From the NCBI GenBank assembly GCA_016278615.1, contig JADQBM010000022.1, forward strand, positions 1 to 43,408: a stretch of DNA of 43,408 nucleotides. The letters are read 5' to 3'. The notes below the pieces were generated by a model, which saw only the letters and a list, made by a program, of their open reading frames with translations, was not told the DNA's origin and made no database searches. This DNA is from Clostridia bacterium. GTDB lineage: Bacteria; Bacillota; Clostridia; Peptostreptococcales; JAAYPU01. The position numbers and the translations under genes were made by a program. How positions within the stretch are numbered: the first letter of the stretch is position 1; each line of letters begins with the position of its first letter. Below, piece after piece: positions 1 to 43,408 of this stretch.

Positions 1-104
1 AGGGTCGTCCCTACACATCCTTAATTACGGGCAACCGCAAGAGTCGTCCCTACACATCTCTAATCTCTAATCCCTAATCCCTAATCTCTAACCTTAATCC
101 CTAC
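1..104. repeat. Hairpin repeat plus TCYCTAA heptad array
   Basis: The first bases are the right arm of one hairpin copy (GGGTCGTCCCTACACAT). A fuller copy follows at 29-50, GGGCAACC-GCAAGA-GTCGTCCC, then TACACA. From 57 a tandem array of 7-bp units begins: TCTCTAA, TCTCTAA, TCCCTAA, TCCCTAA, TCTCTAA, then a 6-bp CCTTAA and TCCCTAC. The last unit supplies the stop codon of spoVAD on the minus strand. The same hairpin plus one TCTCTAA unit recurs at 35413-35445. The window starts inside the element, so its left end is not visible. Confidence 0.8.
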
Positions 105-1111
105 ATCGAAATTGCTACTGCGTGGGCAATTCCTGGTATGGTTTCCCCTTGTTGTGTACTAATAGTAGAGAGTAGCGCACCTGTAGAAATAAGAAGCACA
201 TTTTTTAATTCTTTTTTCATCATTCTTTTATAAATATGCCCACAAAATACAGATGCAGAACAACCACAACCGCTTCCACCACAATGGGTATCTTGTTTTG
301 CGCTATCAAATATCATAACCCCACAATCGTTATAAACATTTTCAATATTGTATCCTTTTTCTTTTAACAGATCGTTTGTTATCTGTTTTCCTATCTCTCC
401 CAAATCTCCAGTAAGAATTAAATCATAAAAATCAGGTGATCGTCCTGTATCATTTAAATGTGTGGAAATAGTATCAATAGCAGCCGGTGCCATTGCTGCA
501 CCCATGTTATTTGCATCGGTGATGCCAAAATCTACTACTTTACCAACGGTTGCATGGGTAATAATTGGACCTGTGCCTTGAGAAGCAAGGACCAATGCTC
601 CTGCTCCTGTTACTGTCCATTGAGCCGTTGGTGGTTTCTGATTCCCATGCTCAAGAGGAAATCGAAACTGTTTTTCTGCTGAACTAAAATGACTCGAGGT
701 TGCAGCAATAACATGGTCTGCAAAACCGCCGTCTATGGTCATGGCAGCCAAACTTAAAGACTCCGCCATTGTCGAACAGGCTCCGTATAAACCAAAAAAG
801 GGAATGCTTAAATCTCTAGCCGTGTAAGATGCTGACATAAGTTGATTGAGCAAATCTCCACTTAACATGAAATCAATTTCTTCAGGGGTTTTCTGACAAC
901 TTTTAAGTGAAGCAATAATTGAATTTCTTAATATTTTACTTTCTGCTTTTTCCCATGTTTTTTCTTCATACTTATCATCTGTTAATACTTCGTCAAACCA
1001 ATCCTTTAAGGGTCCTTCTCCCTCTTTAGGCCCTACGATTGAATAAGAAGATATTATTTTAGGGGGAAGAGAAAATTGGATTGTTTGTTGACCCATTTTT
1101 TTTACAGCCAT
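101..1111 (-). CDS. spoVAD: Stage V sporulation protein AD (dipicolinate-binding)
   Basis: SpoVAD is a thiolase-fold protein of the inner-membrane SpoVA channel that binds dipicolinic acid for its uptake into the developing spore. The sequence shows the family pattern: an N-terminal QTIQFSLPP segment, a thiolase-like GLYGACSTMAESL loop, a TVTGAGALVLA strand and a C-terminal GIAHAVAISM. At 336 residues it has normal length. I start at the second ATG (1111), because AAGGAG lies six bases before it and directly abuts the upstream ATG at 1117. It lies 27 bp after spoVAC, as in the spoVA operon. A spoVAE-type gene would be expected next, but the stop codon falls inside a heptad repeat array at the window edge. 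Expression in the forespore (sigma-G) is inferred from the family. Confidence 0.95.
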   Translation of the reverse strand: MAVKKMGQQTIQFSLPPKIISSYSIVGPKEGEGPLKDWFDEVLTDDKYEEKTWEKAESKILRNSIIASLKSCQKTPEEIDFMLSGDLLNQLMSASYTARDLSIPFFGLYGACSTMAESLSLAAMTIDGGFADHVIAATSSHFSSAEKQFRFPLEHGNQKPPTAQWTVTGAGALVLASQGTGPIITHATVGKVVDFGITDANNMGAAMAPAAIDTISTHLNDTGRSPDFYDLILTGDLGEIGKQITNDLLKEKGYNIENVYNDCGVMIFDSAKQDTHCGGSGCGCSASVFCGHIYKRMMKKELKNVLLISTGALLSTISTQQGETIPGIAHAVAISM

Positions 1112-1138
1112 GTTCATCTCCTTGTATCAATGATATTC

Positions 1139-1588
1139 CTAAGTTATAACGGCATATATAATGCCAATAATCACAGATGCTGAATACCCGCATACCAATA
1201 CCGGTCCAGCTAAACTAAACAACTTCGCACCCACACCCAATATAATTCCTTCTTTTTTAAACTCCATAGCTGGAGCAACAATAGAATTTGCAAATCCAGT
1301 AATTGGGACAATTAACCCAGCTCCTGCATACTTTACAAGTTGATCAAAAATACCTAATCCAGTTAGCAACTGGGCTGAAACGATTAATATTATAATCACA
1401 ATGGACCCAGCAGTTTTATGATCGACGCCTGTACTTTCAAGCCCTTCTTGAATTGCAAACCCAATAGTACAAACGATCCCTCCTGCAATAAACGCTTTAA
1501 TACAATTGGATAAATACTTAGGTTTAGGTGCAACATTTGAGGCATAATAATTATACTTTTCATTCCTACGATTCTTTTTCATACTCAT
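1139..1588 (-). CDS. spoVAC: Stage V sporulation protein AC
   Basis: This is an integral membrane subunit of the SpoVA dipicolinate channel; the Bacillus homologue also acts as a mechanosensitive channel. The 149-residue product has a short basic N terminus (MSMKKNRRNEKYNYYA) and then hydrophobic segments such as CIKAFIAGGIVCTIGFAIQEGL, GSIVIIILIVSAQLLTGLG and LVCGYSASVIIGIIYAVIT. The chosen start, 22 codons inside the longest frame, follows AGAGGTGG by eight bases and gives the family's usual length of about 150. SpoVAC and SpoVAEb share this fold; the position just upstream of spoVAD makes SpoVAC the better call. It is separated from sigF by 185 bp that hold a repeat element, so co-transcription with spoIIA is uncertain. 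Confidence 0.92.
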   Translation of the reverse strand: MSMKKNRRNEKYNYYASNVAPKPKYLSNCIKAFIAGGIVCTIGFAIQEGLESTGVDHKTAGSIVIIILIVSAQLLTGLGIFDQLVKYAGAGLIVPITGFANSIVAPAMEFKKEGIILGVGAKLFSLAGPVLVCGYSASVIIGIIYAVIT

Positions 1589-1700
1589 ATACAAATCCAC
1601 CTCTTTTGCTTGATACTTTATTTTAGTATTAACAATATAAATAAAAAAAAACAAAAAAATTTTTTGTTTTTTTTAGATAATTGATGAACAAAACAAATGA

Positions 1701-1761
1701 AAAGTTTTGCTATTGCAAAACTTTCCATAACTGTTATCTATTATCTGTTATCTCTTATCTC
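1701..1761. repeat. Half element: AGTTTTGC hairpin + TTATCTN heptads
   Basis: A 10-bp stem, AAAGTTTTGC (1701-1710), TATT loop, GCAAAACTTT (1715-1724), is followed by CCATAACTG and four exact 7-bp units at 1734-1761: TTATCTA, TTATCTG, TTATCTC, TTATCTC. This matches the right half of the complete elements at 28234-28364 and 42155-42322. It lies in the gap between the sigF stop and spoVAC. An A-rich and T-rich stretch at about 1640-1675 also lies in this gap. Confidence 0.85.
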
Positions 1762-1773
1762 AACACGACAATC

Positions 1774-2517
1774 TTATCCTACTTTTATTTCATCTTTTAG
1801 TTGACTTAAAATTTTCTTCTCAAGACGAGAGACCTGTACTTGTGATATGTCAAGAAGATCAGCTACTTCTTGCTGTGTCATATCTTTAAAATATCTCAAT
1901 ACAATAATCTGCCTGTCTCTTTCTTTCATCTTACTGATGATGCTTTTCAAAGTAATCATGTTTATTTTGTTTTCTTCTTCACTGACTTGTGGTTCTTTAA
2001 AAAATATATCTTTTCTTTCAGTATCATCCATGCTCTCGATTTTACTGACTGTTGAATTTGCTTCAATTAAATAAAGAACATCTTCCTTTTCCATTTCCAT
2101 AACTTCAGCTAACTCACTGATTTTAGGATGTCTGCCATGCTTGCTGAAAAGAGATTCCTCAGCATCTTTTAGTTTTCTTATGCCATTTTTTATATCTCTA
2201 CTAACTTTTATCCTACCATCATCCCGTAAGAATCTTTTTATTTCTCCAATAATTAATGGTACTGCATATGTTGAAAATCTTACATTATATGTGGGATCAA
2301 AACGATCCACCGCCTTCACTAAACCCATACATCCAATTTGATATAAATCTTCCCATTCATAACCGGTACTTAGAAACTTAGAAACAATACTCTTAACCAA
2401 TCCAATATTCTCACTTACAACATATTCTTTTGCCTCTTCGTTTCCTGATTGGGCTTCATATATCTTCTCATGTATCTCTTCTTCCCATGAGCCTGAATAT
2501 TTAATTGAACTTTCCAT
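1774..2517 (-). CDS. sigF: RNA polymerase sporulation sigma factor SigF
   Basis: This is the first forespore-specific sigma factor, held inactive by SpoIIAB until asymmetric division. The 247-residue protein shows sigma-70 region 2 (NIGLVKSIVSKFLSTGYEWEDLYQIGCMGLVKAVDRFD and FSTYAVPLIIGEIKRFLRDDG), region 3, and a region 4 helix-turn-helix (TQQEVADLLDISQVQVSRLEKKIL). RFSTYAVPLIIGEIKRFLRDDG and the position after spoIIAB identify sigma-F rather than sigma-G or sigma-B. AAGGGA lies about eight bases before the ATG. The gap to spoIIAB is 23 bp, so the three spoIIA genes form one unit. Confidence 0.96.
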   Translation of the reverse strand: MESSIKYSGSWEEEIHEKIYEAQSGNEEAKEYVVSENIGLVKSIVSKFLSTGYEWEDLYQIGCMGLVKAVDRFDPTYNVRFSTYAVPLIIGEIKRFLRDDGRIKVSRDIKNGIRKLKDAEESLFSKHGRHPKISELAEVMEMEKEDVLYLIEANSTVSKIESMDDTERKDIFFKEPQVSEEENKINMITLKSIISKMKERDRQIIVLRYFKDMTQQEVADLLDISQVQVSRLEKKILSQLKDEIKVG

Positions 2518-2540
2518 CCCAATATCCCTTACTCATATAT

Positions 2541-2978
2541 TCAATGAATATCTCTATTCAGTGTTTTTTTCATGGTTACTTTCGTTCCTTCTCCCGGTAA
2601 AGATTGAACATCTAATTCATCAACGAAAGTTTCCATAACCGTAAAGCCCATCCCTGAGCGTTCTTGTTCAGGCTTGGAAGTGTAAAGCGGCTCTCGTGCT
2701 TTATTAATATCTTCTATGCCAATACCATGATCCTCTATAATAACTTGGACCGTATATTCCTTAATGGTACAATAGATCTCAATAATCCCCTCTTGGCTTT
2801 TGTCATAAGCATGTATGATAGAATTGGTTACAGCCTCAGATAATGCAGTTTTTAACTCTATCAATTCTTCTATTGTAGGGTCCATTTGCGAAACAAAAGC
2901 CGCAACAGCAACTCTTGCGAACGATTCGTTTTCCGATTTGTTAATGAATTCCAATTTCATTCGATTATGATAAGTCAT
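2541..2978 (-). CDS. spoIIAB: Anti-sigma F factor SpoIIAB (serine kinase)
   Basis: SpoIIAB binds and inhibits sigma-F and phosphorylates SpoIIAA. It is a GHKL-fold ATPase: the N box is ELKTALSEAVTNSIIHAYD, the G1 box VIIEDHGIGIED, and the G2 box ERSGMGFTVMETFVD. The length of 145 residues is typical. The start at 2978 has AAGGGGTGAG just upstream. A second possible start, six codons in (MKLEFINKSENESFARVAV), matches the Bacillus N terminus, so the exact start is not settled. It is 11 bp downstream of spoIIAA and almost certainly translated from the same mRNA. Confidence 0.96.
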   Translation of the reverse strand: MTYHNRMKLEFINKSENESFARVAVAAFVSQMDPTIEELIELKTALSEAVTNSIIHAYDKSQEGIIEIYCTIKEYTVQVIIEDHGIGIEDINKAREPLYTSKPEQERSGMGFTVMETFVDELDVQSLPGEGTKVTMKKTLNRDIH

Positions 2979-2989
2979 CTTCTCACCCC

Positions 2990-3331
2990 TTACTTATTAA
3001 ATACCTTTATAGCCTCATCAGCGTCATGAAATTTATCAACTATGGAATATAAGTCTGAAACTGCAAAAATTTTATCTACATACTTATTACAGTTAAAAAC
3101 TCCTACCTTGCCATTCATGTCATGTATTTTATTATATCTTCCTATAATCACTCCAATTCCTGAGCTATCCATAAAGGTGACATTCTTAAAGTCAAAGATA
3201 AGATGTTTTATAAAAAAAGCATCGATGGTTTTATCTATTTCATCTCGAACCTCTTTTGCAGTATGATGGTCCAGCTCTCCATCAAGCTCAGCGATTAATA
3301 TATTATCTATGGTTTCAAAACTTACTCTCAT
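2990..3331 (-). CDS. spoIIAA: Anti-anti-sigma factor SpoIIAA
   Basis: SpoIIAA is a STAS-domain protein whose unphosphorylated form frees sigma-F from SpoIIAB. The phospho-acceptor loop is FMDSSGIGVIIGRY, with Ser56/Ser57; the second Ser corresponds to the phosphorylated residue of the Bacillus protein. The start at 3331 (MRVSFETIDNILIAELDG) gives 113 residues, the family length, and is preceded by AAGGAGG at seven bases. The nine extra codons of the longest frame are therefore rejected. It is the first gene of the spoIIA unit, with a sigma-H-like promoter 35-60 bp upstream. Confidence 0.95.
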   Translation of the reverse strand: MRVSFETIDNILIAELDGELDHHTAKEVRDEIDKTIDAFFIKHLIFDFKNVTFMDSSGIGVIIGRYNKIHDMNGKVGVFNCNKYVDKIFAVSDLYSIVDKFHDADEAIKVFNK

Positions 3332-3365
3332 TACAATCCTCCTTCTTGTTCTATTCATAATTCTT

Positions 3366-3394
3366 TTATTCTATTTTTTTCAAAAAAACCCTTT
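3366..3394 (-). promoter_or_regulatory. Candidate sigma-H promoter of spoIIA
   Basis: Read on the minus strand, AAAGGGTTT (3394-3386) and ATAGAATAA (3374-3366) are separated by 11 bases. These fit the sigma-H consensus RNAGGAWWW / RNNGAATWW with one mismatch in the -35. Position, about 35 bp before the spoIIAA start, agrees with the known sigma-H control of spoIIA in Bacillus. Confidence 0.6.
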
Positions 3395-3463
3395 ATCGAA
3401 AAAAATAGAATTGATACTACTTTTATCATTAATAGTCGAAGCATCATCAAAAAAATGAATTTA

Positions 3464-3493
3464 TTTACACTTTTAAATCAATTATGATACAAT
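3464..3493 (+). promoter_or_regulatory. Candidate sigma-A promoter of the lipoprotein gene
   Basis: TTTACA (3464-3469) and TACAAT (3488-3493) are separated by 18 bases. A TG one base before the -10 (TGATACAAT) makes it an extended -10. The predicted transcript has a leader of roughly 30 nt before the ATG at 3532. Confidence 0.5.
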
Positions 3494-3531
3494 GTACTTT
3501 GTGAAAAAAAAGATTTATAGGGGGATTAAAT

Positions 3532-4578
3532 ATGAAAAAGACTATATTTACTATTTCAAGCATTATTTTAATAGTTGCCATGTTGGGAGGATGCTCAGAA
3601 AAATTAACTCCAAGAGAAAAGTTAGATGCATCTATGACAAACACTATAAACATGGCTACGGTAAAACAAAACTTTGATATGACCATGAGTATTGAAGCCG
3701 ATGAAGAGAGTATCTCTCCTGAAATTTTAATGTTTTTAGGTATGCTCAAAAACATACATATAACAGGAGATTTTCAACTGGATAATAATGAGATTCTTAT
3801 GGGTGGAAACTTAACTGTCGACTTGCAAGGTATCTCTTATAATACTGAATTATACTTATCTAAAGAAAAATATATTGTTAAAATACCTATGTTCAATAAG
3901 TATTTACTACTCTATGACTATACAGAGGAAAACGCGTCGGATAATCCACTATTTCAAGATTATGATAAGATGAAAGAATTATCCCAGAATATCTACTCTA
4001 AGATATTGAATCAATTGGATGATGAATCTATTAAAGAGTTAAAAGAAATATCTATAGACCTTCCATCTGGTTCAGTAAAAGCAACGCCAATAGAAATGAG
4101 CTTTACTGATGCTCAGATGAAAGAATTATTAAAGACGACCTTTACTGACTTATTAGAAGACCCTGATTTCAAACAATATATTCAAAATAGTATGGAAGCA
4201 CAAAATCAAATGCTTGGGGAAGGCTTGCAAGAAGAAGTGACTGTAGACAATTTTGATGAAAGCCTTGATATGCTTAAGGAGAGTTTAGATACCATTGATG
4301 AGATCCTCTCTTTTGATACCGTTGAAGTGACTTATTATTTAGACAAAGACAATTATATTGTAAAAAGTGATTTTAACTTATTGGTTACTGTAATCGGCGA
4401 TGAAGAAACAGGCATGCCCCAGTTTACCATTACCCTTACAGGCACAGATAGCTATTGGGATATCAATAAACCTATAGAAATAACCATGCCAGAATTAACA
4501 GATGAAAACTCAATGACCCTTGAAGATATGGTTACCAATACAATGGGCGGCGAAATGCCACCAGAAATGATGGAATAA
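3532..4578 (+). CDS. Lipoprotein of unknown function
   Basis: The 348-residue product begins with a lipoprotein signal peptide: MKKTIFTISSIILIVAMLGGC, with a lipobox LGGC and acylated Cys21. It is therefore expected on the outer face of the membrane. The mature part is acidic, rich in beta-strand-like alternation, and recalls the LppX/LprG or DUF6612-type lipoproteins that fold as a half barrel; that assignment is only an impression. GGGGG lies before the ATG. It is monocistronic, with its own promoter, and ends at a strong hairpin shared with the convergent thiI. Its place between spoIIA (divergent) and thiI gives no functional clue. Confidence 0.85.
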   Translation: MKKTIFTISSIILIVAMLGGCSEKLTPREKLDASMTNTINMATVKQNFDMTMSIEADEESISPEILMFLGMLKNIHITGDFQLDNNEILMGGNLTVDLQGISYNTELYLSKEKYIVKIPMFNKYLLLYDYTEENASDNPLFQDYDKMKELSQNIYSKILNQLDDESIKELKEISIDLPSGSVKATPIEMSFTDAQMKELLKTTFTDLLEDPDFKQYIQNSMEAQNQMLGEGLQEEVTVDNFDESLDMLKESLDTIDEILSFDTVEVTYYLDKDNYIVKSDFNLLVTVIGDEETGMPQFTITLTGTDSYWDINKPIEITMPELTDENSMTLEDMVTNTMGGEMPPEMME

Positions 4579-4587
4579 AAAGAATCT

Positions 4588-4616
4588 AAAGGGACAAGGC
4601 TAAGCCTTGTCCCTTT
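4588..4616. terminator. Bidirectional terminator between lipoprotein gene and thiI
   Basis: This is a perfect 13-bp stem, AAAGGGACAAGGC, loop TAA, GCCTTGTCCCTTT, with T-rich tails on both strands. It sits 9 bp after the lipoprotein stop and touches the thiI stop codon. It is the only convergent gap in the window served by an ordinary terminator rather than by repeat elements. Confidence 0.85.
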
Positions 4617-5791
4617 TAAATTTCAACTGTCACAACCTCCGTATCTAACAGAGCGTCTTCTATGAGTCCTTCAACATCAAGAAGGTTTTCAGACCGTAAT
4701 ATGTTTTCCAATTTAGGCCTTGTGGAAGGATGCTTCGGAAGAAAAACTGTACAGCAGTCCTCATAAGGTTGTATGGATGTCTCATAAGTTCCAATGTCCT
4801 TTGCAACATTCATAATGTCAACTTTATCAGTGGCAATTAGCGGTCTCATAACAATCATATTCACAGAATGATCTGTGGCAACTAAACCATGGATTGTCTG
4901 ACTGGCAACCTGCCCGAGACTTTCTCCTGTAATAAGAGCATCACACCTATTGGATTTAGCAATTCTCTCTGCTATTTTCATCATAAAACGGCGGGATAAA
5001 ATGACCAATTCTGCTTCTGGACATTTTTCTGCAATCTGCTGCTGAATATTTAACAAATTCACATGATGAATCTTTATTTTTCCAGTATATTGAGTCATGA
5101 TTTTTGCCAAATCCATAACCTTTTCTTTTGCCCTTTCACTGGTGAAAGGGTATGAATGAAAATGCACGGCTTCAATTTGCATACCTCTTTTAGCCATCAT
5201 CCAGCCGGCAACTGGACTATCAATACCTCCTGAAAGTAAAATCAATCCTTTTCCATTGGTTCCAAGGGGTAATCCGCCATATCCCTGAATTTTTTCACTG
5301 TAAATATAGGATTTATCTCTTCTTACATCAATATAAATGCGATAATCCGGTTGATGAACATCAACAGAAATGCCTTGAGTTTCCTTCAATATCGAAGCCC
5401 CTACCAGACTTGATATTTCAGGAGATTTAAGGGAAAATTGTTTATATCCACGTCGCGTTTCTACTTTAAAAGTTTTGATTTGTGTTTCACTAATAAGATT
5501 TTTTACGTATTCAACAGCCGACTTGGTAATCATTTCAATATCTGTTTCCGTCTCATAAGAAAGGCTGATATAGGCAATTCCGAATACTTTTTTAATTTCC
5601 TTTATCACCTGTGTGTCTGATTCGTTTTCATCCATTTTGACATATACAATACCGTCGGATTTAAAGATGTCTATGACCTTAAAGGCCTTCAGCCTACTCT
5701 TTATCTGATTGATTAACATTCTCTCAAAATAGGGCTTATTTAGGCCCTTTAAAGCTATCTCGCCATACTTAACCAAGAATACCTTCTTCAT
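4616..5791 (-). CDS. thiI: tRNA 4-thiouridine synthetase ThiI
   Basis: ThiI adenylates U8 of tRNA and transfers sulfur from a cysteine desulfurase; in some organisms it also serves thiazole synthesis. The 391-residue protein has the N-terminal ferredoxin-like segment (VKYGEIALKGLNKPYFE), a THUMP domain and a PP-loop SGGIDSP at about residues 187-193. There is no C-terminal rhodanese domain, as in Bacillus ThiI. I start at the ATG at 5791, nine bases after GAGGAA; a GTG at 5800 overlaps the nifS stop but has its ribosome site too close. The coupling to nifS points to the tRNA s4U role. Confidence 0.95.
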   Translation of the reverse strand: MKKVFLVKYGEIALKGLNKPYFERMLINQIKSRLKAFKVIDIFKSDGIVYVKMDENESDTQVIKEIKKVFGIAYISLSYETETDIEMITKSAVEYVKNLISETQIKTFKVETRRGYKQFSLKSPEISSLVGASILKETQGISVDVHQPDYRIYIDVRRDKSYIYSEKIQGYGGLPLGTNGKGLILLSGGIDSPVAGWMMAKRGMQIEAVHFHSYPFTSERAKEKVMDLAKIMTQYTGKIKIHHVNLLNIQQQIAEKCPEAELVILSRRFMMKIAERIAKSNRCDALITGESLGQVASQTIHGLVATDHSVNMIVMRPLIATDKVDIMNVAKDIGTYETSIQPYEDCCTVFLPKHPSTRPKLENILRSENLLDVEGLIEDALLDTEVVTVEI

Positions 5792-5796
5792 AAGTT

Positions 5797-6951
5797 TCAC
5801 TTCCTCATAATCTTTCTTATACCTTTTACATTTTTCTTAAGATGCTCTAACACATAATCCATCTGCTCAATGTCGTTAAACTCAGAAAAACTGAAGCGGA
5901 CCGCACCTTCAATCTCTTCACCCGATAGTCCTGCTGCTTTTAAAACATAGCTTTGAGACTTTTTTTTAGTTGAACAAGCCGATCCCGTGGAAACATAAAT
6001 TTCTGCTTGTTCTAACATATGAAGCAACACTTCGCCTCTAATTCCTAAAAAACTGATATTGGCAATATGGGGCGCACATCTTTGATCTTCATAACTGTTT
6101 ATTCGAATATCTTTAATTTCTTTTTTTATCCCTTGAATTAAATATGCCTTTATTTCTCTGATTTTATTTATACGATTATGAAAATCAGAAAAAGTGAGCT
6201 CAACTGCTTTACCAAGACCCGCAATGCCTGGCACATTTTCAGTTCCAGAACGAAGCTGATACTCCTGCTGTCCCCCAAAGATCAGAGGTTGAATGTGAAT
6301 TTGATGGTCAAGATATAATCCCCCTGAGCCTTTTGGCCCATGCAGTTTATGGGCACTAAAAGACAACATATCAATCCCCATACTTTTTGGGCAAATGTCA
6401 ATTTTCCCATAAGATTGAACCCCATCTACATGAAAATATAATTTTTCGCTTTTATTTTTGTATTGTGCTATCTTTTCAATAGGTTGAATGGTTCCAAGCT
6501 CATTATTCACATGCATCATACTTATAAGAATTGTTTCCTCATTCAAGTAGTCCTCCAATTCATTTATATGAATTAATCCTTTATCATTAACACTTAAATA
6601 TTTTACGTCTATTCCTTTTTCTTCAAGGACCTTACAGACATTAAGTACCGCAGGATGCTCAATAGATGAAGTAATAATTCGATTGCCTTTTCTTTTTAAA
6701 GCATTTACCGCTCCAAAAATAGCCGTATTGTTGGATTCCGTTCCACCTGAAGTAAAAATGATTTCATTCTCATCCACTGCAAGAGAATCCCCTATGGTTT
6801 TACGTGCTGCCTTCACAGCTTTTTCAGCCTTAATACCCATTCTATGTAAAGAAGAAGGATTCCCATAATTATGTGCCAAGCATTCAGCCACAGTCTGAGT
6901 CACTTCTTTATAGGGTTGTGTCGTTGCACTATTATCTAAATATACCAACAT
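5797..6951 (-). CDS. nifS: Cysteine desulfurase (NifS/IscS family), ThiI partner
   Basis: This PLP enzyme converts cysteine to alanine and carries the sulfur as a persulfide. The 384-residue sequence has the N-terminal YLDNSATT motif, the PLP lysine in SFSAHKLHGPKG (Lys202), and the active-site cysteine in STGSACSTKK (Cys326). The long loop around GSACS and the adjacency to thiI suggest it is the dedicated sulfur donor for tRNA thiolation (compare NifZ-ThiI in Bacillus); that is inference. The start at 6951 follows GAGGTG by seven bases. The region upstream is filled by repeats, and I could not place its promoter. Confidence 0.93.
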   Translation of the reverse strand: MLVYLDNSATTQPYKEVTQTVAECLAHNYGNPSSLHRMGIKAEKAVKAARKTIGDSLAVDENEIIFTSGGTESNNTAIFGAVNALKRKGNRIITSSIEHPAVLNVCKVLEEKGIDVKYLSVNDKGLIHINELEDYLNEETILISMMHVNNELGTIQPIEKIAQYKNKSEKLYFHVDGVQSYGKIDICPKSMGIDMLSFSAHKLHGPKGSGGLYLDHQIHIQPLIFGGQQEYQLRSGTENVPGIAGLGKAVELTFSDFHNRINKIREIKAYLIQGIKKEIKDIRINSYEDQRCAPHIANISFLGIRGEVLLHMLEQAEIYVSTGSACSTKKKSQSYVLKAAGLSGEEIEGAVRFSFSEFNDIEQMDYVLEHLKKNVKGIRKIMRK

Positions 6952-6978
6952 TTATAAACACCTCATTTTTTAAATAAC

Positions 6979-7195
6979 AGATAATATAAGAGATAACAGA
7001 TAAGAGATAATAGTTTAGGAGGATTTTGCAGTACTGATGGCAAAATCTTCATTTATATAAACTTTACAATACTATTATCCATATCCTATTTGCTTATAAT
7101 GGAAGTTTTATAAAGTAAAACTCACCATAACTATTATCTTTTATCTGTTATCTTTTATCTCTCATTTCTTCCTGTTATCTGTTATCTATCTTTAG
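6979..7195. repeat. Complete heptad/hairpin element, copy 1 of a tandem pair
   Basis: Left heptads AGATAAT, (ATAAG), AGATAAC, AGATAAG, AGATAAT end at 7011. AGTTTAG and GAGG follow, then hairpin GATTTTGC (7022-7029)...GCAAAATC (7040-7047). A unique middle of about 50 bp precedes the second hairpin AGTTTTA-TAAAG-TAAAACT, then CACCATAACTA. Right heptads at 7134-7188 are TTATCTT, TTATCTG, TTATCTT, TTATCTC, TCATTTC, TTCCTG, TTATCTG, TTATCTA. Together with the next copy it fills the 580-bp gap between nifS and rny; I see no supported gene there. Confidence 0.85.
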
Positions 7196-7277
7196 TCTCT
7201 CTCTTATTACTAACCTAAATATCATTTTAGAATAACCGTTGGGATTTGTAAAGGAAAAGGCTTCCATAATAGAATAT

Positions 7278-7497
7278 AGATAAGAGATAATAGATAAGAG
7301 ATAATAGTTTAGGAGGATTTTGCAGTACTGATGGCAAAATCTTCGATTCGTTTTAAATCGCAGAAGCTCTCGGATAGGTAAAGCTCCCATCCCAACAAAT
7401 TTAATATAATGGAAGTTTTACAAAGTAAAACTCACCTTAACTATTATCTGTTATCTATTATCTTTTATCTCTCATTTCTTCTATTATCTTTTATCTC
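7278..7497. repeat. Complete heptad/hairpin element, copy 2 of a tandem pair
   Basis: This has the same organisation as the element at 6979-7195. The 39 bases from AGTTTAGGAGG to GCAAAATCTTC (7306-7344) are identical to 7012-7050. Left heptads are AGATAAG, AGATAAT, AGATAAG, AGATAAT. Right heptads at 7444-7497 are TTATCTG, TTATCTA, TTATCTT, TTATCTC, TCATTTC, TTCTA, TTATCTT, TTATCTC. The middle differs from copy 1 and holds a separate small stem (TTCGATT...AATCGCAGAA). The array ends one base before the rny terminator stem. Confidence 0.85.
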
Positions 7498-7498
7498 A

Positions 7499-7530
7499 AA
7501 AAGAAGAACTCCTCTCGGAGTTCTTCTTTT
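7499..7530 (-). terminator. Rho-independent terminator of rny
   Basis: A 14-bp stem, AAAAGAAGAACTCC / GGAGTTCTTCTTTT, with a TCTC loop lies 3 bp beyond the rny stop codon. On the minus strand it is followed by T residues. Confidence 0.8.
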
Positions 7531-7533
7531 TAC

Positions 7534-9072
7534 TTATTTTGCGTATTCGATGGCTCTTGTCTCTCTAATAACGTTGACTTTTATCTGTCCTGGATACTCC
7601 AGTTCATCTTCTATCTTTTTGCTAATATCTCTTGCTAAGAACACAATTTCTTCGTCTGACATTTCTTCGGGTTTAACAATAATTCTTACTTCTCTACCAG
7701 CTTGTATCGCAAATGATTTCTCTACACCTGTTGCAGAATTTGCTATTTCCTCAAGCTTCTGTAGCCTTTTAATATATGTTTCTAAAGTTTCTCTTCGCGC
7801 TCCTGGTCTTGCTGCAGATAATGCATCTGCGGCAGAGATCAATACCGCTTCTAAGTTCTTCGGCTCATAATCTCCATGATGGGATGCCATTGAATTAATC
7901 ACTTGTTCTGATTCTTTGTATCTTCTCAGAAGGTCCATCCCAATATCAACATGGGTTCCTTCAACTTCGTGATCTACGGCTTTTCCAATATCATGAAGGA
8001 GTCCTGCTCTTTTAGCTAACTTAATATCCAGCCCCAACTCGGCAGCCATAAGCCCTGAAAGATGGGCGACTTCAAGAGAGTGTTTTAAAATATTTTGTCC
8101 ATAACTTGTTCTGTATTTCAATCTTCCTAATAATTTAACCAGCTCAGGATGAAGGTTATGGATGCCCACATCAAATGTCGCCTGCTCACCCTCTTCTTTA
8201 ATGGTATTATTAACTTCTTTTTCTGCCTTTTCTACCATTTCTTCTATTCTTGTAGGATGAATCCTTCCATCCACGATTAACTTTTCAAGAGCAATCCTTG
8301 CAATCTCACGTCTAATAGGATCAAATCCCGATAAGATAACAGCTTCAGGCGTATCATCGATAATTAAATCAATCCCTGTTAAAGTTTCAATAGCTCTTAT
8401 GTTTCTACCTTCTCTTCCGATAATTCTTCCCTTCATTTCATCATTGGGAAGTGGAACCACCGATACGGTACTCTCTGCTATATGATCTGCTGCACATTTT
8501 TGTATAGAAGTCGTAATAATTTCTCTAGCCCTTTTATCTGCTTCTTCCTTGGTTTTTTGTTCGATATCTTTAATCATAACAGCAGATTCATGCCTTACTT
8601 CCTTCTCAATAATCGACAACAATAAATCCTTAGCCTCTTCTGTAGAGTATCCAGAGATTCTTTCTAGTTCTTCAATTTGCTTTTTATGCAATTCTGTTAA
8701 TTCTTGCTGCTTATTATATATCTGCGTCTCTTGATGAATAATGTTGTCTTCTTTCTTTTCTAAGTTTTCTTGCTTTTTATCTATGTTCTCTTCTTTTTGA
8801 ATCAGTCTTCGTTCTTGTCGCTGCATTTCTGAACGACGGTCTCTTATTTCTTTTTCAATCTCAATTCTAAGACGATGTGCATCTTCCCTTGCTTCAATGG
8901 TAATTTCTTTTTTAATGGTTTCTGCTTTGTTCTCTGCATCTAACATGATATTCTTTGCTTTTTGTTCAGCACTACTGATTTTTCTCTCGCCAATTGTTTT
9001 TCTGAGTATATATCCAATCAGAAAACCGATAATTATACTTATAATTCCTGTGAATATAGCTGCGTTGTTAAT
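7534..9072 (-). CDS. rny: Ribonuclease Y, with an apparent ATT start codon
   Basis: RNase Y is the membrane-anchored endonuclease that starts mRNA decay in Firmicutes. Numbering from the proposed start, a membrane helix lies at about residues 5-22, a long coiled coil to about 200, a KH domain near 215-270 ([15 protein letters not shown]), and an HD domain with His331 and HD360-361 ([18 protein letters not shown]). The first ATG (8946) would remove the membrane helix and leave 470 residues. The in-frame upstream sequence encodes a perfect family N terminus ([20 protein letters not shown]), bounded by a TAA at 9090-9088. There is no ATG, GTG or TTG in that stretch. TAAAGGAGGT sits eight bases before ATT at 9072, giving 512 residues, normal for RNase Y. 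Confidence 0.9.
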
Positions 9073-9111
9073 ATTGATACACCTCCTTTATATTCTATTT
9101 TTTACATGAAT

Positions 9112-9133
9112 ATGACCGAGTGTGCTCGGTCAT
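9112..9133 (-). other. Perfect hairpin in the rny 5' leader
   Basis: ATGACCGAG (9112-9120), loop TGTG, CTCGGTCAT (9125-9133): a 9-bp GC-rich stem. It lies about 40 nt upstream of the proposed rny start and downstream of the candidate promoter, so it would be in the leader mRNA. It is not followed by a T run on either strand, so it is not an ordinary terminator. Confidence 0.6.
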
Positions 9134-9195
9134 GATAATGCTTCCTAATCAATTTCATCACATCATTGGACCAGTTTATTACAGATATATATATA

Positions 9196-9224
9196 ATATT
9201 ATATTTTTTTTTATTTACTGTCAA
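9196..9224 (-). promoter_or_regulatory. Candidate sigma-A promoter of rny
   Basis: On the minus strand TTGACA (9224-9219) is followed after 17 bases by TAATAT (9201-9196); an overlapping TATAAT gives a shorter 15-base spacer. The predicted leader is about 115 nt and contains the 9112-9133 hairpin. Confidence 0.55.
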
Positions 9225-9251
9225 GCAAAGTAAACAACCATGAAATAACAT

Positions 9252-9281
9252 TTGAGACATAGCCTTTATTTATGATATAAT
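9252..9281 (+). promoter_or_regulatory. Candidate sigma-A promoter of rodA
   Basis: TTGAGA (9252-9257), an 18-base spacer, then TATAAT (9276-9281) with an extended-10 TG at 9273-9274. The rodA ATG is 33 bp downstream. Confidence 0.6.
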
Positions 9282-9314
9282 GAGCTGAAATATTTGTTGA
9301 ATAGAGGTTTTCCT

Positions 9315-10421
9315 ATGTTTGAAAAAAACATACTTAAAAATATAGATCTTTTTTTAGTAGCCTTAGTCTTTATTTTGTTTATTATTGGCATTATTTTAAT
9401 TGGAAGCACATCATATGATACCACTTTTCATATCACACGTGAAATTAAAGTTCAATCATTGGCCTTTATTCTTGGAATTATTGCCATTGGAATTATTCTT
9501 CTTTTTGATTACAGTATTTTTGAAAGTCTTGATAAGGTATTGTATATTACCTGTATCTTGCTGTTATTGGCCGTGTATATTCCAGGAATTGGAAAAGTTC
9601 AATATGGTGCAAGAGGATGGATTGATTTAGGACCTATCGATATGCAACCTTCAGAAATTGTTAAAATAATTTTTATTTTGGCCTTTGCAAAATATCTCTC
9701 AAATAATGAAGGCTCTCTAACTTCTTTAAAAGGAGTTGCTTTCGCAGGATTGTATTGCGCCCCAGTTATTTTCCTTATATTAATCGAACCAGATTTGGGA
9801 AATGCCGCAGTCTTATCCATTATATCTATTGGGATGATTTTTGCTGCAGGCATAGATTATAAACTATTTTTTAAAATAACGTCGGTTGGTGTTGTCTCTG
9901 TTCCCATTTTATATCGTTTATTAGAAGAACATCAAAGAATAAGAATTGAGGCTTATTTGAATCCTGAGGATTTGTCTTTGCCAGGTAATTATCAGGTTTG
10001 GAATTCTAAGGTTGCCATTGGATCAGGAAATTTGTTTGGAAAAGGCCTATTCAATGGCACTCAAAAAAAGCTTAAGTTTTTACCCGTTCAGGAATCGGAC
10101 TTTATCTTTGCCGTTCTATCGGAGGAATTTGGTTTTATAGGAGGCACATTTGTTATTTCAATTTACCTTCTATTTCTTTCTCGTCTCGTCTTAATCGCAA
10201 AAAGAGCAAAGGACACTTATGGCAGACTTGTTGTGGTAGGCATTATTTCTATGTTTGCTTTTCAAATATTTGAAAACATTGGAATGACCATGGGATTAAT
10301 GCCTGTAACAGGGATCACTTTACCCTTTATAAGCTACGGAGGCAGTTCCATCCTCACCAATATGATTGCCTTAGGAATTGCCTTAAACATCGGAATGCGC
10401 CATCACACCATTAACTTCTAA
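9315..10421 (+). CDS. rodA: SEDS peptidoglycan polymerase RodA (FtsW/RodA/SpoVE family)
   Basis: RodA is a multi-pass glycosyltransferase that extends glycan strands for cell elongation together with a class B PBP and MreBCD. The 368-residue protein has about ten hydrophobic segments and the signatures GARGWIDLGPIDMQPSEIVK, LIEPDLGNAAVL and ITLPFISYGGSS. The long extracellular loop contains AIGSGNLFGKGLFNGTQ and FLPVQESDFIFAVLSEEFGF. The ATG at 9315 has AGAGG seven bases upstream; an earlier TTG at 9294 lacks a ribosome site. It converges on the operon that ends with mrdA and minD. Elsewhere rodA often follows minD in the same direction, so here the gene is inverted relative to that order. 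Confidence 0.9.
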   Translation: MFEKNILKNIDLFLVALVFILFIIGIILIGSTSYDTTFHITREIKVQSLAFILGIIAIGIILLFDYSIFESLDKVLYITCILLLLAVYIPGIGKVQYGARGWIDLGPIDMQPSEIVKIIFILAFAKYLSNNEGSLTSLKGVAFAGLYCAPVIFLILIEPDLGNAAVLSIISIGMIFAAGIDYKLFFKITSVGVVSVPILYRLLEEHQRIRIEAYLNPEDLSLPGNYQVWNSKVAIGSGNLFGKGLFNGTQKKLKFLPVQESDFIFAVLSEEFGFIGGTFVISIYLLFLSRLVLIAKRAKDTYGRLVVVGIISMFAFQIFENIGMTMGLMPVTGITLPFISYGGSSILTNMIALGIALNIGMRHHTINF

Positions 10422-10462
10422 AAAGGTCATTGACGGAGAAAACAACCAGCTACTATAAAAAA

Positions 10463-10531
10463 GATTTTGCACTTGACGCAAAATCCTCCTTAACTCTTAT
10501 CTATTATCAGTTATCTCTTATCTTTCATTTA
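10463..10531. repeat. Half element overlapping the 3' end of minD
   Basis: Hairpin GATTTTGC (10463-10470), ACTTGAC, GCAAAATC (10478-10485), then CTCCTTAACTC and heptads TTATCTA, TTATCAG, TTATCTC, TTATCTT, TCATTTA (10497-10531). A TCATTTC unit also follows the TTATCTN run in the elements at 7162 and 7472, so TCATTTA here belongs to the array. That unit contains the minD stop codon (TGA on the minus strand) and the preceding codon. Confidence 0.85.
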
Positions 10532-11268
10532 TTAAACAACGGTATCTCTTCCCCAATAATCCTGCATGCCATTTCTCTGAAAATTGTTTCATATTCTGTC
10601 CCTAATCTTGAAGCGATTGGCGTTCCACAATTCATTGACACAAAAATGTTTTCATCTTCTTTTACGACACCAAGGGGCCTATGTTTTAATGTATTTATGA
10701 TGTAATCAATTTCAGGCAATATACCTTTTCTAATAAGATTAGAACGAATTTTATTCAATACAACCATAATCTTTCTATTTCCACTTTTTTCTAAATCCCG
10801 AATAATTCTATCTGCATCTCTGACTGCTGCAATTTCAGAAGTCGTTACCACAATAACAGCGTCAGCGCTTTCAACAGCATTTCGATAACCATTTTCTATT
10901 CCAGGTGGCGAATCAATTATGATATAATCAAATTTTTCTTTTAAATTCTTACACAAAACTTTCATTTGTATTGGCGTAATTGTATTTTTATCTCTCGTTT
11001 GAGAAGAAGACATGAGATACAAATTTTCAAATCGCTTATCTTTTATAAGAGCTTGTCTTACTCTGCATAATCCTTCGATAACATCTACCCAATCATAAAC
11101 GATCATACTTTCCATTCCAAGGGCAATATCTAAATTTCTTAAGCCAATATCTGCATCAAGAATAACCACGTTCTTTTTCATAAGTGCCAAGGCAGCACCA
11201 ATATTTGTCGTAACAGTGGTTTTTCCCACGCCCCCTTTTCCAGACACAACTGCAATTACTTCACCCAA
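10525..11268 (-). CDS. minD: Septum site-determining ATPase MinD, lacking the membrane-targeting tail
   Basis: MinD is a ParA-type ATPase that normally binds the membrane and recruits MinC. The chosen TTG start (11268) gives MGEVIAVVSGKGGVGKTT, the classical MinD N terminus with a deviant Walker A at residues 9-17, and follows GGAGGG by seven bases. DADIGLRNLDIALGME and IDSPPGIENGYRNAVESAD are the further family motifs. The product is 247 residues and ends GEEIPLFNK. Family members usually continue for about 15-20 residues with an amphipathic helix that binds membrane; it is missing here. The last codons lie in a heptad repeat. No minC or minE is beside it: mrdA is 25 bp upstream and rodA lies convergent downstream. 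Confidence 0.9.
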   Translation of the reverse strand: MGEVIAVVSGKGGVGKTTVTTNIGAALALMKKNVVILDADIGLRNLDIALGMESMIVYDWVDVIEGLCRVRQALIKDKRFENLYLMSSSQTRDKNTITPIQMKVLCKNLKEKFDYIIIDSPPGIENGYRNAVESADAVIVVTTSEIAAVRDADRIIRDLEKSGNRKIMVVLNKIRSNLIRKGILPEIDYIINTLKHRPLGVVKEDENIFVSMNCGTPIASRLGTEYETIFREMACRIIGEEIPLFNK

Positions 11269-11293
11269 AACAAATCCCTCCATTTACATAAAA

Positions 11294-14050
11294 TCATTTG
11301 ACTAAATGATTTCCAAAATCCAATTCACTATACTCATTATTAAGTCCTAAATACTCAGCGATTATCTCTCGAGCTACAGGTGCAGCATAACTCCCATGTC
11401 CTCCCTGAAACAACAAAACAGCCACTGCAATTTGAGAATCCTCATAAGGTGCATAGCTAACAAACCATGCGAAATCCTCGTAATCGTCTTTATAGGCATC
11501 TATTGTATTTGTGTTTACTTTACCGTTACTGAGTCTTATTACAGCACTTCTAACAGCGGTGTTTTCTGATGTATATTGTTCTGGATATTCTATCATCAAT
11601 CGATTCATTTCTGCTTCCACTTCTTCAAATGTCAAAGATGAATTAATCCAGCCCAAATATTTCTTAATATACGCTACTTCATCTATAGGTTGCATTTTTC
11701 CTGAACGTTCGGCAGTTCCTGTTTTCCCCCCACTTTCTATGGGAAAATTACCAAATATACCTCGTGCTGTACCTCTTGACCCAGAAGTAACACGATTCAT
11801 ACCCTTTTTAATATGTTCAAGATTTTGAGGGTCATTTAGCTCTATTTGATAATCATAATTATCATCTGGAATTTTCTCAATCGTTGTATCTTCTATACCT
11901 TTAAGAAGTGTAACCTTATGTTTATAGCCGCCATTTGCAATGGTAGCAACATAATTTGCCATTTCCAGAGGTGTATAAGCATGGTCACCTTGTCCGATAG
12001 CAAGATTTAATGTGTCCCCAGTTCCCCATGTGGCCATGTTGAAATACGAATACTTTATCAAATCAGAAAGCTCATACACTCTATCAGATTGTACCTCAAG
12101 TTCTTTCAGTCGTTCAACCAGTTGATTTCTAGTAGGATTTTCTTCTGTCCAACTTAAGATTTTATTAATCCTATCACTTAGTATGGTTTCATCAGAAGCA
12201 ATTTCTGATCCAAAATAGTAGGTAGCATTACTTTTTAATCTGCTTCTTAAATTGCTCTTTGTAACAGCAATCTTTTTCTTCTCACTGGGAACTCCAACAC
12301 TGGTTTCGGGGATTTCTATACCTGTTTTGTTCCCCAATCCAAAATCTGACGACATTTTCATGACATCTTCAACGGTCATATTTATGGGAAGCTGGACGCC
12401 TTTATAGTAATCATATCGGGACATAAGATTATAAAAATAGTAATTACATGATACCTCAAGAGCACTAAAAATGTCCACATACCCATGACTCCCTCTACGG
12501 GTGTTCCAAAGGCCACAAGCAAAGGTCCTATCCCCTAACCTGATAACGCCACCATCATAGAGTTTTGCAAAAGGGCTTAATCCATTTTCCAACGCTGCAA
12601 GCCCCACTAACATTTTATAGGCCGAGCCAGGCTGCACAGCAGTTCTTGTAGCAATATTATACAAAGGGACAGGTGACATTGGATCTCTGGGGTTCTTATC
12701 TTGTACACTACTCCAATCATCTTCTGATATACCTAAAGAGAACATATTGGGATCAAAAGCAGGATAACTGGCCATAGCTAAAACTTCACCTGTTTTTACA
12801 TCTAAAGCAACTACAGCTCCTGAATTTGCATTTGGAAACTCAGAATAATTATAATTCCCCCATTTGCTTTCGAATTGACCTCCAATTCTTATTTGCTCCA
12901 GTGCCTTCTTAAGTGAATCCTCTGCTACTTTCTGCAATTTGGCATCAAGGGTTAAATAAATATTCTTACCTTTTTCGGGACTTGATTCTTCTATGGTTTT
13001 AATCAATCTTCCGAAAGCATCTACTTCAACATGTTGAATACCATCTATGCCTTTAAGCTCCGATTCATATGCTTTTTCAATGCCATCTTTCCCAACAAGG
13101 TCCGAAGGGAAATATCCCAATTCACTGCCATACGTCTCTTTTTCACTTTCCGATATTCTACCTAAGTATCCTAAGATATGAGCAGCCATTTCCCCGTATG
13201 GATAGTGCCTTACGGGTTCTACAACAACCTCTATTCCCGGCAAATCGAATCGTTTTTCTTCCAAAGTAATGGTGGTCTGCTCTGAAGCATCCATAGCCAA
13301 TTTAACAGGGTGGTATTTCCTGTAACCTTGTGATACAAGTTCATTTCTTATAATCATAATCTTTCGTGCTTCAACATCATTATACTCTTTTTTTATTTCA
13401 AATTTGTCTTTGAACTGCTTAAAAGCTTCTTCTGCTGTCAAATCTAGATCCAGATTGTAATTTCCTAAAAAAACGTCCTTTTCCAACTCTTGTAGGTATT
13501 TTATCTGCTTAACTGAAATAGGAGGGAAAAGATTGTATTTGTTTTGAAGTTCCAACTGTGCTTCATATCTATCTAAATCTTCACTGATGTTATATCGCAC
13601 CCTCAGCTCATTAAAGGCTTTATCAGCAGAAAAGTCAATAGACATTCCTTGAGAAGTTAGCCATTTCTCAACGCTTTTTTCATAGGTGTAGATAAACTTA
13701 TCCCCTTCAATTAATATTGGGAAATTGTCAATATATTGATCTCCATTTTCCTCAAGTATGTTGAGCAACTCGATGGCAATTTCATTAATTTGTTCGTCGA
13801 TGAGGTTATTTCTCATTATTTGAACAACAAAACTTGGTTTATTTCCAGCTAATACACGACCGTATCGATCTAAAATTTCTCCTCTGGGTGCTAAAGTATA
13901 GATTTGTTTTACTCGAATATTATCCGAAGCATTTCTCCATTCTTCACCATTAACTATGGTAAGAGAAAAAAGCCTTATAACAAGGCTACTCATTAAGAAT
14001 ACAATCATTATCATTATTTGATTATTTCGGTTACTTAACCATTTTCTCAT
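11294..14050 (-). CDS. mrdA: Class B penicillin-binding protein 2 (elongasome transpeptidase)
   Basis: This transpeptidase works with RodA in side-wall synthesis. It has an N-terminal membrane helix (residues 10-30), a dimerisation domain starting APRGEILDRYGRVLAGNKP, and a transpeptidase domain with SAYK (Ser476, Lys479), SCN (Ser534-Asn536) and KTG (Lys776-Gly778). At 918 residues it is long. An extra charged helical segment lies around residues 150-250, and about 80 extra residues lie between SCN and KTG, including LSWTEENPTRNQLVERLKEL. Long PBP2 forms occur in Clostridia. It is 12 bp after mreD in the same operon. A ribosome site AGGGTGAC precedes the ATG. Confidence 0.93.
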   Translation of the reverse strand: MRKWLSNRNNQIMIMIVFLMSSLVIRLFSLTIVNGEEWRNASDNIRVKQIYTLAPRGEILDRYGRVLAGNKPSFVVQIMRNNLIDEQINEIAIELLNILEENGDQYIDNFPILIEGDKFIYTYEKSVEKWLTSQGMSIDFSADKAFNELRVRYNISEDLDRYEAQLELQNKYNLFPPISVKQIKYLQELEKDVFLGNYNLDLDLTAEEAFKQFKDKFEIKKEYNDVEARKIMIIRNELVSQGYRKYHPVKLAMDASEQTTITLEEKRFDLPGIEVVVEPVRHYPYGEMAAHILGYLGRISESEKETYGSELGYFPSDLVGKDGIEKAYESELKGIDGIQHVEVDAFGRLIKTIEESSPEKGKNIYLTLDAKLQKVAEDSLKKALEQIRIGGQFESKWGNYNYSEFPNANSGAVVALDVKTGEVLAMASYPAFDPNMFSLGISEDDWSSVQDKNPRDPMSPVPLYNIATRTAVQPGSAYKMLVGLAALENGLSPFAKLYDGGVIRLGDRTFACGLWNTRRGSHGYVDIFSALEVSCNYYFYNLMSRYDYYKGVQLPINMTVEDVMKMSSDFGLGNKTGIEIPETSVGVPSEKKKIAVTKSNLRSRLKSNATYYFGSEIASDETILSDRINKILSWTEENPTRNQLVERLKELEVQSDRVYELSDLIKYSYFNMATWGTGDTLNLAIGQGDHAYTPLEMANYVATIANGGYKHKVTLLKGIEDTTIEKIPDDNYDYQIELNDPQNLEHIKKGMNRVTSGSRGTARGIFGNFPIESGGKTGTAERSGKMQPIDEVAYIKKYLGWINSSLTFEEVEAEMNRLMIEYPEQYTSENTAVRSAVIRLSNGKVNTNTIDAYKDDYEDFAWFVSYAPYEDSQIAVAVLLFQGGHGSYAAPVAREIIAEYLGLNNEYSELDFGNHLVK

Positions 14051-14062
14051 ATTGTCACCCTA

Positions 14063-14554
14063 CTATCTATAATAGCTATAAGAATGAAATCTACTAATCA
14101 ATAACTTGTAAATAAATATAGCAACTGCCATATCGTAAAATATCTCAATTAAATAGATTGTTTTAATCATATAGAAAAATCCAAAGTCGGTATTGAAAAA
14201 ACTCATAAAAACCCAGTAAGCTAAATGATAATACGTAACACCAAGAAATGTAATAATAGCAGGTGTAAACAGTGTATCTTTATAGATATACCGCTTCATT
14301 TCATAGATAATGAGACCTGCAGTAAAATAAACAAACGCAGCTACTCCAATAATCTGTCCAAAAAAAATATCCTGGACAAGCCCAAATAAAACACCATACA
14401 CAACACCATAATATTCTTCATATAAAAAAGAAATAATAATAACTAAAACCAGAGTTGTATTGGGAATAACCCCAAAGATTTCAAAAAAATGAAACAAGGT
14501 CGTTTGAAGAATAAAGTTAAGAAAAAACACGATAAATACCGTTAAATAATTCAT
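14063..14554 (-). CDS. mreD: Rod shape-determining protein MreD
   Basis: MreD is a small integral membrane partner of MreC and RodA. The 163-residue protein is almost entirely hydrophobic with five or six membrane segments, starting MNYLTVFIVFFLNFILQTTLF and including FLYEEYYGVVYGVLFGLVQDIFFG. The FGLVQDIFFG stretch is characteristic of the family. It has little other sequence signature, and the call rests on this pattern plus its position between mreC and mrdA. Confidence 0.88.
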   Translation of the reverse strand: MNYLTVFIVFFLNFILQTTLFHFFEIFGVIPNTTLVLVIIISFLYEEYYGVVYGVLFGLVQDIFFGQIIGVAAFVYFTAGLIIYEMKRYIYKDTLFTPAIITFLGVTYYHLAYWVFMSFFNTDFGFFYMIKTIYLIEIFYDMAVAIFIYKLLISRFHSYSYYR

Positions 14555-14582
14555 AAAATTTCACCAACCAACCCTGATCTTC

Positions 14583-15404
14583 TTAATAGTTTATCACCAA
14601 AACCTTATCAATATTTTTAAAATAAACATAAGGTTCAACAGATACTGTTTTTAAAAGCTTATTCTCATCTTTCACTACTTCTTTAACAGTTCCAATAGAA
14701 ATACCTTCTGGAAACATGCCTAATCCAGAAGTAATAATCTCGTCCCCTACAAGGACATCTGCATCTGGATCAAGTAAGTATCCGTTTAATCCGCCACTTC
14801 CGTTTCCAGATACAATTCCAATATATTTTGTATCGCGTAGTATTTTGAAACTCACTGAATTGGAATCATCTACTATGGACACGATCTTAGACCAGTTGTC
14901 TCCAATTTCATAAATTTTGCCTACCAGTCCATCTCCATTAATGACAACAGCATTTTCGGCGATACCTTGGTTATTTCCTGCATTAATGGTAAAAGTATTG
15001 AACCAATTACTTCCATCTTTAGCTATGGCATCCGCCGTTATATGACTTCCGCTATTCTCTGGCGAAATATAATTCAAAGCATCCTCTAACTGTTTCATCA
15101 ACTCAAAATCATTTCGATTTAGTTTTGTATTAATAATCTCTTTTTTTAGGCCCGCTACTTCCTCTTTAAGTGCCTCATTTTCTATGAGTATTCTCCTAAA
15201 TGTAAAAATACCTGAAATTCCTCTGCTTAAGCCGTTACTGGCTTTCACAAAGGGTTCTTGAAACATCGTAATGATATTACCGATTTTCTTTTCAGGGCCT
15301 GTAGTCTCATAATCGTACAGATACGACATAGACATTACAATAACTAGAATAATCGTAATGACTGTTACCACCACAAGCACCTTATGTTTTATAATCCACC
15401 TCAT
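14583..15404 (-). CDS. mreC: Rod shape-determining protein MreC
   Basis: MreC is a bitopic protein whose extracellular part organises the elongation machinery. In 273 residues it shows a membrane helix (about 8-28), a coiled coil (LIENEALKEEVAGLKKEIINTKLN), and the beta-rich domain with DGLVGKIYEIGDNWSKIVSIVDDSNSVS and ITSGLGMFPEGISIGTVKEV, both family hallmarks. GTGGTG lies shortly before the ATG. It is 12 bp downstream of mreB and 28 bp upstream of mreD. Confidence 0.94.
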   Translation of the reverse strand: MRWIIKHKVLVVVTVITIILVIVMSMSYLYDYETTGPEKKIGNIITMFQEPFVKASNGLSRGISGIFTFRRILIENEALKEEVAGLKKEIINTKLNRNDFELMKQLEDALNYISPENSGSHITADAIAKDGSNWFNTFTINAGNNQGIAENAVVINGDGLVGKIYEIGDNWSKIVSIVDDSNSVSFKILRDTKYIGIVSGNGSGGLNGYLLDPDADVLVGDEIITSGLGMFPEGISIGTVKEVVKDENKLLKTVSVEPYVYFKNIDKVLVINY

Positions 15405-15416
15405 AGCTACACCACT

Positions 15417-16451
15417 TTAATATCTTTTGATTCTGGTCCCTTTCTTTTTCATTTTTTCTATATGATCAACACTAATGCCTGTACCTAAAGCAACGCATTC
15501 TAAGGGATTTTCAGAAATAATAACTTTAATTCCTGTTTCTTCAGCTAATAGTATATCTAAGCCTTTTAATAATGCACCGCCCCCTGTTAGAACAATTCCA
15601 CTTTCAATAATATCTGCAGAAAGTTCTGGCGGGGCATTCTCTAATGTGCTCCTTACACCATTTACAATGGTATGAACAGGTTCATCAAGGGCTTTCATGA
15701 TTTCTTTAGCCGTAAAAGAAACAGTTCGAGGTAATCCGGACACCAAATCCCTGCCTCTGATTTCAAGACTATTGGTCTCATCTGTGTCATCTAAATAAGC
15801 ACATCCTATTTTCATCTTGACTTCTTCGGCAGTCCGATCGCCGATTAAAAGATTGAAGTTTCTTTTTGCATGTTGAATGATACTTTCATCCATTTTATCG
15901 CCACCTACTCTAAGAGAAATACTTGTAACAATACCTCCTAAAGATATGACTGCAATATCTGTGGTTCCTCCACCGATATCTACTACCATACTTCCTCTTG
16001 GTTCTTCAACTGGGAGTCCAGCCCCAATAGCAGCCGCCATGGGTTCTTCTAAAATGTAAACTTCTTTTGCACCTGCCTGATAGGCTGCTTCTTCAACGGC
16101 GCGTCTTTCCACATCCGTTACCCCGGAAGGGACACCCACCACAACTCGTGGCCGTAATAAAAAAGATGATGAAATAGAGGAACTAATAAGATGTTTTAGC
16201 ATGGTTTGAGTAATATCAAAATCAGCAATAACACCATCTTTTAAAGGACGTATGGCTTTAATATTTCCTGGTGTACGTCCTATCATCATTTTTGCTTTAT
16301 TCCCAACAGCAAGAACTTGACCAGTGTTCTCATCTATGGCCACAACGGAAGGTTCTCTTACAGTAATACCTTGTCCCTTTACAAACACCAATGTATTAGC
16401 AGTCCCTAAATCAACACCTATATCTCTATTTAAAAAACTAAAAAATTTCAT
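15417..16451 (-). CDS. mreB: Rod shape-determining actin homologue MreB
   Basis: MreB forms membrane-bound filaments that steer peptidoglycan synthesis. The 344-residue protein shows the actin-fold motifs [19 protein letters not shown] (phosphate 1), [18 protein letters not shown] (phosphate 2) and [14 protein letters not shown] (adenosine). The start at 16451 ([16 protein letters not shown]) is the family start; the longer frame would add 25 residues that overlap radC. The best ribosome site, AAAGGAG, is 13 bases upstream, which is longer than usual. It lies 28 bp after radC. Confidence 0.95.
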
Positions 16452-16479
16452 CTTTATTCTTATGCTCCTTTCAAAACCG

Positions 16480-17178
16480 TTATATGATTGATTTTTCCTT
16501 AAAACTAATAAAGACACCATCCCCAATAATAAGATGATCCAACACTTCGATTCCTATTATTTCTCCTGCAGCAATGAGCCTTTTGGTCAGTTCAATATCC
16601 TCCCTACTAGGATCAGGATTGCCACTTGGGTGGTTATGTACAAGAATGATCGCTGAAGCACTTTTTCTGACAGCCACAGAGAAAACTTCTCTGGGATGTA
16701 CAATAGCGCTATTGAGATTTCCTACAGAAATCTCTTCTATCATTATTATTTCATTTTTTGTATTTAGTAATAGTATCTTAAAAAACTCTTTTTTATAATA
16801 ACGCATCTCTTCTAAAAACAAATTGGCTACTTCAATAGGTGACGAAATATTAATTCTTTTAGATTTTGGTTTTGTTGCAATTCTTTTTCCTAATTCTATT
16901 GCAGCCATTATCTGACAAGCTTTCGCGTCTCCTATTCCTTTTAGTCGTCTCAATTCTTCAAGAGAACTACTGGCAAAAAAAGATATACCGTCATGATCCA
17001 AAGCAAGTAATTTGTTTGAAAGATCCAAAGCAGACATTTCCCTTGTACCTGTTCTGATGAGAATTGCTAACAATTCGGAATTTGAAAGAGAATCAACTCC
17101 ATATTTTAATAGCTTCTCCCGTGGTCTCTCATCTTTCGGAAGTTCTTTTATTAAGATATTCCTTGTTTGGCTCAACAT
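16480..17178 (-). CDS. radC: RadC family protein (JAB/MPN domain)
   Basis: RadC proteins have an N-terminal helix-hairpin-helix-like region ([25 protein letters not shown]) and a C-terminal JAB/MPN+ metal-binding domain with [20 protein letters not shown] (His181, His183, Asp194). The cellular function is not established; the old DNA-repair assignment is doubtful. The length of 232 residues is typical. Its place between maf and mreB is the standard Firmicute arrangement. Confidence 0.93.
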
Positions 17179-17204
17179 TTTTATCTGTCCCCTTACCCCT
17201 GCTT

Positions 17205-17777
17205 CTATAATTTTACATTAAAACGCTTTTCCAACACAAGCTTAAGTTTTTCAAAAGGGAGCCCCACAACATTATAATAGTCCCCTTCAATCTTTTCAAT
17301 TAATTCTACCCCTTTTCCTTGTATTGCATACGCTCCAGCTTTATCCCATATCTCACCGGAATCAATGTAATCAGATATTGCTTTCTTATTTAATTTTTTA
17401 AATGTGACTTTTGTAATATCATAAAAAATAACACGGTCATAGCTATTAACACGCATCACTGATACGCCCGTGATTACCTCATGGATTTTTCCACTTAGTT
17501 TATTCAGCATATAAACAGCCTCTTCTTGATGCGTGGGCTTACCTAACACCTCATTGAGATAAACAATGGTGTCCGCTGCAATGATAATTCCTTTTTTACA
17601 TTGAGTCTCCACTTCCAAGGCTTTTTTAAATGCAAGGAACATTGCAATCTGTTCCTTAGAAAAAACTGAAGGATAATTCTCCTCAACACTTGAAACAATC
17701 ACCTGGAACTTCACATGATTCTTTTGTAATATCTCGCTTCGTCTTGGAGAGCCCGAAGCTAAAATTATATTTTCCAA
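17205..17777 (-). CDS. maf: Maf nucleoside triphosphate pyrophosphatase
   Basis: Maf proteins hydrolyse non-canonical or pyrimidine nucleoside triphosphates and are linked to septum control. The motif IILASGSPRRSEIL opens the protein; KALEVETQCKKGIIIAADTIVYLN and YAIQGKGVELIEKIEGDYYNVVGLP are the other conserved blocks. A TTG at 17777 (MENIILASGSPRR, 190 residues) is five bases after AGGTGA. A GTG at 17786, giving 193 residues, directly abuts the preceding stop codon with a weaker ribosome site; either may be used. It is translationally close to the DUF4321 gene upstream. Confidence 0.92.
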   Translation of the reverse strand: MENIILASGSPRRSEILQKNHVKFQVIVSSVEENYPSVFSKEQIAMFLAFKKALEVETQCKKGIIIAADTIVYLNEVLGKPTHQEEAVYMLNKLSGKIHEVITGVSVMRVNSYDRVIFYDITKVTFKKLNKKAISDYIDSGEIWDKAGAYAIQGKGVELIEKIEGDYYNVVGLPFEKLKLVLEKRFNVKL

Positions 17778-17786
17778 GTCATTCAC

Positions 17787-18035
17787 CTAAATCTTTTTAT
17801 AGATCATCAATGCTAAAAGAAGCCCTAAAATCGATGCTAAATTAATAGTAAATTCTAAACCTAAAGTCAATTTTAAGAATACCAAATCAAGAGTAAATGG
17901 GTCAAAACCTATAGTTTTTCCGAATGATAACAGATCTATGGTGCCACTTAATAAGTCTCCAATAAAACTACCGATAACCAGGCCTATCAACAAAAAAATA
18001 ACTAAAACTAAGGTATTTGCACTTTTTCTTACCAT
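17787..18035 (-). CDS. Small membrane protein, DUF4321 type
   Basis: The 82-residue product has two hydrophobic segments (ANTLVLVIFLLIGLVIGSFIGDLL and [19 protein letters not shown]) joined by the conserved-looking FGKTIGFDPFTLDLVFLKLTLGLEFTINL. Genes of this type sit directly upstream of maf in many Clostridia and are named DUF4321; no function is known. The ATG at 18035 follows GGAGGGG; an earlier TTG at 18047 would place the ribosome site inside the gene. It heads the maf-radC-mre-mrdA-minD operon. Confidence 0.82.
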   Translation of the reverse strand: MVRKSANTLVLVIFLLIGLVIGSFIGDLLSGTIDLLSFGKTIGFDPFTLDLVFLKLTLGLEFTINLASILGLLLALMIYKKI

Positions 18036-18218
18036 TTGCCCCTCCAATTTCTAATCTAACAATAAATATCCAATTCTTAATTGTGTCGAAATATGACTTT
18101 CATAAGTTTTAGTTTATCATTTCAACGCTGTATTTACAAGCAATATAAAAGGAGAAAGCATTATTAATTTTTGTTATTATTACCTTAATATTTCCTTTTA
18201 ATCTGATGTAATACAAAA

Positions 18219-18266
18219 AGCGCACCTCCAAATGTTAGTTTCTTTTTCTAACATTTAGGGTGCACT
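18219..18266 (-). terminator. Rho-independent terminator of the rnf operon
   Basis: This is a long hairpin read on the minus strand: AGTGCACC, a short mismatch, AAATGTTAG, A-rich loop, CTAACATTT, GGTGCGCT, followed by TTTTTG. It lies 25 bp after the rnfB stop. The remaining roughly 170 bp up to the DUF4321 gene hold no gene; a promoter for the mre operon must lie there, but I could only find weak candidates (for example TTGTAA-17-TAAACT). Confidence 0.8.
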
Positions 18267-18291
18267 TTATTTCAGAGATTATTGATAAAAA

Positions 18292-19275
18292 TTATTTCAT
18301 TTTAATGGCTTGCTTTGGGCACTTTTCTTCACAAATCCCACAACCAATGCATTTATCTTCTAAAATCTTATGAGGTTTTTTCACTTCACCCTCGATTGCA
18401 TCAACGGGACAATTCTTCTTACAAATGGTGCACATAATGCATTTATCTTCAATTATTTCAGCTTTTTTTCTGTTCTCAAAATTTCCTGCAATGGACTTAG
18501 TGGGGCATTTTTGGACGCAAATCATACAGTTTCTACATTTGTCATAATCTATCTTTGCAAGATTGTCTTCAAAAGTAATGGCCTCAAAAGGACATGCTTT
18601 CACACAAATCTTACATCCGATACAGCCCACTTCGCATTTTTGTTTAACCTCTTTGCCCTTTTCTTTGCTGTTGCAATCCACATGAACTTCCTGATCATAC
18701 GGTACCATAGCAATGACATCTTTAGGACATTCTTCTATACACTGCCCACAGCCGGTACACTTATCAGGATTAATAACCGCCAATTTATCTTCAGATATTT
18801 CTATGGCATCAAAAGGACATACTTTTACACATGTTCCTAATCCTAAGCACCCATATTTACAGCTCTTGCTACCGCCTTTAAACATATTAGCTGCTTTACA
18901 ATCCTCAACACCATAATACTCAAAGCTTTCTTTGCTTTTATCAATTCCTCCTGCACAAATAACACGTGCAATCATTTTTTCTTCTGCGATTACTTCTTGC
19001 CCCATAATTGCAGCAATTGCATTGACCGCTTCTTCACTTGCTACAGGGCATCCGTTGACAGGGGCCCTTCCCTCTGCAACAGCAGAAGCAAATCCATCAC
19101 ATCCTGGCAAACCACAGCCCCCACAATTAGCACCGGGCAAAGCATCCCTTATGGCTACCATCTTGGGATCAACTTCAACAGCAAACTTCTGTGATGCGAA
19201 AGCAAGACCTCCGCCAAATATAAGACCCATTCCTCCAAGGATGAAAACAGGTGTAATAATACTTGTTATATCCAT
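18292..19275 (-). CDS. rnfB: Rnf complex subunit RnfB (polyferredoxin)
   Basis: RnfB accepts electrons from reduced ferredoxin in the ferredoxin:NAD+ oxidoreductase that pumps Na+ or H+. The 327-residue protein has an N-terminal membrane anchor, a cysteine-rich motif GANCGGCGLPGCDGFA...CPV for a [4Fe-4S] cluster, and six ferredoxin-like motifs: CLGLGTCVKVCP, CTGCGQCIEECP, CIGCKICVKACP, CRNCMICVQKCP, CIMCTICKKNCP and CIGCGICEEKCP. The extended C terminus is the clostridial form. The ATG at 19275 follows AAAGGGGG by eight bases; the longer frame would overlap rnfA. It is the last gene of the operon. Confidence 0.95.
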   Translation of the reverse strand: MDITSIITPVFILGGMGLIFGGGLAFASQKFAVEVDPKMVAIRDALPGANCGGCGLPGCDGFASAVAEGRAPVNGCPVASEEAVNAIAAIMGQEVIAEEKMIARVICAGGIDKSKESFEYYGVEDCKAANMFKGGSKSCKYGCLGLGTCVKVCPFDAIEISEDKLAVINPDKCTGCGQCIEECPKDVIAMVPYDQEVHVDCNSKEKGKEVKQKCEVGCIGCKICVKACPFEAITFEDNLAKIDYDKCRNCMICVQKCPTKSIAGNFENRKKAEIIEDKCIMCTICKKNCPVDAIEGEVKKPHKILEDKCIGCGICEEKCPKQAIKMK

Positions 19276-19291
19276 CGTAACGTCCCCCTTT

Positions 19292-19873
19292 CTATACAAG
19301 TCCAGTAAAGCCTAAGAATGCCATAGACATTAGACTTGCAGTAATAAGCGCAATGGGAAAACCTTTAAATATAACAGGAATATCTGCAATTTCAAGTCTT
19401 TCCCTAATTCCAGCAAATAAAATAATAGCCAATCCAAAACCAATGGAAGCGCCAATGGCATTTACAATGGTTTCAATAAGGTTGTATTCATATTGTATGT
19501 TTAAAATGGCCACCCCTAACACAGCACAATTTGTAGTGATAAGAGGAAGATACACCCCTAAAGCTTTGTATAGGGTTGGGCTTACTTTCTGAACCACCAT
19601 CTCCACTAATTGTACCAAAGCGGCAATAACTAAAATAAATGCAATGGTCTGAAGATACTCCAAACCGAAATTTTCCAGCAGAAGAACTTGCACCAAATAG
19701 GTAATAACTGAAGCCAATGTCATAACAAAGGTTACTGCCATGCTCATTCCAACTGCAGTTTCTACTTGTCTGGAGACCCCAAGGAAAGGGCATATGCCGA
19801 GAAACCTTGATAATACAAAGTTGTTAACCAAAATACTACTTACTAAAATGACAAACAATCCTGTAGCACTCAT
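19292..19873 (-). CDS. rnfA: Rnf complex membrane subunit RnfA
   Basis: RnfA is a six-helix membrane subunit homologous to NqrE. Together with RnfE it forms the intramembrane electron path with a [2Fe-2S] cluster. The 193 residues include the conserved [18 protein letters not shown] and [18 protein letters not shown] motifs, each carrying a conserved cysteine. Its ATG overlaps the rnfE stop by 4 bp (ATGA), indicating translational coupling. Confidence 0.95.
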
Positions 19874-20478
19874 CTATTCTCCCCCCTTGCCTTTTTCATA
19901 GAGATCCAATTAAATAATGCCAATAACAAACCCAATATTAAAAACGCTCCTGGAGGAAGTATCATAATTAAAGCTGGCTCATATGCAGCTCCAAACACCG
20001 CTGTTCCAAATAGCGTTCCTGCCCCAATAATTTCTCTAATAGCACCTAATATAAAAAGGGCTACTGTAAAACCAATTCCCATTCCTGCACCGTCTGCAAT
20101 GGAATTAACAACTGAATTCTTGGATGCATATGATTCTGCTCTTCCTAAAATGATGCAGTTTACAACAATAAGAGGAATGAATAATCCTAATGCCTTATCT
20201 AAGGCAGGTAGAAAAGCTTTCATCATAAGGCCAACGATGGTAACAAAAGTTGCAATAACTACAATAAAAGCTGGTATTCTAATTTTACTGGGTATAAAGT
20301 TTTTCAATGCAGAGATGACAGTATTGGAGCCCAACAACACTGCAGTTGTTGCAAGTCCCATGGCAATTCCATTAACAGCTGAGGTCGTGACAGCAAGTGT
20401 GGGACACATACCTAACATCTGTATAAAAACAGGATTATCCGCTACAATGCCATTTAGCACGGTTTTTCTAAGTTTCAT
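19870..20478 (-). CDS. rnfE: Rnf complex membrane subunit RnfE
   Basis: RnfE is homologous to NqrD and is the inverted-topology partner of RnfA. The 202-residue product shows [23 protein letters not shown] and [22 protein letters not shown], with the paired cysteines of the family, and about six hydrophobic helices. The ATG at 20478 ([12 protein letters not shown]) follows GGAGGG; the longer frame adds six implausible residues. The stop overlaps the rnfA start. Confidence 0.95.
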
Positions 20479-20505
20479 TTGATTCCCTCCAATCATCCGA
20501 AGATT

Positions 20506-21069
20506 CTATCTCAGTTTTTCATTAAAATATCTTATGGCTTCGTTTACACCATCTGTAACGGCTCTGGAAGTAATGGTTGCGCCTGAAATAGCCACAACTT
20601 CATTGTCAGAGGGTGCACCGGCTTTAATAACAGTCACTTCCATGTCAGAAGTTTTTCCTGTGTATTGTCCTTTATAATCGTCATTCGCTGCCTTGGCACC
20701 AAGTCCTGGGGTTTCAGTATGATTTCCAATACTAACGCCTGTGACCACGCCCTCAGAACTAATCCCAACCATTACTTCAATGGTACCACCATATCCGCTT
20801 GGAACTGTTTTAAAGGTATAACCTGTTTTATTTTCGCCTACTGTCCCCTTAAATACTTCTGATACGATCTTATAATCATCCGGAGATTCAATATCAAGTT
20901 GTTGAAAGTCTTCTGCTTCTGGGAGCACCTGTTTTCTTGCTTCAATATCTGCTAATCGCAGTTGTTCAGCAATTGGCCCTTCTGTTATACCATTTACATA
21001 TCCCAGCCCTGCTGCAGCGACTGAAGTAATTATTAAAAGAATAATTGCAAGTTTTGTTATTTCCTTCAT
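20506..21069 (-). CDS. rnfG: Rnf complex subunit RnfG (covalent FMN)
   Basis: RnfG has one N-terminal membrane helix (LAIILLIITSVAAAGLGYV) and an extracellular FMN-binding domain. The flavinylation motif is ISGATITS, residues 161-168; the predicted FMN-bearing threonine is Thr165. ApbE, which attaches the FMN, is not in this window. The 187-residue length is normal. It is separated from rnfD by no bases at all. Confidence 0.94.
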   Translation of the reverse strand: MKEITKLAIILLIITSVAAAGLGYVNGITEGPIAEQLRLADIEARKQVLPEAEDFQQLDIESPDDYKIVSEVFKGTVGENKTGYTFKTVPSGYGGTIEVMVGISSEGVVTGVSIGNHTETPGLGAKAANDDYKGQYTGKTSDMEVTVIKAGAPSDNEVVAISGATITSRAVTDGVNEAIRYFNEKLR

Positions 21070-22011
21070 TTATTTCACCTCCCCAAATACTCTAGGGCTT
21101 GTATATTTATCAATTATAGGTGAAGCGATATTCATAAACAAAATGGAATACGAAACACCTTCAGGATATCCCCCATAAAATCGGATTACTGTGGTAATGA
21201 TGCCACATCCTAAAGCAAAAATGATTTGACCTTTAGGGGTAACGGGTGATGACGAATAATCTGTTGCCATATAAATTGCACCCAAAATAAGTCCGCCTGA
21301 AAAAATATGATAAGTCATAACGGGCACATCAAATCCCCCTATAAGCAAGGTCAAAAAAGCAACCGTACCAATATAAATAAGGGGAATTCGTGGAGAAATA
21401 ACCTTTTTATAAACAAGATAAATACCACCTAAAATCAAAAGAATCGCTGAAGTCTCTCCGAGAGACCCCCCTGTATTACCTATTAGGACATCCATGAGAG
21501 AAGGTAATACTGCCGTTGGGTCCGCTTCACCGCCCAAAATAGCAAGAGGCGTTGCTGTACTTACAGCATCTGGACCCGGAGATATCCAGTTTGTCATTTG
21601 AACCGGCCAAGATGCCACGAGCAGCGCACGAGCAGCCAGAGCCGGATTCATAAAATTATGCCCTAATCCACCAAATATCTGTTTAACAATAGCAATGGCA
21701 AAAATAGCACCTATAAAAGGAATCCACCACGGGGCCGAGGCCGGAATATTAAAGGCCAATAGAATCCCAGTGACAACAGCACTCCAGTCACTTATTGTGA
21801 TGGGTTTTTTCATGATTTTTTGAATCCCTGCTTCAGTAAGCACAGCACCCAAAACTGCGAATAACAACACTTTAATAGCTCCAAATCCAAAATAATAGAT
21901 ACTGGCGACAAGAGCCGGAGACAATGCAATAACCACATCTCTCATGATCTTATCAATGGATTCAGAAGACCGTATATGAGGTGAAGATGATACAATCAAT
22001 TTATTTTCCAT
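21070..22011 (-). CDS. rnfD: Rnf complex membrane subunit RnfD (covalent FMN)
   Basis: RnfD is homologous to NqrB and is a likely ion-translocating subunit. The 313-residue protein has about nine hydrophobic segments, the conserved GGLGHNFMNPALAARALL motif and the flavinylation site DAVSTATPLA (predicted acceptor Thr154). The final helix region contains MATDYSSSPVTPKGQ, another family signature. It lies 14 bp downstream of rnfC. Confidence 0.95.
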   Translation of the reverse strand: MENKLIVSSSPHIRSSESIDKIMRDVVIALSPALVASIYYFGFGAIKVLLFAVLGAVLTEAGIQKIMKKPITISDWSAVVTGILLAFNIPASAPWWIPFIGAIFAIAIVKQIFGGLGHNFMNPALAARALLVASWPVQMTNWISPGPDAVSTATPLAILGGEADPTAVLPSLMDVLIGNTGGSLGETSAILLILGGIYLVYKKVISPRIPLIYIGTVAFLTLLIGGFDVPVMTYHIFSGGLILGAIYMATDYSSSPVTPKGQIIFALGCGIITTVIRFYGGYPEGVSYSILFMNIASPIIDKYTSPRVFGEVK

Positions 22012-22025
22012 TCTAAAAACCCCCT

Positions 22026-23363
22026 TTACTTTTGTTGCTGTTTTCTTTTTCTTGTATTGATTTCACTCTTTGCCACCCGGATTGTTTCTAAGAGAGGTCT
22101 CTTGGAAGGACAAACAAATGAGCATGACCCACATTCAATGCAATCCAAAGCATTTACCTCTTCGGCTTTATCCAACATATTATTTGATCCATAAGCACTG
22201 ATATACAAAGGCATTAGTCCAATGGGACATATTTCAACACATTTACCACAGCGCATGCAGTTCTGAGGCTTAGGCAGTCTTGCATCTTCTTCAGAGAGAA
22301 CCAATATTCCAGAGGTTCCTTTGATACAGGGTATCTCATCCGTAAATTGAGCTAAGCCCATCATAGGACCCCCCATAATCAGTTTTCCGATTTTACCATT
22401 GTATCCCCCACACTGCTCAACAATATCCTTAAAAGATGTTCCCACCTTTATTTTCAGATTTTTAGGTTCTTTAATTCCAGAACCTGTAATAGAAGCAATA
22501 CGTTCTATCAAAGGCATCCCCGTTTTGAATGCTTCCCCAATAGCAGCCGCTGATCCTATATTGCTTACAACGACTTTCACCTCCATGGGAAGCTTCCCTG
22601 AGGGGACTTCTCTTTTAGTACAAGCATAAATAAGTTGCTTTTCTGCGCCCTGGGGATATTTGACCTTTAAGGGTATCACGCTCATGCCTTCTTCGCCTTT
22701 GATGGCTTTTTCCATAACTTGAATGGCATCAGGTTTATTGGCTTCAATACCGATATATCCTGCTTTGACGTTAAGCGCCTTCATAATAACCTTCAAGCCA
22801 TACACAACTCTCTCTGGATTTTCAAGCATCAATCTATGGTCTGCTGTAAGATAGGGTTCACATTCTGCACCATTGAGAATAACTGTATCTATTTCTTTGT
22901 CTGGAGGAGGCGATAGCTTAACATGTGTTGGGAAAGAAGCACCACCCATACCCGTAATGCCTGCTTCACGAATCACTTTTAAGATTTCTTCTTTCGAAAG
23001 TTTTTCAACATCTGGTTTTGGCTGTACACTTTCATCTACATCATTTTTTCCATCGGACTCAATGACAATACATACCGCCTGTCCTGTAGGTGTTAGCTTT
23101 TGAGCAATTTCTTTCACCTCACCGGAAACACTACTGTGCACAGGAGCAGATACAAAGGCTTCTGTATCTCCAATTTTTTGCCCAACTTTAACTTTGTCTC
23201 CAACTTGTACAAGAGGCTGACAGGGTGCGCCAATGTGCTGTTGAAGAGGAATCGTAACAATTTTTGGTTCATTTGATTTTTCTATGGGCTTCATTGCCGT
23301 AAAGCTTTTCCCATGGGGTGGGTGAATCCCACCTTTAAAAGTCTGTAATTCCATGTATTTCAC
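22026..23363 (-). CDS. rnfC: Rnf complex subunit RnfC (NADH-binding)
   Basis: RnfC is the peripheral subunit that binds NAD and FMN. In 445 residues it has an N-terminal barrel-sandwich segment (GGIHPPHGKSFT), a Rossmann-like NADH/FMN domain (GMGGASFPTHVKLSPP and ILNGAECEPYLTADHRLML), a SLBB-type region, and two C-terminal [4Fe-4S] motifs, CMRCGKCVEICP and CIECGSCSFVCPSKRP. It is the first gene of rnfCDGEAB, with a promoter about 80 bp upstream. Confidence 0.96.
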   Translation of the reverse strand: MKYMELQTFKGGIHPPHGKSFTAMKPIEKSNEPKIVTIPLQQHIGAPCQPLVQVGDKVKVGQKIGDTEAFVSAPVHSSVSGEVKEIAQKLTPTGQAVCIVIESDGKNDVDESVQPKPDVEKLSKEEILKVIREAGITGMGGASFPTHVKLSPPPDKEIDTVILNGAECEPYLTADHRLMLENPERVVYGLKVIMKALNVKAGYIGIEANKPDAIQVMEKAIKGEEGMSVIPLKVKYPQGAEKQLIYACTKREVPSGKLPMEVKVVVSNIGSAAAIGEAFKTGMPLIERIASITGSGIKEPKNLKIKVGTSFKDIVEQCGGYNGKIGKLIMGGPMMGLAQFTDEIPCIKGTSGILVLSEEDARLPKPQNCMRCGKCVEICPIGLMPLYISAYGSNNMLDKAEEVNALDCIECGSCSFVCPSKRPLLETIRVAKSEINTRKRKQQQK

Positions 23364-23446
23364 TCCTTGCTAAGTATAATCTTAATAATACTCAGGTCTT
23401 AATGAATTATAGTACTGATTAGAGGAATTATCCTCACACAGCAACT

Positions 23447-23474
23447 ATTATATCATACGCAACTCTTATGCCAA
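23447..23474 (-). promoter_or_regulatory. Candidate sigma-A promoter of the rnf operon
   Basis: On the minus strand TTGGCA (23474-23469), a 16-base spacer, then TATAAT (23452-23447) with an extended-10 TG. The leader to rnfC is about 77 nt. Confidence 0.6.
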
Positions 23475-23692
23475 AATAAAAATCCTTGTTTCATCTCAGG
23501 TAAATTATGCAATTAACCCTCTGGCTTGTCTCATGTCTTTTATAATTCTAACAGGGAATCAGTTCAGTCATGAGCGCGTCAGACATTGCTTTATTAATGG
23601 CCTTGAAATCTTAGGATTAAGAATTCCCATACAATACTTAAGACAATTATGACATATTATTTATTAGAAACATAAGAATACCACGATAAAGG
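23475..23692. other. Intergenic stretch without recognisable gene
   Basis: This is the rest of the 400-bp gap between rnfC and sigK. I see no open frame with a ribosome site, no heptad array and no repeat hairpin. The sequence is AT-rich with a slightly more mixed patch (GAGCGCGTCAGAC) near 23574. It could hold upstream regulatory sites for rnf; nothing specific is supported. Confidence 0.4.
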
Positions 23693-23733
23693 AAAAAAAT
23701 CAATGCATTGTATACAGTATACAATTATTGATT
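23693..23733 (-). terminator. Rho-independent terminator of sigK
   Basis: The stem is built on a perfect 19-bp palindrome, ATTGTATAC-A-GTATACAAT (23707-23725), extended by AATCAAT/ATTGATT. On the minus strand it is followed by TTTTTTT and lies just past the sigK stop codon. Confidence 0.75.
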
Positions 23734-23765
23734 TTATAATTTTCTTTTATCTTAAATATTTCTCT

Positions 23766-24473
23766 TTAATTCATTTCTCCTTCGAATTCTTCTCTTAATT
23801 TAGCCACCGCTTTTTTCTCTATTCTCGAAACATACGATCTGGAGATACCTAATAGCTTAGCAATCTCCCTTTGAGTTTTGCAGCCTTCACCAGCGAGCCC
23901 ATATCGAAGCATAATGACTGTTTTTTCCCTGCCTTTTAAAACATTGGCAATCCTGTTATAGAGTTTCTTTACTTGTATTCTTATATCTACATCATCAACT
24001 ATGCTATCTGCCTCTGTTCCCAATATGTCATTAAAAGAAATTTCATTACCTTCTTTATCTATTCCAATGGGTTCATGGAGTGATACTTCTGTTTTATTTT
24101 TTCTACCCGCTCTGATATTCATTAATATTTCATTCTCAATACATCGGGCAGAGTAAGTAGCCAGTCGTGTTCCTTTATTTTTATCATAGGTATTGATGGA
24201 TTTAATCAACCCAATAGTTCCAATGGAAATAAGGTCATCGGGGTCTTTGCCTGTGTTTCCATATTTTTTAACAATGTGTGCTACAAGTCTTAAATTTCTT
24301 TCTATTAAGATATTTTTGGCCTCTTCGTTTCCTTGCTCATATAATGTGAGGTAATGCTCTTCATCTTTTTCCGATAGCGGCTTAGGAAATGAATTACCAA
24401 TGGAAACATAGGACATTAAAAGCATTAAAGGCTTTGAAAATACTAAAGAGGTAGTAAATAAAGACAACAACAT
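23766..24473 (-). CDS. sigK: RNA polymerase sporulation sigma factor SigK (pro-sigma-K)
   Basis: Sigma-K directs late mother-cell transcription and is made as a membrane-bound precursor. The 235-residue protein starts with a 20-residue hydrophobic pro-sequence (MLLSLFTTSLVFSKPLMLLM) before SYVSIGNSFPKPLS, exactly as in pro-sigma-K. Region 2 (NLRLVAHIVKKYGNTGKDPDDLISIGTIGLIKSI) and region 4 (TQREIAKLLGISRSYVSRIEKKAV) are intact. The gene is a single uninterrupted frame, so there is no skin-type element. The terminator at 23693-23733 follows. I did not find a convincing sigma-E promoter upstream. Confidence 0.95.
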   Translation of the reverse strand: MLLSLFTTSLVFSKPLMLLMSYVSIGNSFPKPLSEKDEEHYLTLYEQGNEEAKNILIERNLRLVAHIVKKYGNTGKDPDDLISIGTIGLIKSINTYDKNKGTRLATYSARCIENEILMNIRAGRKNKTEVSLHEPIGIDKEGNEISFNDILGTEADSIVDDVDIRIQVKKLYNRIANVLKGREKTVIMLRYGLAGEGCKTQREIAKLLGISRSYVSRIEKKAVAKLREEFEGEMN

Positions 24474-24654
24474 ACACTTTCCACACCTTCACAATAGTAG
24501 TTTAGTCTTAAATAATATGTATCAACGATGCAAATAGTGCATGTCAGTCTGAAAAAAGATGGAAAGCTTTTTCATTTTTAAATAAATTTTGGGCAAAATA
24601 ATTAAAGAAAATAGAAATAAAGACAATAAAAATAATGAAAACGGAGGTTTGGTG

Positions 24655-24780
24655 ATGGAATCGCAAAATAAATTAGATCAAGTTCCTGTGGCAGCAGTAA
24701 AACCAGATGAACTGGTTGCCATTCAAAATTTAGAAAGTCAGCTGGAAAACAAATATTACCTGATTGCATTCAAAAAATAA
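24655..24780 (+). CDS. 41-residue protein of unknown function
   Basis: A short frame encodes MESQNKLDQVPVAAVKPDEL and continues with VAIQNLESQLENKYYLIAFKK. Support for coding is a strong ribosome site, GGAGG seven bases before the ATG. The content is also protein-like: a polar start, an amphipathic helix (DELVAIQNLESQLENK) and a hydrophobic strand YYLIAF ending in two lysines. There is no signal peptide or membrane helix. It is divergent from sigK and lies just upstream of a hairpin at 24823-24850 that could end its transcript. I do not recognise a function. Confidence 0.65.
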   Translation: MESQNKLDQVPVAAVKPDELVAIQNLESQLENKYYLIAFKK

Positions 24781-24822
24781 CAGATTGGCATGGAATGTAT
24801 ATCATTTGTTTCTTACAACGAG

Positions 24823-25172
24823 AGAGGATTTTGCAACTGCAAAATCCTCTTTATAAATCTTAAATCTTAAATCCTGAAGCCCTAGCTCAAATCTATGATT
24901 TGATGCGCAGGTCTCATACAAGTGGAACTTTCTAATCTATGATTAGTTAAAGTTGCCATTCGCTCCGTGGAAACTCTCCAATGTTGAAGCCCTAGCAGTA
25001 ATCTTCGATTACGTCGCAGGTCCAACGAAACAAGTGGAACTCTTCAATCTTGGATTGGACAGAGTTGCCATTCGCAACGAGATAGAAATCTCTGATTTCG
25101 TAATCGAGACTGCGGAAATTTAAATTTCGTCGTTGAGACTGCTTGATTGGCTAAGAGTTTTTCAGTTAAATC
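24823..25172. repeat. Hairpin plus two tandem covarying stem-loop units
   Basis: The region opens with a perfect 12-bp hairpin, AGAGGATTTTGC-AACT-GCAAAATCCTCT. Three heptads follow: AAATCTT, AAATCTT, AAATCCT (24855-24875). Two units of about 110 bp then start at 24875 and 24985, each opening TGAAGCCCTAGC. Unit 1 has stems TCAAATC/GATTTGA and AACTTT-CTAATC/GATTAG-AAAGTT. Unit 2 has GTAATC/GATTAC and AACTCT-CAATC/GATTG-AGAGTT. Two smaller stems follow (GAAATC/GATTTC at 25085-25099; GAAATTTAAATTTC at 25115-25128), and the region ends TTAAATC at the stop codon of the PBP gene. The 390-bp gap holds no supported gene. Confidence 0.85.
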
Positions 25173-26837
25173 CTAATCGAACTCGGTTTGATAAAGATAC
25201 TCTGCAATCTCTTTAAATACGGGGGCAGCAGATTGTCTTCCGGATTTTCCGTCTTCTGCAAAAACTGTAATAACATATTTGGGATTATCTACAGGAATAA
25301 ATCCCGTAAACCATCCGTGCACCACTTCTCGACCATTATAAACAGATTGTGCTGAGCCCGTCTTACCTGCTGCTTGCCAATCAAAAATACGTCCAACATT
25401 ATTAGCCGTCCCACTCTTTACCGTTTCTTCCATCATATTCGTAATGATTTCAGCTGTTGAATGAGTAATAATTCTTTTATAATGGCTCCCTGCCTTCTTT
25501 TCTACTTGGCCATTAGAATTCACGACTTCTTTTATCAATCTAATCCCTTTATCTACTCCTCCATTTGCTATGACAGCTGTCATTCTTGCTGCTTGAAGTG
25601 GTGTAATCAACAGCTCGCCTTGACCTACTGATAGATTTCCAATTCCAGCACCTTTTACTTCATTTGATTTCGGAAGATTGCCCTCATATTCTTCTTCCAA
25701 GGGAATACCCGTCTTTTTACCCAATCCAAATTTTTCGCTCATTTTTAAAATTTCTTCACTTCCAGTTAGTTCACCCAACTGAATAAATGCTGAATTGCAG
25801 GATTTGCTAAAGGATTCAAGTAAAGATAACCTTCCATGGCCGCCTCTTTCAAAAGAAGAGCACTTAATTCTTATGTCGTTAATTTCTTCATATCCCGAGC
25901 AGTCAAAATAATCCCCTTCATCAACAACGCCAGTTTCTAAAGCTGAAGCTGCAACAATAATTTTAAAAATAGAACCTGGTGGATAGCCAACTTGTATGGC
26001 TCTATTGAAGAATTCTTCATTGTCACTTTTAAGATGTTCAGAAATGTTATTGGGATCATAAGAGGGATAGTTTGCACAGACCAACAAATCTCCATTCTTC
26101 GAATCTAAAACCACAGCACTTCCTCTCATTTCATAGCTCTTCAATATTTCTTCAACATGATTTTGAAAATCCATGTCAAGAGTTGTTACAATCCATCCAT
26201 TTTTTTTTGTTTCTTTTACTTGAATACCCAAGCCAGGAATAATATTATTGGCACCATCCACCATGGCATAAATTTCTGGTTTTGAAGCATTTAAAACTGA
26301 TTCAAAACTCTTTTCCAGACCATTTACACCGGTATTATCCCATTGGCTCACATATCCAATTATATGCGCTGCAGGTTGTTTCTCATAATACCTTTTATAT
26401 ACCTGTAGAGGGTAAGTGGGATAATTACCAAACAGATTGGACATTGCTGTTTTATCAATATTACTCATTTTCAAAATTTTATATCTTTTCCCTCCAGCAG
26501 TTCCTAATATTTTAGAGTCTTCTTCAGCAAAGCGTAACATATCCTCCATATTATCTTCATCCATAATTTCTTTGTCTATAAACAAAAGCACTGTATCCTC
26601 AACATTGGTTAGAGGAACCCTATTTCTATCAAAAATTGTTCCTCTGCTGCTAATATGATTGATTTTATATTGATGCTGCGCAATAGCCATTTCTCTATAT
26701 TTATCGCCGTCAATGATCTGGATCAACATTGTCCTGTAAATACATAGTGCCAAAATAAACATCACAACACCATTAAGGACCTGAAGTCTTAATTTTCTTT
26801 TTGCTTTTGCATCTCTCTTCTTTTTCTGCTTTTTCAC
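25173..26837 (-). CDS. Class B penicillin-binding protein (FtsI/PbpI-like transpeptidase)
   Basis: This is a peptidoglycan D,D-transpeptidase of 554 residues with one N-terminal membrane helix (LNGVVMFILALCIYRTMLIQII), a dimerisation domain starting SSRGTIFDRNRVPLTNVED, and catalytic motifs SIFK (Ser289, Lys292), SCN (Ser346-Asn348) and KTG (Lys492-Gly494). It lacks PASTA domains. The GTG at 26837 is chosen because AGGGGAG is seven bases upstream; the longer frame starts at a TTG before that site. It may be a sporulation or septal PBP, since sigK is nearby, but the sequence does not decide. Its stop codon is at the edge of a repeat (TTAAATC-CTAATCG). Confidence 0.9.
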   Translation of the reverse strand: MKKQKKKRDAKAKRKLRLQVLNGVVMFILALCIYRTMLIQIIDGDKYREMAIAQHQYKINHISSRGTIFDRNRVPLTNVEDTVLLFIDKEIMDEDNMEDMLRFAEEDSKILGTAGGKRYKILKMSNIDKTAMSNLFGNYPTYPLQVYKRYYEKQPAAHIIGYVSQWDNTGVNGLEKSFESVLNASKPEIYAMVDGANNIIPGLGIQVKETKKNGWIVTTLDMDFQNHVEEILKSYEMRGSAVVLDSKNGDLLVCANYPSYDPNNISEHLKSDNEEFFNRAIQVGYPPGSIFKIIVAASALETGVVDEGDYFDCSGYEEINDIRIKCSSFERGGHGRLSLLESFSKSCNSAFIQLGELTGSEEILKMSEKFGLGKKTGIPLEEEYEGNLPKSNEVKGAGIGNLSVGQGELLITPLQAARMTAVIANGGVDKGIRLIKEVVNSNGQVEKKAGSHYKRIITHSTAEIITNMMEETVKSGTANNVGRIFDWQAAGKTGSAQSVYNGREVVHGWFTGFIPVDNPKYVITVFAEDGKSGRQSAAPVFKEIAEYLYQTEFD

Positions 26838-26899
26838 GAAACCAACTCCCCTAAACAAAACTATTTTCCGCCAGGAAGCCTTTTTTTATTCAAATTGCA

Positions 26900-26928
26900 T
26901 TGAAAACTCTGTAGAAACTTTCTATAAT
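26900..26928 (+). promoter_or_regulatory. Candidate sigma-A promoter of the DUF1015 gene
   Basis: TTGAAA (26900-26905), 17 bases, TATAAT (26923-26928). The ATG is 31 bp downstream, after AGGAAG. Confidence 0.65.
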
Positions 26929-26958
26929 GAAATAAACAGTTCGTGAAAGGAAGTAAAA

Positions 26959-28212
26959 ATGACAGTAATTAAAACTTTTAAAGCCATTCGACCTTTGTCG
27001 AAATATGCGAAAGACGTTCTCTCTCTACCCTATGATGTTATGAATCGAAACGAAGCTCAAAAGATGGCAGAAAACAACCCTTTTAGCTTTCTCCATATCT
27101 GTCGCTCTGAAATAGACCTTCCCCACATAAGTGATCCTTATTCTGATGAAGTTTACTTTCAAGCAAAAAAAAATCTAAAGGACCTTATAGAAAAAGGTGT
27201 TTTAGTAAAAGAAGAAAAACCCTGCTATTATATTTATAGACAAATTATGGATGGCCGTATTCAAACAGGCCTTGTTGCTTGCGCTTCTATTGATGATTAT
27301 CAAAACAATGTCATCAAAAAACATGAATTTACCCGATATGAAAAAGAAATTGACCGAATTCATCATTTTGATACGTGTAATGCCAATACAGAACCTGTTT
27401 TTCTAACTTACAGAAAAAATGATGAGATCAACAAAATTATTTCGAAGTGGATAACTGATTTTAAACCTGTTTACGATGTTCTTTCACATGATAATATTCA
27501 ACATTTGGTTTGGATTATTGATGATGAAAAAACAACGAATACAATAACAGAACTATTTGAAACTGTTGATGCTCTTTATATTGCAGACGGTCACCATCGA
27601 ACTGCCTCTGCTGTGAAAGTTGGTTTAGAAAGAAGAGAAAAAAATCCTGCTTATGCTGGCAATGAAGAATTCAATTTCTTTCTTTCAGTCATATTTCCTG
27701 ATGAAGATTTGAAAATATTTGATTATAACCGCGCAGTCAGAGATCTAAATGGATTATCTTTTTTAGAGTTTATTAAAAATGTAGAAGAAAAATTTTATCT
27801 AACCTCTTTAAAAGATAGTAAAACACCGTACAGACCCGAAAGCCCTCATACCTTTGGAATGTATCTGGATCATTGTTGGTATAAATTAGAAGCTAAAAAT
27901 GAGATTATTAATGAAAATGATCCCATCAAAAAACTAGATGTTTCCATTTTACAAGATAATCTTTTAGCCCCCATTTTAGGCATAAAAGATCCACGAAAAG
28001 ATCATCGAATAGATTTTATAGGCGGAATTAGAGGATTAAAAGAATTAGAAAGAAGAGTACAAACAGATATGACAGTTGCCTTTGCACTCTATCCTGTTTC
28101 CATAGGAGAATTATTAGCCGTATCTGATAACAATCTGGTAATGCCCCCTAAATCCACATGGTTTGAACCAAAACTAGGAAGTGGATTATTTATTCACGAC
28201 TTGGAAGAGTAA
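26959..28212 (+). CDS. DUF1015 family protein
   Basis: The 417-residue protein starts FKAIRPLSKYAKDVLSLPYDV, the typical opening of DUF1015, and contains the strongly conserved IADGHHRTASA at about residues 211-221 and NPFSFLHICRSEIDLP. The GHHR-type motif recalls the ParB/sulfiredoxin fold used by serine kinases, but that relation is my inference. In many Clostridia DUF1015 genes neighbour serine biosynthesis genes; none is seen here. It has its own promoter and is monocistronic, converging on a lacI-type gene with a complete repeat element between them. Confidence 0.88.
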   Translation: MTVIKTFKAIRPLSKYAKDVLSLPYDVMNRNEAQKMAENNPFSFLHICRSEIDLPHISDPYSDEVYFQAKKNLKDLIEKGVLVKEEKPCYYIYRQIMDGRIQTGLVACASIDDYQNNVIKKHEFTRYEKEIDRIHHFDTCNANTEPVFLTYRKNDEINKIISKWITDFKPVYDVLSHDNIQHLVWIIDDEKTTNTITELFETVDALYIADGHHRTASAVKVGLERREKNPAYAGNEEFNFFLSVIFPDEDLKIFDYNRAVRDLNGLSFLEFIKNVEEKFYLTSLKDSKTPYRPESPHTFGMYLDHCWYKLEAKNEIINENDPIKKLDVSILQDNLLAPILGIKDPRKDHRIDFIGGIRGLKELERRVQTDMTVAFALYPVSIGELLAVSDNNLVMPPKSTWFEPKLGSGLFIHDLEE

Positions 28213-28233
28213 TACAACCATAAAATAAGAAAA

Positions 28234-28364
28234 AGATAATAGATAACAGATTATAGATAATAGTGGCGGAGGATTTTGTTTCACAAAATCTTTAAATAAA
28301 AAGAAAGTTTTGCATTTGCAAAACTCACCTTAACTGTTATCTATTAATTTTTATCTATTATCTT
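28234..28364. repeat. Complete heptad/hairpin element (type copy)
   Basis: This is the cleanest complete copy. Left heptads at 28234-28261 are AGATAAT, AGATAAC, AGATTAT, AGATAAT, then AGTGGCG-GAGG. The left hairpin is GATTTTGT-TTC-ACAAAATC (28272-28290). A short middle leads to the right hairpin AGTTTTGC-ATTT-GCAAAACT (28306-28325), then CACCTTAACTG and heptads TTATCTA, TTAATTT, TTATCTA, TTATCTT (28337-28364). The ends are inverted repeats of each other. It fills the gap between two convergent genes. Confidence 0.88.
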
Positions 28365-28372
28365 TCTTTTTC

Positions 28373-29419
28373 CTACTCTTCTTCGTGATAGCGCAATGTC
28401 ACCTTATCTTCTTCTTTTTTTTCAGCAGAGCTTTCTCTTTCTATTAGATTATGGGGCAAAATGACGATATTATCTCCAGATTTTACACCGTTTATTCGGT
28501 CAATAATCATTTTTACAGCCACGGTTCCGATATTAAACAAAGGTTGATGTATGACCGTAAGTTTGGGTCTATAAATCGAAGCAAAGCGGATATCGTTGAA
28601 TCCTACTACGGACACATCCTTTGGAACATGAAAATCATTATCCTTTAGTGCATTGATGGCTCCGATTGCCATAACATCACTGGTTGCAAATATCGCTGTA
28701 GGTACATCATTTTCTGTAATAAAATTTTTCACAATTTGATAGCTGTTTTCTATACTGAAATCTCCATATCTCACATAATTCTTATTCACTTCAATTCCAT
28801 ACTCCATTAAAGCTTGCTTATAACCTTTATATTGTTCCAATCCAAAGGCATCCACATCAATACTGTTACGAATTAATGCAATTTTTTGGTGGCCTTTCTC
28901 AAGCAAATAATGAGTCAGTTCATAAGCTGCCTTATAATTATCAATTGAGACAGATGGAATGGTTAATTTACTGGTATTTCTGTTAACCATTACAACAGGA
29001 ATATCCATTTTTGTTATATGTTCAACAACTGTATTTTCTAATTTCCACGACATAAAAATAATGCCTTCAACTTGCTTCGCATAAAAAAGGTCCAAATATC
29101 GGCTTTCCAATTCGTGGCTTCCACGTGTATTACACACAATAATATCATACTGATAGGTTCTGGTTATTTCCTCTATTCCGTTCATTATTTCCCCTAAGAA
29201 ATAACTGGACATATCTGGTACCACAACACCAATAAGGCGGCTTTTTTTCATAACAAGACTTCTGGCAACAGGATTTGGACGAAACTCAAGTTCGGTAATA
29301 ACCTCCAGCACCCGCTCCCGTACCAATTCACTAACCTGATCTGAATTATTTATAACACGAGATACCGTAGCAATGGATACACCTGCTTTTTCTGCAACTT
29401 CTTTAATAGTCACTTTCAT
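28373..29419 (-). CDS. LacI family transcriptional regulator
   Basis: The 348-residue protein has an N-terminal LacI helix-turn-helix (TIKEVAEKAGVSIATVSRVIN) with the hinge region FRPNPVARSLVMKKSRLIGVVVPD, followed by a periplasmic-binding-like sensor domain (SVSIDNYKAAYELTHYLLEKGH and VSVVGFNDIRFASIYRPKLTVIHQP). The C terminus is unusually charged (ERESSAEKKEEDKVTLRYHEEE). The effector sugar cannot be told; no sugar-use genes are beside it. GAGGTG precedes the ATG. A near-perfect LacI/CcpA-type palindrome lies 60 bp upstream, so autoregulation is likely. Confidence 0.92.
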   Translation of the reverse strand: MKVTIKEVAEKAGVSIATVSRVINNSDQVSELVRERVLEVITELEFRPNPVARSLVMKKSRLIGVVVPDMSSYFLGEIMNGIEEITRTYQYDIIVCNTRGSHELESRYLDLFYAKQVEGIIFMSWKLENTVVEHITKMDIPVVMVNRNTSKLTIPSVSIDNYKAAYELTHYLLEKGHQKIALIRNSIDVDAFGLEQYKGYKQALMEYGIEVNKNYVRYGDFSIENSYQIVKNFITENDVPTAIFATSDVMAIGAINALKDNDFHVPKDVSVVGFNDIRFASIYRPKLTVIHQPLFNIGTVAVKMIIDRINGVKSGDNIVILPHNLIERESSAEKKEEDKVTLRYHEEE

Positions 29420-29478
29420 TTATTACACCTCAAATTTAATTGATTGATTAAGCTTTATCTTTGTTGATAAAATATAAA

Positions 29479-29492
29479 TGGTAACGTTTTCA
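29479..29492. promoter_or_regulatory. LacI/CcpA-type operator upstream of the lacI-type gene
   Basis: TGAAAACGTTACCA on the minus strand (TGGTAACGTTTTCA on plus) has the central CG and the flanking AA/TT of LacI-family operators, and matches the cre consensus TGWAANCGNTNWCA at all but one position. It lies just downstream of a TATAAT (29506-29501) and 60 bp before the start codon. Confidence 0.55.
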
Positions 29493-29515
29493 TCCAATTT
29501 ATTATAACACGTTGT

Positions 29516-30184
29516 TTAAATGATTACATTATTTTTTTCCTTTATATATAAAAGAATTTCTTCCACAACTCTTCGGGTATCTTTTCCAGTTGTATCTATT
29601 TCTATTGCATCTTTAGATTTACATAATGGATTTATTTCTCTTTCCATATCCCCTTGATCCCTCTTGATCAAATCTTGACGAATGTCTTCTATAGAAGTTT
29701 GGAATCCTTTTTCTTTCATCTCCAACCATCTTCGATAGGCTCTTTCCTCTATTGATGCCGTCAAAAAAACTTTATAGTCTGCATCTGGAAAAACATTGGT
29801 CCCAATGTCTCTTCCATCCATAACAATACTTTTACTTTGTCCTATTTGCCTTTGAATAGCCACCAGTTTTTCCCGTACTATTCCAATTGCAGATACTGCA
29901 GATACCGAGTTATTTATTTCAGGTGATCTGATTTGCAGGTTTACGTTTTCACCATCCAAATAGATCGCTTCATTCATAAAATCAATTTGAGTAGATTGAA
30001 GAATCTCCTGAATTTTATCTGTTTCAGAAAGATTAGTTTTTAATTTAATAAGTTTAAGGGTTATGGCTCTATACATAGCGCCGGTATCAATGTATTTAAT
30101 TTTTAAAATTGAAGCAATTTTTTTTGCGATGGTACTTTTGCCGGCTCCTGCGGGTCCATCAATAGCAATAATTATTTTTTTCAT
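29516..30184 (-). CDS. cmk: Cytidylate kinase
   Basis: This enzyme phosphorylates CMP and dCMP. The P-loop GPAGAGKST is at residues 10-18, followed by YIDTGAMYRAITLK; VMDGRDIGTNVFPDADYKVFLTAS and RRWLEMKEKG are the other family motifs. The length of 222 residues is typical. The start is one base past the mnmM stop, with GGGGGAAG before it, so the two genes are coupled. In many Clostridia cmk is followed by plsC or ispH; here it is followed by a regulator promoter. Confidence 0.95.
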   Translation of the reverse strand: MKKIIIAIDGPAGAGKSTIAKKIASILKIKYIDTGAMYRAITLKLIKLKTNLSETDKIQEILQSTQIDFMNEAIYLDGENVNLQIRSPEINNSVSAVSAIGIVREKLVAIQRQIGQSKSIVMDGRDIGTNVFPDADYKVFLTASIEERAYRRWLEMKEKGFQTSIEDIRQDLIKRDQGDMEREINPLCKSKDAIEIDTTGKDTRRVVEEILLYIKEKNNVII

Positions 30185-30775
30185 TTATTCTTCTTCCCCC
30201 TTCTTTTTCTTAGTGATAAGCAGAAGGCTTGGTGGTTGGTTTTTTTGATTGACCATATCAAGATACAGTGTATGGTATTTTTTTGAATCTAGGTGTTGAG
30301 CAAAATCTAATACTGCCTCCTTTTCAACACATGCCTTGTCGTGCCCTTCATAAATCAAAATTGAAATAAGTCCATTGACTTTTAGTAAATTCAAACACCC
30401 TTCCAATGCCAGCAAAGTACTCTTGGTTTCCGTTGTAATGGCATGATTGCCTTTAGGCAAATACCCTAGATTAAAAACAGCAGCACAGATAGGCTCATGA
30501 ATATAATCTTGAATATTCTCATGGGAATCATTAATCAAGACAATTCCATCCATAGACATTTTTTCTTTTTCCAATAGCATTTTTGTTCTATTCAAAGCTT
30601 CTTGCTGAATGTCAAAGGCATATACTTTTCCTTTTTCACCTACTAATTTAGCAATCATCAAGGTATCCTGACCATTGCCCATGGTTGCATCCACTACGAC
30701 CTCTCCTTGAGGTACATATTGGGTTAAAAAAAACGAATTCACTTCTGTTAAATGTACAATAAAATTATTTTCCAC
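30185..30775 (-). CDS. mnmM: SAM-dependent tRNA methyltransferase, MnmM/YtqB family
   Basis: The 196-residue Rossmann methyltransferase has the SAM motif VVDATMGNGQDTLMIAKLVG and the family-specific NLGYLPKGNHAITTETKSTLLAL. This is the YtqB type (rRNA_methylase Pfam family), whose Bacillus member was shown to be MnmM, which makes the methylation step to 5-methylaminomethyluridine in tRNA wobble positions. The start is GTG at 30775, close after AGGTGG. It overlaps no neighbour and is directly followed by cmk. Confidence 0.88.
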   Translation of the reverse strand: MENNFIVHLTEVNSFFLTQYVPQGEVVVDATMGNGQDTLMIAKLVGEKGKVYAFDIQQEALNRTKMLLEKEKMSMDGIVLINDSHENIQDYIHEPICAAVFNLGYLPKGNHAITTETKSTLLALEGCLNLLKVNGLISILIYEGHDKACVEKEAVLDFAQHLDSKKYHTLYLDMVNQKNQPPSLLLITKKKKGEEE

Positions 30776-30795
30776 GCTACCACCTATTGTCTTCT

Positions 30796-31218
30796 TTATC
30801 TTTTACAACTGCATTCTGTATTAAAGCATTCCTTAATATCCAAAAGAACATATTGTTTTTCAAATGTTATATCTGCTCCTATTTTTTCCATGGCTTCATT
30901 GCTGAGGACACTCTTATTCACACGCATTATATTTATATTTTTTAATTCTGCGGCATTTATCAATGCTCTTAAAAGAAAATCTTTATAGAGTTCTTTTTCT
31001 TGTTCATTTGAAATAAAAACTTCTAATTCTTTAACCCATGCAGTATTGTCTATTATTTCATAATATCCAAATCCCAATAGCATGTTGTTTTCTATCATCA
31101 CGAAACAATCGCCATTCAAATTCAGCATTTCTGTCTCATTGACATGTATCCCATGTAACTTTGCGCCTTTTTTTAAATCCATCCAATGATTCTCTTTAAT
31201 TTTGCATATTTCAAGCAT
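30796..31218 (-). CDS. GNAT-like small protein, function unknown
   Basis: The 140-residue product has an alternating strand/helix pattern with NNMLLGFGYYEIIDNTAWVKELEVFIS, which resembles the central strands of the GNAT acetyltransferase fold, and a helix YKDFLLRALINAAELKN. I do not see a clear acetyl-CoA pyrophosphate loop (Q/RxxGxG/A), so an inactive or divergent member is possible. AAAGGAAG precedes the ATG. It lies between the pseudouridine synthase gene and mnmM, in a cluster otherwise about RNA modification. Confidence 0.6.
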   Translation of the reverse strand: MLEICKIKENHWMDLKKGAKLHGIHVNETEMLNLNGDCFVMIENNMLLGFGYYEIIDNTAWVKELEVFISNEQEKELYKDFLLRALINAAELKNINIMRVNKSVLSNEAMEKIGADITFEKQYVLLDIKECFNTECSCKR

Positions 31219-31261
31219 GTGAACTTCCTTTCAGTTATTCATACTAATCTTAAATTTTCCT

Positions 31262-31966
31262 TTATATTTCCTGAAGATAGTCAATTTCTTGTTTCGTAAG
31301 CTTTCGATAATGTCCACTTTTTAGTTTCCCTAATTTCAACTCTCCTAAAGCAATTCTCTCCAGTTCTATAACTTTATGGCCTACTGCTTTAAACATACGC
31401 CTAACTTGTCTGTTTTTACCTTCATGAATTTTAATTTCTACGATAGAACAGTTCTGCTTATATTCTGTAATCTTAGCAAAAGCCTCTGCTGTTATGTATC
31501 CCCCGATGTCAACCCCTCTTGTCAGTTTTTCTATATCTCCCTGGGTTATCATTCCTTGAACCATTGCTAAATAAGTCTTATATATTTTATGTTTAGGATG
31601 TGTTAGCTTGTACGACATCTGCCCATCATTTGTCATTATTAGAAGCCCCGAAGTATTGTTATCAAGCCTTCCTACTGGAAAAACCCTTGTATCCAAGTCT
31701 GTTAACAGATCCATAACGGTGGGTCTGTCCTGCTCATCCGAAACAGTTGTAATATATCCTACAGGTTTATTTAAAACAATATATACCATCCTTTCATCTA
31801 TTTTAATCAGCTGATTATCCAACTCAACTCGGTCATCTTCTTTTACAGTATATCCCATCTGATCCATGACAACGCCGTTAATCTTCACTCTTTTATTTCT
31901 AATCAATTCTTCTGCATTTCTTCTTGAAGTGATGCCACAAGAAGCAATATATTTTTGAAGTCTCAT
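31262..31966 (-). CDS. rluB: rRNA pseudouridine synthase, RsuA/RluB/E/F family
   Basis: The 234-residue enzyme has an N-terminal S4 RNA-binding domain (RLQKYIASCGITSRRNAEELI) and the catalytic motif FPVGRLDNNTSGLLIMTND with the active aspartate, then KTYLAMVQG and EGKNRQVRRMFKAVGH. In Clostridia the gene before mnmM/cmk is usually annotated RluB, for 23S rRNA; the RsuA alternative cannot be excluded from sequence alone. AGAGAGGA precedes the ATG. Confidence 0.92.
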   Translation of the reverse strand: MRLQKYIASCGITSRRNAEELIRNKRVKINGVVMDQMGYTVKEDDRVELDNQLIKIDERMVYIVLNKPVGYITTVSDEQDRPTVMDLLTDLDTRVFPVGRLDNNTSGLLIMTNDGQMSYKLTHPKHKIYKTYLAMVQGMITQGDIEKLTRGVDIGGYITAEAFAKITEYKQNCSIVEIKIHEGKNRQVRRMFKAVGHKVIELERIALGELKLGKLKSGHYRKLTKQEIDYLQEI

Positions 31967-32001
31967 AACAATTCCTCTCTATAATTGAGTACACTTATTA
32001 C

Positions 32002-32031
32002 AATGGAAGTTCCTATATAGAAACTTCCATT
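32002..32031. other. Inverted repeat between rluB and oxidoreductase gene
   Basis: AATGGAAGTT (32002-32011), a 10-base loop, AACTTCCATT (32022-32031). It lies 14 bp after the oxidoreductase stop codon and may terminate that operon, but there is no T run. The words AATGGAAGTT also occur at the right hairpins of the 7-kb elements, so it may be a remnant of that family. Confidence 0.5.
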
Positions 32032-32044
32032 AAGTACAATTATA

Positions 32045-33325
32045 TTAAATAATTCTATCCTTGTATATATTTTTCAAATCAAATCTATTTATTCTCTTCT
32101 CGATAATCTTTGTATCCGTGGTGTAAAGCTTCTTCTCTTTCATCCTTTTAAAATAATCTGAACCTGCGAAGGTGTATCGGGTCATAAGTCCTTCTTTTTT
32201 GTGAATGTTTTCGTTTGCATACGCTATTAAATCACCAATTGCTATTTGATCTGGAATATTCAACATTCGGATACCTTTTAAATACCTGACACTATTGTGT
32301 CCAGCCAAAGAACCCGTAGTAATGGCTTCTGTGTGACCTACAAAAAGACCTGATTTTTCACCTGCACAGAACAAATTATCGATGCCTTTCATTTTCATAA
32401 AATCATTTCTTGGTGCGATAGATAAGTATCGAATAGAATTTCCTTTGCTACCCGCATAAGGATCAATATACCTTGCATTTTCCAATCCCAGTATTTCACG
32501 AAGCTTATCTAATGGGTAAAACGGTGTCATGAGTTTTGCATGCCCCGTGTCCAAAAGAATGATATTTTCCGCATACTCTTTTAATGCATATTGCTGACAG
32601 ACTTTCAAATCTAATTTTTCTTCATGAACATCTTCTTTGCTTAAGGGCAAAATGACGACCCCCTTACGATTCAGATCATCAACAATGGATTCGCTTAAGG
32701 AACCTTTTTCTAGCTTACACGAGCCACTGAACGCGCCGTAGGACCCATCTTTTCTTTGCCCCATTATGTCATCGATGCCAGCCTTTCTGCTTATACTGAC
32801 TCTCGGGCCAAAAGAAGGACATCTTAAAATACACATACAGCACCCTTTACCATACTCCAAGCAGTTGCCCATGGGCCCTGTTGAACCCGTACATTCAATA
32901 AACACGTCTCCCTCTATCTTAGTATCATCGGCAAGAATTACAGCTGTAATAACAGAGTCTTTCTTTTCTATATCCACCGCTCTTGCTTCTGTCATAATAT
33001 GAATGCCTAACTCCTTAAGGTATTTTTTAACATAAGCTTCTATTTTAGAAACATCATACAAGCTCGCATGTTTATGTCCTGGGAAATCAATATTGACATG
33101 TCGTGATAATTTATCCGTTATATTAAAAAGATCACCGGCACCCAAAAGAATATTTTCTTCAGTAGCCGTGTATCTTCCATTGTTACGCATAATACCTCCA
33201 ACATTACCTAATCCTAAAATCATATCTGTTCTTTCCAGCATGGTGACTTCTGCTCCCGCCTTTTTTGCTGTAACAGCAGCGGCACATCCAGCCCAACCTG
33301 CGCCAATAATCACAACTTTATACAT
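32045..33325 (-). CDS. FAD-dependent oxidoreductase with cysteine cluster, uncharacterised
   Basis: The 426-residue protein opens with an FAD-binding Rossmann motif VVIIGAGWAGCAAAVTAKKAG and a GGIMRNNGRYTATEEN loop. It ends with a second FAD contact, GIDNLFCAGEKSGLFVGHTEAITTGSLAGHNS, of the kind found in GidA/TrmFO-like flavoproteins. Between them is an unusual cysteine-rich segment with Cys145, Cys155, Cys162, Cys163, Cys165 and Cys169 (CLEYGKGCCMCILRCPSFGPR), which could bind a metal cluster or form a redox disulfide. It starts on the base after the stop codon of the next gene, with AAAGGGGGCC in that gene's last codons. Substrate unknown. Confidence 0.8.
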   Translation of the reverse strand: MYKVVIIGAGWAGCAAAVTAKKAGAEVTMLERTDMILGLGNVGGIMRNNGRYTATEENILLGAGDLFNITDKLSRHVNIDFPGHKHASLYDVSKIEAYVKKYLKELGIHIMTEARAVDIEKKDSVITAVILADDTKIEGDVFIECTGSTGPMGNCLEYGKGCCMCILRCPSFGPRVSISRKAGIDDIMGQRKDGSYGAFSGSCKLEKGSLSESIVDDLNRKGVVILPLSKEDVHEEKLDLKVCQQYALKEYAENIILLDTGHAKLMTPFYPLDKLREILGLENARYIDPYAGSKGNSIRYLSIAPRNDFMKMKGIDNLFCAGEKSGLFVGHTEAITTGSLAGHNSVRYLKGIRMLNIPDQIAIGDLIAYANENIHKKEGLMTRYTFAGSDYFKRMKEKKLYTTDTKIIEKRINRFDLKNIYKDRII

Positions 33326-34288
33326 TTATTTTGGCCCCCTTTTTGCCACTTCTTCACCTTTCATTTGACATTTGCACATCTTTATAACCTCTCCCTCTTC
33401 TGTCATAAATGAGCAAGCACCACAAACACCTTCTCCGCAACACATATTAAAATTATTGACTACCGCATATACATTATTGTAAGGAATAGATTTAAGTAAA
33501 TCATCAAATATTCTAATATACTTATCTGACGTAAGAATAACAATCTCATCATATTTTCTTTTTATTACCATGGTTTTAATGAAGTCTAAATCTTTTTGAT
33601 TCTTAAAATTCATATTCTGAATATTTACCTGAGTATCAGAAAGATATGCCTCAGCAAAGCTGCAAGACAATCTATTCCTATCTGCAATTAAGTCCATTTC
33701 ACAATTTTTATCAAAATATTTTATGAGTTTAACTGCAGGAGCAATCCCCATACTTTTACAGAGTATTAGCATTTTTCCATTCATTACGTTTTTTAAGCTT
33801 TTAAGTCCAAGGAGTCCATTTCTGTAAGGACCTCTTATTATTAACGTTTCATTGGCTTCCATAATTTTTTTGGTTTTTACTGATATTATTTTTATTGCAA
33901 TATGAATTTCGTCTTTTTCTACATCCACATACATAATGGAAATAGGAACATCATACATCATTTGATCTTCTGGGTTTCTGACAAATATATACGTTCCTGG
34001 ATATTTAAAACGTTGTGCCAAATACTTATCCGTTTTTAATATATAAACCACTACTTGATCATCATAAGTTTTTTTATCAATAATTTTCACTTTGATTTCA
34101 TTTCTTGGATTCTTTGCTTGTTTTCGATTCCAAATATATTCATTATATATACAAACACCTGTCCACCTACAATCGCAATAATCAAGCCCTTTAAGTCTCG
34201 TACAAGTCATGCAATCGTTGGTAAGAGATAAATAACAAGGACAATTTTCACTGCCAGCATCTACACATTCAAAAAAAGACCCTTCCAT
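33326..34288 (-). CDS. PyrK-like FAD/[2Fe-2S] electron-transfer protein with Cys-rich N-terminal domain
   Basis: The 320-residue protein has an FAD/NAD reductase core like PyrK, the electron-transfer subunit of dihydroorotate dehydrogenase B (YDVPISIMYVDVEKDEIHIA; GPYRNGLLGL). It ends with a [2Fe-2S] motif C284-x4-C289-x2-C292-x12-C305. It also has about 46 extra N-terminal residues with eight cysteines (8, 16, 18, 26, 29, 38, 40, 46; CMTCTRLKGLDYCDCRW then TGVC), which PyrK lacks. No pyrD or other pyr gene is nearby, so a role in pyrimidine synthesis is unlikely. It is translationally coupled to the downstream FAD oxidoreductase and probably passes NAD(P)H electrons to it. Confidence 0.8.
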   Translation of the reverse strand: MEGSFFECVDAGSENCPCYLSLTNDCMTCTRLKGLDYCDCRWTGVCIYNEYIWNRKQAKNPRNEIKVKIIDKKTYDDQVVVYILKTDKYLAQRFKYPGTYIFVRNPEDQMMYDVPISIMYVDVEKDEIHIAIKIISVKTKKIMEANETLIIRGPYRNGLLGLKSLKNVMNGKMLILCKSMGIAPAVKLIKYFDKNCEMDLIADRNRLSCSFAEAYLSDTQVNIQNMNFKNQKDLDFIKTMVIKRKYDEIVILTSDKYIRIFDDLLKSIPYNNVYAVVNNFNMCCGEGVCGACSFMTEEGEVIKMCKCQMKGEEVAKRGPK

Positions 34289-34318
34289 CGTAATCCTCCT
34301 AGTTTTTTTCCGAGATAT

Positions 34319-34347
34319 ATATTATTAGGGTATTTTTTTTTTTACAA
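34319..34347 (-). promoter_or_regulatory. Candidate promoter of the redox gene pair
   Basis: On the minus strand TTGTAA (34347-34342), 17 bases, TAATAT (34324-34319), about 30 bp before the ATG. The 115-bp gap to the divergent M23 gene must also hold that gene's promoter; TATCAT at 34368 is a possible -10. Confidence 0.4.
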
Positions 34348-34403
34348 TTGTGTTACAATATTTTTGGTATCATTTACTAAAAAAATTCGGAGGATAAGTA
34401 TAT

Positions 34404-35339
34404 ATGAAAAATCTACTTATTGCTAAAATTAAGCAACTCTATCATGAGTATTATTCATTAATATTTATTCCGGATGGCGGAAAGCCTTTTTTTGAGATTA
34501 AGCTAAAAAAACTCTATTTATATATATTCATGATGCTTGTTATTTCTTCTACGACCTATTCCATCATTATGACAAATATTACTTCTTCTTCATACTCAAC
34601 TCTCGCTTCTAAAGAGACCCGTGCCCACCAATTAGAATCTACAACCAATTTTCAAAAGCAACATATCCAAGAGTTGGAACAAGAATTTGATAAAATAAAT
34701 GATAAATTAAATTCTCTTAATAATTTGGAAATAAATATCAGAACCATTGTGGGACTAGCAAATCAATCTGCTTCTGTTCAAGTCAGCCGTTCTTCTGAGC
34801 AACGTGGTGAAATGATTGCAGAGCAACAATCTGTATTAGACACTGTGAATAACTTAGATGAAGTAGAAAATATCAACACTCAACTGGATTCCAAAATCGA
34901 AGAAATAGGCACACTGATTGATGAAGTTGAAGAGCGGTTAAAATATTTGGACAGTTACCCTGATCAGTGGCCTACATATGGCAGGACTACTTCTACATAT
35001 GGTTGGCGTATCCATCCTATTTCCAGAAGAAGAGATTTTCATACTGGTATTGATATTGCAAATTCATACGGAACACCCATTTATGCAGCTGGTTCTGGAA
35101 AAGTAATATTTTCGGGTTATAAAAATGGATATGGAAGAACTGTAATTGTCGACCATGGATATGGCTATAAAACACTTTATGCCCATAACAGTACACTTCT
35201 TGTAAACAAAGGAGATTCTGTCAAAAAAGGTGAACGCATAGCCAAAATGGGAAGCACCGGTACAAGCACAGGGAATCATTGCCATTTCGAAGTCATTCAA
35301 AATGGTACAACCGTCAATCCCTACAAAACATTGGAATAA
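34404..35339 (+). CDS. M23 family metallopeptidase, membrane-anchored
   Basis: This is a LytM/M23-type peptidoglycan endopeptidase of 311 residues. A short cytoplasmic start and one membrane helix (about 37-57, LYIFMMLVISSTTYSIIM) are followed by a coiled coil (about 80-180) and the M23 domain. Zinc ligands are His213 and Asp217 in FHTGIDIA, and His294 in HCHFEV; His261 in YAHNS and His292 complete the active site. It therefore acts outside the cell membrane. GGAGG lies before the ATG. It is monocistronic and ends at a strong terminator. The architecture resembles SpoIIQ/MepM-type regulators of cell-wall remodelling. Confidence 0.92.
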   Translation: MKNLLIAKIKQLYHEYYSLIFIPDGGKPFFEIKLKKLYLYIFMMLVISSTTYSIIMTNITSSSYSTLASKETRAHQLESTTNFQKQHIQELEQEFDKINDKLNSLNNLEINIRTIVGLANQSASVQVSRSSEQRGEMIAEQQSVLDTVNNLDEVENINTQLDSKIEEIGTLIDEVEERLKYLDSYPDQWPTYGRTTSTYGWRIHPISRRRDFHTGIDIANSYGTPIYAAGSGKVIFSGYKNGYGRTVIVDHGYGYKTLYAHNSTLLVNKGDSVKKGERIAKMGSTGTSTGNHCHFEVIQNGTTVNPYKTLE

Positions 35340-35365
35340 GAAACTCAAATTAGACTTGTAACTAT

Positions 35366-35394
35366 AAAAGGAAAGAAATTCTTCTTTCCTTTTT
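35366..35394 (+). terminator. Rho-independent terminator of the M23 gene
   Basis: AAAAGGAAAGAA, loop ATTC, TTCTTTCCTTTT then T: a 12-bp stem with a T-rich tail 27 bp after the stop codon. Confidence 0.8.
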
Positions 35395-35412
35395 CTAACC
35401 CCATTTTTATAT

Positions 35413-35445
35413 GGACAACCGCAAGGGTCGTCCCTACATCTCTAA
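35413..35445. repeat. GGACAACC-GCAA hairpin plus one TCTCTAA unit
   Basis: GGACAACC-GCAA-GGGTCGTCC (35413-35433) is followed by CTACA and TCTCTAA (35439-35445), ending one base before the stop codon of the dacF-like gene. It is the same element as at window positions 1-104, here with only one heptad. Confidence 0.8.
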
Positions 35446-35446
35446 G

Positions 35447-36568
35447 TTACCTTATTTTATTACTCAATTCTTTTATAAAACCTAAAATATTATTTTCATA
35501 ATCAACATCTTCTCTGGTTATTATTTCGATGGTATCCAAAAGATCTTTTCCTAGATAAACTCTCGCTGAACCAATGACTTTTTTTCTCTTAAAGGGTGCC
35601 GTAAGTTGATCTCCAAGGGAATACAATACGGCAACATCTTTTATTTCAGATTCTTTTAGAGGCAATGTTACCCCATTAGCCGCAATAATTTTAGTGGTAT
35701 CTTTGGTCCCATTTTTTACAGGCACCGTTTTGAATATTTGATTTTTATCAATAATTTTAACAGGCTTATAACATTCAAACACATGATTCATTAAAGAATA
35801 GGCATCGTTAAACCAATTAGGGTCATTTAAAACCACGCTCACGACTTCCATATCATCTCTCTTTGCAGATGCTACCAAACATCTGCCTGCATTTTTTGTA
35901 TATCCAATTTTCACTCCCGTTCCGCCCCTATATTGGGATAATACCTTGTTTTTATTATAGAAATATTTATATCTATTCCCTTCTCTTTCAGCAATCCATA
36001 GTTTCGTTCCTACGATTTTTTTAAACACATCGTTTCTCATAGCTTCCATTGAAATAAGTGCTAGATCGTAAGCTGTGGTGAAATGTCCTGAAGCAGAAAG
36101 TCCATGAGGATTTACAAAAGAACTATTAACTGCTCCAATTTCAATAGCTTTTTGATTCATCATTTCAGCAAAATTCTCAACACTTCCACCAATATGCTTA
36201 GCAATGGTACTTGCAGCATCATTTCCAGAACATAGCATTAGACCATAAAGCAAATCCTTCAATGTCATTATTTCTCCTGGTTGAAGGTAAATGGATGATC
36301 CCTCAATATTGGTAGTCTCTCCTGTAATCTTGACCAACTCCTCAAGATCTCCGTTCTCGATTGCCACAAGAGCTGTTAATATTTTAGTGGTACTGGCCAT
36401 TGGTAACTGTTGATCAATATTTTTTTCATAAAGAACTCTACCTGTTTTAATATCTAAAACGATTGCACTTTGGGCAGACACCATTGGTTCCGCAGATGCA
36501 TAACTCATATGCATAAAAGAAATATTAAAAATCAGTAAAGCTATAAGAAATCTACAACTCATTTTCAT
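35447..36568 (-). CDS. D-alanyl-D-alanine carboxypeptidase, DacF-like, with KIG motif
   Basis: This is a secreted low-molecular-weight PBP (peptidase family S11) that trims peptidoglycan side chains. The 373 residues begin with a signal peptide (FLIALLIFNISFMHMSYASA). Active-site motifs are STTK (Ser59, Lys62) and SGN (Ser114-Asn116). The third motif, normally KTG, reads KIG (Lys220-Ile221-Gly222, in GVKIGYTKNAGRC). The C-terminal domain is of the PBP5 type. It is the last gene before the convergent M23 gene. AAGGAG lies 12 bases before the ATG. Activity may be altered by the Thr-to-Ile change. Confidence 0.9.
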   Translation of the reverse strand: MKMSCRFLIALLIFNISFMHMSYASAEPMVSAQSAIVLDIKTGRVLYEKNIDQQLPMASTTKILTALVAIENGDLEELVKITGETTNIEGSSIYLQPGEIMTLKDLLYGLMLCSGNDAASTIAKHIGGSVENFAEMMNQKAIEIGAVNSSFVNPHGLSASGHFTTAYDLALISMEAMRNDVFKKIVGTKLWIAEREGNRYKYFYNKNKVLSQYRGGTGVKIGYTKNAGRCLVASAKRDDMEVVSVVLNDPNWFNDAYSLMNHVFECYKPVKIIDKNQIFKTVPVKNGTKDTTKIIAANGVTLPLKESEIKDVAVLYSLGDQLTAPFKRKKVIGSARVYLGKDLLDTIEIITREDVDYENNILGFIKELSNKIR

Positions 36569-36686
36569 TTTATATAATCACTCCTTAAATTAGTAGCTAA
36601 CATTATTTTTGCCCTCTGAAGCTGAGTTATGTCTACTAACTTTTTCAATAATTAGTACATAAGAATTAAAATTGAATAACTTAGGA

Positions 36687-36717
36687 ATAAAAAAAGAAGC
36701 CTAATTTTAAGCTTCTT
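36687..36717 (-). terminator. Rho-independent terminator of scpAB
   Basis: On the minus strand AAGAAGC-(loop with the scpB stop)-GCTTCTT is followed by TTTTTT. The stem overlaps the last codons of scpB. Confidence 0.7.
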
Positions 36718-37285
36718 GAAATTCAAGCATTATTTGCTGAGCATCATCATCATCTTCAGATAAAATAATGTTTTCAATTTCTTCGATATCTGGTAAATCT
36801 GACAGATTTTTAAATCCAAATCTCTGTAAAAACAAGTCCGTTGTACCATATAAAATAGGCTTGCCTATTTTATCTTCTCTGCCTTTCTCTTCTATGAATC
36901 CTTTTAACATTAAGCCTTCTAATACTCTTAAGCTTTTCACGCCTCGTATTTCCTCAATTCCTGCTTTAGTAACTGGCTGTTTATAAGCAATAATCGCCAT
37001 GACTTCTAATGCAGATTGTGATAATTTTCTTTCCTTTATGGGGGAACATAGTTTTTCTACATAGACAAAATTTTCCTTTTTGGTACCAAATTGAAACTTT
37101 TTATCAACTTCAACAATCTGTATGCCTCTATTATTAATCTCATATTCTTTTTGCAAGGAAATAAAACATTCATAGACCGTTTTGTTATCACATTCTAAAA
37201 CATCAGCAGCCATTTTATAATCTAAGGGTTCTCCCCAAACATACATCATAGACTCTAAGGCAGATTTAATTAATGAACAATTCAT
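36707..37285 (-). CDS. scpB: Segregation and condensation protein ScpB
   Basis: ScpB is the winged-helix kleisin-interacting partner in the SMC-ScpAB condensin. The 192-residue protein shows two winged-helix domains, with SQSALEVMAIIAYKQPVTKAGIEEIRGVKSLRVLEGLMLKGFIEEKGR highly characteristic, and an acidic C terminus. Its ATG overlaps the scpA stop by 4 bp and has GGAG seven bases before it. Confidence 0.95.
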   Translation of the reverse strand: MNCSLIKSALESMMYVWGEPLDYKMAADVLECDNKTVYECFISLQKEYEINNRGIQIVEVDKKFQFGTKKENFVYVEKLCSPIKERKLSQSALEVMAIIAYKQPVTKAGIEEIRGVKSLRVLEGLMLKGFIEEKGREDKIGKPILYGTTDLFLQRFGFKNLSDLPDIEEIENIILSEDDDDAQQIMLEFQEA

Positions 37286-38025
37286 GAAACATCTCCTTTG
37301 ACATTTTTTATAATCATGATACTTCCAAAAAGAACATGCTGTTGAACTCTAATAAAACTTTGTTTTAACAATTCCAAAACAGCTAAAAAAGTCAAAACCA
37401 CTTCATGTCTATCGTAATCGTCTTTAATGAGACTAAAAAAATCTATTTCATTATTTTGTTTAAAAAAGTTTTGTATTTGAGAGATTTTATCTTCTAAACT
37501 GATTTTTTCTCTTTTTGTTTTCGTATAATCTTTTTGTATGTCATATAACTTCTTTTTCTTTTTTAAAAAGATATTAAAAGCTTGAATGAACTGATCTAAA
37601 TCTATATCAATGTAAATATTCTCATCGGTACTAAAAACCATCTCTTCCTTTACTTTATAAATAATCTGACTATTGTCTTCATGATTTTCTTTTAAAACCT
37701 CTGCAGCATTTTTATATTTTTTATATTCTAATATCTTTTGTATAAGTTCAGTACGGGGATCCAAATTTTCATTTTCCTCACTTGCCAGCATTTCCTTCTT
37801 TGGCAATAACATCTTTGATTTTATTTCCAATAAAGTAGCTGCTAAAACTAAAAACTCACTTACAGCTTCAATATTTAATTTTTTCATCATATAAATATAA
37901 TCAATGTATTGAGCTGTTATCTCGGAAATACGTATATCATAAATGTCCATTTGAGCTTTTTCAATTAAATAGACCAATAAATCAAAAGGCCCTTCAAAAA
38001 CTTCCAACTTAATATTATAAGCCAT
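37282..38025 (-). CDS. scpA: Segregation and condensation protein ScpA
   Basis: ScpA is the kleisin that bridges SMC heads. The 247-residue protein has the N-terminal signature VFEGPFDLLVYLIEKAQMDIYDI, the ITAQYIDYI helix, and a C-terminal winged helix (RHEVVLTFLAVLELLKQSFIRVQQH). GAGGTG precedes the ATG. It forms a two-gene operon with scpB behind a good promoter. Confidence 0.95.
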   Translation of the reverse strand: MAYNIKLEVFEGPFDLLVYLIEKAQMDIYDIRISEITAQYIDYIYMMKKLNIEAVSEFLVLAATLLEIKSKMLLPKKEMLASEENENLDPRTELIQKILEYKKYKNAAEVLKENHEDNSQIIYKVKEEMVFSTDENIYIDIDLDQFIQAFNIFLKKKKKLYDIQKDYTKTKREKISLEDKISQIQNFFKQNNEIDFFSLIKDDYDRHEVVLTFLAVLELLKQSFIRVQQHVLFGSIMIIKNVKGDVS

Positions 38026-38055
38026 CTTTACACCTCATGGGAAAATATCTTACAC

Positions 38056-38084
38056 ATTATAACATATCTACAGACCCTTGTCAG
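38056..38084 (-). promoter_or_regulatory. Candidate sigma-A promoter of scpAB
   Basis: On the minus strand CTGACA (38084-38079), 17 bases, TATAAT (38061-38056), about 30 bp before the scpA ATG. Confidence 0.65.
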
Positions 38085-38123
38085 TAGATAAGCGTTCGAT
38101 ATTTGCGCTTGATTGAAATGGGG

Positions 38124-38344
38124 TTCGGTGTTCGGTGTTCGTAGTTGTAATGCGGTTCGCAGTTGGTAGTTCTAAGTTCGAAGTTTATAGGCAATTATTA
38201 TAATGAAAGATTTTGCTCCCACAAAATCCTCCATAAACCCTGAAGTCCTAGTCAGAATCTTTGATTCTGTCACAGGTCTCATACTGGAATTCTAAAATCT
38301 CTGATTTTAATAGAATTCTTCAGTTAAATCTTAAATCTAAATTG
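38124..38344. repeat. TTCNNAG heptads, hairpin and third covarying stem-loop unit
   Basis: Heptads TTCGGTG, TTCGGTG, TTCGTAG, an 11-base unit, TTCGCAG, TTGGTAG, TTCTAAG, TTCGAAG, TTTATAG run from 38124 to 38190. A hairpin GATTTTG...CAAAATC (38209-38228) follows. A unit opening TGAAGTCCTAG (38241) has stems CAGAATC-TTT-GATTCTG and GAATTCT-AAAATC-TCT-GATTTT-AGAATTC. Two TTAAATC heptads and TAAATTG end at 38344, three bases before the stop codon of the dacF gene. The gap of about 320 bp holds no gene; the scpAB promoter is at its left end. Confidence 0.82.
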
Positions 38345-38347
38345 TGT

Positions 38348-39511
38348 TCACATGATGTTCTTAAACAATTTAAAATATAATGTAAAAATACCTGCTTTTT
38401 CAACATCCATTTCACATACTATAGGGTAAGATTTATAAATCTCTTTATCCTTAAAGATAACGATTTCTCCCATAACATCCCCTTTTTTAATAGGTGCAGA
38501 AATGTTTTCTTCAATATGAATCTCTTTACTGATAGATTGTTTCTCTTCTTTTCTTACGAGTATGCTTATCTCTTCTTCTGCTATGCCATTAATATAGTCC
38601 GCTTTTCCTTTATCTACTTTACTCTTTCCTATAACTTGATCCTTAGCTGCAATATTAATGCTTTCATAAGCTGCGAACCCATAATCCAACAATTTTGCAG
38701 ATTCGGCAAATCTTATTGTAGAAGTCGGTGATCCCAATACAACAGATATCAATGTCATATTGCCCTTCATTGCTGATGCTGATAAGCAATACCCTGCTTC
38801 TCCTGTATAACCTGTTTTAAGACCATTGGCACCTGGATATGTTTTGATTAATCTATTTGTATTGGTTATTTCTAATTCAGTCTGCTCTTTTGAGGCCAAT
38901 CCTACTTTAATAGTTGCCATCCAAGTGGTTAACCATTCATGTATTCTAGGGTGTTTTAATAATTCCCTTGACATAAGAGCGATATCATATGCCGTACTAT
39001 AATGATCTTCTGCTGGCAAACCATTGGTATTAACAAAATTTGTATTCTCCATTCCTAAGGCTTTTGCTTTATCATTCATTTTCTTAACAAATAGTTCTTC
39101 TGTCCCAGCAATATATTCTCCTGCTGCGACACAGGCATCATTGGCAGAACAAATTGAAATACCCTTCAAGAGGGTTTCTAAAGTTTGCTGTTCGCCTTCT
39201 TCCATATAAAGCTGGCTCCCGCCCATACTGGCAGCTCTGGGACTTATGGTCACCACATCCGATAGGGAAACCTGATTGGATTCTATAGCTTCCATTGTAA
39301 GGAGCATGGTCATTATCTTTGTTACACTGGCCAGTGGTAATTTCTCATGTGAATTCTTTTCATATATGATTTCGCCACTATTTGCATGTATCAGAATTGC
39401 TGATTTTGCATTAATATCAAACTCCATTGCAAATATGGGATATGGTATTAGAAGTGATAAAATCACAGAAAATATAAACACCCGTACACAAAATTTTCTA
39501 TTTTTTTTCAT
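38348..39511 (-). CDS. dacF: D-alanyl-D-alanine carboxypeptidase DacF
   Basis: This S11 family carboxypeptidase of 387 residues has a signal peptide (VFIFSVILSLLIPYPIFA) and complete motifs: SVTK (Ser62, Lys65), SAN (Ser122-Asn124) and KTG (Lys232-Gly234 in GLKTGYTGEAGYC). A C-terminal beta domain and a hydrophobic or amphipathic end (GIFTLYFKLFKNIM) probably tether it to the membrane. The order xerD-deoB-pdp-dacF resembles the Bacillus xerD-drm-pupG-dacF-spoIIA locus, which supports the DacF name. AAAGGAGG precedes the ATG. Confidence 0.92.
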   Translation of the reverse strand: MKKNRKFCVRVFIFSVILSLLIPYPIFAMEFDINAKSAILIHANSGEIIYEKNSHEKLPLASVTKIMTMLLTMEAIESNQVSLSDVVTISPRAASMGGSQLYMEEGEQQTLETLLKGISICSANDACVAAGEYIAGTEELFVKKMNDKAKALGMENTNFVNTNGLPAEDHYSTAYDIALMSRELLKHPRIHEWLTTWMATIKVGLASKEQTELEITNTNRLIKTYPGANGLKTGYTGEAGYCLSASAMKGNMTLISVVLGSPTSTIRFAESAKLLDYGFAAYESINIAAKDQVIGKSKVDKGKADYINGIAEEEISILVRKEEKQSISKEIHIEENISAPIKKGDVMGEIVIFKDKEIYKSYPIVCEMDVEKAGIFTLYFKLFKNIM

Positions 39512-39591
39512 ATTACAGCCTCCTTTTTCTTTTTATTTTTTCCCTTCACATTAGGGTTATTCTGAAAAAAGAACTGTACTATTAGGTATTA

Positions 39592-40917
39592 TTAGTATAT
39601 TTTCTCATTTTTATATGCAATAAGTGCTTTAATAAGTTTTTGCTTTATTTGTTTATTTTTACTTACTTTATAAGCTTTTTCAATGATTGCTTTAGCCTCT
39701 TTAACTTTTTCATCTTCATTTCCATGAATCTCTGCAATAACATCTCCTACTGTAACTTTATCACCCATTTTCTTTTGCAAAAGAATCCCTGCTGACAAAT
39801 CTATTTTATCCTCTTTTTTATGGCGTCCTGCGCCTAAAGCCAATGCAGCCCTTCCAATGTCATCCGCATGGATCGTTTCTACATAACCCTCTTGATTCGC
39901 CAGAACATTTACTTTTATTTTAGCTGTTGGAAATAAATTAAAATCATAAATGATATTTTCATTACCCCCATGTGCCTTTACAAATTGAGAAAATTTTTCA
40001 AGGCCTTTTAAGTTTTTCAGATTAGTTTCAACCATCTGGTATGCTTCTTCATATGTTTTTGCTTTTTCACCTAAAAAAACCATATAGGCGGAAAGTTGTA
40101 AGGATAGTTCCGTTATATCTTCCGGTCCCTCTCCCTTCAGGACATTTATAGCTTCTTTCACCTCAAGTGCATTTCCTACTGCAGACCCTAAAGGTTGTGC
40201 CATATCTGTTATAAAAGCAGCTGTCTTCTTTCCAGCAGAATGCCCTATTTCAACCATATAATCTGCTAATTTCAAAGCACTGTCAAAATCTTTCATAAAA
40301 GCACCACTGCCACATTTTACATCCAATACAATAGCATCACTTCCAGAAGCAAGCTTTTTACTCATAATACTACCTGATATTAGACCCATATTGTCTACAG
40401 TTGCTGTTACGTCTCTTAAGGCATATAATTTTTTATCTGCAGGCGCGATATGAGCGGTCTGACCGATTACTGATATTCCAACTGAATTTACTGTATCTAT
40501 AAATTCTTGTGATTCCACAGAAGTTCTATATCCCGAAATAGATTCAAGCTTGTCAATGGTACCTCCTGTAAAGCCCAATCCTCTTCCTGACATTTTTGCA
40601 ATGGGCACACCACACGAAGCCGCAAGAGGTCCTACAATCAATGTTGTCTTATCCCCTACGCCTCCGGTGCTGTGTTTGTCTACTTTTATACCAGAAATAG
40701 AGGATAAATCTATATTATCACCGGAATATCTCATGGCATCCGTTAACATGAAAGTTTCTTTTTTAGTTAATCCTCTAAAATACACTGCCATTAAAAATGC
40801 AGATGCTTGGTAATCTGGAATGTCTCCTCGTGTATATCCTTCAATAAAAAAATCTATTTCTTCCTTTGTTAACTCTCCGCCTTCTCTTTTTTTATAGATG
40901 ATATCATACATGGTCAT
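39592..40917 (-). CDS. pdp: Pyrimidine-nucleoside phosphorylase
   Basis: This enzyme cleaves uridine and thymidine with phosphate, releasing (deoxy)ribose-1-phosphate, which deoB then isomerises. The 441-residue protein has the family signature SGRGLGFTGGTIDKLESI and VDKHSTGGVGDKTTL phosphate-binding loop, plus ALRDVTATVDNMGLISGSIMSKK. The ATG at 40917 follows GGTGA by five bases; a GTG at 40926 and an ATG at 40911 are alternatives. It overlaps the deoB 3' end by 14 bp, so the two are translationally coupled. Confidence 0.94.
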   Translation of the reverse strand: MTMYDIIYKKREGGELTKEEIDFFIEGYTRGDIPDYQASAFLMAVYFRGLTKKETFMLTDAMRYSGDNIDLSSISGIKVDKHSTGGVGDKTTLIVGPLAASCGVPIAKMSGRGLGFTGGTIDKLESISGYRTSVESQEFIDTVNSVGISVIGQTAHIAPADKKLYALRDVTATVDNMGLISGSIMSKKLASGSDAIVLDVKCGSGAFMKDFDSALKLADYMVEIGHSAGKKTAAFITDMAQPLGSAVGNALEVKEAINVLKGEGPEDITELSLQLSAYMVFLGEKAKTYEEAYQMVETNLKNLKGLEKFSQFVKAHGGNENIIYDFNLFPTAKIKVNVLANQEGYVETIHADDIGRAALALGAGRHKKEDKIDLSAGILLQKKMGDKVTVGDVIAEIHGNEDEKVKEAKAIIEKAYKVSKNKQIKQKLIKALIAYKNEKIY

Positions 40918-42094
40918 TAGAATCACCGCCTTCTAAAGCCTTCAAAAAACTTTTCCCATATTTAGGCATTTTTACTTGAAGAATATCTGCCGTAGTTGCA
41001 CCAATATCGGCAAAGGAATCTAAAGTGCCTAAATTTACGCCTGATTTAATCATCTCGCCATAAACAAGAATGGGAACATATTCTCGAGTATGATCGCTCC
41101 CCTTAAAAGTGGGGTCATTACCATGGTCTGCTGTAAGAATTAAAACATCTTCTTTCTTTAAGGCATTCAGAATCTCAGAAAGTCTATTATCAAAATCTTC
41201 AATGGCCCTTCCATAACCCTTTGGATCTCTTCTATGACCGTACTTTGCATCGAAATCCACAAGATTTGTAAATATAAGGCCTTCAAAATCATCATTTAAG
41301 GCACTAATGGTTTTATCCACCCCATCCATATTGCTTTCCGTATGTACAGCTTTTGTAATCCCTTTTCCATCAAAAATGTCTTCTATTTTTCCGATAGCAT
41401 ATACTGCCTTGCTTTCATTTTTAATTAAGTCCAAAACCGTTTCAGAAAAAGGCGGTATGGAGAAATCCCTGCGATTGGATGTTCTGGTATATTGATCCGT
41501 TTCTCCAATGAATGGACGCGCAATGACTCTGGCGACTTGCAAGTCTCCAACTAGCATTTCCCGAGCAGTCAAGCAAATATCATAGAGTTCTTTCAATGGA
41601 ATCACATCTTCATGAGCAGCAATCTGAAAGACACTATCTGCAGAAGTGTACACAATAATATCTCCCGTTTTTATATGATGAGGCCCAAGCTCTTTTATAA
41701 TCTCTGTTCCTGACGCTGGATAATTCCCAATGGTCTTTCTCCCAATTTTTTCTTCAAAAGCTTTGATAAAATCATCAGGAAATCCATTTGAGAAGGTTTT
41801 AAAGGGCGTATCAATATACAACCCCATCATCTCCCAGTGCCCTGTGGTGGTATCTTTTCCAACAGACATTTCCTTTAAACGACCATAAGATGCTTTTGGT
41901 TTATCTTTTTTTGAAATTTGTGTTAACCCATCAATATTTCCAATTCCCAAATCTGAAAGATTGGTTATGTTTAATCCTTTACAGGCATCTACAATATGTC
42001 CTAAAGTATTTGCCCCCAAATCCCCATAATCTTCAGCATCCGGCAAAGCCCCAATCCCCATACTATCCATTACAATGATAATGACTCTTTTCAT
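40904..42094 (-). CDS. deoB: Phosphopentomutase
   Basis: This enzyme converts (deoxy)ribose-1-phosphate to the 5-phosphate in nucleoside catabolism. The 396-residue protein belongs to the alkaline phosphatase superfamily: metal ligands are seen in VMDSMGIGALPDA, TTGHWEM (phospho-acceptor Thr region) and ILTADHGNDPTFKGSDHTREYVP. The ATG at 42094 (MKRVIIIVMDSMG) is the family start; GGATGTG lies about ten bases upstream. It forms an operon with pdp. A small hairpin at 42124-42143 lies in its leader. Confidence 0.95.
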   Translation of the reverse strand: MKRVIIIVMDSMGIGALPDAEDYGDLGANTLGHIVDACKGLNITNLSDLGIGNIDGLTQISKKDKPKASYGRLKEMSVGKDTTTGHWEMMGLYIDTPFKTFSNGFPDDFIKAFEEKIGRKTIGNYPASGTEIIKELGPHHIKTGDIIVYTSADSVFQIAAHEDVIPLKELYDICLTAREMLVGDLQVARVIARPFIGETDQYTRTSNRRDFSIPPFSETVLDLIKNESKAVYAIGKIEDIFDGKGITKAVHTESNMDGVDKTISALNDDFEGLIFTNLVDFDAKYGHRRDPKGYGRAIEDFDNRLSEILNALKKEDVLILTADHGNDPTFKGSDHTREYVPILVYGEMIKSGVNLGTLDSFADIGATTADILQVKMPKYGKSFLKALEGGDSNDHV

Positions 42095-42123
42095 TATTAA
42101 TTCACATCCTTTTCTATGTGTAT

Positions 42124-42143
42124 GGATGAGCATTGGCTCATCC
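42124..42143 (-). other. Perfect hairpin in the deoB leader
   Basis: GGATGAGC, ATTG, GCTCATCC: an 8-bp stem 30 bp upstream of the deoB start codon, between the gene and the repeat element. No T run follows. It may be an mRNA leader structure or an operator. Confidence 0.5.
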
Positions 42144-42154
42144 CTGCCTTGTTT

Positions 42155-42322
42155 AGATAATAGATAACAGATAATAGATAACAGTTAAAGATGGTTTTGA
42201 TACTCAAAATCTTCAATTATAACAATTATTTTTAGAATTGTTTCTATATTTTATAAAATATGAAAGTTTTGCCAAGCAAAACTAACCTTAACTATTATCT
42301 ATTATCTTTTATCTTTTATCTT
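42155..42322. repeat. Complete heptad/hairpin element
   Basis: Left heptads AGATAAT, AGATAAC, AGATAAT, AGATAAC, AGTTAAA (42155-42189) lead to a left hairpin GGTTTTG-ATACT-CAAAATC. After about 55 AT-rich bases comes the right hairpin AGTTTTGC-CAA-GCAAAACT (42265-42283), then AACCTTAACTA and heptads TTATCTA, TTATCTT, TTATCTT, TTATCTT (42295-42322). It occupies the gap between xerD and deoB and ends 12 bp from the xerD stop codon. Confidence 0.87.
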
Positions 42323-42334
42323 TTTTTAATCTTT

Positions 42335-43219
42335 TTATGCCCTCGGATGGGCTTTGTCATAAACTTCTTTTATCCTATTTTTAATAATCTCCGAATATAT
42401 TTGTGTTGTAGAAATATCTGAATGACCCAATAGTTCTTGTACGGACTTTAAATCAGCACCATTTTGGACCAAATGAACTGCAAAAGAATGACGTAAAACT
42501 TGTGGTGTTATGGTTTTGTTAATTTTTGCTTTTTTAGTATAACTATTTATTATTTTCCACAATCCCTGTCGAGTCAATTTTTCACCATTATAGTTTACAA
42601 AAAGCGCTTTTTCATTCATATTATTCACCAACTTATCGCGGCTTTCATTGAGGTATTTTGCCAATGCTTGTTTGGAATGACTTCCCAAAGGAATAATCCT
42701 CGCTTTTCCATGCTCTCCATTACAGGATAAGAATCCCATTTTTAGATTAACATCCTCCATAGTTAAATCCACCAGTTCTGACACGCGAACACCTGTTGCA
42801 TAAATCACTTCTAATAATGCTTTATCTCTCAACCCTTTCACCGTATGATCTGGTTGTTCCAAAAGTAATTCAACTTCTTCTAATGTTAAATAATCCGGTA
42901 TTTTTTTTTGTATCTTGGGGGAGTCAATGCTAGAAGTAGGGTTTGTGTTTAAGATTCCCATTAATAAAAGATACCCTGAAAAAGAGCGGATGGATGCAAT
43001 ATTTCTTGAAATAGTTGAAGTAGATCTCCCTTGTCCTTTTAATTGCAATATATAAGAAATGATATAAGTTTTGTTAATTTCGTTTAGCTCACATTGATAT
43101 TTCTCATTCAAATAAGTCAGAAAACTCCTAATATCTCTCTTATAGGCATTACGTGAATTGAGAGACAGGTCCTTTTCAGATATTAAGTAATCTGTATATT
43201 TATCTAATATATCATCCAT
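42335..43219 (-). CDS. xerD: Tyrosine recombinase XerD, with Gln in place of one catalytic His
   Basis: XerD resolves chromosome dimers at dif with XerC. The 294-residue protein has an N-terminal SAM-like core-binding domain and a catalytic domain. Visible active-site residues are Arg145 (TGVRVSELVDL), Lys172 (HGKARIIPLG), Arg243 (TPQVLRHSFAVHL), His266 (GHSDI) and Tyr275 (TTQIYSEI). The usual HxxR motif reads QxxR: Gln240 replaces His. The ATG at 43219 follows GGAG; the longer frame starts at a TTG before that site. The GHSDISTTQIY ending and the deoB-pdp-dacF neighbours favour XerD over XerC. Confidence 0.9.
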   Translation of the reverse strand: MDDILDKYTDYLISEKDLSLNSRNAYKRDIRSFLTYLNEKYQCELNEINKTYIISYILQLKGQGRSTSTISRNIASIRSFSGYLLLMGILNTNPTSSIDSPKIQKKIPDYLTLEEVELLLEQPDHTVKGLRDKALLEVIYATGVRVSELVDLTMEDVNLKMGFLSCNGEHGKARIIPLGSHSKQALAKYLNESRDKLVNNMNEKALFVNYNGEKLTRQGLWKIINSYTKKAKINKTITPQVLRHSFAVHLVQNGADLKSVQELLGHSDISTTQIYSEIIKNRIKEVYDKAHPRA

Positions 43220-43284
43220 TTTTTTCTCCTGTTTTTCCAATCTTTAGTTATATTATACAACAACACAGATGAAAAAAAAATAAA

Positions 43285-43408
43285 AGATAAAAGATAAGAA
43301 ATAAGAGAGTTAACAGATAATAGAAAGATAGATAAGAGATAATGAAAAGATAGATAAGAGATAATGAAAAGATAGATAAGAGATAATGAAAAGATAGATA
43401 AGAGATAA
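43285..43408. repeat. AGATAAN heptads passing into a 22-bp tandem repeat
   Basis: Heptads AGATAAA, AGATAAG, AAATAAG start at 43285. From 43323 a longer unit, GAAAAGATAGATAAGAGATAAT (first copy one A shorter), repeats four times at 43323, 43344, 43366 and 43388; the fourth is cut by the window end. The 22-bp unit is itself made of AGATAA words. It lies about 65 bp upstream of the xerD start. Confidence 0.85.

Follow-up and report, generated by a model that had tools for sequence, protein, structure and literature searches.

The closest described systems to the repeat reported here are the REP, BIME and REPIN sequences (GTAG- or CGTC-tagged), which are short intergenic hairpins of high copy number that hold no gene and often come as hairpin pairs. 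Members of a second group, the IS200/IS605 elements, lack inverted terminal repeats, have hairpins close to their ends and do not duplicate the target; they insert on the 3' side of a conserved motif of four or five nucleotides. In classical MITEs, the two ends of the element form terminal inverted repeats and the target is duplicated. One survey describes dimers lying within palindromes in A. variabilis GTAG-15, T. roseum GTAG-23 and H. neapolitanus CGTC-1 (PMC3733652). Insertion sequences that target REP palindromes (IS621, other IS110 members, IS1397) are covered by another report (PMC1525189).

We analysed a stretch of 43,408 nucleotides from a Clostridia bacterium (the window) and compared its hairpin units with these systems. 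The units do not form a tandem RNA array; each is a copy of a dispersed mobile DNA repeat that carries no gene. Like REPs, the element is palindromic, intergenic and present in high copy. Unlike the GTAG and CGTC families, it lacks the unpaired GTAG or CGTC tag and has ends (TGAAG and TGC/GGC/CAGT) that are both paired, its first hairpin (HP1) has conserved words of its own with bulges, it inserts cleanly into REP loops and its own loops, and among 44 Y1 loci no RAYT gene is flanked by it, in contrast to GTAG-type REPs. With the palindrome-associated, Y1-dependent derivatives of IS200/IS605 it shares the lack of target-site duplication, hairpins near the ends and the lack of inverted terminal repeats, whereas its stems reach the very ends instead of being subterminal, and only a T at position -1 takes the place of a fixed left target tetranucleotide. 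Insertion into REP palindromes also recalls the REP-targeting insertion sequences, but those carry a transposase gene and the element, at less than 100 bp, carries none. A classical MITE was considered and set aside, as each half of the element is a hairpin of its own and no target duplication is seen. The element is most likely a variant of the REP/BIME-like repeats that is non-autonomous, moves as folded single-stranded DNA, targets hairpin loops and depends on an enzyme in trans. No description of it was found in the open-licence literature, either by its features or by its conserved words, nor in what was consulted of PMC3733652, PMC1525189, PMC6006769 and PMC2267715; it is a widespread clostridial repeat that has apparently escaped cataloguing.

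The element is about 84-92 bp long (about 84 nt in the uninterrupted form of this genome). Each copy consists of two adjoining hairpins, HP1 (TGAAGYCCTAG..CAGGTCTCA) and HP2, so that an uninterrupted copy reads TGAAGYCCTAG, hairpin, CAGGTCTCAT, second hairpin and a CAGT end. The stems extend to the element ends, from TGA to TCA in HP1 and from GCA, GCC or ACTG to TGC, GGC or CAGT in HP2. No gene was seen between the two hairpins of any element.

In the window, TGAAGYCCTAG occurs at 24875, 24985 and 38241, followed each time by the hairpins that had been noticed earlier, and all three are matches of a covariance model of HP1 (R1). Copy 3 is uninterrupted and spans 84 nt (38241-38324, forward strand), as seen in the sequence, the model match and the folds. 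Its HP1 (38241-38281, stem type C, TCAGAATC..GATTCTG) matches R1 at 38241-38282 with 59.4 bits (E 1.9e-15), and its HP2 (ACTGGAATTCTAAAATC..GATTTTAATAGAATTCTTCAGT, 38283-38324) is recovered in both RNA and DNA folds. Compared with shuffled sequences, the fold of copy 3 has a z of -2.82 as RNA and -4.26 as single-stranded DNA.

The other two copies had been taken for tandem units of 110 bp, a description that proved wrong: copy 2 lies within the HP2 loop of copy 1. Copy 1 runs on the forward strand from TGAAG at 24875 to CAGT at 25166. Its HP1 (24875-24916, stem type A, TCAAATC..GATTTGA) is predicted by the fold and matched by R1 at 24875-24917 (53.7 bits, E 1.5e-13). The left arm of its HP2 (GAAACTCTCCAATGT, 24970-24984) pairs with 25143-25166 in the predicted fold of 24870-25170, and sequence, fold and joined flanks show that this right arm (TTGATTGGCTAAGAGTTTTTCAGT) is where copy 1 actually ends on the right. 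Between the two arms sits copy 2 (24985-25142, forward), placed by the flank join and the fold, with an HP1 of stem type B (AGTAATC..GATTACGT, 24985-25025; R1, 39.1 bits, E 1.3e-8) and further nested hairpins, e.g., at 25034-25072. When copy 2 was excised in silico, GAAACTCTCCAATGT met TTGATTGGCTAAGAG to form a stretch of 30 nt that differs at a single position from an intact HP2 elsewhere in the genome. The joined HP2 has 29 matches with at most three mismatches in other loci of the genome, the best with one mismatch. The nesting follows from this near-intact HP2 together with the long fold, in which the flanking arms pair.

Copy 1 is also interrupted by a hairpin module of 49 bp (AGTGGAACTTTC..GCCATTCGCTCCGTG, 24921-24969, forward) between HP1 and HP2. 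Uninterrupted copies (e.g., L013) read CATACAGAAACTC at this site, where interrupted copies hold the module. The small module (AGTGGAACTTTC or AACTCTCC..GTTGCCATTCGC..) recurs between HP1 and HP2 at L009, L010, L026, L027 and L042 as well as in the window, in several copies at the site CATACA^GAAACTC, and it looks as if it were a separate mobile unit. The stem AACTCT..AGAGTT, which the earlier note had assigned to the second unit, is indeed present there, but from a reading of the sequence it appears to belong to such a module inside that unit.

Exact matches to TGAAGYCCTAG number 67 in the genome (40 forward, 27 reverse), compared with 5 for the reversed control word; one of the 67 (L021) appears to be a fortuitous occurrence in coding sequence. 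The R1 model, built from 29 of 53 distinct HP1 sequences, finds 73 matches. Three HP1 stem types (n = 29, 23 and 7) account for the 59 copies with a readable HP1, and 58 of the 59 keep at least five perfect inner HP1 pairs. HP2 likewise has several stem types. HP1 type C is accompanied by HP2 AATTCT in 6/6 readable cases, and with types A and B the HP2 is in most cases AACTCT. The genome is a draft, and many of its contigs end within an element copy.

Covariation was analysed in 77 distinct sequences from 59 sources. Fitting the alignment to the model tilts the counts in its favour, and the shuffles leave relatedness in; with these reservations, 96.9% of cells were paired, compared with 84.0% (sd 0.6) in shuffles, and double-sided changes occupied 143 cells against 39.7 (sd 4.4). 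When partners were slid, at most 45.4% were paired and at most 26 double changes were left. Two measures were unremarkable: how many pairs showed double changes (80/500 shuffles equally high) and how many pair types occurred (49/500 shuffles). T-A gives way to C-G at the outermost pair in 16 sequences, G-C to A-T at the pair next to the bulged A in 7, and C-G to T-A at the following pair in 16; covarying changes recur across different genera. The earlier observation that the arms change and yet stay paired was borne out both within the genome and across genomes, and covariation remained strong once more copies had been aligned. Folds were better than those of shuffled sequences for RNA (z -1.6 to -4.7, five sequences) and for single-stranded DNA (z -3.4 to -4.5, three sequences), with the outer TGA/TCA part of HP1 staying open in the DNA fold. 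Some second hairpins (L095, L127, L136, L196, L198), and in L198 also the first, have CCCAAGA..GATTGG arms, which to judge from their letters would put tandem G-A mismatches in the stem.

Copies are not confined to this genome. Among at least 99 pattern-matched genome-contig stretches, 31 hold the same arrangement with other stem sequences, and the matches listed include Peptoniphilus lacrimalis, Neofamilia massiliensis, Urinicoccus massiliensis, Emergencia timonensis, Gallicola sp., Clostridium sp. Cult2 and Bacillota MAGs. Four further stretches (L063, L065, L090, L128) fitted the loose pattern but were removed on visual inspection for their coding look and lack of matching hairpins; the rest failed the pattern, and a few of these (e.g., L131, L145, L154) look like variants. 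R1 was positive in at least 10/391 genomes of the class, at least 11/198 of the order (including G001, which shares the family of the source genome) and at least 3/398 of a phylum sample, each count including the source genome; these are lower bounds, with 15 candidates scored per genome in the class and phylum searches and 31 in the order search. In G001 the exact words gave no match and the covariance model gave five. One other clostridial family, which we take to be Peptoniphilaceae, was positive in 19 of 41 genomes, with up to 53 copies (G448); it includes G461 (matching Neofamilia massiliensis) and G455 (matching Urinicoccus massiliensis). The distribution is patchy. In viral contigs, 24 pattern matches were judged by eye to be chance. 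The earlier note had regarded its reading as refuted if covariation vanished in a larger alignment or if no copies beyond three existed; since covariation is strong and the model search of the genome and its relatives turned up far more than three copies, neither was the case. L200 and L201 (G257, G360) carry a related repeat, again of two hairpins, whose HP1 (TTGACCTAACCC..GGTAGGTCA, beside GCGGCAACCATCTGCC..) is more perfect; its sequence suggests a wider superfamily.

We found that insertions are precise, without duplication or loss of target bases, and lie in the loops of palindromes, which are either REP-like repeats of other families or hairpins of the element itself. Two copies in G455 lie within a REP, and excising exactly TGAAG..GACGGC (92 nt) restores GGGGCGATTTTATATCGCCC, a palindrome that is empty nine times in the G455 loci examined, with no base duplicated or lost. 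The other 3/5 distinct elements tested in G455 gave no exact join. In the source genome, excising 83 nt at L027 and L036 restores the HP2 of another copy that is intact once elsewhere; this is an exact join in 2/8 nested cases, the other six being inexact or, in several cases, cut by contig ends. Copies in G461 lie within GGGGACATT..TGTCCCC palindromes, of which 13 empty forms were found, partly around a RAYT-like gene, and copies in G089 lie within GTAGGGGCGACGT..GTCGCCC, with 15 similar empty forms. Empty-site joins were obtained for 0/7 elements in G089 and for 2 of 12 in G461, the latter not like clean palindromes. The exact filled and empty sites make movement of the repeat directly testable.

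The two flanks of an element pair with each other better than permuted flanks in the 26 elements of the named contigs (mean -12.43, compared with -8.45, sd 0.66; 0/300 permutations) and in the small set of 11 from the source genome (1/300). No such excess over permuted flanks shows in G448 (115/300) and G461 (101/300), whose targets are all of a single palindrome family, a setting in which the test is uninformative or negative. The test kept 11/33 elements of the source genome, 26/29 of the named contigs, 41/42 of G448 and 6/8 of G461, excluding those without a clean HP2 end by the fold rule. A stricter flank alignment test was negative for the copies of the source genome (p 0.39) and of G448 (p 0.52). 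Many copies in the source genome sit in 7-bp repeats and not in clear hairpins. Only the T at -1 recurs in the flanks (0.54 bits, compared with <0.1 bits at -2 to -8, in 35 distinct flanks of the named contigs; 0.96 bits at -1 in the source genome). Replication-strand bias was not visible in G448, where 23 copies are on the plus and 30 on the minus strand, with no relation to local GC skew.

Taken together, we are highly confident that the element is mobile. Spread by homologous recombination or slippage without transposition, the arms being kept alike by template switching (arm-to-arm copying), would account for the head-to-tail arrays of two to four copies at 84-85 bp spacing (L016, L015, L037, L047), which are alike within an array and resemble tandem duplications, and for L052, which resembles a deletion between two loops. 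We consider it very improbable as a general explanation, because clean and exact insertion into palindromes of unrelated sequence requires that the element ends be cut and joined, and because copies differ in flanking sequence.

The units had been said to sit at the 3' ends of genes. This holds for both sites in the window, and single copies may act as 3' hairpins; genome-wide, a position at 3' ends is not the rule. By simple ORF calls, the copies with readable neighbours in the source genome form 26 clusters, of which 19 lie in tandem gaps (7 sense, 12 antisense), 4 in divergent and 3 in convergent ones. The 53 copies of G448 form 38 clusters (12 divergent, 12 convergent, 10 tandem with 5 sense and 5 antisense, and 4 called inside ORFs). 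Neither genome shows an orientation bias of copies relative to genes. Since copies occupy all kinds of intergenic gap, sense and antisense, a transcript-level role of the element is unlikely.

The same observations bear on whether the repeat is a functional RNA family, i.e., an sRNA or 3' UTR element, possibly with a three-way junction closed by the flanking inverted repeat. Its hairpins are stable and covarying and its flanks often pair with each other, as such a family would have it, but orientation bias is absent, divergent and convergent gaps are alike occupied, copies nest in one another's loops, and the supposed closing stem consists of REP-like palindromes that are also found empty in the same genomes. 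Nor does Rfam give a match to the element at the gathering threshold: there was none in the window, the four matches in eight related loci were riboswitches and tRNAs, and a further search returned four weak matches far below the cut-offs. We therefore regard an RNA family as improbable. The result is also a caution: hairpins between bacterial genes can covary without there being a functional RNA.

The source genome encodes six Y1 HUH genes. Among the three families of no-duplication transposases tested there (Y1, IS110 and Y2), only these six were found, which makes the RAYT-kind Y1 HUH proteins the first candidates for moving the element. Three of the proteins were scanned, and their nearest model, the REP-associated NF047646, scored 68-76 bits, below its cut-off of 80. 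The element was found in the examined flank of 2 of the 44 Y1 loci and on both sides of none. We also considered the Y1 genes as autonomous copies of the element and rejected this, as none is bordered by it. G448, with its 53 copies, has no intact Y1 and only a broken fragment, and G277, G257, G011 and G440 hold copies without any Y1 match. RAYT-like genes were seen amid dense REP-like repeats (GTAGGG.., GGGGACA..TGTCCCC) at L061 1-700, L296 7346-8260 and L341 900-2500, and the palindromes surrounding them are the element's targets in some genomes. A RAYT-type enzyme as the actual mover is possible but less likely than not.

Another transposase, such as IS110 or one from a family outside those searched, could do the same. 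IS110 members insert in REPs, which are the target of five IS families (PMC1525189); IS110 genes are present in G448, G461, G455 and G195. However, no IS110 match was found in the source genome, G440, G277, G089, G411, G428 or G011, a Y2 (IS91-type) match was found only in G277 among 15 genomes, and the two hairpins of an element were never seen to enclose a gene. IS110 and Y2 were rejected as mobilisers in the source genome, from which both are absent, and we judge a mover of this other kind unlikely. The hairpins, the loop targets and the absent target duplication favour a single-strand-specific enzyme, and the element is rather likely to move as folded single-stranded DNA.

The best explanation of the whole is probably a non-autonomous, two-hairpin mobile repeat that is moved in trans into hairpin loops. 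The element would travel as a folded single strand, and an enzyme supplied in trans would cut and join that strand. The target would be the single-stranded loop of an extruded hairpin, with a T just before the insertion point. The stems would covary because only copies that still fold continue to move. The earlier contrast between selection for folding and simple copying was a false one: a mobile element is being copied here, and its folded form is retained. More tentatively, the element may represent a family of hairpin-loop specialists, with two flush hairpins, clean insertion into the loop of any extruded palindrome, whether of another selfish repeat or of its own copies, repeats parasitising repeats like nested dolls, and movement by a single-strand-specific enzyme. 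If loops of extruded hairpins are truly targeted, the repeat would report naturally, in living cells, on the formation of cruciforms or lagging-strand hairpins, and it would exemplify a selfish repeat that lives within another.

The window also contains many AT-rich heptamer tandem repeats (TTATCTA, ATCTCTA and similar) with periods of 7, 14, 21 and 22 bp, at 43281-43408, 7134-7187, 7276-7307, 7437-7496, 42154-42192 and 56-103. Related heptamers (TTAATTC, TTAAATC) border many element copies throughout the genome.

What the first reader, a model, noticed from the sequence alone, without database searches (positions are those of the whole stretch)
28234..28364. A family of intergenic elements built from 7-bp tandem repeats around small hairpins
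Arrays at 57-104, 1734-1761, 6979-7011, 7134-7195, 7278-7305, 7444-7497, 10497-10531, 24855-24875, 28234-28261, 28337-28364, 38124-38190, 38324-38344, 42155-42189, 42295-42322 and 43285-43305 all keep a 7-bp period, although the unit differs (TTATCTN, AGATAAN, TCYCTAA, AAATCTT, TTCNNAG). Nearly all lie next to a hairpin with a GATTTTGC, AGTTTTGC or GGRCAACC-GCAA core. Complete copies have AGATAAN on the left and TTATCTN on the right, so their ends are inverted repeats. Heptanucleotide tandem repeats (STRR) are known from filamentous cyanobacteria; I know of no described counterpart of this hairpin-linked form in Clostridia. A small mobile element, a replication-slippage product or an RNA 3'-end structure are all open.
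Basis: partly seen in the sequence, partly recalled or inferred. Interest (0 to 1): 0.75.

Follow-up and report, generated by a model that had tools for sequence, protein, structure and literature searches.

The report
Mobile elements with seven-base repeat ends
The seven-base tandem repeats scattered between genes are the two matching ends of small mobile DNA elements, some of which carry a gene for a small four-helix protein otherwise known from extra pieces in bacterial ribosomal RNA genes, which ties two old puzzles (heptamer repeats and rRNA intervening sequences) to one kind of element found in at least three phyla.

Summary
In 1.11 Mb of the host genome there are 237 period-7 arrays between genes; periods 5, 8-11 and 13 give 0-4 each. 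81% of arrays abut a hairpin. Complete copies are array - GTTAAGG-like foot - hairpin - spacer - hairpin - inverted array. Homologous cores lie at unrelated loci in either orientation. The two arrays complement each other in register, and the RNA folds into a stem of about 30 bp carrying two hairpins (z about -8 to -9). Different copies use different heptamers, but the two ends of one copy usually match.

All four S23/IVP 'four helix bundle' genes (PF05635) of this genome sit inside such arrays. Of 85 PF05635 loci from Clostridia, Bacteroidota and cyanobacterial plasmids, 45 have heptamer arrays within 250 bp; 26 have them on both sides, 25 of these inverted. Y1-transposase genes of the same Bacteroidota genomes: 0 of 25. 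About 97%-identical cyanobacterial plasmids show an empty site: arrays plus gene went in as one unit, with a 5-bp direct repeat. The published Coxiella 23S rRNA IVS also has heptamers before its S23 gene.

I conclude: S23-type (IVS-like) mobile elements outside rRNA and their non-coding derivatives. The enzyme that moves them is unknown.

The parts
28234..28364 (.). complete non-coding element (whole unit)
   Evidence: RNA fold -45.7 kcal/mol, z -9.0
28234..28263 (+). left array, (AGATAAN)4
28270..28293 (+). hairpin 1, AGGATTTTG..CAAAATCTTT
28305..28325 (+). hairpin 2, AAGTTTTGCATTTGCAAAACT, followed by CACCTTAACT (inverted foot motif AGTTAAGG)
28337..28364 (-). right array, (TTATCTN), inverted relative to the left
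42155..42324 (.). complete non-coding element, AGATAAN arrays
   Evidence: RNA fold -50.4, z -8.8
6979..7196 (.). complete non-coding element; halves nearly identical to the next one, spacer different
7274..7497 (.). complete non-coding element
   Evidence: RNA fold -68, z -8.1
1699..1761 (-). half element: hairpin + TTATCTN array
10457..10531 (-). half element: hairpin GATTTTGC..GCAAAATC + TTATCTN array
24820..24875 (-). half element: hairpin GGATTTTGC..GCAAAATCC + TAAATCT array (another heptamer family)
38124..38344 (.). GTTCGGT/GTTCGAA-type array, then hairpin GATTTTGC..CAAAATC, later TTAAATC array: mixed or decayed element
43281..43408 (+). long AGATAAN-derived array with a 22-bp higher-order repeat; left arm of an element that continues past the window end (L115:1-192)
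57..104 (-). (ATCCCTA)-type heptamer array next to a GGGCAACCGCAAGAGTCGTCCCTAC REP-like hairpin; associated, not the same hairpin family

Best explanation
The 28234-28364 feature and its hundreds of relatives are non-coding (MITE-like) members of a family of small mobile elements whose coding members carry one gene, the S23/IVP four-helix-bundle protein (PF05635, TIGR02436). The elements end in inverted arrays of a 7-bp unit. SHOWN BY SEQUENCE: architecture array - foot motif - hairpin - [spacer or S23 gene] - hairpin - inverted array; dispersal to unrelated loci; insertion of arrays plus gene as one unit in cyanobacterial relatives; complementarity of the two arms in register. INFERRED: (1) in a transcript the two arrays pair into a stem of about 30 bp, a substrate for RNase III as shown in the literature for 23S rRNA intervening sequences, so the element is cut out of or separated from host mRNA and does little harm between genes; (2) the S23 protein, acting in cis on its own element and in trans on the non-coding ones, with a host or other enzyme, promotes mobility by recognising the heptamer/hairpin ends; (3) period 7 is kept because the ends are read as repeated 6+1 units, while slippage changes unit number and homogenises arms.
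For: All four PF05635 genes of the genome lie inside heptamer arrays; L125 and L128 have the same foot and hairpins as the non-coding copies. Over 85 PF05635 loci from Clostridia, Bacteroidota and cyanobacterial plasmids, arrays lie within 250 bp of 45, on both sides of 26, inverted in 25 and direct in 1; the same loci shifted by -800/+800 bp give 11/5 with any array and 1/0 inverted pairs; Y1_Tnp genes of the same Bacteroidota genomes 0/25. Empty site at ~97% identity: L183 filled, L252-L254 empty; insert = array + gene + inverted array between two copies of GTAAT; second site L191/L258 with TTCTA. Non-coding cores homologous end to end at unrelated loci in both orientations, up to 92%. Arms match in register at the family-specific positions (observed 0.76-0.89, permuted about 0.5, p<0.002). 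Folds with z -6.8 to -9.0, including a 32-bp perfect heptamer stem around the S23 gene of L128. Placement: median 18 nt from stop codons, arrays in 12/91 divergent but 26/74 convergent gaps. Coxiella 23S IVS: tandem heptamer GACAGAT before the S23 gene, copy number varies between strains, RNase III cuts at the first repeat (PMC4990558).
Against: No empty site could be examined for the clostridial elements themselves: no genome of the same genus appeared among the relatives searched. About half of PF05635 loci, most of them in Clostridia outside this family and in Bacteroidota, lack detectable arrays. The S23 family has no known catalytic activity and no catalytic motif was evident in 28 aligned proteins, so its role in mobility is inference. 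5-bp direct repeats were read at only two sites; other empty sites had unclear junctions. The variable N of AGATAAN is not complementary between arms (26/111 pairs, permuted 32%). One of six Y1 transposase genes (L033) also lies between heptamer arrays. The sets of PF05635 loci were chosen partly by best score or by already holding AGATAAN arrays (one search set).
Confidence: 0.72

Rival explanations
1. REPIN-like element: two inverted hairpins with a conserved foot, moved by a Y1 (RAYT/IS200-type) transposase; the heptamers are secondary slippage at hairpin bases.
For: Two inverted hairpins with a conserved foot motif look like a REPIN. The genome has six Y1_Tnp genes, one with its own REP-like repeats (L032) and one (L033) between heptamer arrays.
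Against: None of the six Y1 genes is flanked by GTTAAGG-GATTTTG hairpins; the REP-type repeats beside L032 and L033 are other sequences. No TnpB/IS605. Arrays are absent at 25/25 Y1 genes of Bacteroidota. Empty sites show arrays inside the insert and 5-bp direct repeats, whereas Y1 elements make none (established knowledge).
Confidence: 0.1
2. Replication slippage only: heptamers are the favoured slippage length of the polymerase (proposal of Mrazek and co-workers as cited in PMC4679880 and PMC4692102), and hairpins merely stall replication.
For: Heptamers are the commonest long repeat unit in many genomes and vary in number between strains (PMC4679880, PMC4692102, PMC4990558). Arrays here vary in length and mix units.
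Against: Does not explain matched inverted families at the two ends, homologous cores elsewhere in the genome, the link with PF05635 genes or insertion of arrays with the gene as a unit.
Confidence: 0.07
3. RNA 3'-end device: bidirectional terminator or mRNA-stabilising / RNase III processing site kept by selection, whatever its origin.
For: Location just after stop codons, avoidance of divergent gaps, very stable predicted RNA fold on both strands, some hairpins of terminator type.
Against: Most stems are A+T-rich without a U-tract. Copies spread across unrelated genes, and the exact array-plus-foot pattern was found only in this genome and the two others of its family among the 60 genomes searched, which looks like spread of an element rather than a conserved device. 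Not exclusive with the best explanation: it may describe its effect on host RNA.
Confidence: 0.1

Closest known systems
23S rRNA intervening sequences (IVS) with S23p/IVP gene (Coxiella, Leptospira and others)
   Same: Same protein family inside; complementary ends; in Coxiella tandem heptamers before the S23 gene with strain-variable number (PMC4990558).
   Different: Here the elements lie between protein genes, not in rRNA; arrays are long and on both ends; sub-terminal hairpins; hundreds of non-coding copies.
Cyanobacterial short tandemly repeated repetitive (STRR) heptamers and other heptamer repeats (TAACTGA in Beggiatoaceae, GGGNATC in Xanthomonas/Nostoc)
   Same: 7-bp units, intergenic, variable number.
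   Different: Those reports treat arrays as stand-alone; here they are paired, inverted and bound a hairpin core or an S23 gene, also in cyanobacterial plasmids.
REP/REPIN elements with RAYT transposase
   Same: Pairs of inverted hairpins with a conserved foot, dispersed, intergenic.
   Different: Different foot, heptamer arrays outside, no cognate RAYT found.
Diversity-generating retroelement accessory protein Avd
   Same: Homologous four-helix-bundle family (PMC10053308).
   Different: No DGR here: the only reverse transcriptase found is a group II intron's.

Membership tests
IVS / S23p element | encodes the S23/IVP four-helix-bundle protein | tested here: met
   four coding copies in the genome, PF05635 E 5e-40 to 3e-27; the window copies themselves are non-coding
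IVS / S23p element | complementary ends forming a long stem | tested here: met
IVS / S23p element | tandem heptamers at the end, as in the Coxiella IVS | tested here: met
   literature
IVS / S23p element | located inside a 23S rRNA gene | tested here: not met
   window and sampled copies lie between protein genes; so not filed as an rRNA IVS, only as related to it
IVS / S23p element | excised from RNA by RNase III | not testable with these tools
   needs RNA work; shown for Coxiella in PMC4990558
REPIN / RAYT | two inverted hairpins with a conserved foot motif | tested here: met
   the foot is GTTAAGG-like, not the GTAG of classical REPs
REPIN / RAYT | cognate Y1 transposase flanked by the same repeats | tested here: not met
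   six Y1 genes inspected
STRR heptamer repeats | intergenic tandem repeats of 7 bp, over-represented against other periods | tested here: met
Diversity-generating retroelement | reverse transcriptase with template and variable repeats | tested here: not met
   the only RT found is a group II intron's
Transposon/MITE with target duplication | direct repeat of the target at both ends | tested here: inconclusive
   5-bp direct repeats at two cyanobacterial empty sites; not testable for clostridial copies

The most novel reading that the evidence does not exclude
A transposase-less class of mobile element, spread over Bacillota, Bacteroidota and Cyanobacteriota: its only gene is the S23 four-helix-bundle protein, its ends are inverted arrays of fast-changing heptamers recognised by period and pairing rather than by fixed sequence, and many heptanucleotide repeats of bacterial genomes (STRR included) are its footprints.
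Probability: 0.45. Interest if true: 0.93.

Novelty: new variant of a known kind. Interest (0 to 1): 0.83.

Why it matters
Heptanucleotide repeats have been reported in bacterial genomes for decades with no accepted origin beyond polymerase slippage, and the rRNA intervening sequences with their S23 protein have remained selfish elements of unknown mobility. If both are parts of one element family, each question becomes testable: one can look for S23-dependent movement of a marked heptamer-ended element, and read heptamer arrays as scars of it. Ends that change sequence but keep period and mutual complementarity would be unusual for a mobile element.

Tried and rejected
IS605/TnpB as mover: no PF07282 in the genome. 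Y1/RAYT as mover: six genes, none with these hairpins. DGR-type reverse transcriptase as partner of S23: the only RT is a group II intron's, just past the window end. Rfam: no family in the window. Pairing of the variable N of AGATAAN between arms: not seen, if anything fewer matches than expected. Empty sites at L185, L181, L187, L179, L180 and L182 exist, but their junctions were too altered to read target duplications.

Full report
OBSERVATION. The AGATAA-type trimer occurs 508 times in the 3.5-Mb genome against 9 for a reversed control, and the array-plus-foot pattern AGATAANAGATAANAGTTAAGG 72 times against 0. I read 1.11 Mb of the genome, chosen mostly around hits. Its intergenic DNA holds 237 arrays of period 7, against 0-4 for periods 5, 8, 9, 10, 11 and 13. 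Several unit families occur: AGATAAN, TAATGAA, GAATTAA, GATTTAR, ATCCCTA, CAGGTGA, GTTCGAA. After AGATAA is masked a lag-7 signal remains. 192 of 237 arrays have a hairpin within 14 nt, against 29% of random intergenic positions.

ANATOMY. A complete copy reads: array of 3-10 units, foot (GTTAAGG or close), hairpin (often GATTTTG..CAAAATC), A+T-rich spacer, second hairpin (often AGTTTTGC..GCAAAACT), inverted foot, inverted array. 53 complete copies and 88 halves were catalogued. The core is shared across heptamer families, yet the two ends of one copy usually belong to the same family (26 AGATAAN pairs, 6 TAATGAA, 4 GATTTAR, with a minority mixed). Position by position the two arms agree far beyond a permuted control for about five units, except at the free N, where they do not. 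As RNA the window copies fold with z of -8 to -9 into one long stem closed by the arrays, with the two hairpins inside.

MOBILITY INSIDE THE GENOME. Cores align end to end at unrelated places in either orientation, at up to 92% identity; homology stops in the arrays. Copies sit just after stop codons (median 18 nt) and are rare in divergent gaps (12 of 91, against 26 of 74 convergent).

THE GENE. Among consecutive halves facing each other at 300-4000 bp, two of four bracket a small ORF that is a 23S_rRNA_IVP / four helix bundle protein (PF05635, TIGR02436). The genome has four such genes, and all four lie within heptamer arrays. L128 has (GATTTAA)n - GG - hairpin - gene - hairpin - CC - (TTAAATC)n, with a 32-bp perfect stem between the arrays. 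L125 has GTTAGAG arrays with the usual GATTTTA hairpin foot. L127 has the gene between two complete non-coding copies. L126 has GGTTCGA/ACCACGA arrays.

GENERALITY. I collected PF05635 loci from other Clostridia, from the genomes found by the pattern scan, from Bacteroidota and from cyanobacterial plasmids. Of 85 usable loci, 45 have a period-7 array within 250 bp, 26 on both sides, 25 inverted and 1 direct. Shifting the same loci by 800 bp gives 11 and 5 with any array, and 1 and 0 inverted pairs. Y1 transposase genes in the same Bacteroidota genomes give 0 of 25. Units differ between loci: AGTAGGG, GAACAGG, CAGAAGT, GTTCACG, AGAGGTG and so on. The set was picked through genomes that already hold AGATAAN arrays, so it is biased; the Bacteroidota and cyanobacterial sets are not.

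EMPTY SITES. In conjugative plasmids of filamentous cyanobacteria the region of L183 (Trichormus variabilis) is about 97% identical to plasmids of Aulosira, Nostoc linckia and Tolypothrix that lack the gene (L252-L254). The difference is exactly array + S23 gene + inverted array, placed after the upstream stop codon, between two copies of GTAAT. A second site (L191 against L258) has TTCTA on both sides. Other sites are empty as well, with untidy junctions. The arrays are therefore part of what moves.

MECHANISM. Shown: architecture, dispersal, co-insertion of arrays and gene, and arm complementarity. From the literature: IVS of Coxiella 23S rRNA ends in complementary sequence, carries S23p, has tandem GACAGAT heptamers of strain-variable number just before the gene, and RNase III cuts at the first of them (PMC4990558). 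Inferred: transcripts of the present elements form the same kind of stem and are cut by RNase III; S23 protein helps its own and non-coding copies to move. No catalytic motif was evident in S23 and no partner enzyme was found, so the chemistry of movement is open.

KNOWN OR NEW. Heptamer repeats, and separately S23-bearing IVS, are known. I searched the held literature for a link and found only the Coxiella note. Subscription papers were not searchable, so priority is not certain. I file this as a new variant of a known kind: IVS-like S23 elements outside rRNA, with non-coding derivatives. The defining location inside 23S rRNA is not met, so 'IVS' is used for likeness, not membership.

Noticed in passing
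L032 (whole locus); window 1-56: A Y1 transposase gene surrounded by many GGACAACCGCAAGGGTCGTCCCTACG repeats, the REP-like family that also occurs in the window: a probable RAYT with its own REPs in a clostridium.
   Followed up: partly
L033:1195-1940: A Y1 transposase gene with GGGTCGGGCACAGGACCC repeats lies between GAATTAA and TTATTCA heptamer arrays, as if inserted into or using a heptamer element.
   Followed up: partly
L115:978-2810 (just past the window end): A group II intron with its reverse transcriptase, the only RVT_1 gene found in the genome.
   Followed up: partly
L095:13865 region, L090:17183, L015:149, L022:19825: Going outward from the hairpin, arrays often change in the order AGATAAN, ATCCCTA, CAGGTGA, CAGGGGA; the order seems to recur.
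   Followed up: no
own-genome sample: A smaller class of period-6 arrays (36), apparently AAGTTT/ACTTAA units, also lies between genes.
   Followed up: no
AGATAAN arms of 29 complete copies: The free N of the unit pairs between arms less often than by chance (26/111 against 32%), which leaves a mismatch every 7 bp in the stem.
   Followed up: partly
L178, L182: S23 elements sit between cas6 and cas4 of type I-D CRISPR operons in two cyanobacterial genera (Pseudanabaena, Anabaena); in Nostoc UHCC 0302 and Dolichospermum cas4 follows cas6 without an S23 gene (L257, L256).
   Followed up: partly
L183, L187, L191: The stop codon of the S23 gene lies inside the right heptamer array, so array sequence codes its last residues.
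   Followed up: no
L103:9809, L097:8601: Spacers of some elements contain GGACAACC-type REP repeats, that is, one repeat family nested in another.
   Followed up: no
window 6979-7497: Two adjacent elements have nearly identical halves but unrelated spacers, suggesting that halves are exchanged or converted independently of the spacer.
   Followed up: no
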